Source: Halocatena pleomorpha
GTDB taxonomy: Archaea > Halobacteriota > Halobacteria > Halobacteriales > Haloarculaceae
Length of the DNA stretch: 64,000 nucleotides
Assembly (NCBI RefSeq): GCF_003862495.1
Contig: NZ_RRCH01000028.1
Span: 62,001-126,000, forward strand
Direction: 5' to 3'
The position numbers were made by a program, and so were the translations under genes. Below the pieces are notes generated by a model. It saw only the letters and a list, made by a program, of their open reading frames with translations. It was not told the origin of the DNA and did not search any database. Below, piece after piece: positions 1 through 64,000 of this stretch; the stretch's first letter is position 1; each line of letters starts with the position of its first letter.

Positions 1-735
1 GCACAGGCCGCTGACCTCCCGGTGCCCTCGGTTCATGTTACCGATCGCGAGCGCCCGCTGGCGATGACGACTGGTCTCTCGACCAGCGACACCAAACTCG
101 TCGTTTCAACGGGGTTGCTTGACGTGCTTGATGCCAATGAGTTGGAAGCCGTCATCGCTCACGAGATCGCACATATCAAAAACCGCGACGCGACCGTAAT
201 GACGCTGGCTGAGTTCCCTCTGGCGAGTGCACGGAGTCTCGGGCGGACACTCCAGCACAGCGGCGGGGTCCACATCGCCTTGGTCGCGGTGGCGCTCGCC
301 TCGTATGCCTTCTGGGGGATCGGTCGCCTGCTGGTCGCCGCGCTGTCTCGCTCGCGGGAGCTCGCAGCCGACCGAGGCGCGAGCGCGTTGGTTGGTGATC
401 CTGCGGCGCTGGCAAGCGCCCTCGAAACGCTTGACAGTGACGTTCCTTCAGCACCCGACCGAGATGCCCGTGAGGCGGCGCTCGTCTCGTTGTCGATCGT
501 TCCTGACGAGCAGGAGACGCCGTGGCCGAAACTCACCTATAGGGATGGCTGGCCGATCTTCTGGAGTTATCGGCTCCCTGTCCGACGTGCCTGTCGCCGG
601 CTGAACGAACAGCACTTCCGCCCGATACTGGCTACCCATCCGGCAACCAACGAACGCATTGATTGTCTCAAGTCCCTCGAACGAGAGCATACGACGGGTA
701 CAACTGGATCGGAGACCGGTCTGAAACACTGTTGA
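1..735 (+). CDS. M48-family zinc metalloprotease (HtpX-like), 5' end outside window
   Basis: This is the C-terminal part of a membrane-bound M48 peptidase of the HtpX/Ste24 type, which degrades misfolded or damaged membrane proteins. The zinc motif HEIAH lies about 50 residues into the visible part (near nt 160-174) and the family's third ligand is visible as the Glu of SRELAAD about 65 residues later. A hydrophobic stretch between them fits the family's membrane hairpin. The frame is open to the first base of the window, so the true start and the N-terminal membrane segments are missing; the GTG at 22 is not likely to be the start. The reading ends with a TGA at 733-735. The family assignment is firm; the substrate is unknown. 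Confidence 0.9.
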   Translation, partial: AQAADLPVPSVHVTDRERPLAMTTGLSTSDTKLVVSTGLLDVLDANELEAVIAHEIAHIKNRDATVMTLAEFPLASARSLGRTLQHSGGVHIALVAVALASYAFWGIGRLLVAALSRSRELAADRGASALVGDPAALASALETLDSDVPSAPDRDAREAALVSLSIVPDEQETPWPKLTYRDGWPIFWSYRLPVRRACRRLNEQHFRPILATHPATNERIDCLKSLEREHTTGTTGSETGLKHC

Positions 736-815
736 GCGCGTTGACCAGACAATTGGTACAAGCTGTCATTGCGTACCTATGTCTGTGGGTATAAGCCAGG
801 AAAGGAGTTATTACA

Positions 816-1805
816 TTGGTCGATCCATCTTTTCAAGTGGAATATACAACACTCGGTAACACTGGGATGACGGTAAGCAAGATCTGTCTTGGCTGTATGA
901 GTTTTGGTGATCCAGAGAAAGGCGACATGTTCGATTGGACTGTCGGAAAGGAGCAATCGACGGAAGTCATCGATCGCGCGATCGAGCTCGGTATCAACTT
1001 CTTCGATACAGCAAACGTCTACTCCTACGGCGACTCCGAACGCATTCTTGGCGAGGCGCTCGCTGAATACGACCGTGACGAGCAGGTGGTCGCCACGAAG
1101 GTTTGGGGGCAAATGCGCGAGAATGACCCGAATTCGGGCGGACTCTCCCGGAAGACCATTGAACAGGAGTTGGAAAACAGCCTGGACCGGCTTGGAATGG
1201 ACACTGTCGACCTCTACCAAATCCACCGCTGGGATGACGACACGCCGATCCAGACAACGATGAAGGCCCTCGATGATGCCGTTCGTCGCAATCAGGCCCG
1301 TTACCTCGGTGCGAGTTCGATGTGGGCACACCAGTTTGCAACGGCACTCCACAGGAGCCAGCAGATGGCTCTCAACCGTTTCGTGACGATGCAAAACCAC
1401 TACAATCTCGTCTACCGCGAGGAAGAACGCGAGATGCTGCCGTACTGCAAGCAAGAGAACGTTGGCGTCATTCCGTGGAGTCCGCTCGCTGGTGGCTACC
1501 TCGCCCGTCCACACGAAGAAAGCGACGCAATGCGTGAGATGACTGCTGATCGGTACGATTCCCCACAAAGCAGGGAGATCAATGAGCGTGTTCGAGAGAT
1601 CGCCGACGAAATGGACGCCACGATGAGCCAGATCAGCCTTGCGTGGCTGCTTCACAAAGATGGTGTGACTGCGCCGATTTATGGAACATCGAGCGTCGAG
1701 CACTTGGAGGAAGCGGTTGAAGCGATCGAGATCGATCTCTCCGACAGCGATGTCGAATACCTCGAAGAACCGTACGAACCGATAGCTGTCCTCGGTCACG
1801 AATAG
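816..1805 (+). CDS. aldo/keto reductase
   Basis: NAD(P)H-dependent aldo/keto reductase of about 329 residues, the normal length for the family, with a (beta/alpha)8 barrel. The catalytic tetrad is visible: Asp in FFDTANVYSYG, Tyr in the same motif, Lys in VVATKVWG and His in YQIHRWD. Later segments (GVIPWSPLAGGYL, SLAWLLHKDGV) match the cofactor-binding end of the barrel. The start is uncertain. A TTG at 816 has a good Shine-Dalgarno (GGAG at 804-807, 8 nt away), while a GTG at 837 would give a more typical N terminus beginning EYTTLG. Substrate cannot be told. It stands alone, with the next gene 316 bp downstream. Confidence 0.92.
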   Translation: MVDPSFQVEYTTLGNTGMTVSKICLGCMSFGDPEKGDMFDWTVGKEQSTEVIDRAIELGINFFDTANVYSYGDSERILGEALAEYDRDEQVVATKVWGQMRENDPNSGGLSRKTIEQELENSLDRLGMDTVDLYQIHRWDDDTPIQTTMKALDDAVRRNQARYLGASSMWAHQFATALHRSQQMALNRFVTMQNHYNLVYREEEREMLPYCKQENVGVIPWSPLAGGYLARPHEESDAMREMTADRYDSPQSREINERVREIADEMDATMSQISLAWLLHKDGVTAPIYGTSSVEHLEEAVEAIEIDLSDSDVEYLEEPYEPIAVLGHE

Positions 1806-2121
1806 CCATACGGTCATACAATCTCTCTGCTTGGTCAGACATCCGTTGCGTGTCGGTGACTACTGGGCAGCGATTGATACGCGACGTAACGAGACGCCTA
1901 AAGTACTGTCGCTGTGCGAGGGCAATGACGATGGCGTCGACGGTTCAGTCAGTGCGCAACCTGAAACCACTTCCGCTCGCTCTTGATACATTATTTTCAA
2001 CTATAGATATGCATTCGAGAACACATGATTATACTAAATTATATTTTTACTATACCCTATTATTCTATCATGATATATAATAAAAACAATTAATACGTAT
2101 TGTATAATACACTATGTCCTG
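1806..2121. other. gene-free intergenic stretch with AT-rich promoter region
   Basis: No convincing gene. The last 120 bases (about 2000-2115) are very AT-rich and hold several TATA-like stretches, consistent with the promoter of the aldehyde dehydrogenase that starts at 2122. Confidence 0.5.
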
Positions 2122-3645
2122 ATGTCTACCGATTCACAACGATCGCCCGAGTCGAAGAGCGTAATCAAACAGCGTCACCAAGAAGCAGCTGACGAACTCG
2201 TTCCCTCCGACCCCGGTCAGCTTTACATCGGTGGTGAATGGAGAGACAGTCACTCCGGTGATACGCTTGACACGCGCGATCCCACAACAGGCGATGTTCT
2301 TACAAAAGTACAAGCAGGGGGACCAGTGGATATCGATCGGGCAGTCGATGCCGCTTGGGAAGCCTATGACGAGACGTGGTCGAACTATTCGGTGACCGAT
2401 AGACAAGAACTGCTCCACACGATCGCAGACCGGATCGAATCTCGGGCCGAGGACTTTGCGACGATCGAAACCCTCGACAACGGGAAACCGATTTCGGAAG
2501 CGCGTCTCGACATCAATCTTGTCATCGATCACTTCCGGTATTTCGCTGGTGCGTGCCGGGTTGAAGAAGGACGGACAGTTCAGAGTGATCCTGATCATCA
2601 TATACAAACGCTCCGGGAGCCGTACGGTGTTGTTGGGCAGATCATTCCGTGGAATTTCCCGCTGTTGATGGCTGCCTGGAAGCTCGCCCCAGCACTTGCG
2701 GCCGGCAATGCGATCATTTTGAAACCTGCTGAGGAGACTCCGCTGTCGATTCTCGAATTGATGCGCGAGATCGATGATATCCTCCCAGCTGGTGTCATTA
2801 ATGTCGTTACAGGATACGGTCCGGAAGCGGGAGCACCACTTTCCAATCACGATGGTGTTAGGAAAATAGCCTTTACAGGCTCAACTGAAGTGGGTCGTAG
2901 CGTGATGAAAAACGCTGCGGACTCGATCACCGATATTACACTCGAACTCGGCGGCAAAAGTCCACTAATCGTGTATCCGGACGCGGATATCGAGACGGCT
3001 GCTGAGGTTGCACGCGTCGGTATGTTCCACAACACGGGGGAGTGTTGTTGTGCAGGAACGCGTCTCTTTGTTCACGAGGATATTAGAGACGAGTTCCTCG
3101 ACGCGTTTATCGACGAAGTAACGTCACTCACCTTGGGCGATCCTCTTTGTGAAGAGACAACGCTCGGACCGAAGGTTACTGAAGAACAGGTTCAGCGTAC
3201 CCTTGAATACATTGAGCAGGCACGGGACTCCGGTGCAGACATCGTAACTGGTGGTGGCAAACCGGATGAAAAGGCACTCTCGGACGGTTGCTTCGTCGCG
3301 CCAACAGTCATCACCGACATCACCCACGAAAGCCGGGCAGTTCAAGAGGAAATCTTTGGTCCGGTTGAAACGGTCTTCGAGTGGTCGGAGTACGATGAGA
3401 TGATCGAACGGGCCAATGATGTCGATTACGGTCTTGCTGCTGGTGTCATCACAGCAGATCTCCAGCAAGCCCACAACACTGCACGGGATATAGAGGCTGG
3501 AAATATCTGGGTGAACACGTACAACGAGTTCCCAGCTGGCCAGCCGTTTGGTGGCTATAAACAGTCTGGGATCGGACGTGAAACCGCTGCTGAAACGCTC
3601 GAACATTACACCCAAACGAAAACCATAAACTTCGATCTCAACTGA
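2122..3645 (+). CDS. NAD(P)+-dependent aldehyde dehydrogenase
   Basis: Aldehyde dehydrogenase superfamily protein of 507 residues that oxidises an aldehyde to the acid. The nucleotide-binding motif IIPWNFP is at about 174-180 and FTGSTEVG at about 251-258. The catalytic Glu lies in LELGGKSP (Glu275) and the catalytic Cys in GECCCAGTR (probably Cys309, one of three Cys in a row). The C-terminal motif PFGGYKQSG is also present. The ATG at 2122 is preceded by a very AT-rich promoter. The first 30 residues are a polar extension before the conserved core. The substrate is open (betaine aldehyde, phenylacetaldehyde and 2-oxoglutarate semialdehyde are all possible in this superfamily). No operon partner is evident. 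Confidence 0.95.
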   Translation: MSTDSQRSPESKSVIKQRHQEAADELVPSDPGQLYIGGEWRDSHSGDTLDTRDPTTGDVLTKVQAGGPVDIDRAVDAAWEAYDETWSNYSVTDRQELLHTIADRIESRAEDFATIETLDNGKPISEARLDINLVIDHFRYFAGACRVEEGRTVQSDPDHHIQTLREPYGVVGQIIPWNFPLLMAAWKLAPALAAGNAIILKPAEETPLSILELMREIDDILPAGVINVVTGYGPEAGAPLSNHDGVRKIAFTGSTEVGRSVMKNAADSITDITLELGGKSPLIVYPDADIETAAEVARVGMFHNTGECCCAGTRLFVHEDIRDEFLDAFIDEVTSLTLGDPLCEETTLGPKVTEEQVQRTLEYIEQARDSGADIVTGGGKPDEKALSDGCFVAPTVITDITHESRAVQEEIFGPVETVFEWSEYDEMIERANDVDYGLAAGVITADLQQAHNTARDIEAGNIWVNTYNEFPAGQPFGGYKQSGIGRETAAETLEHYTQTKTINFDLN

Positions 3646-3963
3646 TCTACTGGCCGGTGGTGCCACACCATCGAGAGACAATTGTACTCTTCTTATCGTT
3701 TGATGAAATGAGGGTTCTGCGTTCAATTTCAACGTGTCTGCAAATACGCTCGGTGGATCGAATATCCCGCGATGACCGGCCAACAAGTGTGTCAAACCAA
3801 CCGGGATCGATTATCCATTCACCGGCAGCAGTGTCGTAAAAGACGCCATTCTACTTATCAGGTACTCTTTAACTATCAGTTACGGCCGCGAGTACCATCA
3901 GCGTATAGTGCCTTGCCACGCTGAGGACGATCTTCCGCCGACGTGAGCAAATTCGAGTCGGCA
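3646..3963. other. gene-free intergenic stretch
   Basis: About 320 bases between the convergent aldehyde dehydrogenase and antiporter genes. Short open frames exist but none reads like a protein. I see no clear hairpin or repeat. Confidence 0.4.
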
Positions 3964-5349
3964 TTAGTCCGCACGTTCCGGTTGGCTGGAATCATTTCTG
4001 AATGCTGTCCGGGCAGCTGCGATGGTCTGTTTGAGGAGCTTACGAACATTACCACGGCGCATGATGAACAGCCCGATGCCAAGGACAATGTAGACAGCCG
4101 TGTAGGCATAAAGAATGTCCATACTGATGGTCGTCGCAGCAGGCTCAGCATACGTCTGGATCACGTAAAACTCCGCGAGTACTTGTGTAACGAACAGTAC
4201 GAGCAATGTGACCGCCTCTCGGGTGCTAATCTCGAAGTTCGTCAGGATGGCGATGGCGAAAAAGCTCTGGGCAGCGGTGATCCAAATTTCTGCCGCCTGT
4301 TTCGAATCGAACGGGAGTGTTCCGACAGTTCCCGCAGAGATTGAGAAAACGACCGCGAGCGTTCCAATGAGGAGCGTCCACTGATTGAGCTTCGAGGAGA
4401 TGAGTGCGTTGAATCCGGCGGTCGAACGCGCCTTGTTTACGAGGTAGGCAACAACGATGAGTTCAGGACTCTCGGACGCGAGCGGCGCAAGCCATTGGAT
4501 CATGAAAAACTCGGGAATGCCATACTGGAGGCCCAACCGCTCAAGTCCCTCCGCAAACGGGTGGACTGCAGTGAAGATGACTGCACCCGAAAATGCGAAT
4601 CCGAACAGGACGACGCTGATCCGTGGTGCTTTCGGATATCGCTGGAAATATGCAGGAACGCCAACGTGTTCTTCGGATTTGTCAACATCACTGCGGATGA
4701 TGATAAAAAGATAAAGCACGTACAGGCCAACGAGGATGAGGGTATCGACAGCCCCGATGCCGCCACTGAAGGGAACGAAAAACGCGTACGCTGTCGCTGC
4801 GAGGAGGAACGCAATCTCAGTCGAGATTTTCTGATCGACGCCAACGACATCCGCAAGGAATCCAGAGCGGTGCTCAACTACTGGATCGTGAGCTCGTTTC
4901 GCACGGGAAATACTAAATAGGGCGATCCCAGACCACCCGAGACCGATGAGAATCCGGTTCGCTCCAGTCATGTTGGCCACCGCGAGGTTGGCAGCCTCGC
5001 TTGAGCCAGCGCCGGCCTGCCACGCGTAGAGGGCGTCGACAGCGTACTCGGGAGCCACAGCGAGTACCGCTAAGACTGCGATAGCGAACGCCTGCGGGAC
5101 ATCTTTTTCAGCGGTTTCGGCGGCCCATGCGAGTAGGAACGCTGCTCCGAGAATCGCCAAGCCAGCGACAACAACGGCCACGCTAGGCGCAATATTTTCG
5201 CCTGGGTGCACTGTTCCGTACCCACCAGACGAGACGAACGTCCCGATCCAAGGAATTGTCAACACCAGCGCGACAATGACAGCGATCAGTGGGTGGCGAA
5301 AGCGATCAAACATTGGTTTGGAACACGTTGTGGTTTCGTCTTCAATCAC
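3964..5349 (-). CDS. sodium/calcium exchanger-family membrane antiporter
   Basis: Polytopic membrane protein of about 461 residues resembling the NCX/CaCA cation antiporters, which swap Ca2+ for Na+ or H+. Two internally related alpha-repeat-like segments are visible. One holds ETAEKDVPQAF, APEYAVDALYAW and NMTGANRILIG. The other holds ASESPELIVVAYLV and ISSKLNQWTLLIG. Both have the acidic Glu/Asp in APE/SPE that the family uses for ion binding. About eleven hydrophobic segments flank a hydrophilic loop near residue 175-190. The frame starts at a GTG at 5349; an ATG at 5313 is an equally possible start and places the first membrane helix nearer the N terminus. The ion is inferred from the family only. 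Confidence 0.85.
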   Translation of the reverse strand: MIEDETTTCSKPMFDRFRHPLIAVIVALVLTIPWIGTFVSSGGYGTVHPGENIAPSVAVVVAGLAILGAAFLLAWAAETAEKDVPQAFAIAVLAVLAVAPEYAVDALYAWQAGAGSSEAANLAVANMTGANRILIGLGWSGIALFSISRAKRAHDPVVEHRSGFLADVVGVDQKISTEIAFLLAATAYAFFVPFSGGIGAVDTLILVGLYVLYLFIIIRSDVDKSEEHVGVPAYFQRYPKAPRISVVLFGFAFSGAVIFTAVHPFAEGLERLGLQYGIPEFFMIQWLAPLASESPELIVVAYLVNKARSTAGFNALISSKLNQWTLLIGTLAVVFSISAGTVGTLPFDSKQAAEIWITAAQSFFAIAILTNFEISTREAVTLLVLFVTQVLAEFYVIQTYAEPAATTISMDILYAYTAVYIVLGIGLFIMRRGNVRKLLKQTIAAARTAFRNDSSQPERAD

Positions 5350-5617
5350 TATTGATCTGACCGTGGGTGGCTGACAGATAATGTCATAGAAATTGGCAAC
5401 ACGACGTACAGACTGGCTAATGGGATGATCACCACATGTGGTGTAAGTGGCTGTTGTCTATAGATCGGCACGACCGGAGACCAGACTCATCGAATCGATT
5501 CTCTCAGAAGATCACTACGTCGCGTAATGCGTCTTCGAATCAGTTATCTGTTAGACACGGGAAACAGCCCATTCATACAGACATCACGGTCAACTGCTCA
5601 ATTACACTGCATCGGTG

Positions 5618-6532
5618 TCAGTCCCCAGTCGACGCAGGCGTTGCATCGTTAGCGCCTTCCCACTCACTGAGACCGACTGGGTCGAGATGGATGTGAACGT
5701 CAGACACTAGTTCGATGTCGCGTATACGATCGCGGAGTTCTGATTCGATGTCGTGGGCTTCGACCACTGTCAAGCCTCGATCTACTTCGGCGTGGACTTC
5801 CACCTCGATGACGTGGCCGGAATAGTAGGCTACGAAATCATGAATCCCACGGACCTCTGGGTGTTCGCGGATTCGGCCCTTGATTTCCTTCTGTTCTGTC
5901 TCGGGGGGCGCACTATCCGCGAGGTATCGGATGTTCTCTTGGGAGATTTCGATGCCTTGGTGAATGACAAGTAGACTTACGGTGCCACCCGCAATCGAAT
6001 CAAAGATGGGGTAGCCGATAGCCATTCCAAGAACACCCACTAGGGCCGCTCCCGTTGTGTAGATGTCGTTGCGGCTGTCTGTAGCAAGCGCGTGGAGACT
6101 CGGCAACTGGAGGTCCTGATTCACGTAGTGGGTGTACCAGTAACAGACGTACATGTCAACAAGAGCGAATAGGAGGCCGGCAACAAGCCAGATGCTGTAT
6201 TCGGCGGTGACGCCAGTGAACAGCGACAGACTGGCATCGTACAGCAGTTTAAGTCCGAGGAGGACCAACACTCCGCCGACGAAGAGTGCAGAGAGCGGTT
6301 CGAATCGGTTATGACCGTGAGGATGCGACTCGTCGGCGTCCTTGTGAACGGAGCGCCCCCAGATGAGGACAACACCACTTGCGAGGAGGTCAGCAACGGA
6401 GTGGGCGGCGTCAGCGATGAGTGCGATACTTCCGGTAAGGAATCCAATCGAGCCCTCGACAGCGATTTTGAGGGCGTTCAGCAGAACGTTTATCCAGGAG
6501 ACCCTGAGGAACGCCTCACGAGTAGCCACCAT
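5618..6532 (-). CDS. cation diffusion facilitator (CDF) family metal efflux protein
   Basis: CDF transporter of about 304 residues that exports divalent metals such as Zn2+, Mn2+ or Fe2+ in exchange for protons. Family landmarks are visible: the metal-site motif ADAAHSVADL in the second membrane segment, HPHGHNRFEP in the loop after it, and HALATDSRNDIYTT in the fifth segment. A cytoplasmic C-terminal domain of about 90 residues follows (HDFVAYYSGHVIEVEVHAEVD), with His residues typical of the dimerising metal-sensing domain. Closely spaced start codons exist (GTG 6535, ATG 6532, GTG 6529). A near-perfect Shine-Dalgarno (AGGAGG just upstream) favours 6532 or 6529. It is on the same strand as the antiporter, 268 bp away, so not clearly in one operon. 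Confidence 0.93.
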   Translation of the reverse strand: MVATREAFLRVSWINVLLNALKIAVEGSIGFLTGSIALIADAAHSVADLLASGVVLIWGRSVHKDADESHPHGHNRFEPLSALFVGGVLVLLGLKLLYDASLSLFTGVTAEYSIWLVAGLLFALVDMYVCYWYTHYVNQDLQLPSLHALATDSRNDIYTTGAALVGVLGMAIGYPIFDSIAGGTVSLLVIHQGIEISQENIRYLADSAPPETEQKEIKGRIREHPEVRGIHDFVAYYSGHVIEVEVHAEVDRGLTVVEAHDIESELRDRIRDIELVSDVHIHLDPVGLSEWEGANDATPASTGD

Positions 6533-6959
6533 CACCTCCTAATATCTACTGCATCCACTTAACAGCGCTCATTAGGCGGGTATAATCGAGTTTTAGATTG
6601 AATCTAAACCTTGCGCCTATCTTCACTAGTGGCATATTTTGGTTATAAATACGTGAGGAGGAGCGAGTTCGAGCCAGATATTCTGCTGCCGGGTACCCTG
6701 TTTTATGTCATGTCTGCCCTCCCGAACGACAATGAAATTGTACACAACACGGCAAACAAGAATCGTGACAATGGTTTCGCTTGATCGATTCAAATAACAA
6801 CACATTCGAACAGAACATGGCCCGTAGCAACGGTGATGAGCCACTGGTGGTACGAGGTGACTCGACTGAGAATCAGTTCTCCGACAATGGCTCATCAGAT
6901 AAATAATATCAGAAAACAGTTTTCTGAAGACCTCTGTTACAATGGGAAATGGTATTCGT
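6533..6959. other. sparse intergenic region
   Basis: No long gene. The only readable frame is the 29-codon candidate at 6817-6906, listed separately. The rest is AT-rich and includes promoter-like sequence upstream of the CDF gene. Confidence 0.35.
6817..6906 (+). CDS. possible 29-residue acidic small protein
   Basis: An ATG frame of 29 codons ending in TAA. The product is acidic and polar (begins MARSNGDEPLV, ends DNGSSDK), which is the composition of genuine haloarchaeal proteins and differs from random translation of AT-rich intergenic DNA. No family is recognised, there is no clear Shine-Dalgarno, and it could equally be a remnant of a longer gene. Low confidence. Confidence 0.22.
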   Translation: MARSNGDEPLVVRGDSTENQFSDNGSSDK

Positions 6960-7166
6960 TCATTCCTGTGAGAACCGGTCCCATTCCCAGCCCATGCAAT
7001 AGAGCCAAGACACTGCCCAGAGTGTTCCACTCGCGAGGAAGAGAAACCAACCCCAGGGGGTGAACCTTCCTGTCAGAAGAAACCAAAAGCTGCCCACGAT
7101 TCCGACGATAGCAATTGCTATTCCTACTACACCAATACACTCCGAGGGGCGTGGAATATACACCAT
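6960..7166 (-). CDS. small two-helix membrane protein, unknown function
   Basis: A 68-residue protein with two hydrophobic segments, at about residues 10-32 (GVVGIAIAIVGIVGSFWFLL) and 38-58 (GWFLFLASGTLWAVSWLYCMG), joined by a short basic turn. It starts at an ATG at 7166 that has a strong Shine-Dalgarno (GAGGAG about 6 nt upstream), which is good evidence for translation because many haloarchaeal genes lack one. No family is recognised. It stands alone between the CDF gene and a hypothetical gene. Confidence 0.6.
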   Translation of the reverse strand: MVYIPRPSECIGVVGIAIAIVGIVGSFWFLLTGRFTPWGWFLFLASGTLWAVSWLYCMGWEWDRFSQE

Positions 7167-7612
7167 CGTTGCTCCTCTACTGAGTAGAGACTAGACGATG
7201 ATGAGGATATAGGGTGGATATCAGTGGTGGGAACAATATTTCGATCGTTCCTGATAGGTCTCATTAGACACGGCGGGACCAAGATGAGTATCCGGTCTCG
7301 AATTCGCCGCCGTTATCACTGTTTTCAGGCTGATCGACGGATTTTTCATCGGGCTGTAGACATCTACTTGCCGCGAATCGATCATATAATGAGTGTCTGA
7401 TATGGGAGCAGATGGCAGCAACATCGAGATCAACGCCTGTACCGACTGGAGAGCACGGCGATCCTACGTTTCGCTCGGGGACGAGATCGATGAGCGACCG
7501 TCATCCGAGATGAGATACGTTCAACAGGCTTAATAGGAATTAGAAGATCTTAACGATTCTAGGGTGTAGAACCACCAATATCTCGAACAATGCAACAAAG
7601 AGCATACTAGAA
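7167..7612. other. sparse intergenic region
   Basis: Holds only a 43-codon candidate frame at 7402-7533 (listed separately). No repeat or structural RNA was recognised. Confidence 0.35.
7402..7533 (+). CDS. possible 43-residue small protein or gene remnant
   Basis: An ATG frame of 43 codons ending in TAA whose product has mixed, moderately acidic composition (contains SYVSLGDEIDERPSSE). It is not recognisable. It may be the tail of a lost gene or a genuine small protein; there is no clear upstream signal that decides this. Confidence 0.2.
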   Translation: MGADGSNIEINACTDWRARRSYVSLGDEIDERPSSEMRYVQQA

Positions 7613-7855
7613 ATGGGAAACGAACCCGAATATCAGTCCGTTCTCGTCGTACAGTCGGCTTTTCCCACAAAACGGGTGAAGCTTGAGCCGGGAATGGGAC
7701 TGTTTGCGAACCCGCGAGTCTGGGCAATTATAACAGAAGTGAACAAAAAGATAGACACCGAGCACGTGCCAGAAGGGACGCGTGTCGGACAGATCTGCTG
7801 GCAAGGTGAGGATATACTTACGCACGAGCTTGATGAGACGTACCTCACTGATTAA
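7613..7855 (+). CDS. hypothetical protein of 80 residues
   Basis: Short soluble protein of 80 residues with no membrane segment and a slightly acidic composition. Its sequence is varied enough to look like a folded domain (VLVVQSAFPTKRVKLEPGMG, then PEGTRVGQICWQGED). No family is recognised. It starts at an ATG and ends in TAA, and lies 117 bp upstream of the B3/4-domain gene on the same strand, with AT-rich promoter-like DNA between them, so co-transcription is not evident. Open frames on the other strand here look like shadows. Confidence 0.45.
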   Translation: MGNEPEYQSVLVVQSAFPTKRVKLEPGMGLFANPRVWAIITEVNKKIDTEHVPEGTRVGQICWQGEDILTHELDETYLTD

Positions 7856-7972
7856 TGTGCCTATAATTTAGCAACTTTTAATTTTTCCCAGATCCACTCT
7901 CAAAATCACCGAGTAATTAGGTAATTTATAGAAAATTATAACAGCTATGGTTCTAAAGGTAGGTATGTGGTA

Positions 7973-8686
7973 ATGGATAGCAACACACTAGTCGTCACGG
8001 ACGATGTTCGTGCCCTGGGCATCGCTCCTGTGGGGTGTCAGATCCGGAATCTCGACGTTCAGTCGGGAACAAACGCATTGAATGCAGAAATTAACGAGGT
8101 CAATCAGCTGACCGGCGACGCCTCGGCGGTGTTGGCCTCTGATGTCGTCGACGGTTCCCGTGAACTATTCCATCGGCTTGGACGTTCCGATCAAGAGCCA
8201 GCCGGTGAACAGCTCGTGAAGTTGATCGAAGCGAGGGGCTTCAACCGTAACAACAATATCGTCGACGCGTACAACATCGTTGGGGTCCAGTCGGGCGCGA
8301 TCCTAGGGATGCATGACACGGGCGAGATTGACGGCCCGATCACGATCCGTCGAGCAGACGGTGGCGAGACGATGCTCCCAATCTTCCACGAGGAACCGGA
8401 AACGGCCGCAGAGGGTGATCTCCTCTGGGAATCCGATGGAGATCTCTTAGCGCTGCTCGGCCCGGTGAGCCGGGACGCAGACGCATTCAAGGTCACCGAG
8501 TCAACTGACGACGTCCTGCTGGTCGTCCCAGGCAATCCGGCCATGTCTGAGGCAGACGGTCGTGCACTGTGTCGTGACACGTTCGAGCTGATCAAGCGCA
8601 CGTGTCCAACTGCTACAATGGAGTTCCTCGACGTACAACGTGGCGTGACCACGGGCAGCCGCGCAGCCACACCGGCGGACGACTGA
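7973..8686 (+). CDS. stand-alone B3/4 tRNA-binding-domain protein
   Basis: Protein of about 237 residues that appears to consist of the B3/B4 domain found in the beta subunit of phenylalanyl-tRNA synthetase, where it edits mischarged Tyr-tRNA(Phe). Free-standing B3/4 proteins (COG3382) are common in archaea and bacteria and are thought to edit or sense aminoacyl-tRNA or a related small molecule. The conserved core runs from NNIVDAYNIVGVQSGAILG through GDLLALLGPVSRDADAFKVT to PAMSEADGRALCRDTFELI. The ATG at 7973 is preferred; an in-frame GTG lies 6 nt upstream. It has no operon partner and is followed directly by a transposon-end-like hairpin. Confidence 0.8.
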   Translation: MDSNTLVVTDDVRALGIAPVGCQIRNLDVQSGTNALNAEINEVNQLTGDASAVLASDVVDGSRELFHRLGRSDQEPAGEQLVKLIEARGFNRNNNIVDAYNIVGVQSGAILGMHDTGEIDGPITIRRADGGETMLPIFHEEPETAAEGDLLWESDGDLLALLGPVSRDADAFKVTESTDDVLLVVPGNPAMSEADGRALCRDTFELIKRTCPTATMEFLDVQRGVTTGSRAATPADD

Positions 8687-8711
8687 CCATCCGGTTCTCC
8701 TATTTCTGCAA

Positions 8712-8760
8712 GGAGAGAATCCCGCCGTTTACGGCGGGGAGGATGTCACACCTAGCTGTC
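8712..8760 (+). mobile_element. solo IS200/IS605 (IS1341-type) right-end-like hairpin
   Basis: Just after the B3/4 gene sits a perfect 8-bp hairpin (cccgccgt, tt, acggcggg at 8721-8738) followed by ggaggatgtca. From memory, this combination closely resembles the right ends of haloarchaeal IS605/IS1341 elements that carry tnpB. No tnpB or tnpA reading frame is present, so this would be a solo end left by an element. It could also act as a transcription terminator for the B3/4 gene. Confidence 0.45.
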
Positions 8761-8850
8761 AGCAAATCACGATGGATTTATGATAGCTCGGGAATGTTGA
8801 TTCTGTCGTATTGTTTATAACCAGTTAATCATGACTCGTCCTGAGAGAAG

Positions 8851-9537
8851 CTAATCCATGAGTGGTCGGCCATAGTTTGCGAGATAGTGAGAATCCTGAT
8901 AGCAGACGATATTGTTGCGGTAGATATCAAATGTGTTTGAACATGTAAGAGACGCGTTTCCCTCTGTATCGTGCTGTTGAAAGACGAGCGACCGATCGGT
9001 CACCGTCGCCGCTGTGACTGAGGTCGTATTCATACCAGGGATGCTTGATCCGGTCGCATTCTCTTCGATAGGATAGATGTGCGGCGTCCCATCCTGAAGC
9101 ACGAAAATGCCATCACCAGACGGTAGGAAATCAATTGGTTGGCAGTGGGAAACCTCTGTTTGGATCCATCGAAGCCGATCACTTGCCACATCATACACGC
9201 CGAATCGGTCGCGGTCATCGGCTGCCCTGATCAGCAGTTGGTTGTTTGAGGGAGACCACTTGGCAAATTCGACCGGATCGCTGGTCAAAGACTCACTGTG
9301 AGACCCGCCCGAGTCTGTGACAATAGCTGTTTGAAGCTGTTCATTAGGAGCCGTTTCAGAATAAGCTGTGTTGATGGCGATCCACCCACCACTGGGACTG
9401 CAGCGTGCCTTTCGCACCAAGAGATGGTCGCTTACTGGCTCAACCTGGTTCGTCGACAGCGTGAGCCGGTAGAGCTGACTGCGACCACGACGATAACGGA
9501 CCAACAGTTCGTCTCGCTCGGGATGCATGTCTTCCAA
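8851..9537 (-). pseudogene. truncated TolB/S9-type beta-propeller fragment
   Basis: The 228 codons read as WD40-like/PD40 propeller blades (for example KARCSPSGGWIAIN, FAKWSPSNNQLLIR, DFLPSGDGIFVLQDG), as in TolB-like proteins or the propeller of S9 prolyl-oligopeptidase-like enzymes. Those proteins are normally much longer (S9 enzymes about 600-700 residues) and the hydrolase domain is absent. The frame stays open upstream of the first possible start (a TTG at 9537), and the upstream translation still looks like propeller (contains SDTSVFVLED). It stays open up to the end of the ABC permease at 9624, so the 5' part seems to have been lost. A fragment is more likely than a functional gene. 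Confidence 0.55.
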
Positions 9538-9623
9538 GACAAAGACACTGGTATCAGAGAAAAATCCCCACGCACACGTTTGGATGCCGATCGAGCCTAC
9601 CTTATATTTATTAGCCTCGTGGG

Positions 9624-11339
9624 CTACTGTGGCTCGTATTTTTCAAAGCGACTGATTGCGTTTCGATAACAGATTCCTGCCACGAGGAGGCCACCAGCAA
9701 AGAGTCCTCCACCAAGGCCATAGCGCAACGTTACGACGTCAATTGCTTGGATATTGTTCATCAACTGTTCGAACCAACTGACTCCGCCCACATCGAGCAG
9801 TCCGAGCACGAGTGCTGGGAGGCCACCGAAGATGAATGACAGTGCAGTCCGGGTCAGTTCAGGACCGAGCAGTAGGCCACCGAGCAATGCGCCGGGAACG
9901 ACCACACTTACACTGTGGATGACGATCGTGCTCACCCGCGGGGGGAGTACGTCGTCACTTCGGCCGATTGAAATCGCATCGAATCGTGGCATTGCCATCC
10001 CTAGTGCGGGAGCGATCGTCACCGCTACTAGGGTCAAATACAGAGCGATACCGACCAGCCCAGCAATTTCCATTGGTGAGTAGGATGATATCATCCCAGC
10101 GAGCGCGGTGAGTACACCCGCGATAGGAAGCCCATAGAGCAGCCCTGGAACCAGTAATCCGTGGACGTACTGGCGTGCGGAGATGGTAGCGGCCATCATC
10201 GGCAACATCGACCCTTCGTCACCGAGTGGATTCATCGCGGCAATCTCACTGAGAATCCAGGGCAACCCAATTGCAAGCACCGGTGCCAGAACAACGTCGA
10301 GTGCACCATTGCTGTAGGCGATAAATCCGGCATCGAAGACGACAACCGCCGGAAGTGTGAGATACGAGAGTCGGCTTGGATCACGGATTGAACGCAAAAT
10401 CACCCACTCAGACACCCGGCGAGTCGGCTGGGAAATAAACCCCGGAAACGGGAGTGGGCTCAGCCGAAATGAACGCTCGCTGTGATCAGTCGGTTCATCG
10501 GCGTCGTCGATGCTGACTGGTTCACTGAACCAGTAACCACTGGTGATTCGTTCGGTTGCGAAAATTCCACTAACGATAATTAGTGCACTCGTCACCAACG
10601 ATCCGATAGCCTTCACTGTCGATCCTTTGATCGCTCCTCCTACCCCCAACACGCCAACATCGAGCACCCACCCTGTTGGAACCCAACTCATAAAGGACAC
10701 ATTCATCCCTTCCGTCGGGCCCAATACCGCGAACAGATACCCACCCATTACGACCGCTACTGCTGCTCCACCGATGATGGTCTTGTACCGTCGGACGAAC
10801 TTCACGTGAGTGAGCAGCCAGGCGATCGAATACCCGACAGCAGTCCCTGTGATTATGGTGGTCATCACGAACGTCAACGCCGCGATCGGAATAGTAAGAA
10901 AGACGCCGGATGAACCGAAGATAATGAAACCAGCAGCCGTGAGCACGACTATTGGAGCCGCAAAATACGCCAGTCCTCGCAGCGTTTCGGCGACAATGTG
11001 GCCCACAGCAGCCGTTCGTGCAGACACTGCCGTCAACACTAGCTCCTCGGCTTCGACGCGACTCCGCTGGGTGACTAACCGGTTGGTGAAGATGTAGACA
11101 CCGAAGACCCAGAACATTGCTACCTGTCCTCGGGCACCGTCTGTGAGTGCCACCCCCGAAAATCCCTGCAACTCATCAGCAAACGCAATGAGCAATGCGA
11201 GTCCTACAGCGCCGATAAACACCATCGGCCCAACTGTCATCGCCAATCGCGCTTTGTCGTCCCACATCCCCGAGAGCGTTCGCTTGAAATCGAACCAACC
11301 CATCTGCCAGGCGTGGGCAAGCCAGCCCGACTCAGCCAT
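9624..11339 (-). CDS. ABC-2-type exporter permease
   Basis: Integral membrane protein of 571 residues with about twelve hydrophobic segments and a hydrophilic stretch near residues 270-310. It looks like a large or doubled ABC-2 permease. The gene's first 8 bases overlap the end of the upstream ATPase gene (11332-11339), so the two are translationally coupled and very likely form one exporter. Substrate unknown; the pair could handle a drug, lipid or peptide. The N-terminal region (MAESGWLAHAWQMGWFDFKRTL) has the usual amphipathic connecting helix before the first membrane helix. Confidence 0.88.
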   Translation of the reverse strand: MAESGWLAHAWQMGWFDFKRTLSGMWDDKARLAMTVGPMVFIGAVGLALLIAFADELQGFSGVALTDGARGQVAMFWVFGVYIFTNRLVTQRSRVEAEELVLTAVSARTAAVGHIVAETLRGLAYFAAPIVVLTAAGFIIFGSSGVFLTIPIAALTFVMTTIITGTAVGYSIAWLLTHVKFVRRYKTIIGGAAVAVVMGGYLFAVLGPTEGMNVSFMSWVPTGWVLDVGVLGVGGAIKGSTVKAIGSLVTSALIIVSGIFATERITSGYWFSEPVSIDDADEPTDHSERSFRLSPLPFPGFISQPTRRVSEWVILRSIRDPSRLSYLTLPAVVVFDAGFIAYSNGALDVVLAPVLAIGLPWILSEIAAMNPLGDEGSMLPMMAATISARQYVHGLLVPGLLYGLPIAGVLTALAGMISSYSPMEIAGLVGIALYLTLVAVTIAPALGMAMPRFDAISIGRSDDVLPPRVSTIVIHSVSVVVPGALLGGLLLGPELTRTALSFIFGGLPALVLGLLDVGGVSWFEQLMNNIQAIDVVTLRYGLGGGLFAGGLLVAGICYRNAISRFEKYEPQ

Positions 11340-12090
11340 TTGGCTGCACCTCAGCAGCTGTCTCAGTGTCAGTCAGTTCCAAGAACACGTCTTCGAGTGA
11401 CTGTTTCTGGCCACTTTCAGCGCGCTGAGTCATGCTGTCGGGCGTGTCTTCGGCAATAAGCTCTCCGTCAGCGAGAATTCCGACGGTGTCTGCAACGTCT
11501 TCGACAACAGGAAGGATGTGCGTGGAGAGAAACACCGTCATCCCATCGTCTGCCAACCCGCGAATCCGCTGTCGAATCGTCTTTGCGGCCCGGGGATCGA
11601 GCCCTGAAGTTGGCTCATCGAGAAACACCACTGGCGGTTCGTGTAAGACTGCCTGTATATAGGCGACTTTCTGTCGCATTCCTTTCGAATAGCCGTCGAT
11701 CCGATCGTCGGCGTCGGTGAGGAGATCAAAATCGTCCAGAAGCGTTTCGATGCGGTCTTGTGTCGGACCTTCAGGAAGATCACGCAACCCAGCTGCGTAG
11801 GTCAGCTGCTCAAACGCGGTCGCTTCGTCGTACAACGGTGGCGTTTCTGGAAGATAGCCGATCTGTGACCGTAGGGCGTCTCGGTCGGTAACTGAAACGC
11901 CTCCCACGCGCGCACTCCCGCTACTAGGTGTGAGCAACCCGGTCAACATCCGCATCGTCGTCGTCTTGCCCGCGCCGTTCGGACCGAGAAATCCATACAC
12001 GACGCCGGACGGGATCTGGAGAGCCAACGAATCAACTGCGAGGGTATCACCATACCGCTTGGTGAGGGCGGTGGTTTCAATTGCTGTCAT
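11332..12090 (-). CDS. ABC transporter ATP-binding protein (exporter type)
   Basis: ABC ATPase of 252 residues with all motifs: Walker A GPNGAGKT at 36-43, Q-loop near YLPETPPLYDE (79-89), signature YSKGMRQK (134-141), Walker B VVFLDEP (154-160) and the H-loop STHIL. It resembles the ATPases of ABC-2 export systems (Ccm/Nod/Nat-like). The ATG at 12090 opens the operon; the permease gene follows with an 8-bp overlap. AT-rich DNA upstream (12120-12150) is the likely promoter. Confidence 0.95.
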   Translation of the reverse strand: MTAIETTALTKRYGDTLAVDSLALQIPSGVVYGFLGPNGAGKTTTMRMLTGLLTPSSGSARVGGVSVTDRDALRSQIGYLPETPPLYDEATAFEQLTYAAGLRDLPEGPTQDRIETLLDDFDLLTDADDRIDGYSKGMRQKVAYIQAVLHEPPVVFLDEPTSGLDPRAAKTIRQRIRGLADDGMTVFLSTHILPVVEDVADTVGILADGELIAEDTPDSMTQRAESGQKQSLEDVFLELTDTETAAEVQPNG

Positions 12091-12578
12091 CGCGATTAAA
12101 GTGGATTACCACGCCCGGCTATTAGAACTTCTGGTTTTTTAATATATCCTCGGTGATCAGAAGTCGGCTGGGTGGATTCGTCGCGCATAGTTGCTGCTGC
12201 GTTTAGACAGTCGGTGTCGATTTCGATCCGACGATCCAGTTTTGGATCGCTTGCTGTCGCGGAGGAGTGTTCTCCTACAATACCATCCAATTACAGTATA
12301 AAAATAGGAATAAAATGTGGATAATAATATTGCTGCGTGTGGTTGGAGGACTCCAATCGTACGAACAGCCATGTAGCCGGGTAAGGAGGTCCTAACACGC
12401 GGTTGTGAAGGTCCTCTAATGTCCAGACGGGAATGAGCAATCTATGTGTATAAACACATAAATACATTATTAAATAACTCTAAATAGATGGTTAAATAGA
12501 ACTGAATATAGTGGTTATACTACAATATATGTTGTATCAGTAACAACTCTCTTGTTAGTAGGTAGTCCTTACTGATCC
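12091..12578. other. divergent intergenic region (promoters of ABC exporter and beta-helix gene)
   Basis: No gene seen. The side toward 12579 is very AT-rich (12440-12545), with a TATA-like acaatatatg at about 12522-12531, placed suitably for a start at 12579 with a leader of about 25 bases. Confidence 0.45.
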
Positions 12579-13802
12579 ATGGCACGAAATCACCATTCGG
12601 AGGAGAGCGCGAAGGATACCCATACAGGGAATAGCGGAGAGAAAGATGAGATTAACGAGGTTGTTGATGACAATCCGGAACGAGCGTCGAACGCTCACTT
12701 CGGTCGACGATCCTTCCTGAAAGCTGGTGCTGCGGCTGGTATTGGCGTTGTGGGTACGACGGGACTCACTGAATTGGCTGCAGCGTCGATCGATAAATCT
12801 TCGAACGGCAAGTACAACGTATGGAAGGTTACAGGAAAAGAAGTGTACGACCTATCCGACGGCGAGAAACTGTCGAACATTCTGGTCGATCAGACTGCTG
12901 AGGGTGCTTCTTTGACGATTCGCTCGCAGAACAAGAAAGGATGGACAGTCAAAAACGTCGGTTTCCGCGGTGTCGGCCAAGACGGTGAAGGCAGCAATAG
13001 TTTTCAGTTTCAGGTATCGACACCGTCCGGCGGTCGTGGTCTGATAGAAAACATCTGGTCGAACGGCAAAGCACGGAACGGCCAGCCGGCCTCGAAACTT
13101 GGAGGAATCTATATTCGACCGTCCCACAAGGGACACATCGACATCAGACACACGTACATCGAAGGATTCGGCAACAACGCAGTGTATGCGAGTGCTGTCG
13201 GCAAAGACGGCGGCAGCGCTGGTTCCGTCACACTCGAAAACTGCTACCATCGGGACAACACTGTGAGCCAGTTCCGCATCGGGTCCCCGAAGTCGATCGT
13301 TCGCAACTGCGTCGGCGTTGTGAACGATCCGAACGGCAAGCGGGGACAATACCCCAGCGACGACAGTCGCAATGCCCGGTGCGTCTGGGGGAAGCACTAC
13401 CGTAACCAGCGGATCGAGAACTCGGCGTTCTATCTCTCTCCTAATGACGTCAATCCCGACTCGGTCTTCGAGGCACGATACATCGATGGGAGATCCGGGG
13501 GAGAGCAGGCAGTGGTGAACGTGAGCGGCTGTGACGTGAACGCGAATGCACCTCAATTGAAAAGCTCCACAAGTAACGCGACAGTGAAAACCACCAACCT
13601 CGGTACGAATCCGACAGTCACCGTAATCGGCGGCGGCGGAGTTCCGCTCTCACCGAAGATGGCGGCCAGTGGCAAGCGGTCGATGCCTCCGGAACTCCCC
13701 GGGGCCGACGGTGGAAGCAGCTCGAAAAATTCCACTTCATCTAAGGCCAACAGTGGTAACAGCTCAAGCGATTCTGCAGACAACCAAGAGAAGCACTGTT
13801 AA
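12579..13802 (+). CDS. Tat-exported right-handed beta-helix protein (pectate-lyase-like fold)
   Basis: Secreted protein of 407 residues. Residues 1-41 are a polar leader, then comes a twin-arginine signal (GRRSFLKAG at 42-50 with a hydrophobic stretch to about 69). The mature part reads as a parallel beta-helix with repeated strand-turn units (for example GSVTLENCYHRDNTVSQFRIG, KSIVRNCVGVVND, QRIENSAFYLS). This is the fold of pectate lyases and many polysaccharide-binding proteins. I cannot find clear catalytic residues, so lyase activity is not established. The C terminus is a Ser/Asn-rich low-complexity tail ending in Cys, perhaps a linker or surface anchor. It opens the polysaccharide region, upstream of the pectate lyase gene. 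Confidence 0.82.
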   Translation: MARNHHSEESAKDTHTGNSGEKDEINEVVDDNPERASNAHFGRRSFLKAGAAAGIGVVGTTGLTELAAASIDKSSNGKYNVWKVTGKEVYDLSDGEKLSNILVDQTAEGASLTIRSQNKKGWTVKNVGFRGVGQDGEGSNSFQFQVSTPSGGRGLIENIWSNGKARNGQPASKLGGIYIRPSHKGHIDIRHTYIEGFGNNAVYASAVGKDGGSAGSVTLENCYHRDNTVSQFRIGSPKSIVRNCVGVVNDPNGKRGQYPSDDSRNARCVWGKHYRNQRIENSAFYLSPNDVNPDSVFEARYIDGRSGGEQAVVNVSGCDVNANAPQLKSSTSNATVKTTNLGTNPTVTVIGGGGVPLSPKMAASGKRSMPPELPGADGGSSSKNSTSSKANSGNSSSDSADNQEKHC

Positions 13803-16410
13803 TCGGGGTTGAAGGAGACAGGTTTTTCCCTATTAATCACTTACTAGTGGTTTATTATTTATAATAGTTAGGGATAAATAAATTGCTTACGTCTTTTTTT
13901 GAAGGTTGTGCTAGCACTGTGATGTGTAGGGAAGACACGACCCGGGCGGAGTGCTTGAGCGCACCGGCGAACATCATACTTGCAAATGGTAGATATCAAT
14001 GCAAATATTCGGAAAATATGGGCTGTCGATATGGATTCCAAGATCAATATGCATTAGAAATCCACTTAGTCGACTTCTGCTATAGAGGAGACACAGCTCG
14101 TTATTGTTACCGGTTTCGTCGGCGGCACGTCCAGCAGTCCGTTTGGCGACAGCTCGGACGCCTCACTCTGTGGTGTTTCTTTGTCTATGGTAGACAATCG
14201 CACCTCCAACTACCGACTATTTGGTAGTTTTACACTACATACAGAAGACAGTACGCGTCTCTCTCACTCTATAGACAGCAAGCAACCTTCTTGGGCGAAT
14301 TCCAAAGAAACACCACAATCTCCAGTGGTTACTCAGATATCGTATACCGGACGGTCGACGAGACGCACGATCCTGCCTAGCCGAGTTCTACGACCCCGGG
14401 TATCGCTTACGAGTCGGCACTGGACAGCGTCAACTATGCCGTGCGGTTCAAACATGATGACGATACGTTCTGGTAGCAAGATTTACAGCTAGTACCCGAC
14501 GGGTCGTGGAGGGGGACCCCTACCGTGTCCGCATAAATTGTATTGGCGGAGTTGGTATCCCCCCACTGTGTCCACATAATATCCTCGCAAAAGCGCTATA
14601 CACACTCAGTCCTTCGGGATAAAGGGGTTCCTCATTGCAGAAACGCGAAATAGAGGGATTCGGAGTGGATCGCACTACCAGTTCGAACTGAAAACCGACT
14701 CAGAGGCGACGCTCGATATCCCCGGAGGATGGACGCGTCGATGAGATCGTTGAGAACCTAGTTGATATGGCGACCTCAGAACGTCTCGTGTGAACTACCT
14801 CACCCCACTCCGGCGCTTCACGCCTCCGTTGAGGGCGGGGTTGCGCAAATCGCGAAGCGATGTGCTGATACGAGAACACTTCGATTTTCCGTTGACGTGA
14901 CTACGAGGCAGTTCACGAAACCGACAAAACCGAGTGGAACACTCGCTATGACTATGAACCGTAGTACGGTCGTTTTACTTCAAGGAGCTTAATAAGTTCA
15001 TAGTTAAAGAACTTCACAAGTATTTCGTTAACGTCAAGTGTATCCGCCTACTTAGTTGTGACTCGACACGTTCGCCCAGATGAGACCGCGCTATGCCGAA
15101 CTGTACTCTGTCGTGCACGGCGCAGACACCTTCTTAACGGCTCAAGACGTTTACTTGTGCCTGATAGGCAAATTCTTGTAGTTGTTTACAAAGATGAGTA
15201 ATACACCCAGGATAAAAGTAATAAAATCGATAGTAAGAATGATCCCTCTATCTAGTTTTAATTTCACTATATTGATTGAAAAGCGAAGATGATATTAAGA
15301 CACCAAACCGTCACCGGAAATATTTCTATAATATTGTAGCAAAAGTATAGGTGAAATAATAGTGATTACCCAATCAGACGCAAATGCTATTGCTATCGAT
15401 TCACTCCGACAAGAGTTCAAGAGGTGGGTAAATTCGGTCCAGCGGGAGCAAATGGCAGTGTCATCACACTGTGTACCGCTACATCAAATTCTATCCTCAG
15501 CTGGTCACCCTAGTTCGGAGGTGTCCTGTAAATGGTTATTTGCCGGGGATCTGAGCGTGAAGTCGTCTTCAGTGAGCTCACAGAGCGTAACGACAGCATG
15601 CTAATCGAATCACATCTGAAATCGGAGACTGCTCGATTGAGCGCAGTCTGGAGGTGTTTTGCGCCAGCAACGAGAAACCCCAGCGCCATCACCGACTCGG
15701 GTATCCGCTCGTGCTCCACAAATCCCAACCAATCCAGTCTCTGCTGAGGCGGCGATTTCTGGCGTAGACACCACGAAATCGCACTGCCTCACCTTGCACG
15801 CGTAACTAAACACGGCCGTAGAATGACCTGATACGTATAAGATCGGCTGCTGCGTGCCGAAACGACGGAGATAGGGATGGTGTTACAATATGGGGAATAT
15901 ATGTTCCCAAGAGGAGAACATATTTGATCCCCGTAGATTGATCGTAGTAGTATCTGATCCAAATCGGTCTGTATCTGTCTGATATCATTGAAATACGATT
16001 GCGACGGAGGTCTCCGTTTGCCCATAGCGAATCAACCGGTATTCATTGATACCACGCTGCTGCCTTCGATTTTCCGTTCCCTCATAGACGCCGGAATCGA
16101 TATCCGAAGAGCGAAACGGTTGACCTTGATGGATTATTACAGTTGTACACTTGTAATCGTTCGGCAGATAGGAATCGTTGTCCAGCGACCCGCAGACGAG
16201 AAACGAGTTGATGAGAGTCGTTGACCTCTCAGCTCTGAGTCATCGTATCGTGCCCGCACCAATGGAGATGTGATCTGTAACTCCCGTTTTAATCATTATA
16301 AGAGATCTCGACGATTCTACTGGACCAAATTATTTTCCACACTTTTATAATAATATATATTATAATAAATTCATTATTAGTGATTTCTATAGTATAAATG
16401 GTGTGTATTA
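13803..16410. other. 2.6-kb gene-poor region with decayed coding remnants
   Basis: No intact gene was recognised. Between about 14380 and 14535 one frame reads protein-like across a stop (contains AYESALDSVNYAVRFKHDDD, then a stop, then QDLQLVPDGSW), which suggests a dead gene. Another protein-like patch lies near 14660-14720. A possible IS605-type end is at about 14795-14840. The stretch 15180-15360 is AT-rich, and 16320-16410 is the AT-rich promoter region of the pectate lyase gene. The region looks like the debris of lost genes and mobile elements. Confidence 0.5.
14795..14840 (+). mobile_element. possible second IS200/IS605-type end remnant
   Basis: The sequence gaactacctcaccccactcc followed by an imperfect ccccactc...gggcgggg hairpin resembles, from memory, end sequences of haloarchaeal IS200/IS605 elements. 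No transposase frame lies nearby. The assignment rests on recall of the motif and the hairpin only. Confidence 0.3.
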
Positions 16411-16419
16411 ATGACACAC
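16401..16419. promoter_or_regulatory. inverted repeat overlapping the pectate lyase start codon
   Basis: gtgtgt and acacac arms separated by 7 bases flank and overlap the ATG at 16411. This could be an operator or an RNA structure that limits initiation. The arms are short and of low complexity, so it may be chance. Confidence 0.2.
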
Positions 16420-18543
16420 AACAGGCGCACGTTTCTACGTGCGATCGCAGCAGGGAGTATCGGTACCGTCGTGTTCGGCAATACAGCCACGGCAGCAACC
16501 ACGACCACGATCGAAGGAGGCGGTGGGGATATTTGGAATCAAGCAGATGAGTTCCATTACTACTACGAAGAAATAGATGGTGACTTCGACGTTACCGTCC
16601 ACAATACTTCGCTTGAGAACACGGACAGTTGGGCGAAAGCAGGCATCATGGTTCGGCAGACGCTGAACGCCGACGCGGAGAACGCTATGGTCCGCCGTCG
16701 TCCGAACGGTGAGGCTTCATTACAGTGGCGGTCAGACAACGGTAACACGACCGTCAGTACGACATCCGACGACGGAAGCGGCGAGAGTGAAGTCAGCGGC
16801 GGTTCCATCGCGGCAGACTGGCTCCGACTGACGCGTAGCGGCGACACCATTTCGGCCTACGGCTCGACTGACGGGAGCAACTGGACACGCATCGCAAACA
16901 TCGCGCCGAGCGAGATTGACTTCGCTGATAGCGCGTACGTTGGTCTCGCAGTTACGAGTCACAGCACGGGCACACTGTGCGCCGCGGAGTTCGAGAGTCT
17001 TTCAGGGATTTCGCCAGGAAGCAACGGCGATATCGGCGACGTTGACGTTGCAGGCAGCGTCTCGACTGGCGATGGTGGTGGCGACACCGACGCCGTCGTC
17101 ACAACTGGATCGGCTACGAGTGTGGGCGATACGTCGGTGACACTCAACGGATCTCTCAACAGCCTCGGCGGGGCGTCCTCAGCAGAAGTCTACTTTGAAT
17201 ACCGCGAGAGCGGCGGTTCGTGGAACGCTACGGGTGCACAGACACGTTCCTCGACTGGTTCGTACAGTGCGACTGTCTCGGACCTTGTGACGAACACGGA
17301 CTACGACTTCCGTGCGGTGGTCAACGCCAGCGACGGCGATACTGCCACTGGTTCGATCGCCTCGTTCAACACATCGGACGATTCGGGCGGCGGTGGCACC
17401 GGCAGCGGGTCCTACTTCGATCTCGACGCTGGATTCGCGGACTCATCATGGTTCGATGACAGTGTGACGGTCCATCGGGTGCAAGAGGCAACTGAGGGCG
17501 CTGTTCGAAGCGCGTTCGAGGCCAGCGGGCCACGCCTTGTCGTCTTTGAGGCCAGCGGCGTGATCGATCTCGGCGGGAGTGATCTGTCAATTACGAACGA
17601 CCAGTGTTGGGTCGCTGGACAGACAGCGCCATCGCCCGGAATTACGTTCATCAACGGTATGATTCAGGTCGAAGGAAACGACTGCGTCGTCCAGCACATC
17701 CGTATCTTCCGTGGTGAGGACGGCGGCGCAGCCGAAGGTGCCGATCCGATGAACAACGCTGACGGCACGTCGAACGTGATTTTCGACCACTGCACGGCAT
17801 ACTGGGGCCGCGACGAAAACCTCTCAGTCGGCTACGACAGCAACAACACGACGATCACCAACTCGCTGATCGCTGAGGGGCTTGACGAACCCGAGGAGAA
17901 CTCCAACGGATCACTCGTCGGCGATGGCGCACAGAACGTTGCGATTCTAGGATCGGTCTACGCAGCCAACAACGATCGCAATCCCCGGCTGAAGGACAAC
18001 ACACAGAGCGTCGTGGCTAACAACATCGTCTATTACTTTGATAAGGCGATCATGATCTCAAGCGGCGCACAGTCGTCAGTCGTCGGCAACAGTTACATTG
18101 GACGATTCGACTGGTCGGACGCCATCATCAAAGGAGACGGCAGTGTCTCTATCGAAGACAATTACGTCACCGATCCAGGGCTGAACGGACGGACGTTCTG
18201 TAGCGCGAGCCAACTCGGTTCCCGACCACTGTGGCCTAGTGGCCTGACGGCGATGTCGTCGGGTGATGTTGAGAGCCACAACCTTTCGTACGCTGGCGCG
18301 CGTCCAGCAGACCGGATCAGCCACGAACAGCGTGTCATCGACAACGTCCGCAACCGGAGCCTCGACACATCAGTATCTGACCCGGCCAATGCCCCCGGCA
18401 TCCCTGGCAACGAAGGGGAGGTCGGCGGCTATCCGAATCACGGTGGAAATACGCACTCGCTGTCGGTGCCGAGTAGTAATCTCCGCGACTGGATCGAACA
18501 GTGGGCGCTCGCAGTCGAGGAACCCGACGCCAATCCGCCCTAA
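16411..18543 (+). CDS. Tat-exported modular pectate lyase (PL1-type) with N-terminal accessory domains
   Basis: Secreted enzyme of 710 residues that should cleave polygalacturonate by beta-elimination. A twin-arginine signal opens it (NRRTFLRAIAAGS, cleavage near 30). Residues about 33-200 look like a concanavalin-like DUF1349-type domain (AGIMVRQTLNADAENAMVRR, SGDTISAYGSTDGSNW). Residues about 215-325 look like a fibronectin-III-like domain (VTTGSATSVGDTSVTLNGSL). A Gly/Ser linker leads to a right-handed beta-helix from about 340 to 700 with PL1-type motifs: HRVQEATEGAVRSAF, DCVVQHIRIFRGEDGG, VIFDHCTAYWGRDENLSVG and NPRLKDNTQSVVANNIVYY. The Asp of FDHC fits the family's Ca2+ site and the Arg of NPRLK the catalytic position, by analogy only. 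The gene stands alone with an AT-rich promoter. Confidence 0.9.
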   Translation: MTHNRRTFLRAIAAGSIGTVVFGNTATAATTTTIEGGGGDIWNQADEFHYYYEEIDGDFDVTVHNTSLENTDSWAKAGIMVRQTLNADAENAMVRRRPNGEASLQWRSDNGNTTVSTTSDDGSGESEVSGGSIAADWLRLTRSGDTISAYGSTDGSNWTRIANIAPSEIDFADSAYVGLAVTSHSTGTLCAAEFESLSGISPGSNGDIGDVDVAGSVSTGDGGGDTDAVVTTGSATSVGDTSVTLNGSLNSLGGASSAEVYFEYRESGGSWNATGAQTRSSTGSYSATVSDLVTNTDYDFRAVVNASDGDTATGSIASFNTSDDSGGGGTGSGSYFDLDAGFADSSWFDDSVTVHRVQEATEGAVRSAFEASGPRLVVFEASGVIDLGGSDLSITNDQCWVAGQTAPSPGITFINGMIQVEGNDCVVQHIRIFRGEDGGAAEGADPMNNADGTSNVIFDHCTAYWGRDENLSVGYDSNNTTITNSLIAEGLDEPEENSNGSLVGDGAQNVAILGSVYAANNDRNPRLKDNTQSVVANNIVYYFDKAIMISSGAQSSVVGNSYIGRFDWSDAIIKGDGSVSIEDNYVTDPGLNGRTFCSASQLGSRPLWPSGLTAMSSGDVESHNLSYAGARPADRISHEQRVIDNVRNRSLDTSVSDPANAPGIPGNEGEVGGYPNHGGNTHSLSVPSSNLRDWIEQWALAVEEPDANPP

Positions 18544-18914
18544 CCGGTCCCTGATCCACCGAGCGTCGGTCCAGATACCTGTGGAGCGTCGCTGACACCG
18601 GGGCGTTGCTCGAATCGATTCCCCACACGCGAACGTTGAGTCTCTTCCCACAGAGAACTTCCCAACGTCTTCCGTGAATTCAACAAGGCACTCCTGATTG
18701 ATCGGCGTATCTCAAGGTGAAATTTTGTCATATTTCCCTCGTGGGATTCAGTCGGCTGTAACGATGGAAGAAGGTGATCAGGATTCCTTGCAGCGGGTAG
18801 TGAAAGCGGACCTACAATTGTCGATGTCCTTCGTGTTCGGCGGCGAGTTAGGAGATCCAGTTTTCATCACATACGCCACTCGGGGGATTCAGTGACACGG
18901 TATCTACCCAGCAG
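18544..18914. other. gene-free stretch with a 15-bp imperfect direct repeat
   Basis: No gene recognised. ctcgtgggattcagt at about 18738 recurs as ctcgggggattcagt at about 18880. This may be a footprint of past rearrangement. Confidence 0.3.
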
Positions 18915-19316
18915 TCAGCGAGACATGGTTTCCCATTGATTTCGTGGGATTTCGTGTTCCAGCGATTCATCGCGCTCCAGTCGCTCGATATCCTCAATCA
19001 CGCCGTTTGCGCTGATGATCGCGATCCCGGCCTCGTAGACAGCAGTGGAAACGTACTTAGCAACGCTCCCTCCGGTGTGAGCAATTAATTGCAGATCTTC
19101 GGCGTTCGCGAGGACGGATTTGGTGACCTCTGGACATCCCCACCCCGTCACGAGTACGTCGACACCCGGGATCTGCTCGTGAAGCGCCGACTCAGAGTAG
19201 TGGTTTTCAGTGTCGTTCCAGCTAACCGTTCCTAACGACTCGATGCGTTCGTGAAGCTGTGGCAAGAAAAACTCCGCCCGCGTTTCAGTATCTGGAATAG
19301 CGACAAGTACGTTCAT
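18915..19316 (-). pseudogene. internally deleted D-isomer-specific 2-hydroxyacid dehydrogenase
   Basis: Residues 1 to about 104 match the N-terminal substrate-binding domain of NAD-dependent D-2-hydroxyacid dehydrogenases (begins MNVLVAIPDTETRAEF; DVLVTGWGCPEVTKSVL; LQLIAHTGGSVAKYV; ISANGVI). The frame then jumps straight to a tail resembling the family's extreme C terminus (EDIERLERDESLEHEI). The whole Rossmann domain with its GxGxxG motif and the catalytic Arg, Glu and His are missing. Full proteins have about 320-340 residues against 133 here. The joint is in frame with no stop, as after a clean deletion of about 600 bp. The encoded protein cannot be an active dehydrogenase. Confidence 0.75.
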
Positions 19317-19781
19317 ATTGTGCCGTGACGGGTCGTTTTATATAAATATAACTGATCATCTGCTTTATTTCCGAGAGAAATCAGACAGTCCCCACCAGCG
19401 ATGGAGATACTGGCTACGGAGTGACGGACGACAGATACTCTCGGTCCTTCCGCTCAGCATATCCATTGAATCCAGCGTGATCGAAGACCGCCAGCACGGC
19501 CTCTCCATCGAAGTGTGCCTCAGAGAGCCGGCAACGCCGGTTCCACCACAGTTGCGTGTCGCTCGGAGATGCATATCAAACCTCTCTGGTCGCGGGCGGC
19601 GGACGTTGCCTAAAGCCCGAGTTGGGGACTTTTCGCACTCAATCTCGACACCGATGTCCCCTTCTGGAAAGCGAAGAAGCAATTAGCCGCCGGGACGGCG
19701 ACTTGTCTTCCTACTCACGTTTGATCCTAAGCGCGTGAGGTTTTGGGTTGGTGAGCCTTACCGCAAGGGTACACGCGACGC
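19317..19781. other. intergenic region, possible decayed coding sequence on the minus strand
   Basis: One minus-strand frame at about 19400-19520 reads protein-like (contains LSEAHFDGEAVLAVFDHAG) but has no start and ends early. No gene is supported. The region lies upstream of the broken dehydrogenase, so it may be part of the same decay. Confidence 0.3.
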
Positions 19782-21815
19782 TCAATCGTCGCCATCGTCG
19801 GCAGAGACGAGTTCGATGTCAGGTTTCGTCGGATTGTCCATTCCGTGACCGAGGAAGTAGTCCGGCCACGGCGGCTGATTGTACCCAGCGTTTTGGCGAG
19901 CAATTCCCGTCCGATACATCGGGTTGTGCAACAGCGTGTACAGTCGGTGGTCGGTCTCATGGGGCGTTGCGTACAGACGCAGCGCTCCACTATCATCAGT
20001 CCGCCAGATCACTTCCTCGCGCCAGTCGCCCACGATATCTCCTGAAAGGCATGGATTCCCCTTCGAAGAGTTGTTCGAGCGTGTTCCCTCGAACGACTTC
20101 AAGAGATCCAGTTCTTCGGTTTCTGGGTTCCACTTCTTGATCCAGCCGACACCATACCCTTCATCCCAGCCAAGGAAATCGTGGTCCAGCAGTTCGCGGT
20201 GCAGGTCGCCCGTCCACCAGACCGCCGAATTAATCGAGTTGATGGGATTCTCGCGTATCTGCTTACCGCGAGCGGTATACGTGCCCAGTCCGTCGCTTGA
20301 GAGAGGCTGGCCACCCCAGGCTTCCGCTCCCTGGTAGTTCGGATCGATATCAGCGACCAGCGCTCTGCCCACGTCGGCACCATTCCTGATAGCCCAAATG
20401 TATTCACCCGTCTCCGCGTCCCGCATCGACAAGCTCGGTGCGCCCTCAGAAGGATACTCCGCTGGGACGAATATTTCTAATCCTTCACGGTTAGGAATAA
20501 AGTCCCCGCAGTGGATGGCATCGGGGGTCTGCATACTCGTGGTATGCAGACCGGTACCGTCGTGATCGATGACTGCACCCCCAAAGACGATCTCGTCCTT
20601 GCCATCGCCGTCGACATCCGTAGTGTCAAGAGTGTGTGCGCCTTTCCCCTCGTAGTTGGGATTCGGAGTATCATCCTCGGTGTCGAACACCCACCGAGTC
20701 GTGAGTTCGCCGTCGCGGAAGTCCCAGGCGGCGAGCATCGTCTTTTCATAATACCCCCGCGTCATCACAATGCTCGGGCGTTCGCCGTCGAGGTAGGCGG
20801 CCCCCGCGAGGAACCGGTCGACGCGGTTGCCGTAGCAGTCGCCCCAGTCGCAGGGATCTCCACGTGCCGGCTCGAAGTCCTCTGTCGCGAGTGCCTCACC
20901 CGTCTCGCCGTCGAAAACAGTGAGATACTCCGGTCCTTCGAGGATGTATCCGCTGTCGTTGACCCAATCAGCATCCGGGTCGCCGATGATGTTGCCAGCC
21001 CCGTCTTCGGTGCCGTCAGCTGTCCGCACCACAAACTCCGACTTGCCGTCGCCGTCGAAGTCATACACTAAGAACGGCGTGTAGTGGGCACCAGAACGGA
21101 CGTTCTGGCCGAGGTTGATCCGCCAGAGGTGCTCGCCCTCCATCGTGTAGGCGTCGAAGAGGACATCGGTCGTGTCCCCATCAAAAGAATTGTCTAGCGC
21201 TAATCCGTCCCACTTCACGACGATGTCGAGCGTGCCGTCGCCTGTGAGGTCACCGACGCTCGCGTCGTTCGCGCTGTAGGTGACCATAGTATCGTCGTTT
21301 GGATTTTCCACGGGGGCAGGTTTGTTGAGCGGGATTTCCTTATACTGGTCGTCCCAGACCTCGACGGACTTGGACATACCGGGTTTGCGGTCGCTGTCAC
21401 CGTCATCACGTGTTCCGTCGGCCCGACCGTTGCCAACCGTTCGAACCGCGTAGGTTGAGTCAGTCGTACCGTCCGGGTCAAGGTAGTTGGTGCTGTCGGT
21501 GATCGGTTTGTTGTTCACCCGCTCACCGTCACGGTACAGGTGGAATCCGAGGTTCGCGGGTTCCGTCCCGAACAGACGCCATCGGACGAGCACTCCGTCT
21601 TCCGTTGGGACGGCCACAAGACCCCGATCAAGCGCCTCCATCTGACGGGGGGATTCGCTTCCGTCACTCACTTTCTTTCTGTCAGACTGGTCGTTCCGAC
21701 CGTCAGAGATTGCTGCAGTGACACTACCTGTTCCGAACACCGCCGTCCCGACAGCGATCCCGCTGAGGAAATCGCGTCGATACTGGCGATATCGCCTCTT
21801 GTTCGAGTTAGTCAT
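19782..21815 (-). CDS. Tat-exported rhamnogalacturonan lyase (PL11 family)
   Basis: Secreted enzyme of 677 residues that cleaves the rhamnosyl-galacturonate backbone of rhamnogalacturonan I by beta-elimination, like Bacillus YesW/YesX. A twin-arginine signal is at 12-18 (YRRDFLSG) with a hydrophobic stretch to about 35. A small FN3-like domain follows at about 60-125 (LVAVPTEDGVLVRWRLFG, GFHLYRDG). The rest is an eight-bladed propeller rich in calcium-binding DxDGDG-type loops (DLTGDGTLDIVVKWDG, VYDFDGDGKSEFVVRTADG, DVDGDGKDEIVFGG, DIVGDWREEVIWR). These loops are the family's signature. It starts at an ATG at 21815, with TATA-like AT-rich DNA 35-45 bases upstream. Confidence 0.93.
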   Translation of the reverse strand: MTNSNKRRYRQYRRDFLSGIAVGTAVFGTGSVTAAISDGRNDQSDRKKVSDGSESPRQMEALDRGLVAVPTEDGVLVRWRLFGTEPANLGFHLYRDGERVNNKPITDSTNYLDPDGTTDSTYAVRTVGNGRADGTRDDGDSDRKPGMSKSVEVWDDQYKEIPLNKPAPVENPNDDTMVTYSANDASVGDLTGDGTLDIVVKWDGLALDNSFDGDTTDVLFDAYTMEGEHLWRINLGQNVRSGAHYTPFLVYDFDGDGKSEFVVRTADGTEDGAGNIIGDPDADWVNDSGYILEGPEYLTVFDGETGEALATEDFEPARGDPCDWGDCYGNRVDRFLAGAAYLDGERPSIVMTRGYYEKTMLAAWDFRDGELTTRWVFDTEDDTPNPNYEGKGAHTLDTTDVDGDGKDEIVFGGAVIDHDGTGLHTTSMQTPDAIHCGDFIPNREGLEIFVPAEYPSEGAPSLSMRDAETGEYIWAIRNGADVGRALVADIDPNYQGAEAWGGQPLSSDGLGTYTARGKQIRENPINSINSAVWWTGDLHRELLDHDFLGWDEGYGVGWIKKWNPETEELDLLKSFEGTRSNNSSKGNPCLSGDIVGDWREEVIWRTDDSGALRLYATPHETDHRLYTLLHNPMYRTGIARQNAGYNQPPWPDYFLGHGMDNPTKPDIELVSADDGDD

Positions 21816-22557
21816 TGTCTTTTGAACCGCACTTTCTTGTTGTATAATCCATTATAATAAACGTTTGGGTAGCGCAACCGAGATCAGTGCTTCTGAAAGG
21901 TATTGTCGGGTCTCATCCGTTATGTCTCGTCCAACTCATAGAGTTCAGACTGTTCGTTGCTGTCGAGATGCCGCTCAGCGCGCTCTGCACGGACGTGCCC
22001 TCACCGGAGTGGTATTTTCCCATGGACCGTACCCAAGTCAATCACTTTCACTTCGGTTCAATGCAATCCAGTTTGTTCGAATAGGTGTAAATTCTATATG
22101 ATAATTAATTTTATTGTATTTCGGAGGGATATTTAGTTGCTTCATAGCAGGTAGCATTCTACCACTAACAGGTTGTATTACAGACATGGGTCTGTAAGAG
22201 CATCTACCTGAACCTCCGTGAGGATAACAAACGCTGTCCGACAGTACCGGATGGATATAGTAGATGATCTATTACAATGGTAGTGATAGATACTCGTAGA
22301 AATATTCCGTCTGAGTCGAAGTATTTGATTCAGTTCTGAATCTATCGAATATTGTGGGACAGTTCAAAAACCAAGCTCGGAGCAAAAGCGAATATGGTTG
22401 TCCGGTATGATCGTATGAGATCTCTATGTTACAACAGCATATGCGTAATGAAGAGACACAGCCCACCGAGTAGGAGCAGCAGAGGATCATTATCCGCAGA
22501 ACTACACGATCTTCGACGATGGCTGGTAAACGCAGAGATCGAGGTCACGAGCGTTCT
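21816..22557. other. gene-free intergenic region upstream of the PL11 lyase
   Basis: About 740 bases with no supported gene. The side next to 21815 has a TATA-like attataataa (21851-21860), suiting a short leader for the lyase. The stretch 22090-22140 is AT-rich. Nothing else was recognised. Confidence 0.4.
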
Positions 22558-24402
22558 TCAGATTTCTTTGGGTGCACCGCCGCTATGCCAATCGCCCGCC
22601 GTGCAGTCGAGGAGTCGATCGCCTGCAGGCGTTTCGATCGTGAGGCCTTCCTCAGTAGCGGTGAGTTCCGGGAACGGTTCCCAGTCGGCCGTGGGGTCCG
22701 GGCTAGCCATAGTGGCCGACGCAATCCACTGTTCGCCGGGTTCGTATGTTTCTCGTAGCGTCGGTACAACCGTTCGTGGGTGGGCAAGATTCGTGTTGGG
22801 TTCCTCCGACACGACTGCTGGCGTGCGTTCGGCAAACAGATCGGAGATCCCACTTACGCCGTTTGGATACGTTGCGAGCGCCGTTGTCCCGTTGGTGTCG
22901 TGGGAGAACGCCGACGCGTCGTCGTCACCCGTCCGGTCGAGTGCGAACCCACCTTCCTCGGCGTGGACAGTGCGTTCGGTCTCGAGATGGTGAATGCGCA
23001 CGTGTCCCGCTGGTGCTGGTGCCAGCCACGTCTCGACACTCACGTCGTCCCACGGCTCCCACCGCGACGCGAGCGTCGATCTATCCACCATTGTTCCCGC
23101 AACTGAGGATGGGATCTTAAACTGTTCACCGTCAAGGCTGAGTGCTAAGGAGCTGTCGTGTCCCGCCTGTCCCGGGCCGGGCGTCCGACCAGCGACGGAG
23201 AAACCGAACTCCGTCGAATACGCGAACTTCGAGTATTTCTCGCGCCCGTGGACGCTGTCTTGGGGGAGCGAGAGGGCAACGAGATGGTCGTCTCGACAGA
23301 TTACTTTCCCTGCCTGAGGTTGAACGACTCGTTCAGGGAGGGACGGCAGCGGCTGCTCCTCGGCCTGCCAGAAAGGGTGGTCCGGTTCGAGCGCGAGCGG
23401 AAGAAACGCCTTCATCGCCCAATACGGGGAGTTGGGTGAGTTGTACGACTCCGACGGCTTCAACGTGGGATACCGGTAGCCGACTGATAGGAGTCCCCCA
23501 TCAGTGAAGATCGGCTGGTTCAGCCACCACCTGACGTTGCGCGCCCAGACGCCCCTGATGACGCCCCATGGAAGCGGCTGTAGACCGGCGAACGCCAGCG
23601 CGCCCCAGAACGCGGCTTGTGCGAAGCGGTAGGTCAGGCTTCGCCCGTATGGAAGTGCCCGGCCGTCGTCGTCGAACCAATGGAGGTGGCTGGTTGCGAA
23701 CGCTTCGGCCCGACTTCGGAATCGGTCCGCCCTGTCCGGGTCCGCATCGGTGCACATCGCATAGACGAGCCCGTAGAAATGCATGGCCCACGGCAGATAG
23801 TAGTCGATCGGACTCTCTTCCGGTCCGTCGGTGTACCAGCCGTTGCCGCAGTGGAACGACTCCAGCCTGTCGAGCGACGACTGCGTGAGTACCCAGTCGT
23901 GACACGCACCGACCGATCGAAGTCCCATGTTCACCATGACGCGGAAAAACAGCCAATTGCAGTCGTGGAGTTGGGCGTCGTTGATCCCATTCAGCCACGC
24001 GACCAACCGTTCCCGCTCGACCTCGGACAGCGGCTCCCAGAGGTGTTCTGGCGTCATCGTGAGTCCGACACCGATGGCGGCCATCTCGACGTGCTTCTGT
24101 GAGAAGTCATCCGCCTCCCCCCAGTACTCCTCGTGGGATGGGTCGGTGCCGTTGACGAGTCCTCGCCGGAGCATCGACCAGCGATCGAACCCCCTGTGGA
24201 CGCCCAGCGGGACGATCCCCCACAGCGGCCGCGCGAACCCCTCCAATTCGGCCGAAACGTCCGGAAAGTGAGCGCCGGACGCGGTCGGCCTAACCCTCGC
24301 TTTCCCCGGGCTGAAGTGGGCAATGAGTGGCTCGAACAACTGTTCGACGGCCCGTCCGAAATCCTCGCGGGTCTGAAGCGGATTGTCCGCTACCGGATTC
24401 AT
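22558..24402 (-). CDS. DUF2264-domain protein, probable cytoplasmic glycan-processing enzyme
   Basis: Protein of 614 residues that matches the DUF2264 family over its whole length. The N-terminal two thirds look like an (alpha/alpha)-barrel (for example GFARPLWGIVPLGVHRGFDRW, HVEMAAIGVGLTMTPEHLWEPL, QLHDCNWLFFRVMVNMGLRS, GNGWYTDGPEESPIDYYLPWAMHFYGLVY). The last third is probably a beta-sandwich. DUF2264 proteins are common in pectin and arabinogalactan loci and I believe the family is linked to a glycoside hydrolase family of beta-glucuronidase type, but I cannot confirm that here. There is no signal peptide, so it should act on imported oligosaccharides. It is monocistronic, with its own promoter at about 24430. 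Confidence 0.85.
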   Translation of the reverse strand: MNPVADNPLQTREDFGRAVEQLFEPLIAHFSPGKARVRPTASGAHFPDVSAELEGFARPLWGIVPLGVHRGFDRWSMLRRGLVNGTDPSHEEYWGEADDFSQKHVEMAAIGVGLTMTPEHLWEPLSEVERERLVAWLNGINDAQLHDCNWLFFRVMVNMGLRSVGACHDWVLTQSSLDRLESFHCGNGWYTDGPEESPIDYYLPWAMHFYGLVYAMCTDADPDRADRFRSRAEAFATSHLHWFDDDGRALPYGRSLTYRFAQAAFWGALAFAGLQPLPWGVIRGVWARNVRWWLNQPIFTDGGLLSVGYRYPTLKPSESYNSPNSPYWAMKAFLPLALEPDHPFWQAEEQPLPSLPERVVQPQAGKVICRDDHLVALSLPQDSVHGREKYSKFAYSTEFGFSVAGRTPGPGQAGHDSSLALSLDGEQFKIPSSVAGTMVDRSTLASRWEPWDDVSVETWLAPAPAGHVRIHHLETERTVHAEEGGFALDRTGDDDASAFSHDTNGTTALATYPNGVSGISDLFAERTPAVVSEEPNTNLAHPRTVVPTLRETYEPGEQWIASATMASPDPTADWEPFPELTATEEGLTIETPAGDRLLDCTAGDWHSGGAPKEI

Positions 24403-25343
24403 ACGTCACGTATACTAATCCAAGAGATAAATATATTATCATTTCGGTAAAGTGAGTGTTCAGTCGCCCGAACGAGTCCCTCTACGTAGAAGGAATCGTC
24501 CCAAATGCAACGACGAAAGCAGCTTCTCCATTGAATGGAGTTTAGGGACTATCTGAAAAAAATCGTGTCTAATGGTGTCTTTAGTACGATCGAGGCGTCC
24601 GGTTATGTCGACCGAGAAATGAGTCGGTTCGTCACTACTGTAAAGTGGACTGTTCGCTCTCTCCCGGAAATGAGTTCTGACTACGACTGTTTTCCGGCGG
24701 TGGTGGGAAGGAATGGGTCGTCAAAGGAGCATAGAATTACAGACGTACGCCTGTAATCAGAGCGAATCGCTATTCTGGGGCAGGCAAGCATAGCGTATCA
24801 CGTCTCCGTGATGACTCATCCGTCATCACCGAATTGCGGGTGCAGCTATGAGCAAACGGTGGTCTCGTGACGATTTGGTTGCGATCGTTCAGTTCCGAAA
24901 TACCGTTCATACGACTCTTTCAGGGCTACGTTTCGTCTGATCCCGTCCGGCGCTACGACCCATCACTGAAACATAATAAATAATTCAATGGATCCGGTTG
25001 TATCGGACAGCTACGAGCCGACCACAGTGACTCGTACCGCTCCAACCGTGACGTGGATTCGCAGTCGGAATACGTTCATCGCGGACCGATATCGGAGTGC
25101 AGGACCGTCATCAGCCGTACAGGTTTCGATGCCCGTCTGGTCATACCGGACGGAGATACCACGGGGAAATACGCTAACAGTTCGCCTGTCAGCTACAACA
25201 CGGCTATCCCGGCTCTCAAAGCTATCGAGAGATACCAGACGTACTCACCGATCTGGTGGCCGAGTACGGCAAACGCCTCGCAGTCTAAAATGGCGATACG
25301 CCCGTTCGCACACGACACGCAAGGTCAGGGGCGTGCAGTTCGA
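24403..25343. other. 940-bp gene-free region between DUF2264 and GH115 genes
   Basis: No gene is supported. Two overlapping open frames run on the plus strand from about 24988 and 25053 into the 3' end of the GH115 gene, but neither is recognisable and they conflict with each other. A protein-like patch ends in a TAA near 25290. AT-rich DNA near 24975-24990 could be a promoter. The stretch may hold a decayed gene. Confidence 0.4.
24427..24440 (-). promoter_or_regulatory. TATA-box of the DUF2264 gene
   Basis: An ataaatatattat stretch lies about 25-37 bases upstream of the ATG at 24402. That spacing fits a leaderless or nearly leaderless haloarchaeal transcript. Confidence 0.45.
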
Positions 25344-28205
25344 TCACGTTTTGACGGTGGATTCTCGGGGACCGAGGTACGTCTCACGGTCACAGTCGGT
25401 GTAAACGACGATCCGATCCACGATGAGACCTGGATCTAATGCTCGGAGTTGCAGGGTGTGGCTCCCAAGCGTCTCGATCTCGTGTGTCGTTGTCGTTATC
25501 GTGGCTCCACGGAGAACGTTCCGTTGCCACTGTGGATCGTGTTCATCGCCGTCGGGATCGATCGAAACAACCGCTCTCTCGCCGCCGTCGATGGAGATAG
25601 CGTACCGTAGCGATCGTCGTTCGTTGAGTGGCTGTGTCGGAACGCACTGCACCTCGACATCGACCGAGCCGACCGTTGATACCTCAATGTCGTATTCTAA
25701 CAGTGGTACAGCATCGCTGTCCGGACTATAGCTCGGAAACGTCGAGGGGGCAACGGCGATAGTCGATCCTGAAACGCGTCCCGGCACATCACACCGGTCC
25801 CAGGCGCTTCGATCGCCGTCGTGAGCCCGACTGTAGTGCTCCGCCTCGATTGCGACGGTTCCGTTCGTCTCCAAAAACGAACCACGAGAATCGGTGGACG
25901 GCGAGGCTACTACGACGCGAACAGTCTTTTCGATGCCGCCGCCATCGATCGTTACCTCACCACTCGTGTGCTGATTCGGGGCAGTATCCCAATTTATCCC
26001 GACCCACAGTCGGCGTTCTCCCGCAACGGTTCCGTTGGTTGTCTCGATCTCGATCCACTCCACATCGGTCTTCACAGACCAGTCAACCGGATCCTCGCCG
26101 CGAGTAAAAACGTCGATAAAGCGTTCGGGATCGCTATCGGGATCGAACGTCGGCAACGACGGCGGTGTGCGCTCGTCACCGCGAACCGGCTCGAAGTGAC
26201 CCTCTGCGGCGACGCCGAGTGCAGCCCCCGTTCGTGGCGTTACGCGCGCCGTGGCGGGAGCGTCGAACACGGGTAATTCGCGTGGCTGATGTGACTGCAT
26301 CCCCTCCCACTTGCCCCCACACAGGTCTTCGTTGTAGTACTGTGTCTCCGATTCGATTCGACGGTGGGCGCGCTCGGCCAAGGTGGCGTAGCAATTTGCT
26401 GTCGTACGACCTTGTGCAGCGTACAGACGGCTTCGAGCAGCATGAAGATACTTTTTCGACATCCACGCGGCACAGCGTACCTGATACAGAACCAATTGAT
26501 AGAAGCTTGGTTGGCGCTCCAGTGGGAGTGTCTCAGACACAGACTCAGCCAGTTCTACGAGGCGTTCGAACGCGTTGATCCGCCGACGTGCTTCATCACC
26601 TTCTCGCACGAAACTGAACGCTGGTTCATCCGGACCTGTATCCGGGTACACCCTCGACCAGCCCATGTGTTCGGGCTTTCGGGCGAGCGCCAGCCGATAA
26701 TATTCAGCAACGATCTCAGCGATATCGTCGGCATGAGCGCTCCCAAACTCGCGACCTGCCCAATCCCGTAGCCACTCGTCGCTCGAAACGGACCGGGTAG
26801 CCTCGACGTTCCACGCGAGGTCGAGGGCGAACTCCAGTTCGGTTTCAGTCGGCTTGATGTCGCCGACGTTTATTATCCAGCACTCACGAGCGCCCGCATC
26901 ATACGCTTTCACCAGTTCGGTCCGGACGAGGCCAAGTGGGACGCTCGACAACCAGAGATAATCGTGAGGTCGACCCCAGTAGGAAAGATGATAGTACATC
27001 CCAGACCCTCCCTTGCGGGTTCGCTCGGCGTCAGTCGGAAGCGTTCGAACGTAGCCATGATTGTCGTCCGACCACAGCAGACAGACGTCTTCGGGAACGT
27101 CGAGACCACCGCGATACACGTCGAGGGCCTCCTTGTACGGACAGAACACCTGCGGTATCTCCTCGACGGGTCGATCGTGAACATCGGCTAGCAGTCGCCG
27201 CTGATCGTCGATCACTCGTTGGAGCAACTCGACCCGCTCTGCTCGGGTGTCTCCGCCCGCCATACCGGAGTCGTGGATCCCGCGCATTCCAAGGGTGAAG
27301 ATGTTCTCGTGGTCCGCTACGGATTCGACACGAGAGCGCCAGTATGCTAGAATCTGTTCGCGGTTCGTCGCATAGTTCCAGTCACTCGGCGGATCGTCCC
27401 ACTCGTCGACGTTGTTTCTGTGCAACGGTTCACAGTGTGACGTTCCGACGATGATCGCGTACTTTTCGGCGACGGTCGGGTTCTTGGGGTACTGGTAAAA
27501 CGCCTTGGTACCGGGGTGCATCGCTGGCCAGATGGTGTTCGCCTTGAGACGCAACAGCAGTTCGAAAATCTGAGCGTAGGTCGTCGGCCCGATTCCGGGT
27601 CGGTCCTCGGCTTCTTCGGGAGCGAACGTCTCCGATGCCCACGGACGTAACCCGAAATCCTCGTCATTGAGAAAGATTCCTCGATAGGGTACCGATGGAG
27701 GTCCAAAGCTGTACGTCCCCGACTCGACGACGACCGCGTCGCGCTCCGCAATCGAAACGTCCGCCCACCAGTACCAGGGCGAGACACCGATCTGTTTTGA
27801 CAGCTCGTACACGCCGTAGGCCGTCCCTCGGCGGTCGTTCCCGGCGATCAGTACACACGACTCGACGTTCGAAAGTGGTCCGTCGACCGTCTCGATAGCA
27901 ACCGTCTCGATGACGAAGCACTCCCGTTCGTCCGCCAGCGTTCCGGCGTCAACATCGCTCACCTTCAGACACCGCTCGACACCCACAGAGTGGCCAATCG
28001 TCCCGACGATCACAGCGGCTCCCGAAAGTTCATCAAGCGAGCCGGTAATCGTCGGGCAACGTCCGGTTACGCGTTCGATATCGTCACGAAAATCGGCTGT
28101 CGCAATGTTCGCAACCTTATGGTCATCTTCATCAACGTATATATCAGCGATGGTGTCTCCAGCCACGATCGGAACGTTGCCGTCTGACAGAGCGTCGGTT
28201 ATCAT
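25344..28205 (-). CDS. GH115-family alpha-glucuronidase, apparently cytoplasmic
   Basis: Enzyme of 953 residues belonging to glycoside hydrolase family 115, which removes alpha-1,2-linked (4-O-methyl-)glucuronate from xylan or related glycans. Family signatures are present in order: an N-terminal domain with RGTAYGVYELSKQIGVSPWYWWADV (about 128-150), then the barrel with PYRGIFLNDEDFGLRPWA, FELLLRLKANTIWPAMHP, GTSHCEPLHRNNVDEWD, FTLGMRGIHDSGM and LWSDDNHGYVRTLP. C-terminal beta-rich domains follow (from about 690), ending in a carbohydrate-binding-like module (TVAIEAEHYSRAHDG). There is no signal peptide, unlike many bacterial members. It is divergent from the ABC importer operon, which suggests it works on imported glucuronate-bearing oligosaccharides. 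Confidence 0.93.
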   Translation of the reverse strand: MITDALSDGNVPIVAGDTIADIYVDEDDHKVANIATADFRDDIERVTGRCPTITGSLDELSGAAVIVGTIGHSVGVERCLKVSDVDAGTLADERECFVIETVAIETVDGPLSNVESCVLIAGNDRRGTAYGVYELSKQIGVSPWYWWADVSIAERDAVVVESGTYSFGPPSVPYRGIFLNDEDFGLRPWASETFAPEEAEDRPGIGPTTYAQIFELLLRLKANTIWPAMHPGTKAFYQYPKNPTVAEKYAIIVGTSHCEPLHRNNVDEWDDPPSDWNYATNREQILAYWRSRVESVADHENIFTLGMRGIHDSGMAGGDTRAERVELLQRVIDDQRRLLADVHDRPVEEIPQVFCPYKEALDVYRGGLDVPEDVCLLWSDDNHGYVRTLPTDAERTRKGGSGMYYHLSYWGRPHDYLWLSSVPLGLVRTELVKAYDAGARECWIINVGDIKPTETELEFALDLAWNVEATRSVSSDEWLRDWAGREFGSAHADDIAEIVAEYYRLALARKPEHMGWSRVYPDTGPDEPAFSFVREGDEARRRINAFERLVELAESVSETLPLERQPSFYQLVLYQVRCAAWMSKKYLHAARSRLYAAQGRTTANCYATLAERAHRRIESETQYYNEDLCGGKWEGMQSHQPRELPVFDAPATARVTPRTGAALGVAAEGHFEPVRGDERTPPSLPTFDPDSDPERFIDVFTRGEDPVDWSVKTDVEWIEIETTNGTVAGERRLWVGINWDTAPNQHTSGEVTIDGGGIEKTVRVVVASPSTDSRGSFLETNGTVAIEAEHYSRAHDGDRSAWDRCDVPGRVSGSTIAVAPSTFPSYSPDSDAVPLLEYDIEVSTVGSVDVEVQCVPTQPLNERRSLRYAISIDGGERAVVSIDPDGDEHDPQWQRNVLRGATITTTTHEIETLGSHTLQLRALDPGLIVDRIVVYTDCDRETYLGPRESTVKT

Positions 28206-28235
28206 AGCGATTAATATCGCACTTGATACGAAGGG

Positions 28236-28246
28236 ATAAAAAAGTC
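28236..28246 (-). promoter_or_regulatory. TATA-like element of the GH115 gene
   Basis: ataaaaaa on the plus strand (TTTTTTAT on the coding strand) lies about 32-40 bases upstream of the GH115 ATG at 28205. This is a suitable position for a transcript with a short leader. Confidence 0.3.
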
Positions 28247-28336
28247 ACGGCAGGGCCGCTGTCAACATTCGAGAATTACGATCGGCCAGTTCGTTCACAC
28301 AGTAACCTTTGTCATGGATGAACGTGAACCACTGGT

Positions 28337-28564
28337 ATGATGTCAGAAGAAACGTTTATCGACGTGCTGTGTCGATTCCGTCAGCAGTTTCGCCTCCTGT
28401 TCATGGTTTCAGTGCTGTCGGTACTCATTTTGGGAACTGCGTTGACGATCATCGAGAGCGGAACTGGCACGTACGTTATCACGGTACTACAACTCGTAAC
28501 GCTGGTCGTGATTGGCTCATTTTCGTTCGGGATGATGCACCACTGCACCGGGAAAAACGAGTGA
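28337..28564 (+). CDS. small two-helix membrane protein upstream of the ABC importer
   Basis: A 75-residue protein with two hydrophobic segments, at about residues 18-38 (RLLFMVSVLSVLILGTALTI) and 46-66 (YVITVLQLVTLVVIGSFSFG), and polar ends. ATG codons at 28337 and 28340 are both possible starts. No family recognised. It lies 106 bp before the substrate-binding protein gene, which has its own TATA box, so it may or may not be part of the importer operon. Another small two-helix protein closes that operon at 34757. Confidence 0.5.
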   Translation: MMSEETFIDVLCRFRQQFRLLFMVSVLSVLILGTALTIIESGTGTYVITVLQLVTLVVIGSFSFGMMHHCTGKNE

Positions 28565-28627
28565 GTACACCCCATATCGTGAAGCTGAAACCCAACTGGA
28601 AATATCCCGTTATAATTGTCGTTGCCA

Positions 28628-28640
28628 AAATATATATGAG
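28628..28640 (+). promoter_or_regulatory. TATA-box of the ABC importer operon
   Basis: aaatatatatg lies 33-43 bases upstream of the ATG at 28671. Transcription would start about 10-15 bases before the substrate-binding protein gene. Confidence 0.5.
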
Positions 28641-28670
28641 TGTGGAATATATGGATAGCCTGTGGGGAAG

Positions 28671-30449
28671 ATGAACAAGGATCATCGTCATCTGAGTAGA
28701 CGTACATTTATCGGGGCTAGCGGCGCAGCGCTTACGACAGCACTCGCTGGTTGTCTGGGTGATAGCGGCAGTGAAACATCCACATTCGCCACGGCATTCG
28801 AGGGCGGGCGTCCACCGACGGAGGTTCATTTCAATCCGTGGAATCCATCGAACTACGCCCAAACGTACAGTATCTACTGGATTCAGCATACCACTTCTGC
28901 ACACGGTGACGGATCGGTTTCTTCGAGTTTCTTCGAGAAACTGAGCGTCGATGGAGCGGAAGTCACGATCAAGTTCCCGACGGACTGGGGTTACTGGAAC
29001 GGCGACGACATCACCGCCGAGGATTATCTGGTCGAGGCAGAAATCGACCGATACCAAGACCCGGAGGGATCACCTATCAAAAGCCACGAACTGATCGATG
29101 ACTACACCGTCCGTCGAACGTACAAGAACGAAGTCTCACCGACCGTTGCGAAACTGAACGCCGGTTACGGGATGGCAGCACCAAAATCGGTCTTTCGGAA
29201 ATATCTCGAACGGTATCGGGACGCAACTACCAAGAGTGAGCGGCAGGCCGTCACCGACGACCTCCTCAAGATGACTATCTCGACGGAGACGTTCGTCGAG
29301 GAGGGACTCGGCAGTTCATTGTTCAAAATCGAGGATTTCAACTCCTCCGAGACACTCGCTGTAAAGCAAGACGATCATCCGTGGTCGGATCGGACGAACA
29401 TCGAGGAACTCCGCGTGCTGCCGAACGTCGAATCCGGAACCCAAGTCGAGCAACTCGAAAAGAGCAACGAACTCGACATGACGCAGTACATCACCGAAAA
29501 TCAGCGCTCGGAGTACCCCGATAATCTCGAAAACGTCTACAAACTGAGCCACTACAACTGTCAAAAGTACATTCTAAACTGGAACAACGAACATCTCGGG
29601 AACCGATCAGTCCGACGGGCGATCATCGCAGCGATCGATATCCCATCGATCGTCAACGCAGCAACCCAGACCGGAATGCTCGCGTCCCCAACTCAGGTCC
29701 AGACGGGAATCCGAGAAACCATCGAGGACATGTATCTTGGGAAAGGGTTCACCGATCAACTCATCCAGTATCCGGTTAAAGCCGACAAAGAGAGAGCACG
29801 CACGCACATGGAAGACGCGAACTATTCGATGACCGATGGAACGTGGGTCAGTCCGGACGGCACAGCCATCTCTTTCGACATCATCACCCAATCAGCCGTC
29901 TCCCAGTCCCAGCCGACGAAGGTGTTCAGCGATCAACTGAACGAGTTTGGCATGGAGACGAACATGAACGCGATCGGTCAAGACTACTACTCGAAACTCC
30001 AAGAGTGGGAATTCGATATCGCCTGGATCTGGCATGTTGCGCTGCCGTTCTGGCATCCGACGGCCTACTTCTCGAACAACTTCTATGGAATCCTCGCTGG
30101 AGATCCGGACAGCGGTACCGATACCGGGCCGACTGGTGTGCCGTTCTCGACTGAGATCCCCAAAGAGGTCGGTGCAGAAACAGTCGGGAGCAACGGCGTT
30201 CAAATCAATCCCGCACAGCTCATGAACGACCTGAACGCCGCATCGTCCGCAGAGGAGACGAAAACGATCACCCGGAAACTCGTTCGGTGGGTCAACTTCG
30301 ACCTGCCATCGATCATACACATGCAGGAGAATCGGGGTTTCGGTGGCGATGTCAGCAACTTCAGCTTCCCAAATCCGGACGAAACCCGGCTTGATCGGCC
30401 GAATCCCGGCCCATGGGCCTTGACGAGTGGATTGATCTCGGCTAAGTAG
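28671..30449 (+). CDS. oligopeptide/oligosaccharide ABC transporter substrate-binding lipoprotein (SBP family 5)
   Basis: Extracellular solute-binding protein of about 592 residues of the Dpp/Opp class (SBP_bac_5). It has a Tat-type lipoprotein signal: RRTFIGASGAALTTALAGC with a lipobox ending at Cys 25, so it is exported folded and anchored by lipid. The mature part shows family-5 features such as KFPTDWGYWNGDDITAEDYL (the usual 'W.dG..ltA.Dv' region) and NRSVRRAIIAAIDIPSIV. In haloarchaea and other archaea this class often carries oligosaccharides rather than peptides, and the setting beside GH115 and pectin enzymes points to that. A GTG 9 nt upstream is in frame but the ATG gives the canonical signal. 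Confidence 0.92.
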   Translation: MNKDHRHLSRRTFIGASGAALTTALAGCLGDSGSETSTFATAFEGGRPPTEVHFNPWNPSNYAQTYSIYWIQHTTSAHGDGSVSSSFFEKLSVDGAEVTIKFPTDWGYWNGDDITAEDYLVEAEIDRYQDPEGSPIKSHELIDDYTVRRTYKNEVSPTVAKLNAGYGMAAPKSVFRKYLERYRDATTKSERQAVTDDLLKMTISTETFVEEGLGSSLFKIEDFNSSETLAVKQDDHPWSDRTNIEELRVLPNVESGTQVEQLEKSNELDMTQYITENQRSEYPDNLENVYKLSHYNCQKYILNWNNEHLGNRSVRRAIIAAIDIPSIVNAATQTGMLASPTQVQTGIRETIEDMYLGKGFTDQLIQYPVKADKERARTHMEDANYSMTDGTWVSPDGTAISFDIITQSAVSQSQPTKVFSDQLNEFGMETNMNAIGQDYYSKLQEWEFDIAWIWHVALPFWHPTAYFSNNFYGILAGDPDSGTDTGPTGVPFSTEIPKEVGAETVGSNGVQINPAQLMNDLNAASSAEETKTITRKLVRWVNFDLPSIIHMQENRGFGGDVSNFSFPNPDETRLDRPNPGPWALTSGLISAK

Positions 30450-30501
30450 AAATTCATAAATTTTCATCCATGAAAACGACGAATTTACCTAAGGATCGGC
30501 C

Positions 30502-31521
30502 ATGAGAACGGATTATCTCGCAAAACGGGTTGCACAGGCAGCGCTGACGTTTTTTGTAACGGTGACGCTCACGTTCGTCCTGTATCGGATGATGCCAGGC
30601 GGACCGACTGAAGCCCTCCGAAACGTTATTCTGCAACAACAGATGGGCACTGGCAACACGATTGATCCGGCCCGGGTTGAACGGTTAGTCGCACAGTATA
30701 CGAATCTACAGAGCGATGCACCGATGTACAAACAGTACATACAGTACATGAGCAGTGTTTTTCTCGAGCAGGATCTCGGTGAGTCGCTGTATGAGGACGC
30801 GTCCGTGACATCGCTGCTCGCCGAACGAATTCCGTGGTCTATGCTCATCAGCGTCTATGCCATGGTAATCGGATACACTGTAAGCATCGTACTTGGTGCC
30901 GTGATGGCCTTCAAAGAAAAATCTCGATTCGACTCGATCTCATCTATCGTCGTGATTGGTCTCAACTCCACGCCGTATTACGTCGCAGGTATCTTGCTTA
31001 TTTTCTTCTTCAGCATTCGAAATGAGATTTTCCCAACAGGTGGTCGAGTTGGCCTTGGCGTTGAAGAAGGGTTCAATATACTGTTCATGCAGAGCATCGC
31101 GTATCACGCCGCATTACCGGTACTATCGATGAGTATTCTCGGACTCGGAACGGCGTTGACAATGCGGGGTAACGCTGTTCGCGTGCTCGGGGAAGATTAC
31201 TTGCGCGTCGCAAAGCTACGCGGACTTCGCAACTCCCGTATCGCGACTCAGTACGTAGGGCGAAACGCCATCCTGCCGATGTACACGCAGTTCATGATCG
31301 GAATCGCCGGAGTACTCAGTAGCTCCGTCATTGTCGAGCAGATCTTCTCCTATCCCGGCGTCGGGTTGTTAGTGTACGACGCCATTCAGGTGCGAAACTA
31401 CCCCGTGCTCATGGGATCGCTCATCGTGTTCACCCTCGTAACGATCGTTGCGATCTTGATCGCGGATCTGACGTACGGATTCATTGATCCCCGAATCTCC
31501 TCTGGAGGCACCGATGAGTAG
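30502..31521 (+). CDS. Opp/Dpp-type ABC transporter permease (DppB-like)
   Basis: Membrane permease of 339 residues with six membrane segments. The N terminus (YLAKRVAQAALTFFVTVTLTFVLYRMMPGGPT) is typical of DppB/OppB proteins, as is the EAA loop that docks on the ATPase (LGEDYLRVAKLRGLRNSRI). The C terminus EQIFSYPGVGLLVYDAI is another family hallmark. It follows the substrate-binding protein by 52 bp and its last 8 bases overlap the next permease gene, so it is the first transmembrane half of the importer. Confidence 0.93.
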   Translation: MRTDYLAKRVAQAALTFFVTVTLTFVLYRMMPGGPTEALRNVILQQQMGTGNTIDPARVERLVAQYTNLQSDAPMYKQYIQYMSSVFLEQDLGESLYEDASVTSLLAERIPWSMLISVYAMVIGYTVSIVLGAVMAFKEKSRFDSISSIVVIGLNSTPYYVAGILLIFFFSIRNEIFPTGGRVGLGVEEGFNILFMQSIAYHAALPVLSMSILGLGTALTMRGNAVRVLGEDYLRVAKLRGLRNSRIATQYVGRNAILPMYTQFMIGIAGVLSSSVIVEQIFSYPGVGLLVYDAIQVRNYPVLMGSLIVFTLVTIVAILIADLTYGFIDPRISSGGTDE

Positions 31522-32512
31522 CGAACGGTCCGACGATTCGGACGGACTCGGTGACCTCTTCGACGCTGATACTGATCGCGAAACGGTTCCACAGACGCAG
31601 CGCCTCAAGCGGCAGTTCGATCTGTACGTCGCTGCGCCGTTCCGAGTCGCAATGACCGACTGGCGAGCGATCGTGGGAACGGCGATCATCCTCATGTTCG
31701 TCCTGATGGGAACAGTCGGTGTGTGGCTGGTCGACAAGCCCACCAGCGGTGACGCGCCGGTTCTCGAACCACCGTTCCAGAACCCGAGCTACGTTCTTGG
31801 GACGGATACCTTCGGGCAACCGATCGGGGCACAACTCATTCATGCGACGCCGGATATGTTCCGGATGGTGTTCGCTGGAGCGGTCGTGAGCGTCGGCGTT
31901 GCGGCGCTAGTCGGCGTTCTTTCGGGGTTTCGCCGCGGTTCGACGCTTGATACGATACTGATGATGATAACGGACATCATTATCACTATTCCGGGCCTTC
32001 CGCTGGTAATCGTTCTCGTCGCCATCTTCCAACCAGGAAATCCGTACGTGATCGGCGTTCTCCTGGGGCTGGACAACTGGCCTGGGTTAGCGAGAACCGT
32101 GCGTTCGCAAGTACTGAGCATCCGTGAGGAATCCTACGTCGAAGCATCACGGATCATGGGCATCTCGACAGGGACGATTCTCCGCCGGGACGTGATCGCT
32201 CAACTGATGCCGTACATAACGGTGAACTCGGCGCTGGCGTCTCGACGTATCATCTTCGAGTCCGTCGGGCTGTACTTCCTTGGTATCCTTCCGTTCACGA
32301 CGTTCAACTGGGGCGTCATGATGAACATCGCGTACGAGGGGAACGCACTCAACCGCCCAAGCATGTACCATTTTCTTGCCTTCCCGTTATTGACGATCTT
32401 CCTGATGTCGTTCGGACTCGTGTTGTTCTCACAGGGGATGGATAGCGTGTTCAACGTCCGGCTTAGAGCGCGCCACTCCGCAACGATCGACGAGGGGGAC
32501 TCAGACTCATGA
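31514..32512 (+). CDS. Opp/Dpp-type ABC transporter permease (DppC-like)
   Basis: Membrane permease of 332 residues, the partner of the DppB-like protein. An acidic cytoplasmic N terminus of about 45 residues precedes the first helix. The periplasmic-side motif YVLGTDTFGQPIGAQLIHA matches DppC/OppC proteins (family form 'LGTD.lGRD'), and the EAA loop is EESYVEASRIMGISTGTIL. The start is the ATG at 31514, preceded by GGAGG about 5 nt upstream and overlapping the stop of the previous gene. A TTG at 31484 in the same frame is not needed. Confidence 0.93.
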   Translation: MSSERSDDSDGLGDLFDADTDRETVPQTQRLKRQFDLYVAAPFRVAMTDWRAIVGTAIILMFVLMGTVGVWLVDKPTSGDAPVLEPPFQNPSYVLGTDTFGQPIGAQLIHATPDMFRMVFAGAVVSVGVAALVGVLSGFRRGSTLDTILMMITDIIITIPGLPLVIVLVAIFQPGNPYVIGVLLGLDNWPGLARTVRSQVLSIREESYVEASRIMGISTGTILRRDVIAQLMPYITVNSALASRRIIFESVGLYFLGILPFTTFNWGVMMNIAYEGNALNRPSMYHFLAFPLLTIFLMSFGLVLFSQGMDSVFNVRLRARHSATIDEGDSDS

Positions 32513-32585
32513 TCCGATCGACCGAGAAAACTACCAGTAGCGGTACTAACACTGTGATCGACAAGCCACTACGACAACACAACGA

Positions 32586-33650
32586 ATGAGTAACACAGAC
32601 ACGATCGTCGAGGTCTCGAATCTCGACGTCACGTTTCAGATGGATCGTGGACAGTCACACGTCGTGCGCGATGTCAACCTTGACGTTGCTCGCAACGAGA
32701 CGCTCGGTATCATCGGCGAAAGCGGAAGTGGGAAGTCCATGCTCGCGTCGTCGTTTCTCAACGCCGTCATCGATCCCGGCGTCTCGACCGGTAAGGTCAT
32801 GTACCACCCGGAGGACGGAGCACCGGTTTCCGTTTTAGAGCTGTCTGACTCCGAGCTGGATCGATTTCGCTGGGAAGAAGTCGCCATGGTGTTTCAGGGG
32901 GCGATGAGTTCGTTCAATCCCGTTACGAAGATCCGCACACAGTTCAGAGAGACCCTGCAAGATCACGGCCGTGATATCCCCGCCGGGATGGACCGAGCGC
33001 ACGAACTCTTAGAAAGCGTGTATCTCGATCCGGACCGAATCCTCGACTCCTACGCTCACGAACTCTCCGGCGGCATGAAACAGCGCGCACTCATCGCGCT
33101 GAGTCTGCTCCTCGAACCGGACTTACTCGTTCTCGACGAACCGACAGCCGCCCTAGACCTGCTGATGCAGCGATCGATCGTCACGCTCTTGGATGAACTG
33201 CAGACGGAATACGATCTGACACTTGTGTTTATCACCCACGACCTCCCGCTGTTGACAACGCTTGCCGACCGCATTGCCGTCATGTACGCGTTCAACCTCA
33301 CCGAGATCGGAACGACGGACGAACTGTTGTACAACGCTTCACACCCATACACGCGTGCACTCCTTGATGCGACACCGGATCTGAACGTCCCGGTTGACGA
33401 AATGAGCATCATCAAGGGGAGCAAGCCAGACCCGGTCGATCGGATCTCGGGATGCTCATACAGCCCCCGGTGTCCGATAGCCGATGATCGGTGTCGATCC
33501 GAAGAGCCGCCGATGATGACAGTCCGTGACGCTCACGAATCAGCATGTTTCTACTACGACGACGCCCCGGATGCCGTGCCGATCAGTGCCGCCCCTGATG
33601 AACGTCCATCGTCTGGGAGAACCACTGCGACTGAGGGGCGAGATAACTGA
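32586..33650 (+). CDS. Opp/Dpp-type ABC transporter ATPase (DppD-like)
   Basis: ATP-binding protein of 354 residues. Walker A is GESGSGKS (39-46), the signature is LSGGMKQR, Walker B is LLVLDEPTAALD, and the H-loop is FITHDL. The C-terminal oligopeptide-transporter domain (Oligo_HPY) is present, with its conserved CSYSPRCPIADDRC cysteine cluster, which in some DppD proteins binds an iron-sulfur cluster. The gene starts 73 bp after the second permease and its stop overlaps the next ATG by 1 base. Confidence 0.95.
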   Translation: MSNTDTIVEVSNLDVTFQMDRGQSHVVRDVNLDVARNETLGIIGESGSGKSMLASSFLNAVIDPGVSTGKVMYHPEDGAPVSVLELSDSELDRFRWEEVAMVFQGAMSSFNPVTKIRTQFRETLQDHGRDIPAGMDRAHELLESVYLDPDRILDSYAHELSGGMKQRALIALSLLLEPDLLVLDEPTAALDLLMQRSIVTLLDELQTEYDLTLVFITHDLPLLTTLADRIAVMYAFNLTEIGTTDELLYNASHPYTRALLDATPDLNVPVDEMSIIKGSKPDPVDRISGCSYSPRCPIADDRCRSEEPPMMTVRDAHESACFYYDDAPDAVPISAAPDERPSSGRTTATEGRDN

Positions 33651-34735
33651 TGTCCTCCGAACCGATGCTTTCGATCGACGATGTTTCCGTTGCGTTCACC
33701 GACGGTGGAGGCCTATTCGATATTTTCAGCGACTCCGAGACGGTCAGAGCAGTCAACGACGTGTCCCTCACCCTCGGTGAACAGGAAACGCTCACGCTCA
33801 TCGGTGAGAGCGGCTGTGGAAAATCAACGCTCGGCAAGACGGCAATCGGTGCTCAACAGCCGACCAGCGGAACAGTGCGCTACCGCGGACAGGACATCTG
33901 GAAGGCCCGAAACGACGCGGGTTCCGCTTCGATTCCCTTCGATGAGATCCGGTCCGCACTCCAGATTATCCATCAAGATCCCGGCAGTGCGCTCAACCCA
34001 AATCAGCGACTCCGTACTTCGTTGATGATTCCCCTGAAACAGTGGTATCCCGATCTCAGTCGTGAGGAACGAGTAGAACGCATTCATACGCTGTTCGAAC
34101 AGGTCGGGATGTCACCGCCCGACGATTACCTGAACCGGTATCCTCACCAACTGAGTGGGGGAGAAACCCAGCGTGCGGTTCTCGTTCGGGCGCTACTGTT
34201 GAATCCCGATGTTATCCTCGCTGACGAAGCGATCAGTGCACTCGATGTATCCTTGCGAGTCGAAATGATGGATCTCATGCTGGAGTTACAGGAACTGTTC
34301 CAGACCTCGTATCTATTTATCTCACATGATCTCTCGAATGCGAGATACATAGCAGAAAAGTCAGGTGGACGCATCGCTGTGATGTATCTCGGCGAGATCG
34401 TTGAGATCGGATCTGTAGATGAAATCATGGAAAACCCACAACATCCGTACACGAAGGCGCTCCAATGGGCGACGGCAAACCTTTACGACGACGGGGGTGA
34501 TGCGACGTTCCCGTTACGGAAAATAGATGTCCCAGATCCGACAGATCTTCCGTCAGGGTGTCACTTCCATCCACGTTGTCCAGAAGCCCGCGAGGTGTGC
34601 CAACGCCAGCATCCAGAACGGATCTACATCGACGATGAGGAAACGAACTACGCTCGGTGCTTCCGAGCGGACGAACAGCACGAGTACTGGAACAGTCCCG
34701 AAATAACGTCCGGGTCATCGGTTGACTCCTCATAA
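33650..34735 (+). CDS. Opp/Dpp-type ABC transporter ATPase (DppF-like)
   Basis: Second ATPase of the importer, 361 residues. Walker A is GESGCGKST, the signature is LSGGETQR, Walker B is VILADEAISALD and the H-loop is FISHDL. The C terminus has the Oligo_HPY region with GCHFHPRCPEAREVCQ. It begins in the stop codon of the previous gene (TGATG), so the two ATPases are made together and should form the heterodimer that powers import. Confidence 0.95.
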   Translation: MSSEPMLSIDDVSVAFTDGGGLFDIFSDSETVRAVNDVSLTLGEQETLTLIGESGCGKSTLGKTAIGAQQPTSGTVRYRGQDIWKARNDAGSASIPFDEIRSALQIIHQDPGSALNPNQRLRTSLMIPLKQWYPDLSREERVERIHTLFEQVGMSPPDDYLNRYPHQLSGGETQRAVLVRALLLNPDVILADEAISALDVSLRVEMMDLMLELQELFQTSYLFISHDLSNARYIAEKSGGRIAVMYLGEIVEIGSVDEIMENPQHPYTKALQWATANLYDDGGDATFPLRKIDVPDPTDLPSGCHFHPRCPEAREVCQRQHPERIYIDDEETNYARCFRADEQHEYWNSPEITSGSSVDSS

Positions 34736-34756
34736 GAATCGTTTAGACGAAACAGC

Positions 34757-35002
34757 ATGGCTGATACCACTGATACGGAACCGTCTCAAGCATCGAACGC
34801 CGAACGGTATCGATCTATGACTCTTCCGGGGGGGCAGGGATTATGGCTATCGACCGGCGTCGGAATCGCGTTGCTTCTCGCCGGTATGTTCGTCTTCGAA
34901 GGAACGATGGCCGGAGTGCTTGGCCTGTGGGGTGTCTCACTCCTCGCTACATCCATCGCCGGATACGTCATGTATCGCCTCTGGTACCAGTACGGTTCGT
35001 AA
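34757..35002 (+). CDS. small two-helix membrane protein closing the ABC importer operon
   Basis: An 81-residue protein with a polar N-terminal 28 residues and two hydrophobic segments, at about 29-48 (LWLSTGVGIALLLAGMFVFE) and 52-73 (GVLGLWGVSLLATSIAGYVMY). It follows the second ATPase by 21 bp on the same strand, so it is probably co-transcribed with the importer. No known family; an accessory subunit of the transporter is an inference from position only. Confidence 0.6.
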   Translation: MADTTDTEPSQASNAERYRSMTLPGGQGLWLSTGVGIALLLAGMFVFEGTMAGVLGLWGVSLLATSIAGYVMYRLWYQYGS

Positions 35003-35116
35003 GAGCTGATTGGAACAGGAAAGTCGAGTCCCCGGCGACGGTCGATGCCGGGCGTTCGACTGTCAAGGGTGTCGATGGCGTCCCTCGTCAGCCCATCAGT
35101 CGTCAGTACGCTCCCG

Positions 35117-35869
35117 TCAGCACCAGTTCAGTACCGTAGCCATCGCCTCGTCGGCGTCGCTAGTAGGCGAGAATTCACAGCCAACGTAGCCGTCGTACTC
35201 CGTCGCCTCAATCGCCTCAAAGATATTCTCATAATCGAGTTTACCGGTTCCCGGTTCGTGCCGACCAGGAACGTCAGCTACGTGAATGTGACCAATACTA
35301 TCGATGTGCTCGGTAATGTTCTGGATGACGTTGCCCTCTGTGATCTGTTGGTGATAAACATCATAGAGCAGGCGAACGTTCGGTGAGTCGACGGTGTCGA
35401 TGATCTCGTATCCTTCCTCAGACGTTTCGAGGTAGTACCCTGGATGATCGACCGTCGTATTCAGCGGCTCCAGAACGAGCGTCACGCCTGCTGCTTCGGC
35501 GTCGGGCGCGACCCGCGAGAGGATGTCAACGACTGAATTGTGCTGTGTGGTCCGGTCCAGTCCGTCCTGGTTCGGTCCAGTCGTCACGATGAGTGAGAGC
35601 ATCCCGAGGGAGGCGGCCATTTCGATCGACTCTCGAACGGTCTCGACGGCGTCGTCGGCTACGCTGGGATCGGTGAGTGTCCCGCCCGCGACGCAGCCGA
35701 CGATCGGAATATCCGCATCGGCGGCAGCGTTCTCGATGTCATCGAGGTTCTTCTCCCGCCAGTCCCAGAACTCGACGGCGTCAGCGCCTGCCTCGGCGGC
35801 CCGCGTAATTCGCTCGTGGAACGGCTCGTCGTCGTACACCATCTCTACGCAAACGGAGATGTTCGGCAT
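35117..35869 (-). CDS. hydroxypyruvate-isomerase-like sugar epimerase/isomerase (TIM barrel)
   Basis: Protein of 250 residues of the xylose-isomerase-like TIM barrel superfamily (AP endonuclease 2 fold), closest in appearance to hydroxypyruvate isomerase and related ketose epimerases. Metal-binding residues are visible: Glu of VLEPLN, Asp of LLYDVYHQQ, His of HIHVADVPGRHEPG and the final Glu of GCEFSP. The start MPNISVCVEMVYDD is typical of Hyi-type proteins. It starts directly after the stop of the dehydrogenase gene upstream, so the two are one operon. In this context it probably converts a uronic-acid or deoxy-sugar intermediate. Confidence 0.87.
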   Translation of the reverse strand: MPNISVCVEMVYDDEPFHERITRAAEAGADAVEFWDWREKNLDDIENAAADADIPIVGCVAGGTLTDPSVADDAVETVRESIEMAASLGMLSLIVTTGPNQDGLDRTTQHNSVVDILSRVAPDAEAAGVTLVLEPLNTTVDHPGYYLETSEEGYEIIDTVDSPNVRLLYDVYHQQITEGNVIQNITEHIDSIGHIHVADVPGRHEPGTGKLDYENIFEAIEATEYDGYVGCEFSPTSDADEAMATVLNWC

Positions 35870-36976
35870 TTATTCGCCCTCCGTCGGCACGGGTGTCAGT
35901 GCGCCGGATTCGACCATCGCTTCGAGTGGATTGTCGTCGATGCTCAGCGGGAGGTCGACGCGACCCCGTCGGCGGGCGGACTCCCACGTGGCGAAGATCA
36001 ACTCGGTCGCGTTCAGCGCATTCTCAGCGCAGAGTTCCGGTTTCTCCGCAGCTTCGAGACAGCGAACGTTCTCAGCGATGGCGCGGTCGATGAATTCCCA
36101 ACTGTGCAGGCCGTCATCGGTCTCGACCGATTTCCACTCCTCGTCACCAGCACGGCGGATTCGCAACGTCGGTAACTCCTCTCCGTCCTTAGTGGAGGGA
36201 CCGAGTTCGATCGTGCCGCGGCTACCAACCAGACGATGGTGGCAACTGACGACGCCTGCCGGACCCCTACCGTCGGTGCAGTCGCTCGTTCCGAGACCAC
36301 TAACGCCGTTCTCATACTCCCAAAGAACGACAGCCTGATTCTCGTTGTGCGAACCGAAGAGGATGTTCTCCTCGCTGTATTCGATCTGACCGAGTGCCCA
36401 GTCGCCGGGCACTTCGTCGTTGAAGTAGTTACAGAGGTCGAAGGAATGAGATCCGTAATCGAAGATACCGGCCGGGGACGCGAACTCGATCCGCTCTAGG
36501 TCACCGATCGCACCGCTGTCGAGCAACTCCTTTGCCGTTCTGACTGCGTCACTGAACCGCCGCTGATGGTTGAACGTCAACTGAACGTCGTGACGACGTG
36601 CCTCCTGAGCCATCAGGTGTGCTCCACCGTAACTGTCGGCCATCGGCTTCTCACAGTGAATCGCCTCAACGACGCCCGACCGAATGCAGTCGATCGCGAT
36701 TCGAGCGTGGACTGCTGGCGGCACACACAGGGAGATGATGTCGGGGTTGACTGCCTCGAACAGTTCATCGTACGCCTCGAAAACGTTTCTGTTGTCGATG
36801 TCGAACGCCTCGGCGAACGTCTCAGCATTCTCGCGGACGATGTCCGCACACGCGATGAGATCGCACTCGGGATGGTTCTCGTAGGCTGTAGCGTGATGGT
36901 ATGCCATCGCGTAGCCGTCTTCATCGGGGTTGTCCGGTTCTGTGCCAGTACCGATAACAGCGACTCGGTAACACAT
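35870..36976 (-). CDS. Gfo/Idh/MocA-family sugar dehydrogenase
   Basis: NAD(P)-dependent oxidoreductase of 368 residues. The N-terminal Rossmann region is visible (VAVIGTGTEP, YAMAYHHATAYENHPECDLIACADI), then PDIISLCVPPAVHARIAIDC and the family motif EAIHCEKPMA, whose Lys is catalytic. The C-terminal substrate domain follows (FASPAGIFDYGSHSFDLCNYF). Such enzymes oxidise or epimerise sugars, sugar acids or inositols. The gene ends one base before the isomerase ATG, with no gap, so they are translated together. They face the ABC importer operon convergently and complete the polysaccharide region. Confidence 0.93.
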   Translation of the reverse strand: MCYRVAVIGTGTEPDNPDEDGYAMAYHHATAYENHPECDLIACADIVRENAETFAEAFDIDNRNVFEAYDELFEAVNPDIISLCVPPAVHARIAIDCIRSGVVEAIHCEKPMADSYGGAHLMAQEARRHDVQLTFNHQRRFSDAVRTAKELLDSGAIGDLERIEFASPAGIFDYGSHSFDLCNYFNDEVPGDWALGQIEYSEENILFGSHNENQAVVLWEYENGVSGLGTSDCTDGRGPAGVVSCHHRLVGSRGTIELGPSTKDGEELPTLRIRRAGDEEWKSVETDDGLHSWEFIDRAIAENVRCLEAAEKPELCAENALNATELIFATWESARRRGRVDLPLSIDDNPLEAMVESGALTPVPTEGE

Positions 36977-37913
36977 GTGTTTTGATAGTAGAGGGCACGT
37001 ATAATAATTACCCTGTCGTGATGTACCGTATCAGTGTCGTGGATTCGTCCCCGATATACGGATCGCGGTGGCTCGGAACGTCTACGTTTTTGACCAGTCA
37101 ACTGCTGATAGAGGAAACTGGAAGGAGACCCGACCGATCTACTGCCTCCGTGGGTCGACACTTAGTCTGGTCGGGGGTGTTACGATGACCGCCAGTCCGT
37201 GGGGTGCGCGATCGCGTACAACGGATCCCGCTGCAGTCCGGTCGAATCGTGCGTCGCTTTCCAACAGTTCGATGACTCAGAAGTATCCCTTGTGTGATGG
37301 GCGTTTATCATGAAATAAGTCAACTGTCATATCACTATCGTCGAAAACCTACCTAGACGGCTGGAATCAACATCACCCAGCTGATCACGCTTGTTTTTGG
37401 ATTGTACTCGATGTACTTCATTCTGAAAGGGCTAATCAGAATGATGCTCGGGGCTGACAGTGCGGGGGCGACGAAACTGATCGGGAGTGATGGTATCCGT
37501 CGGACGGAGGTAACGCCATGGTATGGACGTGATTAGGCGAGAGGTGGTATCAACTCATGGGTTGCGGCACTTTTGCTGGTGCCCGTTTCGGTGTTCCTTA
37601 ACGCAGTGGGGATTAATGGCGTAGATTGTTTGTTGAGATCAGCCAGTGAGTTGTTCGTTTCCTTGATCCACTACCGGAATAGTTTCCTATCTGATGTCTA
37701 TTACATACGAGATGGTTGCAGTAATTTATATGTCAAAACTGTCATCGTCACGGTTCACCCCACGTATCTTTTCGTCCACGTGGTTGGTGGAGAATTCACG
37801 TGGGGAAGACAATCAGAATTGAAAGGGTGGAGGTATTAGAAACTACGGCAGTAACTGATTTGAAACTCGTCTTGCTGTATTAAATCGCGGTTATATGACA
37901 AAAATTCAGAATT
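36977..37913. other. intergenic region with a possible decayed membrane-protein fragment
   Basis: From 37357 to about 37536 one plus-strand frame reads like a membrane protein (ITQLITLVFGLYSMYFILKG) but has no normal start. A hydrophobic continuation lies in another frame from about 37545 (WVAALLLVPVSVFLNAVG). This looks like a frameshifted relic. The first 60 bases carry the AT-rich promoter of the dehydrogenase gene. Confidence 0.35.
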
Positions 37914-38580
37914 CATAATAGCGAACTGCAGAGATTTGGCCGTTTACGGAAAATCCGAGGCGAAAGCCTCGCCCTTTCAGGCGTTCGCCGTCCGGCTCCA
38001 CGCGACCGGTTATTCGCTCAGAGAGACAACTTCGATTCTGGCTGAATTCGGCGTCGAACGCTCTCACGGAGCGGTCTGTAACTAGGTACATCGGATTGCT
38101 GACAGCGTTCCCGACCCGCCGACGCTTCGCCGTCGCGGGTCGCGGTCGACGAAACCGCTGTCAAGATCAACGGCGAGTGGTCTTGGTTGTACGCTGCAAT
38201 ATACCTCGACACAAAGTTAATTCTCGATGTGGCGTTGTTTGGACAGCACCGATCCAGCAGCTGCGTTTCTGTCTGGCCTCGACGAGAAACACGATCTTTC
38301 AGACACAGTGTTTCTCGTCGATCAGTTCGGCTATCGGACTGCCCTCTCTCGACTCGGGTTGAGCGGCCAGGTCGACTACACCGAGCGAAACCTCATTGAG
38401 AAATGGTTTCATACGCTTAAGATGCGGGTCGGCCGCTTCCATAATGTGGGTGGGCAGTCGGCGGAGCGTTCGCCAGTGGCTTGCATTATTTGCGCATTAC
38501 TGCAACCATCTCAGACCGCACCAATCGCTCGACGGATGAACGCCGGTCGACGAGGTGCTAAACTAGACTGTGCCGAGTGA
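37914..38580 (+). pseudogene. degraded IS6-family transposase
   Basis: Pieces of an IS6-family DDE transposase (ISH15-like in haloarchaea) appear in order across three frames: the N-terminal helix-turn-helix region AVRLHATGYSLRETTSILAE, the first catalytic Asp in VAVDETAVKINGEWSW, the second Asp in FLVDQFGYRTAL, and the catalytic Glu in YTERNLIEKWFHTLKMR. At least one stop and two or more frameshifts separate them, and the C terminus (PLACIICALL-like region) is also out of frame. The element is dead. I did not find convincing terminal inverted repeats. Confidence 0.8.
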
Positions 38581-38848
38581 ACCATCCACTTGTCTCCCGT
38601 CGGAGAGAGGAGCACGCCGACCCCAATGCCGATGAGCACTCCGTTGATGATATGTCCGCTCTTATTCACTACAGTATTAATTTAATTATAAATAATAATG
38701 AATGTATGGGCATCAAGGGGATGACCGACTCCGGTGGTTGCGTGCGTGGAACTACATCCACTATTATCACCAACCGACCGCCTTGCACGAGCTCGTCGAG
38801 TGAGCACTGCACTGTGCGCTCACCGCGTGAGGGAGACCGAAAAAAGAA
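38581..38848. other. short remnant region, one 33-codon fragment
   Basis: A plus-strand ATG frame at 38702-38803 ends in TGA and reads protein-like (DDRLRWLRAWNYIHYYHQPT). It resembles the tail of some larger protein, perhaps a transposase, but is too short to place. AT-rich DNA lies just upstream. Confidence 0.3.
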
Positions 38849-39640
38849 TCAGGAGAACTGCGAAAGAAGAGTCGAATTCGTTCGTGACTGTCGTGAGGAG
38901 TTCGCGGCCGTCACGCAAGCGGTCCAATATGCGAAACCGCTGCCTCGCTGAAGCCAATGCTGCCATGACTGTTCTCGGGCGAGACAGCGCACTGGTTCAT
39001 CAACGGGATCGAGTGCGTACACGAATCGATCCTCGCCGCCGTCGAGGTCTGGGCCTGTCGTGTAGATGGTCCCACCAACCGCTGTCACATCGGAGAATTC
39101 GGCTCCTACCGGCGCGTCGATCCGCTACAATCGTTCCCCAGTGGCTGCGTTCACAGCGACCATAGCTGCATGCGATGGGTTATCATCATCAAAAATATTG
39201 AAGCGAACGGGAGCAAATACGACACCATCCATTACTGTCGGGCTCTGAACATCGGAGCCCATCGACTCTGGGACTCTGTCAGGCACCTCGGCTGAACTCC
39301 CAGTGAATGGTTCCGTCGGCTGAATCAAGCGCCTACAACCCATCGCCAGCGGCGTACACTGTCCCGTCGACGACGCAGACGGAATCGCGCTCGTGCCACC
39401 CGCCGAGCCCCTCTTTCCATGCTTTCGTGATCTCCCCTGTTGGTCCGATATCGGTTGCGAAACGTGCGTTATAAGCTGTGTTTCCTGCTGGGTGTGTCCA
39501 TTGCTCGTTTCCGATCGCCTCCGAGGCTGCCTGTGTAGGAGCGCTTGCACTGGAGAGGACACCAGCACCGGCGACTGTGCCCACCGTTCCAGCGAGAAAG
39601 ACTCGTCGGCTGACGAGGATCCGCGAGAGAGTCCGCCGAC
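38849..39640 (-). pseudogene. decayed Tat-exported PQQ-type beta-propeller protein
   Basis: Read on the minus strand, the pieces fall in three frames. The first carries a Tat-like signal (SRRVFLAGTVGTVAGAGVLS) and the first blade (NEQWTHPAGNTAYNARFATD, then VCVVDGTVYAAGDG). The second carries blades such as SPTVMDGVVFAPVRFNIFD and AAMVAVNAATGERL. The third carries TAVGGTIYTTGPDLDGGEDR and FVYALDPVD. These are the DG.vY/.alda.tG repeats of PQQ-binding-like propellers, which in haloarchaea are common secreted proteins. At least two frameshifts or stops break the gene. Confidence 0.7.
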
Positions 39641-40058
39641 TGATCCCGGTGCTCTGGGCGACACTGTACCTGCAGGAACTCCTCGATGTCGGGGACGAGA
39701 TAGCCGTCGTCGTCAGTGCCTATCAAAATACAGATGAGCAAGATGAGTGGCTTGAGGCTTGACCCCCGAGGTGGTTCACCGACACAAGGGCCCGTGCGGT
39801 TCTGACTGTGGTGGGTGTCCACGGGTCCCCATCTGTGAGGAAAGCGACGTGACGACGATACTGTCCTGACGACACACCTCAACAAGCCGGACTAATCAGA
39901 AGAGTTGCTCTCGAACCGACTCACCTCGGCTGGTTCCGAAGCTGTCTTTCATCGCTCCGGTGGTAACGCGAGGAGGATCTTTGTGGTAGTAAAATCGTAA
40001 GCAGTAGACGTTCTATCGTGTGCATACTTATCTAATCGGTACCTTTATTAGGATGCAT
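39641..40058. other. intergenic region before the origin
   Basis: No supported gene. A minus-strand frame near 39655-39770 contains GTDDDGYLVPDIEEFLQ and may be the N-terminal end of the broken propeller gene or of another lost gene. Nothing else was recognised. Confidence 0.3.
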
Positions 40059-40242
40059 TAGGAAACCACAACCGTAGTCTGTTGTCACCAGAGGCGCGGC
40101 CGCTTTGCGGGCGCGCCCCGGAGGGGCGTTCCGTCCGAAGGACGGAACGTCCCGAAGGGCGGACGTAGTCCGCTCAAAGGGCGCGGCTTCCAAGCCGCGC
40201 CCTTTAATAGCCTGCTACAGCAGGCTTGGATGAATTCCTAAT
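40059..40242. repeat. cluster of consecutive perfect DNA hairpins bounded by an 8-bp inverted repeat
   Basis: Five perfect palindromes with loops of 2-3 bases follow each other. They are 40114-40128 (6-bp arms cgcccc/ggggcg), 40127-40149 (10-bp arms cgttccgtcc/ggacggaacg), 40159-40173 (6-bp arms gcggac/gtccgc), 40176-40205 (14-bp arms aaagggcgcggctt/aagccgcgcccttt) and 40209-40226 (8-bp arms agcctgct/agcaggct). attaggaa at 40059-40066 and ttcctaat at 40235-40242 form inverted ends. The GC-rich core contrasts sharply with AT-rich flanks. It could be a MITE-like element or part of the replication origin. No protein is encoded. Confidence 0.8.
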
Positions 40243-40289
40243 ATGGTTTTGAGTGGTTTTTGGAGGTAGCTAGCCGTCTCTGAACGATC

Positions 40290-40689
40290 GCTTCGTTCCC
40301 TTATTTTGATCTTCACTCGGTGCGAGGTGTGTGTCTGGTGAACCGCCTGTCCTCTCGTTTGGGTCTTCACTCGGTATGAGGTGTGGGTGAGATACAGCGT
40401 TATAGCTTATAAAGCAGTCTAAATCTGACTCTCGACGCATTTGCCGCTGGAATATTCGGGTTCACTCGGTATGAGGTGTAGGGAGAAGATTATCGATCGC
40501 TTCGCTCCTTTGTTTTGATCTTCACTCGGTGCGAGGTGTGTGTCTGATCAATCGTCGCCGCTTCTGTACGATCTTCACTCGGTATGGGGTGTGGGTGAGT
40601 TATCGTGTTATAGCCTATAAAGCAGTCTGAAACAGGTCTATGTTGTCTCTATCATCAAAATATCCGAATTCACTCGGTATGAGGTGAGG
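40290..40689 (+). repeat. Orc1/Cdc6-linked replication origin: six iterons in a 209-bp tandem duplication
   Basis: The direct repeat TTCACTCGGTATGAGGTGT (variants with GCGAGG or GGGG) occurs six times, starting at about 40312, 40366, 40461, 40521, 40574 and 40669. The spacings are 54, 95, 60, 53 and 95 bases, so repeats 1-3 and 4-6 form two copies of one unit offset by 209 bp. The DNA between them is duplicated too: the gatcgcttcg...gatcttcac lead-in recurs, and gttatagcttataaagcag (near 40400) recurs as gttatagcctataaagcag (near 40608). The last repeat lies just before the orc1/cdc6 gene. This is the usual layout of a haloarchaeal origin, where such repeats bind the adjacent Orc1/Cdc6. Confidence 0.8.
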
Positions 40690-40722
40690 AAGATTTATCT
40701 GGTCTTGTATTCATGCCATGAT

Positions 40723-41919
40723 ATGGATGATGGATTAACCGACAATATATATCAAACAGGAGATATTTTCTCAAACCGGGAGCTTGTGCGTGTCGGGTAC
40801 GTTCCTAAACTAAGCCGAATCGTTGGGAGAGATGATGAGGTCCGTGAGGTTGGTGGTGCGCTCGGCCCCGCGATACAAGGAGGGCCACCAGAAACATGCA
40901 TTATCTACGGAAAGACAGGTACGGGAAAATCACTCGTTGCGAGGTGTGTGACCCGGGGGGCTGTGAAACGAGCGCAGGATAACGGACATTCGTTCCAGTA
41001 CTGCTATGTCGATTGCTCTGACTATCAGACAGAGGCCAAAGCTAGTCGTGAGATGGCCCGTGGTCTGGAAGAACAGCTCCATGCGGACAAATCAATCCCA
41101 CGGATTGGTATTGGGGCCGCCGATTACCGTGATATAACATGGGAACTGCTCTCTGAATACGACATTGACTCTTTTGTCGTTATCCTTGATGAAATTGACA
41201 AACTGGAGAACGATGAGATTCTCCGCAGTGTATCACGCGCTAAGGAATCCGGAAAATCGAAAACAAATATCGGAGTTATTTGCATCAGCAACAAGATCGA
41301 ATACCGAAAACGGTTCAGCGAGCGTGTTGATTCAAGTCTTCAGGAAAACGACCTCGTATTCGATCCATATGATGCTCACCAGCTCCGGAATATTCTTACG
41401 AATCGTAAAGACGCGTTTAAAGAGGGTGTCTTGGAGAAGTCCGTGATTCCAAAGATAGCTGCTTCGTCAGCACAAGAGCATGGCGACGCTAGAAAGGCCG
41501 TTGACACGCTGTATGAGGCTGGCCGTCTCGCAGAAAAGGCGGGCGCTAGCACAGTCACCAATGATTTCGTTGATGAAGCCTTAAAGAAGGCAGAAGCGAA
41601 TCGATTTAAAGAGCTAGTTTCCGGACAGCCACCGCAGGTGAAGCTGGTCTTGGCAGCGCTAGCATCACTAACGAAGGCACAAGATCGAGACCAGTTCAGA
41701 ACTTCAACGGTCTACGATTGGTATAAGAGAGCTGCTGCTGAAGAAGGGAAACAGCCGCTCAGCTACGATCGAGTATCTAAGCTTCTTCGAGAACAAGGTT
41801 TCTTGGGTATCACCGAGAGTGAGCACACGGGTGGTGGATATGGTGAGGGAAGCTACATGGTGCATCGGCTACTTCGTGATCCCGACATCGTCGTTGAGGC
41901 ACTCAACGATGCCAGCTAG
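40723..41919 (+). CDS. Orc1/Cdc6-family replication initiator
   Basis: AAA+ ATPase of about 398 residues that binds origin repeats and starts replication. From the preferred start: NREL.RVGYVPKLSRIVGRDDEV at the beginning, Walker A IYGKTGTGKSLVAR, Walker B SFVVILDEIDKL and sensor 1 GVICISNK. The C-terminal winged helix is visible (SLTKAQDRDQFRTSTVYDWY, DRVSKLLREQGFL, GGGYGEGSYMVHRL). Starts at 40684 (GTG) and 40723 (ATG) are both in frame. The first would overlap the last iteron, so the ATG is preferred. The gene has its own set of iterons immediately upstream. It may belong to a chromosomal secondary origin, a megaplasmid or an integrated replicon; the sequence cannot tell which. Confidence 0.9.
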   Translation: MDDGLTDNIYQTGDIFSNRELVRVGYVPKLSRIVGRDDEVREVGGALGPAIQGGPPETCIIYGKTGTGKSLVARCVTRGAVKRAQDNGHSFQYCYVDCSDYQTEAKASREMARGLEEQLHADKSIPRIGIGAADYRDITWELLSEYDIDSFVVILDEIDKLENDEILRSVSRAKESGKSKTNIGVICISNKIEYRKRFSERVDSSLQENDLVFDPYDAHQLRNILTNRKDAFKEGVLEKSVIPKIAASSAQEHGDARKAVDTLYEAGRLAEKAGASTVTNDFVDEALKKAEANRFKELVSGQPPQVKLVLAALASLTKAQDRDQFRTSTVYDWYKRAAAEEGKQPLSYDRVSKLLREQGFLGITESEHTGGGYGEGSYMVHRLLRDPDIVVEALNDAS

Positions 41920-42060
41920 TGGGTGTGCCTTCGCCAGTAAGTGTTAGTTCCGCTGTTGGGCATACGCCTAGAGAGAGTACCGACTACCGAGAAGACTCGT
42001 CTCATATTCTTTCAGTCAGTAGCGAAGACCGTGGTCTGTGGGCATCTGTGATTCAGATTT

Positions 42061-43077
42061 TCAGTCGGTGTTGGATGGCTTCGTAGGTTCGACATCGGTG
42101 TCGATTGCGTCTCCGTATTCGCTATTGCCGACAGTTACACCACCCGGTGGGGTGACGGTGTCCAAGAGATCACGAATGATATCAACTGGCAAGCGGTCAC
42201 TCAACTCTGCTTCAGTGCTCAACACTAGCCGGTGTCGAAGCACCGGGAGGGCCAACGCTTTCACGTCATCGGGAATCACGTAGTTCCGTCCATGGATTGC
42301 CGCCCGTGCTTTCGAAGTGTGGAGCAGAGCTAGCGTCGCACGAGGTGATCCGCCGTAGACGAGATCTTGATGTGTTCGAGACGCACTCACGAGCGATTGG
42401 ACGTAGGACTTGATGGACTCCGCAACGTGAACGGTTCGCACTTGTTCACGAGCAGCCAGAATATCCCTGACGGTGACGACCTGGGAGAGGTCTGCTGGAT
42501 TGAGGCCCGGTGTCTCGTTAAAGCGGTCTATGAGCCGTATCTCATCCTCATCAGAAGGAACGTCAACGATGAGTTTGCACTGGAATCGGTCGCGTTGAGC
42601 TTCGGGAAGTTCGTACGTGCCTTCCATCTCGATAGGATTCTGTGTAGCAATTACCATAAACGGCGTCGGCAATGAAAGCGTGTCTCCTTCGATCGTGACG
42701 GTCCTTTCCTGCATTCCTTCGAGCAGCGCACTCTGTGTTTTCGGTGTCGCACGGTTGATTTCATCGGCAACGAGCAAATTCGTGAAAATCGGTCCCCGTT
42801 GGAGGCTGAAATCACCGGTCCCTTCTCGATAGACGTGAGAGCCTGTAATATCCGCTGGGAGTAGATCAGGCGTCATCTGAATCCGATTGAACTCAAATCC
42901 GATCGCGTGCGCGAATGCGTTTGCAATCGTCGTTTTGGCGACGCCGGGAACCCCTTCAAGAAGAATATGGCCTCGCGTGAACAGCGAGGCAGTGATTCCT
43001 TCGATAATATTGTCATTACCAATGAGGATCGTGTTCATCTCCTCTGTGAGCGCAGAGTAGACTTCTTGGGGATTCAT
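42061..43077 (-). CDS. MoxR-family AAA+ ATPase
   Basis: AAA+ ATPase of 338 residues of the MoxR family, chaperone-like proteins that assemble or activate partners with vWA domains. Walker A is GVPGVAKTT (42-50), Walker B is LLVADEINR (101-109), and the family motif ALLEGMQERTVTIEG follows. The lid domain is at the C terminus. It is followed on the other side by a DUF4350 gene 67 bp upstream on the same strand, and a DUF58 gene lies 3.5 kb away, which is the classic partner set. It converges on the orc1/cdc6 gene. Confidence 0.95.
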   Translation of the reverse strand: MNPQEVYSALTEEMNTILIGNDNIIEGITASLFTRGHILLEGVPGVAKTTIANAFAHAIGFEFNRIQMTPDLLPADITGSHVYREGTGDFSLQRGPIFTNLLVADEINRATPKTQSALLEGMQERTVTIEGDTLSLPTPFMVIATQNPIEMEGTYELPEAQRDRFQCKLIVDVPSDEDEIRLIDRFNETPGLNPADLSQVVTVRDILAAREQVRTVHVAESIKSYVQSLVSASRTHQDLVYGGSPRATLALLHTSKARAAIHGRNYVIPDDVKALALPVLRHRLVLSTEAELSDRLPVDIIRDLLDTVTPPGGVTVGNSEYGDAIDTDVEPTKPSNTD

Positions 43078-43144
43078 CCTTACCAGGGCTTCAGCGCCAA
43101 TACGGATAAATCAATGGTTAAAGAGATGAAAATAATACTACTAG

Positions 43145-44227
43145 TTACTTGGATCGTTCTTCACGGTACGCCGTGACGATACGTTGGATACGCACAGCAT
43201 CCCAGTTGGGGTGTTGCTCTTGTAGATAGGAAACCATCGCTGATTCAGACATTGAGGAGAACTGCCCGTCTACTCGATCCGGTGGCTGGTCACTACACCG
43301 GGCCATGAGCGCGTTCCACCGTTGAGTGACGCCACTTGGTCGCTGTGTCCACAGAAGGATGAGTGAAAGACATCCACACCCAACGAGAAGTTGCCACAGT
43401 GCCGACTCTCGAATGATCAAGACGGCGAGTTTGAGGGGTGGTATTTGGGACGTGTGTGAGTAATCGAGCACCACCGTTCCGTGATTACCGATGACTGCCC
43501 GGACAAACGCCCGGTTTCCCGGTCGGTCCAGCATGGTGTTGATCAAGACGCTCGGATCACTAACGACGAATACTCGTCCTGCACCGATCTGTTCGACGGT
43601 GGCGACAGGCATCGAAGAAATCGTTTCGTCGTCGTCGAGTTTTTGATTCTGATTTACATCGAGATAACCGTACTCGGACGTGTCAACGAGAACGGTCGCA
43701 CCTCGTGGCGACACTACCGTGCCGTGATTGAGCGTGAGCGCTGAAACGTTCGAGACAAGCGACTGGTTCGAGACGTTGTCCGCAATTGGCATGGCTGGAG
43801 AGCGGTAGTGGCGACGCTCGTCTCGGATTGGACGACCGTCGAGACGGGCATCGGTTCCGAGCATCGAGAGTAGATGATTCGTCTGCGTCCTGTAATCACC
43901 CGCGACGAGAAGCGTTCCACCACGCCGAATAAATCGTTGCAGACGAACTCGGTCGGCAGTGGAATACGTCTCATCGGGTGAGAGAATAATCCCAACGGTA
44001 TCGTTTGGGTTGACCTGCGAATAGGCAGTCGTCTCGTGGGCGACTTGTGGATTCGCTCCGGTGCCTTCCGTGACGCTACGGAGATTGCTCGTCCCATCCC
44101 ATGCATCATTATATATACCAAATGTGGCACCTGATGTCGATGCTGCAAAGAGGAGACTCACTACGATCAGGAGAGTGAACCCGCCAAGGACAACCGTTGG
44201 CATCGAATAGTCGGTTGATCGCTTCAC
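43145..44227 (-). CDS. DUF4350-domain membrane protein
   Basis: Protein of about 360 residues. A single N-terminal membrane helix (PTVVLGGFTLLIVVSLLFAAS, about 9-29) is followed by an extracytoplasmic DUF4350 domain (NDTVGIILSPDETYSTADRVRLQRFIRRGGTLLVAGDY, GRVFVVSDPSVLIN) and by a second helix near 250 (LLVGCGCLSLILLW). A short cytoplasmic tail with RIVTAYREER ends it. The start is the GTG at 44227, two bases after the stop of the small upstream gene. A longer in-frame extension to 44521 exists but overlaps that gene completely and is not protein-like. DUF4350 proteins recur in MoxR/DUF58 clusters; their function is unknown. Confidence 0.85.
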   Translation of the reverse strand: MKRSTDYSMPTVVLGGFTLLIVVSLLFAASTSGATFGIYNDAWDGTSNLRSVTEGTGANPQVAHETTAYSQVNPNDTVGIILSPDETYSTADRVRLQRFIRRGGTLLVAGDYRTQTNHLLSMLGTDARLDGRPIRDERRHYRSPAMPIADNVSNQSLVSNVSALTLNHGTVVSPRGATVLVDTSEYGYLDVNQNQKLDDDETISSMPVATVEQIGAGRVFVVSDPSVLINTMLDRPGNRAFVRAVIGNHGTVVLDYSHTSQIPPLKLAVLIIRESALWQLLVGCGCLSLILLWTQRPSGVTQRWNALMARCSDQPPDRVDGQFSSMSESAMVSYLQEQHPNWDAVRIQRIVTAYREERSK

Positions 44228-44229
44228 GC

Positions 44230-44505
44230 TTAGAACACCCCCGATGGCAGAATCGCCAGAATTCGGCGAACGACGATGATAGTGAAGACGACAAACCCAA
44301 CCAGAATGAACCACTTCAGCCTTCGCTGCCACGCCGGCGTCACATTGAACGGGGCGGTGAGTTCGACGAGAACGAGCAATCCGATGAACGAGAGGACGAA
44401 AAACAACTCCAGAGAGAGAGACTGCAAAGCCGCTAATACGAGAATGGATACGAGCATCCACGAAATTTGTACGTAGATTAACCGTTGACGTTGTTGAGTT
44501 ATCAT
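44230..44505 (-). CDS. small three-helix membrane protein of the MoxR cluster
   Basis: A 91-residue membrane protein with three hydrophobic segments (LIYVQISWMLVSILVLAAL; LELFFVLSFIGLLVLVEL; WFILVGFVVFTIIVVRRIL) and a Gln/Arg-rich start (MITQQRQR). It ends two bases before the DUF4350 start, so it is translationally coupled to it. No family was recognised, but small membrane genes at this place are common in haloarchaeal MoxR clusters. Confidence 0.7.
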   Translation of the reverse strand: MITQQRQRLIYVQISWMLVSILVLAALQSLSLELFFVLSFIGLLVLVELTAPFNVTPAWQRRLKWFILVGFVVFTIIVVRRILAILPSGVF

Positions 44506-44629
44506 CTATATACCCACACAAAAAGCGAGTTTACTAAAGTATCGATCTTGGGCACTCGCCACATCTGGTGGCTTCGAGCCGGTCACTCAAGCCGAAGTGT
44601 CTAACAGCCTGTCCGAGAAACAAGGTACT

Positions 44630-45154
44630 ATGTGGCCATGGGGACATCTCGCCGCCGGCTATCTCCTTTACTCACTTTGGTGTCGAGCAAACTGTCGCTC
44701 TCCCACAGCACTCGGCGCTGTGACCGTCGCGTTCGGAACACAGTTTCCTGATCTGGTCGACAAGCCACTTGCCTGGACGTTTGCCATCCTCCCGTCTGGA
44801 CGCACGCTGACGCATTCGCTGTTGACTGCCACACTCCTTTTTGGCATTTTCCGGATTGTCACTCGACGGTACAAAATACGAACACCATTGGGTGCGCTCG
44901 CCATCGGATACCTAAGCCACCTCGCGATGGACGCAGTGAGTCCGCTTGTGCAGGGACGGTTTGAGGCTGTGAGTTTCCTACTGTGGCCGGTGCTTCCATT
45001 GCCGTCGTCTGAGACACCTAATAGCTTCTCCGCTCACTTCGCGAACCTCGGCCCAACGCCGTTCGACCTCTTTCAGCTTGTGCTCGCAGGAGTAGCGTTT
45101 ATCGTCTGGATTGCCGATGGTGCCCCCGGAGCTTCCAAACTCCGTGAGTGGTAG
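44630..45154 (+). CDS. membrane-bound metal-dependent hydrolase (YdjM-like)
   Basis: Integral membrane protein of about 174 residues of the LexA-binding/YdjM family (PF04307). The conserved metal-binding motifs are GHLAAGYL near the N terminus, FGTQFPDLVDK, SGRTLTHSL and GYLSHLAMDAVSP, with about four membrane segments between them. The ATG at 44630 gives the typical start WPWGHL; a GTG at 44597 is in frame but unnecessary. The reaction of this family is not well defined (phospholipase-like activity has been suggested). It interrupts the MoxR/DUF58 cluster in the opposite direction. Confidence 0.83.
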   Translation: MWPWGHLAAGYLLYSLWCRANCRSPTALGAVTVAFGTQFPDLVDKPLAWTFAILPSGRTLTHSLLTATLLFGIFRIVTRRYKIRTPLGALAIGYLSHLAMDAVSPLVQGRFEAVSFLLWPVLPLPSSETPNSFSAHFANLGPTPFDLFQLVLAGVAFIVWIADGAPGASKLREW

Positions 45155-45199
45155 CCGACTACGACACAAGAACACGTGGCGGAGCAGTAGCACGACACA

Positions 45200-46093
45200 T
45201 CACTCTTCAGACTCTAGCGAACAGCTTACGAGATAGTCGACGCGCTCGTCCTTGCCCGTCGTACTTTCAAGCGTGACTGGTCGTTCTGCCCATCGTACGA
45301 CTCCGACTGCGATGAACGACGCGACGGGGTGGTCAAAGCGGTCAACTGCGCCGTATCGACTGTCACTAACGCCGATACTCACGCGGCCATTCGTTTTGTC
45401 CACGTCCGGCGTTGCGCTCCCAACAAGCTCAAACCCCTCAACGAGTGCGTCCGCGAGTCGATCGGCGAGCTCAGGGAGATCGTCTGCCGGATCGTCGACC
45501 ATCGACTCAAACTCCCGAAACAAGCCAGCGCCTGTCGGTGGAACGGCGACGCCTCGGTGTCGCTCGTTGGCCGTCGCAACGAACAATGTAGCCGCGTCAT
45601 CTGGCGACGGCAGGTCGTGGTTGCGGTGGTGGGGAACGAAAATGCGGACACCCGCATCGGCTCCCGCCGTATTACCGGTGGGGAGATAGATGATCGTCTC
45701 GGACAACCCGAGCGAATCGATGAGTTCAGCGCCAAGTTCGGCGTGTGCAGCATACATTCGCTCGCCAACCGTTGCCGAGACGAACTGCTCCGGTGTTAGG
45801 AAGTAGATGAGAATCGCCCCGAACAACCCTGTTCCAGCGAGTGCAAAGAAGACGGCCTGTGAGGAGGGAAAGAGCACTCCCAAACCGCCGACTACCGCTC
45901 CGAGGCCAGCCATCGCGAGTGCCGTACGCCGATACCGTGACTGTCGGGCGCGGCGAATATCGTCGCGTAACCGCCTGTTTTCTTCCATGAGCAGTTCGAG
46001 TCGGGCGGCGAGGTCGGCCTCCGAAGTAGAGTCTGATGCCGCCGCTGTTTCATCATCTCTATCCGTGGTCCATGGGGTTGCAGTGTTACTCAT
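45200..46093 (-). CDS. coiled-coil membrane protein of the DUF58 operon, unknown function
   Basis: Protein of about 297 residues. A polar acidic N terminus leads to a short coiled coil at about 28-55 (ADLAARLELLMEENRRLRDDI) and two adjacent membrane helices at about 58-105 (ALAMAGLGAVVGGLGVLF and AVFFALAGTGLFGAILIYFL). A cytoplasmic or extracellular domain of about 190 residues follows (VGERMYAAHAELGAELIDSLGL, then DAGVRIFVPHHRNHDLPSP). The start is the ATG at 46093; the longer frame to 46375 runs through the next gene. It overlaps the upstream gene by 8 bases. Similar proteins recur in haloarchaeal MoxR clusters. Confidence 0.8.
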   Translation of the reverse strand: MSNTATPWTTDRDDETAAASDSTSEADLAARLELLMEENRRLRDDIRRARQSRYRRTALAMAGLGAVVGGLGVLFPSSQAVFFALAGTGLFGAILIYFLTPEQFVSATVGERMYAAHAELGAELIDSLGLSETIIYLPTGNTAGADAGVRIFVPHHRNHDLPSPDDAATLFVATANERHRGVAVPPTGAGLFREFESMVDDPADDLPELADRLADALVEGFELVGSATPDVDKTNGRVSIGVSDSRYGAVDRFDHPVASFIAVGVVRWAERPVTLESTTGKDERVDYLVSCSLESEE

Positions 46094-46541
46094 AGGTGTT
46101 CTCTGACAGTCCGAGCGCAACGTGTTCGTACCGGTGCAATCCGTACGAGCCAATAGCGAATATGAGGCCAACGACTCCGAGTGCCGACCAGAGATGACCG
46201 TTCCCCCGTGCGAGCGCGAGCACACCCCCACCAAATACGATCGCAACGACGCTCGTAACGATTGCTCGCCAACGCGACGCGGCAAGCGTGAGTGCTGGCC
46301 CGACGAGGATGGCAAGGAGGCCGAGTTCCAACACGACAAGGTACGGAGTAGCAATGTTCTCGGCAAGCGCCCCAACTACTAGGTGTCCGAACGCGAACGT
46401 GTACAGCGTCGGCACCGTGTACCACGCGATGAGAACCGCAGTACCAGCGATGAGACCGGGTACTCCCGTTGTGACAGTGACAAGTACCGCGACGAGAAGT
46501 GCGCCGACGCCATCGAGCCGCGTCGGTTGCTCGTACCGCAT
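46086..46541 (-). CDS. membrane protein of the DUF58 operon, unknown function
   Basis: Integral membrane protein of 151 residues with about five hydrophobic segments (for example GVGALLVAVLVTVTTGVPGL, LVVGALAENIATPYLVVLEL, GHLWSALGVVGLIFAIGSYG). Its ATG lies two bases after the DUF58 stop, and its end overlaps the next gene by 8 bases, so it is the middle gene of a coupled three-gene operon. No family was named with confidence. Confidence 0.78.
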   Translation of the reverse strand: MRYEQPTRLDGVGALLVAVLVTVTTGVPGLIAGTAVLIAWYTVPTLYTFAFGHLVVGALAENIATPYLVVLELGLLAILVGPALTLAASRWRAIVTSVVAIVFGGGVLALARGNGHLWSALGVVGLIFAIGSYGLHRYEHVALGLSENTYE

Positions 46542-46543
46542 CG

Positions 46544-48028
46544 TTACCGTCCTCCCGCTGGTGCTGTGCTCGTCTGCTGGGTTGCGGCGAGAACCGCTTC
46601 AATTCGATCAGCAGGTGCCACTTCGAATGCCGATACGCCATCGATGTAAGCAAGATTCCGCCGAAACTCCTCGAATTCGACGTAGCTGTCGTACGCTGTT
46701 TCAATAGTTTCTAGCCCACCACGTTCGAATAGTATCGTCGGCGTGAGAAACACGAGCACATGTTCGGAATGGCGGCGTACCGTTCTGACAGCCTCTCGAA
46801 CTTCTGTTCGGTGCGTGTCATCAGTGAGGAGGACAGTGATGACCGATCCGGAATTGCCACCAAGATAGGTTCGGACCGTCTCGAAAAGGGGGTCGTCCTG
46901 GATTTGTTGGACGTATCCCCTTGGCTCAGCCACGTATGGCAGTAGGGTCCGTCCGAACGACGAAGCATCAGTCCGTAGCGCAGCCGCCATCGAGCGCGTG
47001 TCAGGTAATCGCCGTGTGTGGTTCTCGTGGCGTGTTCGTAGTTGATTTGCTCCTGTCTGATCGGTTGGCTGTTCCCGATTATCCGTTGGATCGAGATCGT
47101 GAAGGATTGTCTCCACGTGAGTGTAGTGGCGCGTATTTGATTCCATTCCGAGTGCGGTCGTTACGCCGTTGTCACCGACGGTGTACAAGGAAAGAGGCTC
47201 GGTTTTCATTTGTGCATGGTCAGCGTACGTGAGCGCAACCTGCCGGAGACAGTCAAGTTTGGTTTCTCCCGTGGTGCCGGTCGCCATCGATAGGCGATGA
47301 TCAACGACGAGCGCGGTCGAAAGATCAATTTCGGCATGGAATTCGTGCACGTGAGGACTTCCGGTACGAGCTGTTGCCTTCCAATCGACTTGTCGAAGCG
47401 TGTCGCCTGGAAGATACTGCCGGGTCTCAGCTGGATCGAGACCGACACCACATTCGCCCGTTCTACGCTCTCCGAACATAGTCGGTGTGCTAGTCCCACT
47501 CACACCCACGTGCAGAGTTCGTGGTTGTCGCGGAACGACAGTGACAGTAGTTGATGGTCCCATCGACACCTGTGAGCGGAAGAGTCCTGCTCGATCGGTG
47601 AGCGTGACCATCGGCGAGGAGCATTCGAATTTCCCTGCGATCGGCCACCGAAGTGAGAACGTCGTTGTCGCAGTCTCTTTCTCATCCACGAGCGTCAGTC
47701 GATGTTCATCTGGGTCAAGACCAGTCGCTGTTACCGGTGGTTGCGGTTCGACTGTCACGGCAAGCGGTGTCGTTTCCGGCAGAGTCGCTCGTAGGGCGAC
47801 AGACGTCTCTTTGTCAGTTGTCACGTGCGAAGGGGTGATTGACTGGGTGAGCGTCAATTTGTCTGTCGCCGTCAACACATCGCGCATAAACCGATACTGA
47901 TGGACGAGAAGTGACGCAGCGATTCCGGTCGCACCGATGAGCAGCAACGGTTGGTTGAATAACCACGCTCCACAAGCAAGCAAACACCCAAGGATCACTC
48001 CTGATTTGTATCTTTGCTTCACTTCCAT
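46544..48028 (-). CDS. DUF58-domain (vWA-like) membrane protein
   Basis: Protein of 494 residues. Two membrane helices lie at the N terminus (SGVILGCLLACGAWLFN; LLLIGATGIAASLLVHQY). A beta-rich domain follows (about 55-190), and then the DUF58 core with ETRQYLPGDTLRQVDWKATARTG (residues about 203-225). That is the family's signature, followed by a vWA-like fold (ALVVDHRLSMATGTTGETKLD). DUF58 proteins are the usual substrates or partners of MoxR ATPases. It is the first gene of a three-gene operon. Confidence 0.92.
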   Translation of the reverse strand: MEVKQRYKSGVILGCLLACGAWLFNQPLLLIGATGIAASLLVHQYRFMRDVLTATDKLTLTQSITPSHVTTDKETSVALRATLPETTPLAVTVEPQPPVTATGLDPDEHRLTLVDEKETATTTFSLRWPIAGKFECSSPMVTLTDRAGLFRSQVSMGPSTTVTVVPRQPRTLHVGVSGTSTPTMFGERRTGECGVGLDPAETRQYLPGDTLRQVDWKATARTGSPHVHEFHAEIDLSTALVVDHRLSMATGTTGETKLDCLRQVALTYADHAQMKTEPLSLYTVGDNGVTTALGMESNTRHYTHVETILHDLDPTDNREQPTDQTGANQLRTRHENHTRRLPDTRSMAAALRTDASSFGRTLLPYVAEPRGYVQQIQDDPLFETVRTYLGGNSGSVITVLLTDDTHRTEVREAVRTVRRHSEHVLVFLTPTILFERGGLETIETAYDSYVEFEEFRRNLAYIDGVSAFEVAPADRIEAVLAATQQTSTAPAGGR

Positions 48029-48202
48029 GGTATTGACGACTATCTTCTAACCAATTTAATGTATTGTCTTAAGTTTGAAAATTCCTCTCCAGCTTTTAAC
48101 TCGTTCAGCGATCTTTGGATTGAAAAAATCCACACTAATCATAGGCGTGGTTCTCTGCAAATATTATGAAAAATAATATAATGAATCGTACAAATAAGAA
48201 AG

Positions 48203-50338
48203 ATGTTTTTAGGAAGGGGAAGAGACGATATAATTGTGACACAGTCCGTTGCCTCTATGTCTCTCCTCGTTTTTCTCCTCGTAGCGACGATACTGCCCGT
48301 TTCAGTCGTGGCGCTGTCGCCGGCCGATACATCGACCATCAACTCGACGGAGAAGATAGAATCGACACCACTTGCGCGAAACAATTCCACGATACAGCAG
48401 GAAAATCCCGATGCTATCCAGTCGAATGGCGACCTTTCGAGCCTTCAAAAATGGCTGGCCAGTCGGCTCTCATCACGACTCACTGGAAGTACTATCAAAC
48501 TTGAGAAAGGACAATACGAGAAAGCCCATTCGGTGTTAGGAAATCGGTACGACGACCTGCTGAGCAAATACGTCGATGTGTCAGAGAACACGGACGGAAC
48601 GCACGACGACAAGCTGGCAAAAACTCTGAAAAATACGCAGCAGAGCCAGCGAACATACGTTTCGAAGGCTCAGCGGTATCGGAAGCTCCATGATCGTTAT
48701 CAGCGGGCGAAACAGCACGGAAACGATAAAAGAGCTCGTCGGATCGCTCACGAACTCGATCGCTTAGCAAAAGGGATCAACCGATCGAGCGGCAACGTAA
48801 CGACGGACTACAATCAACTCTCGGACAGCACAAACGTCAGCACTGTTAGCGAAAAACGACGAATTCAGAATATCACACGAAATATCTCCCAGCAACAGGC
48901 CTCAGTACGTGAAAAAGAGTTTGATCATACGAACTTGACGGTGTCTCTCGATTCACACGAGGCATCGTTTCTCGATCCGATTCAACTCACCGGTCGACTC
49001 ACCGATGAGAACGGAACTGGGATAGAAAATCAGTCGATTAGGCTACAACTGGGTGGAAATCGATCGAAACGTGTCTCGAATCGAACGGACGAGAGCGGTA
49101 ATTTTACGCTCACTGCTCGACCGTCCGTCTTGACACTCGGTTCCCATGCTCTGCGCATCGAATATGCTCCACAAAATAGTTCGATCTATCTTGGATCGAA
49201 TACAACGGTCTCGGTGAACATCTCTCAGGATTCGGGGACGATTTCGATTTCCGATCGCACCAAATGGACACGATACAACCATACAACGTCGGTGTCCGGG
49301 CACGTTCGTGCGGAGGGAATCGTCGCACGCGACGTACCGGTCGCCGTTTATATCGGTGATGAACGACTCGGGACGACACGCACTGCGCCGAACGGTTCAT
49401 TTTCCGTTGCCCCACCGCTCCCAGCTAATGTGTCCGCGGGGAAACACCAACTCCATATCGCATTCCCGTTCAGCAACCGAGCGCTCACCGCTAAAAATGC
49501 GACGGCACCTATCACCGTTGCCGCTACTCCGACAGAGCTCACGCTTACGGAAACGACCGGCGGAACGCAAAACGCAAGCCTCTCCGGCCGACTCCGAACC
49601 CGGGATGGCACATCGCTCCCAAACCAGCCAATTTTCTTCTTCGCTAACGGAACGAAGGTCGCCTCTGCACAAACGGACAAAAATGGAACGTATCGTGTCT
49701 CATTCGACAACCCATCACGTGCCGTCTCTGAAGACGGTAAGATGACCCTCGTAGCGCGGTTCAACGGTCATAAAAAGAGCGTGAAATCAGCCCGTGCATC
49801 AACCGTGATCACGGTCGATGTCCACGATACTGGCCTCTTGAGTCAGAAATTGCGCAAGTGGCTGCTAGGGATTGGCGCAATTACGCTCACCATGCTCGGC
49901 GGATTTTTCCTCTGGCGCTCGAATACCCGGGGCGGCAACGATACGGATGAATATACTCAAGCGAGTACCGACGGTGTTGTGACGACGGTTTCTGACGAGT
50001 CCGTCGATGCATTATCGTCACCGACTGCGCCGATATTTCTTGATCGCGCCCGTTCGGCACTCGATGCTGGTGAGTTCGAAACTGCCATTAAGATGGGGTA
50101 TGCAGCGACACGAGACCGGTTCGGCGGAGTGGTTCCCGAGACCGCGTCTACTCATTGGGAATTCTATAACGCGTGCCGGGAAGCCAAACTCACAGACGAA
50201 ACGCTCGCGACGATCGGAGACGTTACTGAACTGTACGAGAAAGCCGCATTCGCTGCGGAGCAGGTAAGTGGCGGAACCGCGACGACCGCCATTGGTGCCG
50301 TCAGTTCGTTGGTCGACGATGAACAAGAGCCAGACTAG
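48203..50338 (+). CDS. secreted Ig-like/DUF4129 membrane protein of the MoxR cluster
   Basis: Protein of 711 residues. A signal peptide with a hydrophobic core at about 19-38 is followed by a Lys/Arg/Gln-rich region that looks coiled-coil (about 95-230). Two or three Ig-like or carboxypeptidase-regulatory-like domains come next, rich in N-glycosylation sequons (SLDSHEASFLDPIQLTGRLTD; SVSGHVRAEGIVARDVPVAV; NASLSGRLRTRDGTSLPNQP). A membrane helix lies at about 552-572, then a cytoplasmic DUF4129-like tail (FLDRARSALDAGEFETAIKMGYAATRDRF). DUF4129 proteins normally complete the MoxR/DUF58 set. It is divergent from the DUF58 operon, separated by 174 bp that include both promoters. Confidence 0.82.
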   Translation: MFLGRGRDDIIVTQSVASMSLLVFLLVATILPVSVVALSPADTSTINSTEKIESTPLARNNSTIQQENPDAIQSNGDLSSLQKWLASRLSSRLTGSTIKLEKGQYEKAHSVLGNRYDDLLSKYVDVSENTDGTHDDKLAKTLKNTQQSQRTYVSKAQRYRKLHDRYQRAKQHGNDKRARRIAHELDRLAKGINRSSGNVTTDYNQLSDSTNVSTVSEKRRIQNITRNISQQQASVREKEFDHTNLTVSLDSHEASFLDPIQLTGRLTDENGTGIENQSIRLQLGGNRSKRVSNRTDESGNFTLTARPSVLTLGSHALRIEYAPQNSSIYLGSNTTVSVNISQDSGTISISDRTKWTRYNHTTSVSGHVRAEGIVARDVPVAVYIGDERLGTTRTAPNGSFSVAPPLPANVSAGKHQLHIAFPFSNRALTAKNATAPITVAATPTELTLTETTGGTQNASLSGRLRTRDGTSLPNQPIFFFANGTKVASAQTDKNGTYRVSFDNPSRAVSEDGKMTLVARFNGHKKSVKSARASTVITVDVHDTGLLSQKLRKWLLGIGAITLTMLGGFFLWRSNTRGGNDTDEYTQASTDGVVTTVSDESVDALSSPTAPIFLDRARSALDAGEFETAIKMGYAATRDRFGGVVPETASTHWEFYNACREAKLTDETLATIGDVTELYEKAAFAAEQVSGGTATTAIGAVSSLVDDEQEPD

Positions 50339-50462
50339 TCGTTTCTACACCTGGTGTTCGTCTGTCCTTCAGTTTGGAGCCGAGGGTGGAAACTCGGCAG
50401 AAGAACCAACCACTGACGTTTTAACATCACCCACAGTTAATTGTACAATTATACAAAAGGTA

Positions 50463-53400
50463 TCAATTCGTGACCCGTCGTTGCCCAGTACTCTGCTGTA
50501 ACGCAGTGGGGTCCGCCGTGAGAAACGGAAGAACCGCGAGCGATACGCTTAGACACGAGAGCAAGAGTGACCCACCGATCGTTCCGAGGAGCACGACGGA
50601 ATTCGTTGACACCGACAACTGGATACCAAAAATCGTTAGCAAGCCAGTGATCGACACAGCGTACATGATTCCGAGTGCACAGAGAGTCGCGATGATCGAT
50701 GCAGGGAGCGATATGCGAACCACATCGCTGAGCAGGATCTTCAGCAGTTGCCATTGAGTAGCACCAGTAGCACGGTAAATCCCGATTGCACGTCGACGAG
50801 CATGGACCCCTTGAGCAAAGGTCGCCGTCGTGCTGCCGATCGTTGTTAATCCGGCAAGCACCATCATCCCCCCAATGAGTACTTGGAAATTTCCAAAGAT
50901 GACTTCGACGGCTTGTCCAAGACCACTGCCGCTCGAAAAGCTGGCGTTCTGTTGGAGTGTTGTTCCGAGTTGTGCATCATCCGTTACCGTGTAGGTGTCT
51001 GTCGCCAGGACAGTATCGTTAGAGATGACTTTGACCGTGTACCGTCCCGGAGGAATCCGGTTCGAAGAATTGCCGTCATCGAGTGGGATCGTTGCTTTGC
51101 TTACATTGTACGCAGGGAACGTCTGTGTCCGCTCTCGTGTCTTGAATGGAGTGACGACTGACATGTTGCGCGTGAGCTGTTTTCCCCAGGGATTGGTGGT
51201 TCGGATTTTGGCTTTCGGTTTCGTATAGACGTTTCCAGTCTCCGGTTCAAGATCGATGTCCGCGATTAACCGTCGTGAGGCGTCCTGTTCGATCTGAATC
51301 TGTCGGGTTATCGTTCGTTTCCCTTTCCGTGCCGTTAGTTCGTACGTACCGGACGTTTCCGGGAGTGTTACTAGCGCGAATCCTTCTTCGTTTGTTGTTT
51401 TTGTCGCATTCCCGATCGTGATCGTCGCGTCCGAGACGTTCTCCTCAGTGATTGTGTGGACCGCGACGCCGATCTTCGCGCCCGGTGGTGCCTGCTGTGG
51501 AGTAATCGGAAGGACGAGCGGCGGTTTCCGATACACCTGAACCGGTTGTGAGTGTGGTCCGACGGTCAACGTGTAGTTACCCGATCGGGGAACACTCATG
51601 TTCGCGTGAACGGTCGTTTTACCGCCTGATGGGAGCGTCACTGATTTCCGCGTCGTATCTCCACCAAGAGACGCCGTTATCGTCCGGGCTTGTTTCGACG
51701 CACCGATGTTCTGGACGCCGATAGTGACGGGAATTTGTTGATTGATAGCCGCTGCCCGAGGTGCGGACACACTGGTAACGACTACGTCCCTGGTTCGGCT
51801 TCCCTTCTGATTCTTCGCACCGATCTTCGGTGTGCCACCAGACGTTCGAATGAATTGGACTGTTCCCGGTTTCGTCGAGAGCGTATGGGCAGTCGCAAGC
51901 GGAAACACGAGTTGATCGTCTAGCATTCCTGGCGCGCGATACACACCGACCACGGTCACTCGTGCGACTGCTGGCGACGTACTCCCGCCTACGAGCATCG
52001 TCTCCCCGGTTGTAATGTCCAACGTCCGAGCGAGATCGTGCCCGACAACTGCCTGTGAGGGAGATTCAGGTGGATGTCCCTCTATTAAATGCGCATCCGA
52101 AACGCCAGCGAATGCAGAGTAGTTCGCCCCCCTTGTCAGGTAGGGTTTTCCGTCGGCAACTTGCGCGACGATAATTTCGGGGCTGGCTTTGATCCCCTGA
52201 TTCCGGAGCGGTATCGCATACTGGCTATCGATGCGACTCGCCATCGGATATGGTGCTTCGGGTTCCGTGACGGTTCCCGTCGACGTGGTCGCTAACGGAG
52301 CGAGCACGCCTGCCAGCGATCCGGAAAGGATAATGATAAGAGCAAAGACCGTCAGTGTCGTTGCAGTGGGAATTACCGATCGCCACGGTAGTAATCGGGG
52401 ATGAACGCGAATACCAAATTTCGATGTTCGTTTCGTGGGTGTGGTGGATCTACCGTTGGGCCGATTCAACCGTGAAGGGGGCTGTGTCACTGTCGACCAG
52501 GCGGCGAGGGCACCTGCGAGCGTGCCGATACCGACGATACAACAACCAATCATTAGAAAAATACGAGCAACCGCCGGTGTAACGGTCGGATCAAGTGAGA
52601 GCGACACCCCGAGAAAAATCGCTATTTTCACGATTGCCCGTATCGCGACGAACCCGAGCACAACTCCCAGAACGAACCCGACAAGAGCCAAGATACCGGA
52701 CCGAAGCGAAAAGATACCAACGAGACGGCGGGCTGTGCCGCCGGTTGACCGAATGACGGCGATCGATTTGCGTCGATCCCGGACGCTCATCTTCGTCATG
52801 CTATAGAGCACGACGAGAATGATAACGCTCGCAGCGATCGTCGCGGCAAAGAGGACGTGAAGGACTTGTTGCATTCCGCGTAAAAAGTACATGGACAGCG
52901 ATGGTGCGACGATTCCTCCCTGTGAGAGTTGTTGTCCGCGCTCGGTCGACCCGTTCGGACGAACTACGAGTGCACCCGTTGCACCGAACGTCTGAACGGT
53001 GGATGGAGACGCGACATACCACGCGTGGGGGAAAATGGAATCGTCTGTCTCATATGGGACAACACGAACGGACACCTGCGATCCGGTTTTAGTTTGCAAT
53101 CGTTGGCGAGACGGGGTTGAAACGTCTCCTCGAATACCATTGGTTGGTGGTGTTGGAATGGTTGCATTCCGCCACGGAACTGAGTGGCCAGACAGTTCTG
53201 GCGGCGTGTTTGTGGGTACACCAACCATCGTGTGGCTTTTCCCGTGGTATTGAACGGTCGAAACGGGGAAGACGAGATCGTTCTCGGTCGCGTTCTGACG
53301 AGCACTTGTGGTTGAATTGTACTGGTGGACGACCATTGAACTACTATCACTCCCGGCGATAGCAGCGGTCTGCGTACTCGCTGCGGACAACAACAGCGCT

Positions 53401-53495
53401 GCCCCAATAAGAAACGCGACAGTGGCGGCGATGATGAGTACCGTCAGCTGATCGCGCCGTGACCATCGGGTGAGGAGTGCACGTGTGTAGCTCAT
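50463..53495 (-). CDS. giant FtsX-like ABC permease with CARDB/Ig-like extracellular domains, copy 1
   Basis: Protein of 1010 residues. The N terminus has a short cytoplasmic stretch (LLTRWSRRDQL) and a first membrane helix (18-40). A MacB-like extracellular region follows, then three membrane helices with the FtsX motif (KMSVRDRRKSIAVIRSTGGTARRL, near 230-255). A further helix lies near 370-395. A second extracellular region includes a MacB-like part (VARVTVVGVYRAPGMLDDQ), a CARDB-like domain (QIPVTIGVQNIGASKQARTI) and an Ig-like domain (SDATITIGNATKTTNEEGFA). The C-terminal FtsX domain has ATFAQGVHARRRAIGIYRATGA and three helices. Such permeases need an ATPase; none is adjacent. The gene is divergent from a close paralogue at 55023. 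Confidence 0.88.
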   Translation of the reverse strand: MSYTRALLTRWSRRDQLTVLIIAATVAFLIGAALLLSAASTQTAAIAGSDSSSMVVHQYNSTTSARQNATENDLVFPVSTVQYHGKSHTMVGVPTNTPPELSGHSVPWRNATIPTPPTNGIRGDVSTPSRQRLQTKTGSQVSVRVVPYETDDSIFPHAWYVASPSTVQTFGATGALVVRPNGSTERGQQLSQGGIVAPSLSMYFLRGMQQVLHVLFAATIAASVIILVVLYSMTKMSVRDRRKSIAVIRSTGGTARRLVGIFSLRSGILALVGFVLGVVLGFVAIRAIVKIAIFLGVSLSLDPTVTPAVARIFLMIGCCIVGIGTLAGALAAWSTVTQPPSRLNRPNGRSTTPTKRTSKFGIRVHPRLLPWRSVIPTATTLTVFALIIILSGSLAGVLAPLATTSTGTVTEPEAPYPMASRIDSQYAIPLRNQGIKASPEIIVAQVADGKPYLTRGANYSAFAGVSDAHLIEGHPPESPSQAVVGHDLARTLDITTGETMLVGGSTSPAVARVTVVGVYRAPGMLDDQLVFPLATAHTLSTKPGTVQFIRTSGGTPKIGAKNQKGSRTRDVVVTSVSAPRAAAINQQIPVTIGVQNIGASKQARTITASLGGDTTRKSVTLPSGGKTTVHANMSVPRSGNYTLTVGPHSQPVQVYRKPPLVLPITPQQAPPGAKIGVAVHTITEENVSDATITIGNATKTTNEEGFALVTLPETSGTYELTARKGKRTITRQIQIEQDASRRLIADIDLEPETGNVYTKPKAKIRTTNPWGKQLTRNMSVVTPFKTRERTQTFPAYNVSKATIPLDDGNSSNRIPPGRYTVKVISNDTVLATDTYTVTDDAQLGTTLQQNASFSSGSGLGQAVEVIFGNFQVLIGGMMVLAGLTTIGSTTATFAQGVHARRRAIGIYRATGATQWQLLKILLSDVVRISLPASIIATLCALGIMYAVSITGLLTIFGIQLSVSTNSVVLLGTIGGSLLLSCLSVSLAVLPFLTADPTALQQSTGQRRVTN

Positions 53496-53936
53496 ATTTT
53501 AATTATATCGTAAATTCGTAGAGGGCTATTGATCATATAATCTGCTCACAAATCACAAACCGATAGTACACAATTGTTATATGCTCCCTTGAGGTATTTG
53601 CAGGATACTTCCGTTAGTTAATCGTGCCCTACCGTAAATCAGGATTAACAACGAATCGAGTCTACCGAAATATAAACTTAGTATCTGAGTATCTATCATG
53701 ATTTGGATATCATTAAACACAGAAAAGTTCCTATCAGGTTCCCTTGAGAAATCTAATAGCGTCTGTTGCATTCAAAACGCTTTAACATCCTCTATATGAC
53801 GTTTGTCGTAGGATTTCTTCCATCAACACCAACTATATATCAGAGTAATACCATATAATACACAAATTTCAAGATAGTAGGAACAACACCCATGTTATCG
53901 GAGACTTTTTATTATTACAGCCCCCACCAGAAACAA
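53496..53936. other. AT-rich divergent intergenic region between the two giant permease gene sets
   Basis: About 440 bases, strongly AT-rich. It should hold the promoters of the minus-strand permease and the plus-strand DUF1616 gene. No small gene is supported. Confidence 0.4.
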
Positions 53937-55013
53937 ATGCCTCGTGATGTCGACCTAACGCTTCTTCTTCCTCGACCTGTCCGCACCCTTCCCGCGGATT
54001 TAGCCGCAAACTGTCTTCTCGTTCTTCTCACACTCGCTGTTGTATTGATCCCCGGTCTCGACGCGACCCCTATCCGGGCTCTCGTCGGATTCGCGTTTGT
54101 TTTGTTCCCCTCGGGCTACGCTTTCATCGCCACGCTTTTTCCGGAGGCTGGAGGCGCCTCGGTGGAGACGAGCGAAGGGGGGAAGCGGGACGAATCCAAG
54201 CAATCCTCATGGTTCGACACTGGGATCGACGGTCTTGAACGTGTTGCCCTCTCCTTCGGGACGAGCATCGCGATCGTCCCGCTCATCGGATTGCTACTTG
54301 ACTTTACCCCGTGGGGGATTCGACTCGTTCCCGTTCTGCTGAGCCTCAGCGCGTTCACATTGTGCATGACCGCCGCTGGGGCCGTTCGACGAAACCAACT
54401 TCCCAAAGAAGAACGGTTTTCTGTCCCCTACCGGCGTTGGTTCGGCCGTGCGTGGGGCGAACTATTCGAATCGAATACCCGGGCCGATGCCGTGCTGAGC
54501 GCCGTTCTCATTCTAAGCATTCTTCTCGCTACGGCGAGCGCAACATACGCCATCGCAGCTTCAAAACAAGGCGAATCGTTCAGTGAGTTCTACGTACTGA
54601 CGAAGAACGACGATGGGAAATTGGTCGCCAGTAACTACCCGAAGGACTTCAGTAAGGGAGAAAGTAAATCCGTCATCGTCGGCATCGAGAACCACGAACG
54701 CGACCGAGAGGACTACTCGGTCGTCGTGCTGTTACAGAACGTGACGATGACGGATAATTCGACGGTGGTCAATGACCAGCAGCGGCTTCAACGATTCCAG
54801 ACCACCCTTGGGCAAAACAAGACGTGGCGAACAACACATAAAATAACGCCACGGATGACGGGTGAGCGACTTCGTGTGCTCTACCTGTTGTACAAAGACG
54901 GCGTTCCCGCGAATCCGATCGCGGATAACGCCTATCGGGAAGCGCATCTCTGGGTCAACGTGACTGCAGGTCACGGAACCACACCCCCGAAACGGCTGGT
55001 GCCGTCGCAGTGA
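53937..55013 (+). CDS. DUF1616-domain membrane protein
   Basis: Protein of about 358 residues with about five membrane segments in its first 200 residues (LAANCLLVLLTLAVVLIPGL; LVGFAFVLFPSGYAFIATLF; GTSIAIVPLIGLLLDFTP and others). The family's LFPSGYAFIATLFP motif is in the second segment, and the C-terminal extracellular domain carries N-glycosylation sequons (SKSVIVGIENHERDREDYSV). DUF1616 proteins cluster with surface glycosylation and permease genes in haloarchaea. The ATG at 53937 (PRDVDLTLLLPRPV) is preferred; an in-frame ATG at 53892 lengthens it by 15 residues. The next permease gene starts 9 bp after the stop. Confidence 0.88.
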   Translation: MPRDVDLTLLLPRPVRTLPADLAANCLLVLLTLAVVLIPGLDATPIRALVGFAFVLFPSGYAFIATLFPEAGGASVETSEGGKRDESKQSSWFDTGIDGLERVALSFGTSIAIVPLIGLLLDFTPWGIRLVPVLLSLSAFTLCMTAAGAVRRNQLPKEERFSVPYRRWFGRAWGELFESNTRADAVLSAVLILSILLATASATYAIAASKQGESFSEFYVLTKNDDGKLVASNYPKDFSKGESKSVIVGIENHERDREDYSVVVLLQNVTMTDNSTVVNDQQRLQRFQTTLGQNKTWRTTHKITPRMTGERLRVLYLLYKDGVPANPIADNAYREAHLWVNVTAGHGTTPPKRLVPSQ

Positions 55014-55022
55014 GGTGGTTCC

Positions 55023-58000
55023 GTGGGGTATCGACGCACTCTGTTGACGCGGTGGTCACGCCGCGACAAACTGGCAATTCTTGTTATCGCGGTGACGATT
55101 GCATTTCTGACAGGAACGGCCCTTGTTGTTGCCGCGGTGAGTACACAAACCACGAGTATCGCACAGGAGTACGGTACGGATGGAACCGCCGCTCACTACG
55201 ATTCTGTCGCTCGTGCGCACGAGGCGGCGGGTGTGAACGCGCTTGTCGTCCCGATGGCGACGGTGGAGCTACCGAGTGGCGAAACGCGATACGTCGCCGG
55301 TATTTCGAACCGGCAGGCGTCCGATTTTGAAACCGACTCTGGGGTATCACTGCCGCCACCACCGTCATCAGGGGTGACGAGTGGAACGAGACGGACTCAG
55401 GGCCAGCAACGACTGAACGGAAATCAGCAAAGCCTTACTGTCTCCGTTACGCCAAGACCGTCTTCTCAGCAACTGATTCCGTCCGATTGGTACGTCGCTC
55501 ATCCAAAAACGGTTACGAAACTCGGTGCGTCTGGGGCGTACGTCATCCACCCCGCTACTTCGAGAACTGGGCCAAACGAAGGCAGCGTTGGAATTCCATC
55601 CCGTGGCGTCGCGCTCCGCTCTGCACTAGCGTTTTTTGTTGCAAGTACGCGACAACTCCTTTCGCTCCTGACGCTGACCGCAGTCGGCGGTACCACTCTC
55701 GTCGGCGTGACCATCTACAGCGTAATGAAGATGAACGTCCGGGACCGTCGCCAATCGATTCGGATCCTCCGCTCGACTGGCTGTCGACCGCGAACTGTCC
55801 TCTCGTTGTTTGCGTTGCGTGCAGGCTTGCTTACCCTAGTTGGCATCGGTGCGGGCTATTCACTCGGCGTTATTCTTCCTAATGTTGCTGTCAACGCTGC
55901 TGTCTCGCTCGGCCTCCCAACATCGCTGTCGATACACGTCACTGGAGCGGTTCTCACGGTGTTAGGCCCCCTATATGTGGGGACGATGCTCGTCGCACTC
56001 CTTGCGGGGGGGGCCGCCGTGTGGCCGACTGTCAGTTTACCACCAGCACTCATCACGGGTGTGTTCGAATCACGACAAACGCGGAAGCCCTCGACAAACC
56101 GACTTTGGCGAGTCTTCAGGTTGCGACTGCTCGACTGGCGGGCGCTCGCTCCGAGTATGGCGACCCTGACGGTGTTCGTCACCGTCGTCCTTCTTATGGC
56201 ATCGATTCTCGGTGTCGTAGCACCACTCATCAGTGCAGAGGGAACGACAATTACGGAACCTGAGGCTCCACATCCCATGGCAAGCAACGTTCCACAACAG
56301 TACGCCGATGCGCTTCGCTCTCAGGGTGTGCCAGCAAGTGCAGAGATGATCGTCTTTGCCGTCCGGAACGGCCACCCTATCGTCGTTCGTGCGGCTAACT
56401 ACTCCGCCTACACGACCGTTTCGAACGTCACTATCGAGAACGGTCGCCGCCCCCAGTCGGTCGATGAAGCCGTTATTGGCAGTGGCCTCGCACGCACCTT
56501 AGGAGTCAAAACAGGGGATCGAATCACACTTGGTGGGAGCACACACCCTGGTATCGCAATGGTGCGTGTCGTCGGTACCTACTCAGCGTCCGGTGTTGAA
56601 GACGACCAACTCCTTGTATCGCTCCCCGTCGGACGCCATCTCCTCGGAAAGACCGAAACAACCGTCCAGATGATACGGACGGCACGGAAGTTCCAAGACG
56701 ACACATCTTCGTCGGCGGTGGAGGTCATCAATCTCTCTGTCCCCGACCGCGTACACCCGAATTCGAGCGTTCCGATACGGGCACGGCTTCGAAATTTCGG
56801 TTCCGAGAGGACAACACGCGAGGTTTCTTTTACACTCGGAAACGCCTCGAAATCCATCTCTCCGACCCTCGAACCGAATTCACAGCGGTCAGTCACCGTT
56901 TGGTTGCCTACACCGCCGTCCGGACGAGGAACGCTTCGCGTGGGCGAGTTCACGAAGTCTATCACCGTCATGTCCCCAGATTCGATTCAGGTCAGTGGCA
57001 TTCCGAAGAGAGCGCCGCCGAACACCGCTCCGCGGGTCTCAGTCTCGACAGTGAACGGAACGCCGGTAGCAAACGCGACGATTCGGCTTTCAAACACCAC
57101 GGTTCGAACTGCCTCTGACGGCACGGCACGACTTCCACTCACCTCGACAGGAAGGTTTACGGTTCGAACGATGACCCGAAATCGGACTGTCACGCAGACG
57201 ATACATGTTTCTCGAACGGCACAACGGACGATGAACGGTGGGATTCAGATTCATCCAGAAAATCCGAGCATCCTCTCACAAACCGAGGCTCACGTCCGTT
57301 TGTCGAATCCGTGGAACCAAACCCTCACTCGTCAGATTCGCTTGGCCGGCGACACTCCCTCTCAGGAACGAACCGTCTCTCTCCCGCCCGGGAAAGCGAA
57401 GACCGAAGTCTTTCATATCGGCGAACAATCGCCTGGCTCCTACTCGATTCAGGTGATATCCGATGGAAACCGACTGTCATCGGATTCGTACACGGTTCGG
57501 GGGGATGAGCGACTCATCGCGGCGTATTCGAACGATGGCCAGTCCACTGCCGGAACCGGAATCGGCCGTGCGATACGGAGTGCGTTTGGAAACCTTCAGC
57601 TGGTGTTCGCCGTCTTTCTCCTACTCGCGGCCGTCATGACCATCGGGAGCACGACAGCGGTCTTCGCGCAGGCCGTTCAGGCGCGGCAACAAGCCATCGG
57701 TGTCTATCGAGCGACGGGTGTCCCGCCGATCCGTCTACTTCGCCTCATCGCCATGGATGCACTCACCATCGGTTGTATCGCCGTTGGCGGTGCGTTGTTC
57801 CTTGGAACTGCCGTCATCGTTTCCCTCGCTCGACTAGACTACCTCGTCGCCTTCGGGATTCGCATCTCACCGACCCTCACGCCGAGTTTCGTGTTCGGTG
57901 CCGTTGCCGGCGGATTCACGATAATCCTCTTGAGTGTGGGTCTCGTCGCCGGGGCGTTCCTGCTTCGTTCACCTGCCGAACTGGTCAGTAACCGAAGTGT

Positions 58001-58049
58001 GTCGGACAACGGTCGAACGATGAAAGAAGGGCGTGGTGTCGATGACTGA
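55023..58049 (+). CDS. giant FtsX-like ABC permease with CARDB/Ig-like extracellular domains, copy 2
   Basis: Protein of 1008 residues, a paralogue of the permease at 50463-53495. The N termini align almost residue for residue (both LLTRWSRRDxL), as do the FtsX motif (KMNVRDRRQSIRILRSTGCRPR), the CARDB-like part (NSSVPIRARLRNFGSERTTR), the Ig-like part (VANATIRLSNTTVRTASDG) and the C-terminal motif AVFAQAVQARQQAIGVYRATGV. It starts with a GTG 9 bp after the DUF1616 stop, with gaggtg 6 bases upstream as a Shine-Dalgarno. It overlaps the next gene by 8 bp, so DUF1616, this permease and the next membrane protein are one operon. No ATPase is adjacent. Confidence 0.9.
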   Translation: MGYRRTLLTRWSRRDKLAILVIAVTIAFLTGTALVVAAVSTQTTSIAQEYGTDGTAAHYDSVARAHEAAGVNALVVPMATVELPSGETRYVAGISNRQASDFETDSGVSLPPPPSSGVTSGTRRTQGQQRLNGNQQSLTVSVTPRPSSQQLIPSDWYVAHPKTVTKLGASGAYVIHPATSRTGPNEGSVGIPSRGVALRSALAFFVASTRQLLSLLTLTAVGGTTLVGVTIYSVMKMNVRDRRQSIRILRSTGCRPRTVLSLFALRAGLLTLVGIGAGYSLGVILPNVAVNAAVSLGLPTSLSIHVTGAVLTVLGPLYVGTMLVALLAGGAAVWPTVSLPPALITGVFESRQTRKPSTNRLWRVFRLRLLDWRALAPSMATLTVFVTVVLLMASILGVVAPLISAEGTTITEPEAPHPMASNVPQQYADALRSQGVPASAEMIVFAVRNGHPIVVRAANYSAYTTVSNVTIENGRRPQSVDEAVIGSGLARTLGVKTGDRITLGGSTHPGIAMVRVVGTYSASGVEDDQLLVSLPVGRHLLGKTETTVQMIRTARKFQDDTSSSAVEVINLSVPDRVHPNSSVPIRARLRNFGSERTTREVSFTLGNASKSISPTLEPNSQRSVTVWLPTPPSGRGTLRVGEFTKSITVMSPDSIQVSGIPKRAPPNTAPRVSVSTVNGTPVANATIRLSNTTVRTASDGTARLPLTSTGRFTVRTMTRNRTVTQTIHVSRTAQRTMNGGIQIHPENPSILSQTEAHVRLSNPWNQTLTRQIRLAGDTPSQERTVSLPPGKAKTEVFHIGEQSPGSYSIQVISDGNRLSSDSYTVRGDERLIAAYSNDGQSTAGTGIGRAIRSAFGNLQLVFAVFLLLAAVMTIGSTTAVFAQAVQARQQAIGVYRATGVPPIRLLRLIAMDALTIGCIAVGGALFLGTAVIVSLARLDYLVAFGIRISPTLTPSFVFGAVAGGFTIILLSVGLVAGAFLLRSPAELVSNRSVSDNGRTMKEGRGVDD

Positions 58050-59670
58050 GCGTCGCACCTTCGCGCTCGTAGCCGTCGCTGTGTTTCTCGTCGGGTTCGC
58101 GATGCGCACAATCCCGCTTTATTGGAGTCCGTTGCCGTTCAATCTCGACGGATTTCACTTCGCTGCGCTTGCCCGTGGCGTTTTGAAAACTGGACATTTA
58201 TCAGTAAACAACGCCTTCAAACCGGACGAGTACACATTTACAGTTCTACTCTCGATCACGAGTCGCATCACAGGTATTTCCCCGCTCCACGTCGCGCAGT
58301 TTCTCACGGCTAGCATCGGCGCTATCTTGTGTCTCTTCGTGGTTTTAGTGACGCGAGGTGTCGGCCGGCACCTCGGATGGTCCGTTCGGGACGTTCGAAC
58401 AGCGATGACGGTGGCTGGTCTCGTAATCGCGACGGAAGGTATCTTTCTCGGTCGCTCCGCCGCAGTGAGCAGCGAAGGTATCGGTCACGTGCTTGTCGTT
58501 ATGAGTGTCTTCGTGCTGGCGTATGCTCTGCGGACGAATCGCCCATCGTGGTTCGTCCTCTCCGGAATCGTCTTCCTGATCCTTCCACTCACGCACAACC
58601 TCAGCACGATAATCGGACTCTTGAGTTGTGTCTCACTGCTGACTCTGTATCTCGGTACATCGGAGAGCGGATCGAGTGTGATCGCAGGGGTTCTCGTCCT
58701 CGGATTCTGTGGCTACGCAGTTCTCTACTACGGTGTCACGGGAATGGATGCCATGAGAATCTCAGCCGTACCGGGACTCTTCGTCGCATGGACCATTGTC
58801 CTCGTCCTACTCGTTCGGTGGCTCCCGACGACCGATTCTCGATTTCAGTACGGCGTTCCGTCGGTCATCCTACTCAGTGGTGCGGGTTTGGTCGTGGGTA
58901 ACCATTTCGTCCAGATATTTCCCGGAACCGCTTCGAGCGAGGTGATCACGATGCTCTACATCCTCCCCATCGCCGTTATCGGCATCGTCGCTGCCCGAGG
59001 GATCCCCATCCCGATCGACGGTGGCGTCGAAGGCTACGCTACGGTAGCGATGCTTTTCGGTTCGCTGACCCTCATCGGATTTGCGCTGACCGGTGGATTG
59101 ACTGTGGAATACCAGTCCCTCGCCATCCGCGGTCAGACGTACGTTCACCTTCCGTTTCCCATCCTCGCTGGACTGGGTGTGGTTGCATTCGGCACGACGC
59201 GCGACTCAGACCGTCTCAAAACGACGGCAGTCGTTCTTCTCGTCGTTTGTTCGGTCGTCAGCGCACCACTCGCATTCAGCGGGTTGCGGGCCACATCGGC
59301 CCAACCCTTGGTAACGCAACCGGAACTGGAGGCCGCCGCGTTCGCGTCTACACACGCTGATGGGTGGACAAGCGACGGTCACATGACGAGATTGGCTTCG
59401 CGGTACTACCCGGAGCAAACCGGAAGCGATGTGTCCGAACGAGGCGTTTACGAATGGCTCAAGGGGAGCGGTACGGAACCACGCTGTCCCGTCGTCGCCC
59501 GACGGTCGTGGACGACGGTCGGTGTGCAACTATTTCCGGCGTCGCCGGGACACATCACCCCCGCCGCGTACGACCGATTCGACGCACGGCGAAACGTGGT
59601 GTATTCCGTTAGCGGCACCGACCGGATCATCTATTCCATCCCCACGACGGGACGTACTGCCAGCTGCTGA
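58042..59670 (+). CDS. polytopic membrane protein, possibly a GT39/ArnT-like glycosyltransferase
   Basis: Integral membrane protein of 542 residues with about eleven hydrophobic segments and a C-terminal extracellular domain of about 120 residues. The first extracellular loop (RTIPLYWSPLPFNLDGFHFAAL) has the acidic motif region typical of the GT-C/ArnT superfamily, whose members move sugars from lipid carriers. This is a fold-level guess. The start is the ATG at 58042, which overlaps the stop of the permease gene by 8 bases; a GTG at 58033 is also in frame. Confidence 0.7.
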   Translation: MTERRTFALVAVAVFLVGFAMRTIPLYWSPLPFNLDGFHFAALARGVLKTGHLSVNNAFKPDEYTFTVLLSITSRITGISPLHVAQFLTASIGAILCLFVVLVTRGVGRHLGWSVRDVRTAMTVAGLVIATEGIFLGRSAAVSSEGIGHVLVVMSVFVLAYALRTNRPSWFVLSGIVFLILPLTHNLSTIIGLLSCVSLLTLYLGTSESGSSVIAGVLVLGFCGYAVLYYGVTGMDAMRISAVPGLFVAWTIVLVLLVRWLPTTDSRFQYGVPSVILLSGAGLVVGNHFVQIFPGTASSEVITMLYILPIAVIGIVAARGIPIPIDGGVEGYATVAMLFGSLTLIGFALTGGLTVEYQSLAIRGQTYVHLPFPILAGLGVVAFGTTRDSDRLKTTAVVLLVVCSVVSAPLAFSGLRATSAQPLVTQPELEAAAFASTHADGWTSDGHMTRLASRYYPEQTGSDVSERGVYEWLKGSGTEPRCPVVARRSWTTVGVQLFPASPGHITPAAYDRFDARRNVVYSVSGTDRIIYSIPTTGRTASC

Positions 59671-59802
59671 TACCAGTCCACAACTGACAAGATTCGCTCA
59701 ATCCGCTTGGCCGAGAGGCAGTCAACAGCGGTAGTAGCACTGTTATTATCGCCTTTCTCGACGTGGAGTATAATGGTACGGAAGCAATAGGGACTATACA
59801 AT

Positions 59803-60921
59803 ATGACACGGGTTGGAATTTATATCGGGACGACGAGAGACGATACGGAGAACGTCGAAAAACTCCTGCTATCGTGGGGAAAGTATCTCTCGTCCCGGTT
59901 CGACGTAGAGGCGTTCGGAAGCACACCCCTTCCCGATTCCGCAAAACAGTATTACGATCGCGTACAAACGCCGGAAAAGTCCTTTCCTTGGTTCTTGGGT
60001 TCGGTTCCGTCTCCGGCGGTGTTCTCCAAAATCGCGACGGTCCACCGCCAGTGTGCGCAGTATGTCCAGCAGCGGTCGCCCGACGTGCTGATTCAACTTT
60101 GGTGTTTCAACAGTCACGCCGCCGGTGTCGCTAGCGCCGGACGACGGTACGGCGTGCCGACGATTACTCGGTATTCCGGTTCGACGTTCGACGCGTACAA
60201 ATTCCACCGTGGCGTGGAGCAAGCGGGCGTTTTTGCGCTGAACAACGTCCTGAACAGGTTCGTCGTTTCGCACCTCTCCGACAAGATCATCACCCTCGGT
60301 CCGAACGGCAGGGACGCCGTAAAACGCCGCGGCATACGCGAGGAGGACATCGTGATGCTTCCGCCGACGTTGGATAGCGAAGGTCGATTTTACCCTGTTG
60401 CCGACGACGAACCGATTCGACGGCGACTTGGCCTTCCCATAGATAGGAAAATCGCACTCTACGTCGGGCGACTATCAAAACTCAAGGGGATGCCGTTTCT
60501 TGAAGACGTTCTCTCCTCCCTGCAAGACCGAACCGATTTCCAGTTCGTCGTGATCGGGGAGGGACCGTATCGGGAGCAACTGACCGCGAAGTTCGACGAC
60601 CGGACGGTGATTGCTCCGGGACACGTTCCGTACGAGGAGATAGACCGGTACTACAAGGCGGCAGATCTCTACGTCCACCCATCGCCAAAGGAAGGGGTTC
60701 CGCTCGTCATTCTCGAAGCGATGGAATGTGGCGTTCCGGTAGTCGCTCGGCAGGCAGGAGATGTCGGATTCGTCACCAACAACGTCGTCACCACCGTCGC
60801 AGAGATGGTTTCGGTCATCGAGAACGAGGCGTGGGACGAGGAGTGGCTCAACGAGCGATATTTTCGACCACAGTTTCAGAAGGGCCGATTGCGGGACGCC
60901 ATCGACTCGGTCACTGGCTGA
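59803..60921 (+). CDS. GT4-family glycosyltransferase
   Basis: Protein of 372 residues. It has the two Rossmann-like halves of GT-B enzymes, an N-terminal half with PDVLIQLWCFNSHAAGVASA and a C-terminal half with IALYVGRLSKLKGMPFL (donor binding), FVVIGEGPYREQL and the E-x7-E signature (EGVPLVILE in PSPKEGVPLVILEAMECG). It should transfer a sugar from a nucleotide-sugar donor in assembly of a surface glycan, on the cytoplasmic side of the membrane. It starts at an ATG at 59803. Confidence 0.93.
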   Translation: MTRVGIYIGTTRDDTENVEKLLLSWGKYLSSRFDVEAFGSTPLPDSAKQYYDRVQTPEKSFPWFLGSVPSPAVFSKIATVHRQCAQYVQQRSPDVLIQLWCFNSHAAGVASAGRRYGVPTITRYSGSTFDAYKFHRGVEQAGVFALNNVLNRFVVSHLSDKIITLGPNGRDAVKRRGIREEDIVMLPPTLDSEGRFYPVADDEPIRRRLGLPIDRKIALYVGRLSKLKGMPFLEDVLSSLQDRTDFQFVVIGEGPYREQLTAKFDDRTVIAPGHVPYEEIDRYYKAADLYVHPSPKEGVPLVILEAMECGVPVVARQAGDVGFVTNNVVTTVAEMVSVIENEAWDEEWLNERYFRPQFQKGRLRDAIDSVTG

Positions 60922-61100
60922 TTCCATCTGACAGTGACGGTCAGGTGGATAATCGTTGGGGCTGCCATCTTTCTCTTCGTTCAAACATCGCTTGACGCTC
61001 CGCGGTCGCCTGACGATATCGGGTGAAGTCTCCGATTCCAATCACCGAATCGCAAAAAAGAATTAATACCCATCCTATTATCGTTGAAGATAGAACCTCT

Positions 61101-62231
61101 ATGGGACCCGTATTAAACGTGATGGGGCCACTCAGTCCGAATAACATTCCGGCGACAGTCGAGCGTATTTCGTCTTATTTCTCCGGACAAACCGTTGTCA
61201 ATGCGATTTTCAGCTCGTACAACGAATCCGTCGCATCGGAGTTTCGAGAGAACGGGATCGAGCCGGTGTTCGTCGGTGACGCGATGGGTGCCGGACAGGC
61301 GAAATTCTTGCTCAAATTGCTCGTTTCCCGTCGATCTTACGACTTGATTCACGTCTTCGGTGGCATCGTACACACACCCGTCCCCCAGTTGCTGAGTTCG
61401 ATGACCGGAGATCCGGTCGTAACCCGGTTCAACGGGTACAACAATCCATCCGATAAGTTCTTTCTGGTATCAGCTAAACTATTTGAAAATGAGCTCCTGA
61501 AACGCAGCGACGCGATGGTGTTCAACTCTTATTACCAAATGTTTGATATACTTCGAGAACACGGACGAACCCCCGGCCAAAAACACCACGTTATCGCCCC
61601 TGGAATCGACAAGTCCGCGTTCGCTCCAGCATTCAAGGACGAGGTCGATTCTCTTCGAGAGTCGCTAGGAATCCCGTCCGATGCGTTCGTCATCGGCACC
61701 TGCCAGACACCCCGTCCGGTGAAACAGCCACGGAAGGCACTGGATATCGTTTCCAAGCTGAACCCCCTTGAGGGTCGGGACGTTCACCTGGTGTTCGTCG
61801 GGGACAGCGACCACCTCCCGAAGTACAAACGATACGGAGACGATATCGGGGTGACGGAAAACGTCCACTGGGTAGGGAGACAACCGAACTCGGAGTTGTC
61901 GCTGTGGTATTCCATGTTCGATGTGACGTTTCTCACGTCATCGGCCGAAAGCTTCGGGATGTGTATCTCAGAATCGTATCTCTGTGAGACGCCGTGTGTC
62001 GCGTTCATGGTCGGTGGAATGGCGGATCAAATCCAACACGGGGAGACTGGCTGGTTGGTCCGCCCGGATGACACGGATCGAATGACGGACCGAATAGCGG
62101 ACCTCCTGACGAACGACCACCAACGGCGCACCTTCGGTGAAAACGGCCGCGAGTACGTTTTGGACCGGTTCACGCTTTCCGAAGTAGCTGATCAGTACCG
62201 CTCGCTGACGAATTCACTACTCACACCGTGA
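61101..62231 (+). CDS. GT4-family glycosyltransferase
   Basis: Protein of about 376 residues. GT-B features include LINVFGG-type regions early (DLIHVFGGIVHTPVPQLLSS) and the C-terminal donor domain (FVIGTCQTPRPVKQPRKALDIV, VHLVFVGDSDHLPKYK), with the E-x7-E motif ESFGMCISE. The ATG at 61101 (GPVLNVMGPLSPNNIPATVE) is preferred; an in-frame GTG at 61023 would add 26 residues that do not look conserved. Its stop overlaps the GTG of the next frame, so it is coupled to the following glycosyltransferase. Confidence 0.9.
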   Translation: MGPVLNVMGPLSPNNIPATVERISSYFSGQTVVNAIFSSYNESVASEFRENGIEPVFVGDAMGAGQAKFLLKLLVSRRSYDLIHVFGGIVHTPVPQLLSSMTGDPVVTRFNGYNNPSDKFFLVSAKLFENELLKRSDAMVFNSYYQMFDILREHGRTPGQKHHVIAPGIDKSAFAPAFKDEVDSLRESLGIPSDAFVIGTCQTPRPVKQPRKALDIVSKLNPLEGRDVHLVFVGDSDHLPKYKRYGDDIGVTENVHWVGRQPNSELSLWYSMFDVTFLTSSAESFGMCISESYLCETPCVAFMVGGMADQIQHGETGWLVRPDDTDRMTDRIADLLTNDHQRRTFGENGREYVLDRFTLSEVADQYRSLTNSLLTP

Positions 62232-62236
62232 AAACT

Positions 62237-63283
62237 ATGACACGAATCTTCTATCCGTACACCACTGGATCTGACAGTCCGATTCCGAATCTCTTTGAGA
62301 ACATCGGCAAACACGTCGCCAGCGATGGGTACGAAATAACGATACTATCGAACCGACGAAACGGAATTCTGAACCACGCGGGTATACGTGAACGGTACGC
62401 TGGAACTCCCGGGTCAGTGCTGCGCCGTCTACGGTATCTCGGTGCGTGTCTCGGACGTCACGATATCATCCACACCGGCGGGTTGGCACACTACACCATC
62501 AGCCGAATTTCGCACGCTCGCAACCGCTCGTTGCGACATCTACACACTTTTCGTGTCGATGTCGACACGCCGACGTTCCCAACCGAACAAAAGCGGAGAC
62601 TGCTCGAATACACTGACCGCGTGTCGGCGGTGAGCAAGCACACGGCAAGAACTGCAGAGGAGGCGTACGACGTCGATGTGGAGGTGATCTACAACGGGGT
62701 GAATACCGACGTGTTCCATCCAAATCACACCGTGACGAATGGTAGTCTGTCCGGTCGGGAGGAAAAACCGACGTTCATATTCGTCGGGAACTTCGTGGAA
62801 CGAAAGCGACCCAAACACGTCGTTGAGGTCGCCCAACGAGTGGATGACGCCCAGTTTCTCATGTTCGGTGACGGACCGCTGTTCGAATCGGTGCAGCGGT
62901 CCGCCGACGGATTGGATAACGTGACGCTGCACGGTCGGGTGGACAAATCAGAGCTTCCCTCCGTGTACGCCAACTGTACCGGCCTTCTGTTCCCTTCGCT
63001 TCGAGAAGGATGCCCAAACGTCGTGATGGAAGCGATGGCGTCCGGCATCCCCGTCGTCGGGTACGACGCGACTTCCATGCCCGAACTCGTGACGCACGAG
63101 GAGACTGGTTGGTTGGCCGCCCCCGATGATATCGACGGGCTCGTCGACGGCGTACGCTTCGTGATGGAGAGGAAGGCTGACGATTTCTTGCATAAAACAC
63201 GAGGATATATCGAGGAGAACCATCGTTTCGACCGTATCGCTGAGCAGTATCTCCAACTCTACGACGAGATGCTGACGCGCTGA
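62237..63283 (+). CDS. GT4-family glycosyltransferase
   Basis: Protein of about 348 residues. The N-terminal half begins TRIFYPYTTGSDSPIPNLFENI and the C-terminal donor domain has FIFVGNFVERKRPKHVVEVA, FLMFGDGPLFESVQ and the E-x7-E signature EGCPNVVME. The GTG at 62228 that overlaps the previous stop and the ATG at 62237 are both possible starts. It ends close to, and convergent with, the sulfatase-like gene. The three GT4 enzymes in a row suggest stepwise building of one glycan. Confidence 0.9.
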   Translation: MTRIFYPYTTGSDSPIPNLFENIGKHVASDGYEITILSNRRNGILNHAGIRERYAGTPGSVLRRLRYLGACLGRHDIIHTGGLAHYTISRISHARNRSLRHLHTFRVDVDTPTFPTEQKRRLLEYTDRVSAVSKHTARTAEEAYDVDVEVIYNGVNTDVFHPNHTVTNGSLSGREEKPTFIFVGNFVERKRPKHVVEVAQRVDDAQFLMFGDGPLFESVQRSADGLDNVTLHGRVDKSELPSVYANCTGLLFPSLREGCPNVVMEAMASGIPVVGYDATSMPELVTHEETGWLAAPDDIDGLVDGVRFVMERKADDFLHKTRGYIEENHRFDRIAEQYLQLYDEMLTR

Positions 63284-63289
63284 ATTGCA

Positions 63290-64000
63290 CTACCGATAGC
63301 CGATGTCTCGAAGCCTATTTTCGACCGTCTCCGTCGCGGCGACGTCGGTCGTTCCGTCGGCTGTTATCTCCCTGCGACGGTCGAACGGCAGTTCGAGCCA
63401 TGGGACTTCCACCAGTTCCGGTAGATAGTACCCTCGCGGGTGACCGTAGACACCCATCCGACCGAACGAATTTCCGTGGTCGGCCGTTACGACAATTTTC
63501 CCGTCTATCGATTCCAGCAGTCGTTCGAGATGAGGAATCGTCAGTTCGAGATTTTCGACGTACGCCCGCCAGACGTCCTCTCGGGTCACGCGTCCTGTCT
63601 CCAATAGCTCCCAGATGGACGCGAAATCACGCTCATCCTCCAACACGCCACCGCCCGTGATGGTTCCGTGTTCTATCTCTTGACCGTGGTCACCGATAAA
63701 CGGATAATGCGGTTGTAGGAAATGGCTGATGACACGCTTGTCTGGATACGATTCGTGCGCTTCGAGCGTCTCCTCGACCATCGCTTTCGGCAGCACTGTC
63801 CGTAAGTCGTCGTCCCATCCGTCTTCCCATACTTGAACGACCGCGTGAAAATTCTCCTCCAGTTCGTGTGCCCGCAGTTGCGGCGTCGCGCTCACGTACA
63901 CGGTATCCGGCAGCGTCCGAGCCATGAAGTTCTCCTTCAGAAATTCGCTGGTGTGTGACCCTCGAGAGATCACTTTGGAAAGCTCGCCCTCAAACGGGAC
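63290..64000 (-). CDS. sulfatase-like hydrolase, 5' end outside window
   Basis: C-terminal part (at least 236 residues) of an alkaline-phosphatase-superfamily protein of the sulfatase type. Metal-binding motifs seen are HFLQPHYPFIG and VVTADHGNSFGRMGVYGHPRG. The N-terminal catalytic Cys/Ser region must lie beyond the window, since the frame is open to base 64000 and the apparent GTG at 63973 is internal (the sequence before it, EGELSKVISRGSHTSEFL, fits the family). It sits beside surface-glycan glycosyltransferases, as sulfatase or phosphoethanolamine-transferase-like proteins often do. Whether it hydrolyses sulfate or transfers a phosphate group is not known. Confidence 0.85.
   Translation of the reverse strand, partial: VPFEGELSKVISRGSHTSEFLKENFMARTLPDTVYVSATPQLRAHELEENFHAVVQVWEDGWDDDLRTVLPKAMVEETLEAHESYPDKRVISHFLQPHYPFIGDHGQEIEHGTITGGGVLEDERDFASIWELLETGRVTREDVWRAYVENLELTIPHLERLLESIDGKIVVTADHGNSFGRMGVYGHPRGYYLPELVEVPWLELPFDRRREITADGTTDVAATETVENRLRDIGYR

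Follow-up and report, generated by a model that had tools for sequence, protein, structure and literature searches.

Hairpins following a conserved core motif at a candidate replication origin of Halocatena pleomorpha

Introduction

What might a row of back-to-back hairpins be doing beside the gene for a replication initiator? The question is raised by a GC-rich block in a 64,000-nucleotide stretch of the Halocatena pleomorpha genome (contig NZ_RRCH01000028.1, positions 62,001 to 126,000 of the forward strand; hereafter 'the window', meaning the whole stretch of DNA analysed), for which a preliminary description made from the sequence alone offered as possible roles a mobile element, a structured part of a replication origin, a barrier and a substrate for a structure-specific nuclease. 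Beyond initiator-binding sites (ORBs), G-rich repeats and AT-richness, the accessible literature describes no sequence requirement inside the unwinding regions of haloarchaeal origins. The answer argued for here is that the hairpins follow a motif found between initiator-binding sites at many origins, and so are probably a structural part of the replication start.

The hairpin array and its setting

All five tandem perfect palindromes of the preliminary description (arms of 6, 10, 6, 14 and 8 bp, 40114-40226; all coordinates are on the plus strand of the window) are present, and two of them are the cores of longer stems. The perfect 10 bp at 40127-40149 extend to a 14-bp stem with one G.T pair and a GAA loop (hairpin B, 40123-40153), and the 6 bp at 40159-40173 to an 8-bp stem with one G.T pair and a GTA loop (hairpin C, 40157-40175); these are followed by a perfect 14-bp stem with a CC loop (hairpin D, 40176-40205) and a perfect 8-bp stem (hairpin E, 40209-40226). 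Ahead of them lies an additional, imperfect stem that was absent from the earlier list (hairpin A, 40093-40117; 11 bp with one G.G mismatch, loop TTT). The remaining palindrome, read directly at 40114-40128 (6 bp, loop GGA), overlaps the stems at both 40093-40117 and 40123-40153, so that the folds are mutually exclusive and its formation rules out parts of hairpins A and B. Several of the hairpins are capped by C-GNA-G triloops, and the cluster is the densest within the window. Folding of the DNA, a check that had been proposed from the outset, bore out this structure: the 211 bases at 40040-40250 reach -69.8 kcal/mol, against -36.4 +/- 3.7 kcal/mol for 200 dinucleotide shuffles (z = -9.0).

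Protein matches to Halocatena marina plasmids agree with a genome in, or close to, Halocatena. The array is preceded by a promoter-like motif and followed by six direct repeats of the origin recognition box (ORB), beside an orc1/cdc6 gene. The repeats (TTCACTCGGTATGAGGTGTG; 40312-40688, with starts at 40312, 40366, 40461, 40521, 40574 and 40669) amount to six matches at three or fewer mismatches, where 0.01 would be expected, and the initiator gene (40684-41919, with a true start that may lie downstream of 40684) is recognised by the Pfam families Cdc6_lid (1.7e-20) and Cdc6_C (1.1e-16). Two of the features by which an ORB-type origin is recognised, an adjacent orc1/cdc6 gene and repeated ORBs next to it, are found in the window. 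An inverted left copy of the ORB, such as encloses an AT-rich region at many origins, was not found there; the search for it yielded only a weak CACCTC core near 39921, picked out by eye.

A single relative with altered but paired stems

A DNA similarity search of 146 genomes of the family returned one relative of the block, in a congener (G005), whereas H. pleomorpha itself holds the block once. When 342 haloarchaeal genomes (a sample that does not include G005) were searched with a covariance model of the array, no further copy came to light, and plasmid and phage collections gave short chance matches only. The search of haloarchaeal genomes that the preliminary description had called for thus produced one relative, itself beside an orc1 gene, and otherwise no copies.

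These results bear heavily on the idea that the block is a MITE or another mobile element inserted beside the origin. The attraction of that idea is the 8-bp inverted repeat, ATTAGGAA (40057-40064) and TTCCTAAT (40235-40242), which does frame the block as first described, but which is weak evidence since the same 700 bp hold nine perfect inverted pairs of 8-9 bp, one of them an overlapping alternative to the frame, and since the G005 relative lacks it. Homology with G005 runs from 39784 to about 40200, continuing some 280 bp to the left of the block, and the hallmarks of a MITE (multiple copies, conserved terminal inverted repeats and target duplications) are missing, with no target duplication seen. 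With one copy at home, one relative in the family and none found by the covariance model, a mobile element is scarcely credible.

The upstream segment common to both genomes (39784-40062) aligns with G005 as part of the replicon. In G005 (L035, 8640-9200, minus strand) a short zinc-ribbon-like reading frame, CGPGCDGCPHGPYRWGKWRDGDTVRTTYLGKPD, for which there is no Pfam match, ends upstream of the block; the window copy of this frame (39784-39895) is broken by a frameshift and a stop. The G005 block is flanked by a RepH-like DUF5817 gene and by a different orc1 with different ORBs; as the array is shared despite these differing initiators and ORBs, it is not merely a hitch-hiker of one initiator gene. 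A feature of RepH was also considered, given the adjoining RepH/DUF5817 gene in G005, and was rejected, as the other RepH genes of the genus have no such block downstream.

Within the stems that can be reliably aligned between the two genomes, four pairs have changed on both sides with pairing kept, two one-sided changes also keep pairing, and one G.G mismatch has become a G-C pair. Hairpin A has a perfect 13-bp counterpart at the same place in G005, hairpin B is nearly identical, hairpin C shows a compensatory change from A-T to G-C, and hairpin D two double changes from G-C to A-T; hairpin E could not be reliably aligned, and G005 has a different, longer hairpin near its position. The stems of the two relatives therefore differ whilst keeping their pairs, which is not the free variation among strains named at the outset as an outcome that would tell against a role. 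One must consider, however, that palindromes can be kept perfect by mutation bias, through template switching at quasi-palindromes, rather than by functional selection: such correction can produce changes that look compensatory, and the array is found in two genomes only. Mutation bias nevertheless leaves the position of the hairpins unexplained, as stems of unrelated sequence recur at +23 to +31 past the same motif in other origins (see below), and we regard it as decidedly unlikely.

A core motif shared by many haloarchaeal origins

Some 14 bases before the start of the hairpin row lies a core motif, AAACCACAACCGTAGT (40063-40078), preceded at a distance of 19 nt by a TATA-like box, TTTATTA (40044-40050), the two forming a composite, TTTATTA-N11/12-AAACCACAACCGTAGT, at 40044-40078. 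The motif recurs at orc1-adjacent origins across haloarchaeal families. In 392 haloarchaeal genomes, the pattern TTTATTA-N11-AAACCACAACCGTAGT with at most three mismatches occurs at 34 places in 32 genomes and 21 genera, and a reversed-pattern control gave no match; the pattern is strict, and absence elsewhere means merely more than three mismatches (a 27th-percentile caveat). An orc1 gene lies within 1.5 kb at 28 of the 30 composite-pattern loci examined, which include the chromosomal oriC1 of several families, the retrieval of orc1 loci being exhaustive for Halocatena only. Across 38 aligned sites the TTTATTA box is conserved at -18/-19, with 0.7-1.6 bits per base. A weight matrix built from those 38 sites reaches scores of about 15 to 47 at some 23 Halocatena orc1 loci and no higher than 11.5 in the window outside the motif, a comparison that is no independent test as the matrix was trained on many of the same Halocatena sites.

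The placement of the motif is equally regular. Of 47 sites, 41 have the motif enclosed by inverted repeats of the ORB kind, compared with none of 141 shuffles, and at 32 of the 41 the left ORB arm ends 73 +/- 5 nt before it, with the start of the right arm ranging from +83 to +373. To judge from such sequence comparisons, the motif is a polar core element that keeps a constant distance to one ORB, falls within the presumed duplex-unwinding region and is frequent at origins adjacent to orc1/cdc6. A second spacing class (L206, L207, L227, L236 and L244) has its left ORB farther from the motif, near -120 to -150 rather than at -73, and comprises the origins whose Orc1 proteins most resemble that of the window. 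In most origins the motif points away from orc1; in the window and in G005 it points towards it. The oriP region of Haloarcula hispanica pHH400, an origin confirmed by experiment, gave no match to the motif, which is accordingly common rather than universal.

No description of the motif was found in the accessible literature, which is limited for the Halobacterium oriC1 and for mapping in Haloferax, and a prior description is possible. Amongst viral contigs, 19 exact motif matches were encountered, none with the context of box and hairpin, and these were taken as chance; so was a match at L209 (G320), where neither ORBs nor, within about 4.5 kb, an orc1 gene is present.

Stems beside the motif in other origins

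Four other Halocatena origins carry exact or near copies of the motif, and directly after each copy comes a strong hairpin with an unrelated sequence. Perfect stems of 9 bp or longer at +16 to +90 were found in seven of 15 non-redundant Halocatena origins, where shuffles predict 0.06, and on the upstream side of the same 15 there is one such stem; downstream of the motif in origins of other genera there is none in 24. The start of the first stem falls within +23 to +31 in every strong case. The first stem of the window, at +30, carries one mismatch, and the perfect stem is the next one. Stem sequences are mostly unrelated between Halocatena origins, and in the window and its one relative a single stem has been expanded into a GC-rich array.

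The excess in Halocatena persists when stems are scored less strictly (combined P about 1e-8). Some origins of other genera then show weaker stems at comparable positions, at a P of about 9e-4 that is biased, some of the sites having been found by a model that rewards a hairpin. Outside Halocatena, then, stems are weak or sporadic, and the many motif-bearing haloarchaeal origins with no clear stem indicate that a hairpin is not a general requirement. A 9-bp hairpin that follows CACAACC at L160/L161 was discarded as a candidate, a better-scoring core element with no strong stem lying elsewhere in those loci.

The recurrence of stems also speaks to the suggestion that the hairpins act as a barrier to replication forks or transcription, shielding the origin from traffic arriving from the left. 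Such a barrier would be well served by stable GC hairpins bordering the ORB array, but the stems of other origins sit inside the core between the ORBs, some of these stems are AT-rich, and no consistent T tract follows the hairpins; we consider a barrier very unlikely. Of the roles first proposed, it is a structured part of the replication origin that gains support, as the block comes immediately after a motif that many haloarchaeal families have at origins adjoining orc1 and flanked by ORBs, and stems recur at the same place in the origins of Halocatena.

Origin DNA or origin RNA

Archaeal promoters obey a spacing rule in the placement of the TATA box, and plasmid RNAs are known to prime replication or to control copy number. 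The motif could, on these grounds, be an ordinary BRE/TATA promoter and the hairpins part of its transcript, a structured origin RNA that would prime replication or control copy number. The distance from TTTATTA to the GTAG at the end of the motif, about 30 nt, fits archaeal promoter geometry, and the hairpins are directly downstream. Furthermore, the in-stem deviations of hairpins B, C and D in both relatives are all G.T on the motif strand and never C.A, a bias that rests on few cases, would arise by chance about once in eight and sets aside mismatches outside the aligned stem. Against this, conservation of the 16-bp motif behind the box goes far beyond what a promoter would require, the motif occurs almost exclusively at origins and keeps a constant spacing to the left ORB, a consistent T tract is again missing, and no Rfam family reached the cut-off with the block or came near it. 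It is mainly the fixed ORB spacing and the restriction of the motif to origins that favour a role as DNA in initiation; a promoter with an origin transcript is somewhat unlikely, and stays in consideration because of the promoter-like geometry.

The explanation that we prefer, and to which we give roughly even credence, takes the block to be a downstream arm, conserved in structure rather than sequence, of a core element of the replication origin. Orc1 bound at the ORBs would open the core, upon which the opened motif strand may fold into stable hairpins next to the motif; these could keep the region open, or present folded single-stranded DNA as a platform on which a helicase or primase is loaded or activated. 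Several points count against such an arm: GC-richness is odd in an element that should unwind; only two genomes are known to have the full array; neither the window nor G005 has a recognisable left ORB, which leaves this a candidate origin; the motif is missing from the pHH400 oriP; and many origins with the motif are devoid of a clear stem.

The closest parallel to the core motif is the ucm of the Sulfolobales, which, according to the accessible part of its report, lies in the unwinding region with ORBs on either side, is essential to the activity of the origin and is recognised by the protein UBP (PMC12141716). As far as that part goes, the two are alike in being short conserved motifs of an AT-rich unwinding region, set between inverted ORBs and common to origins with different initiators (PMC12141716). 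This placement holds for the core motif generally, and the window itself has no left ORB. The core motif belongs to a different lineage from ucm, and the likeness to what is accessible of the ucm account is one of placement. The accessible part reports no hairpin at ucm (PMC12141716), in contrast to the stems beside the core motif in Halocatena. By analogy with ucm and UBP, the core motif may also be bound by a protein. It is a tentative further proposal, held with rather less than even credence, that haloarchaea share a ucm-like polar core bound by a protein at a fixed ORB distance, to which Halocatena has added a sequence-independent hairpin module acting as single-stranded DNA or as origin RNA.

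Another inverted repeat is known from haloarchaea, the G-rich repeat of oriC1 that promotes initiation in Haloarcula hispanica (PMC3936714). Like the block it is an inverted repeat, lying in haloarchaeal origins on the inner side of the two ORBs, but it consists of two distant arms abutting each ORB, whereas the block is a series of tight stem-loops next to the core motif (PMC3936714). With its tight hairpins beside the motif and no left ORB in the window, the block was rejected as an enhancer of this kind. The complementary-strand origin of phage G4 and plasmid ssi and sso sites are familiar examples of start sites whose stem-loops are recognised in single-stranded DNA, where they serve bacterial primase or RNA polymerase. 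Both those sites and the block have stable stem-loops; such a role for the block is an analogy only.

In tractable haloarchaea, a polar motif at a fixed ORB distance is a precise target for mutation, and the core motif could both sharpen origin prediction and lead to its binding protein. Hairpins that change in sequence but keep their place and pairing, moreover, provide a clean test of DNA or RNA structure in archaeal initiation.

Other orc1 loci of Halocatena

Halocatena genomes (G000 and its congeners) carry up to 15 orc1/cdc6 genes each, many with no recognisable core motif nearby. At three of the Halocatena orc1 loci (L134, L135 and L136) a TATA-like box and a hairpin are present with a different intervening motif, AGTCCATTGA, and these are possibly a second type of core. 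In G000, positions 1-330 of contig C26 and the end of contig C36 (L036, L037) share about 330 bp that span another orc1 origin, and are thus probably adjacent pieces of one replicon.
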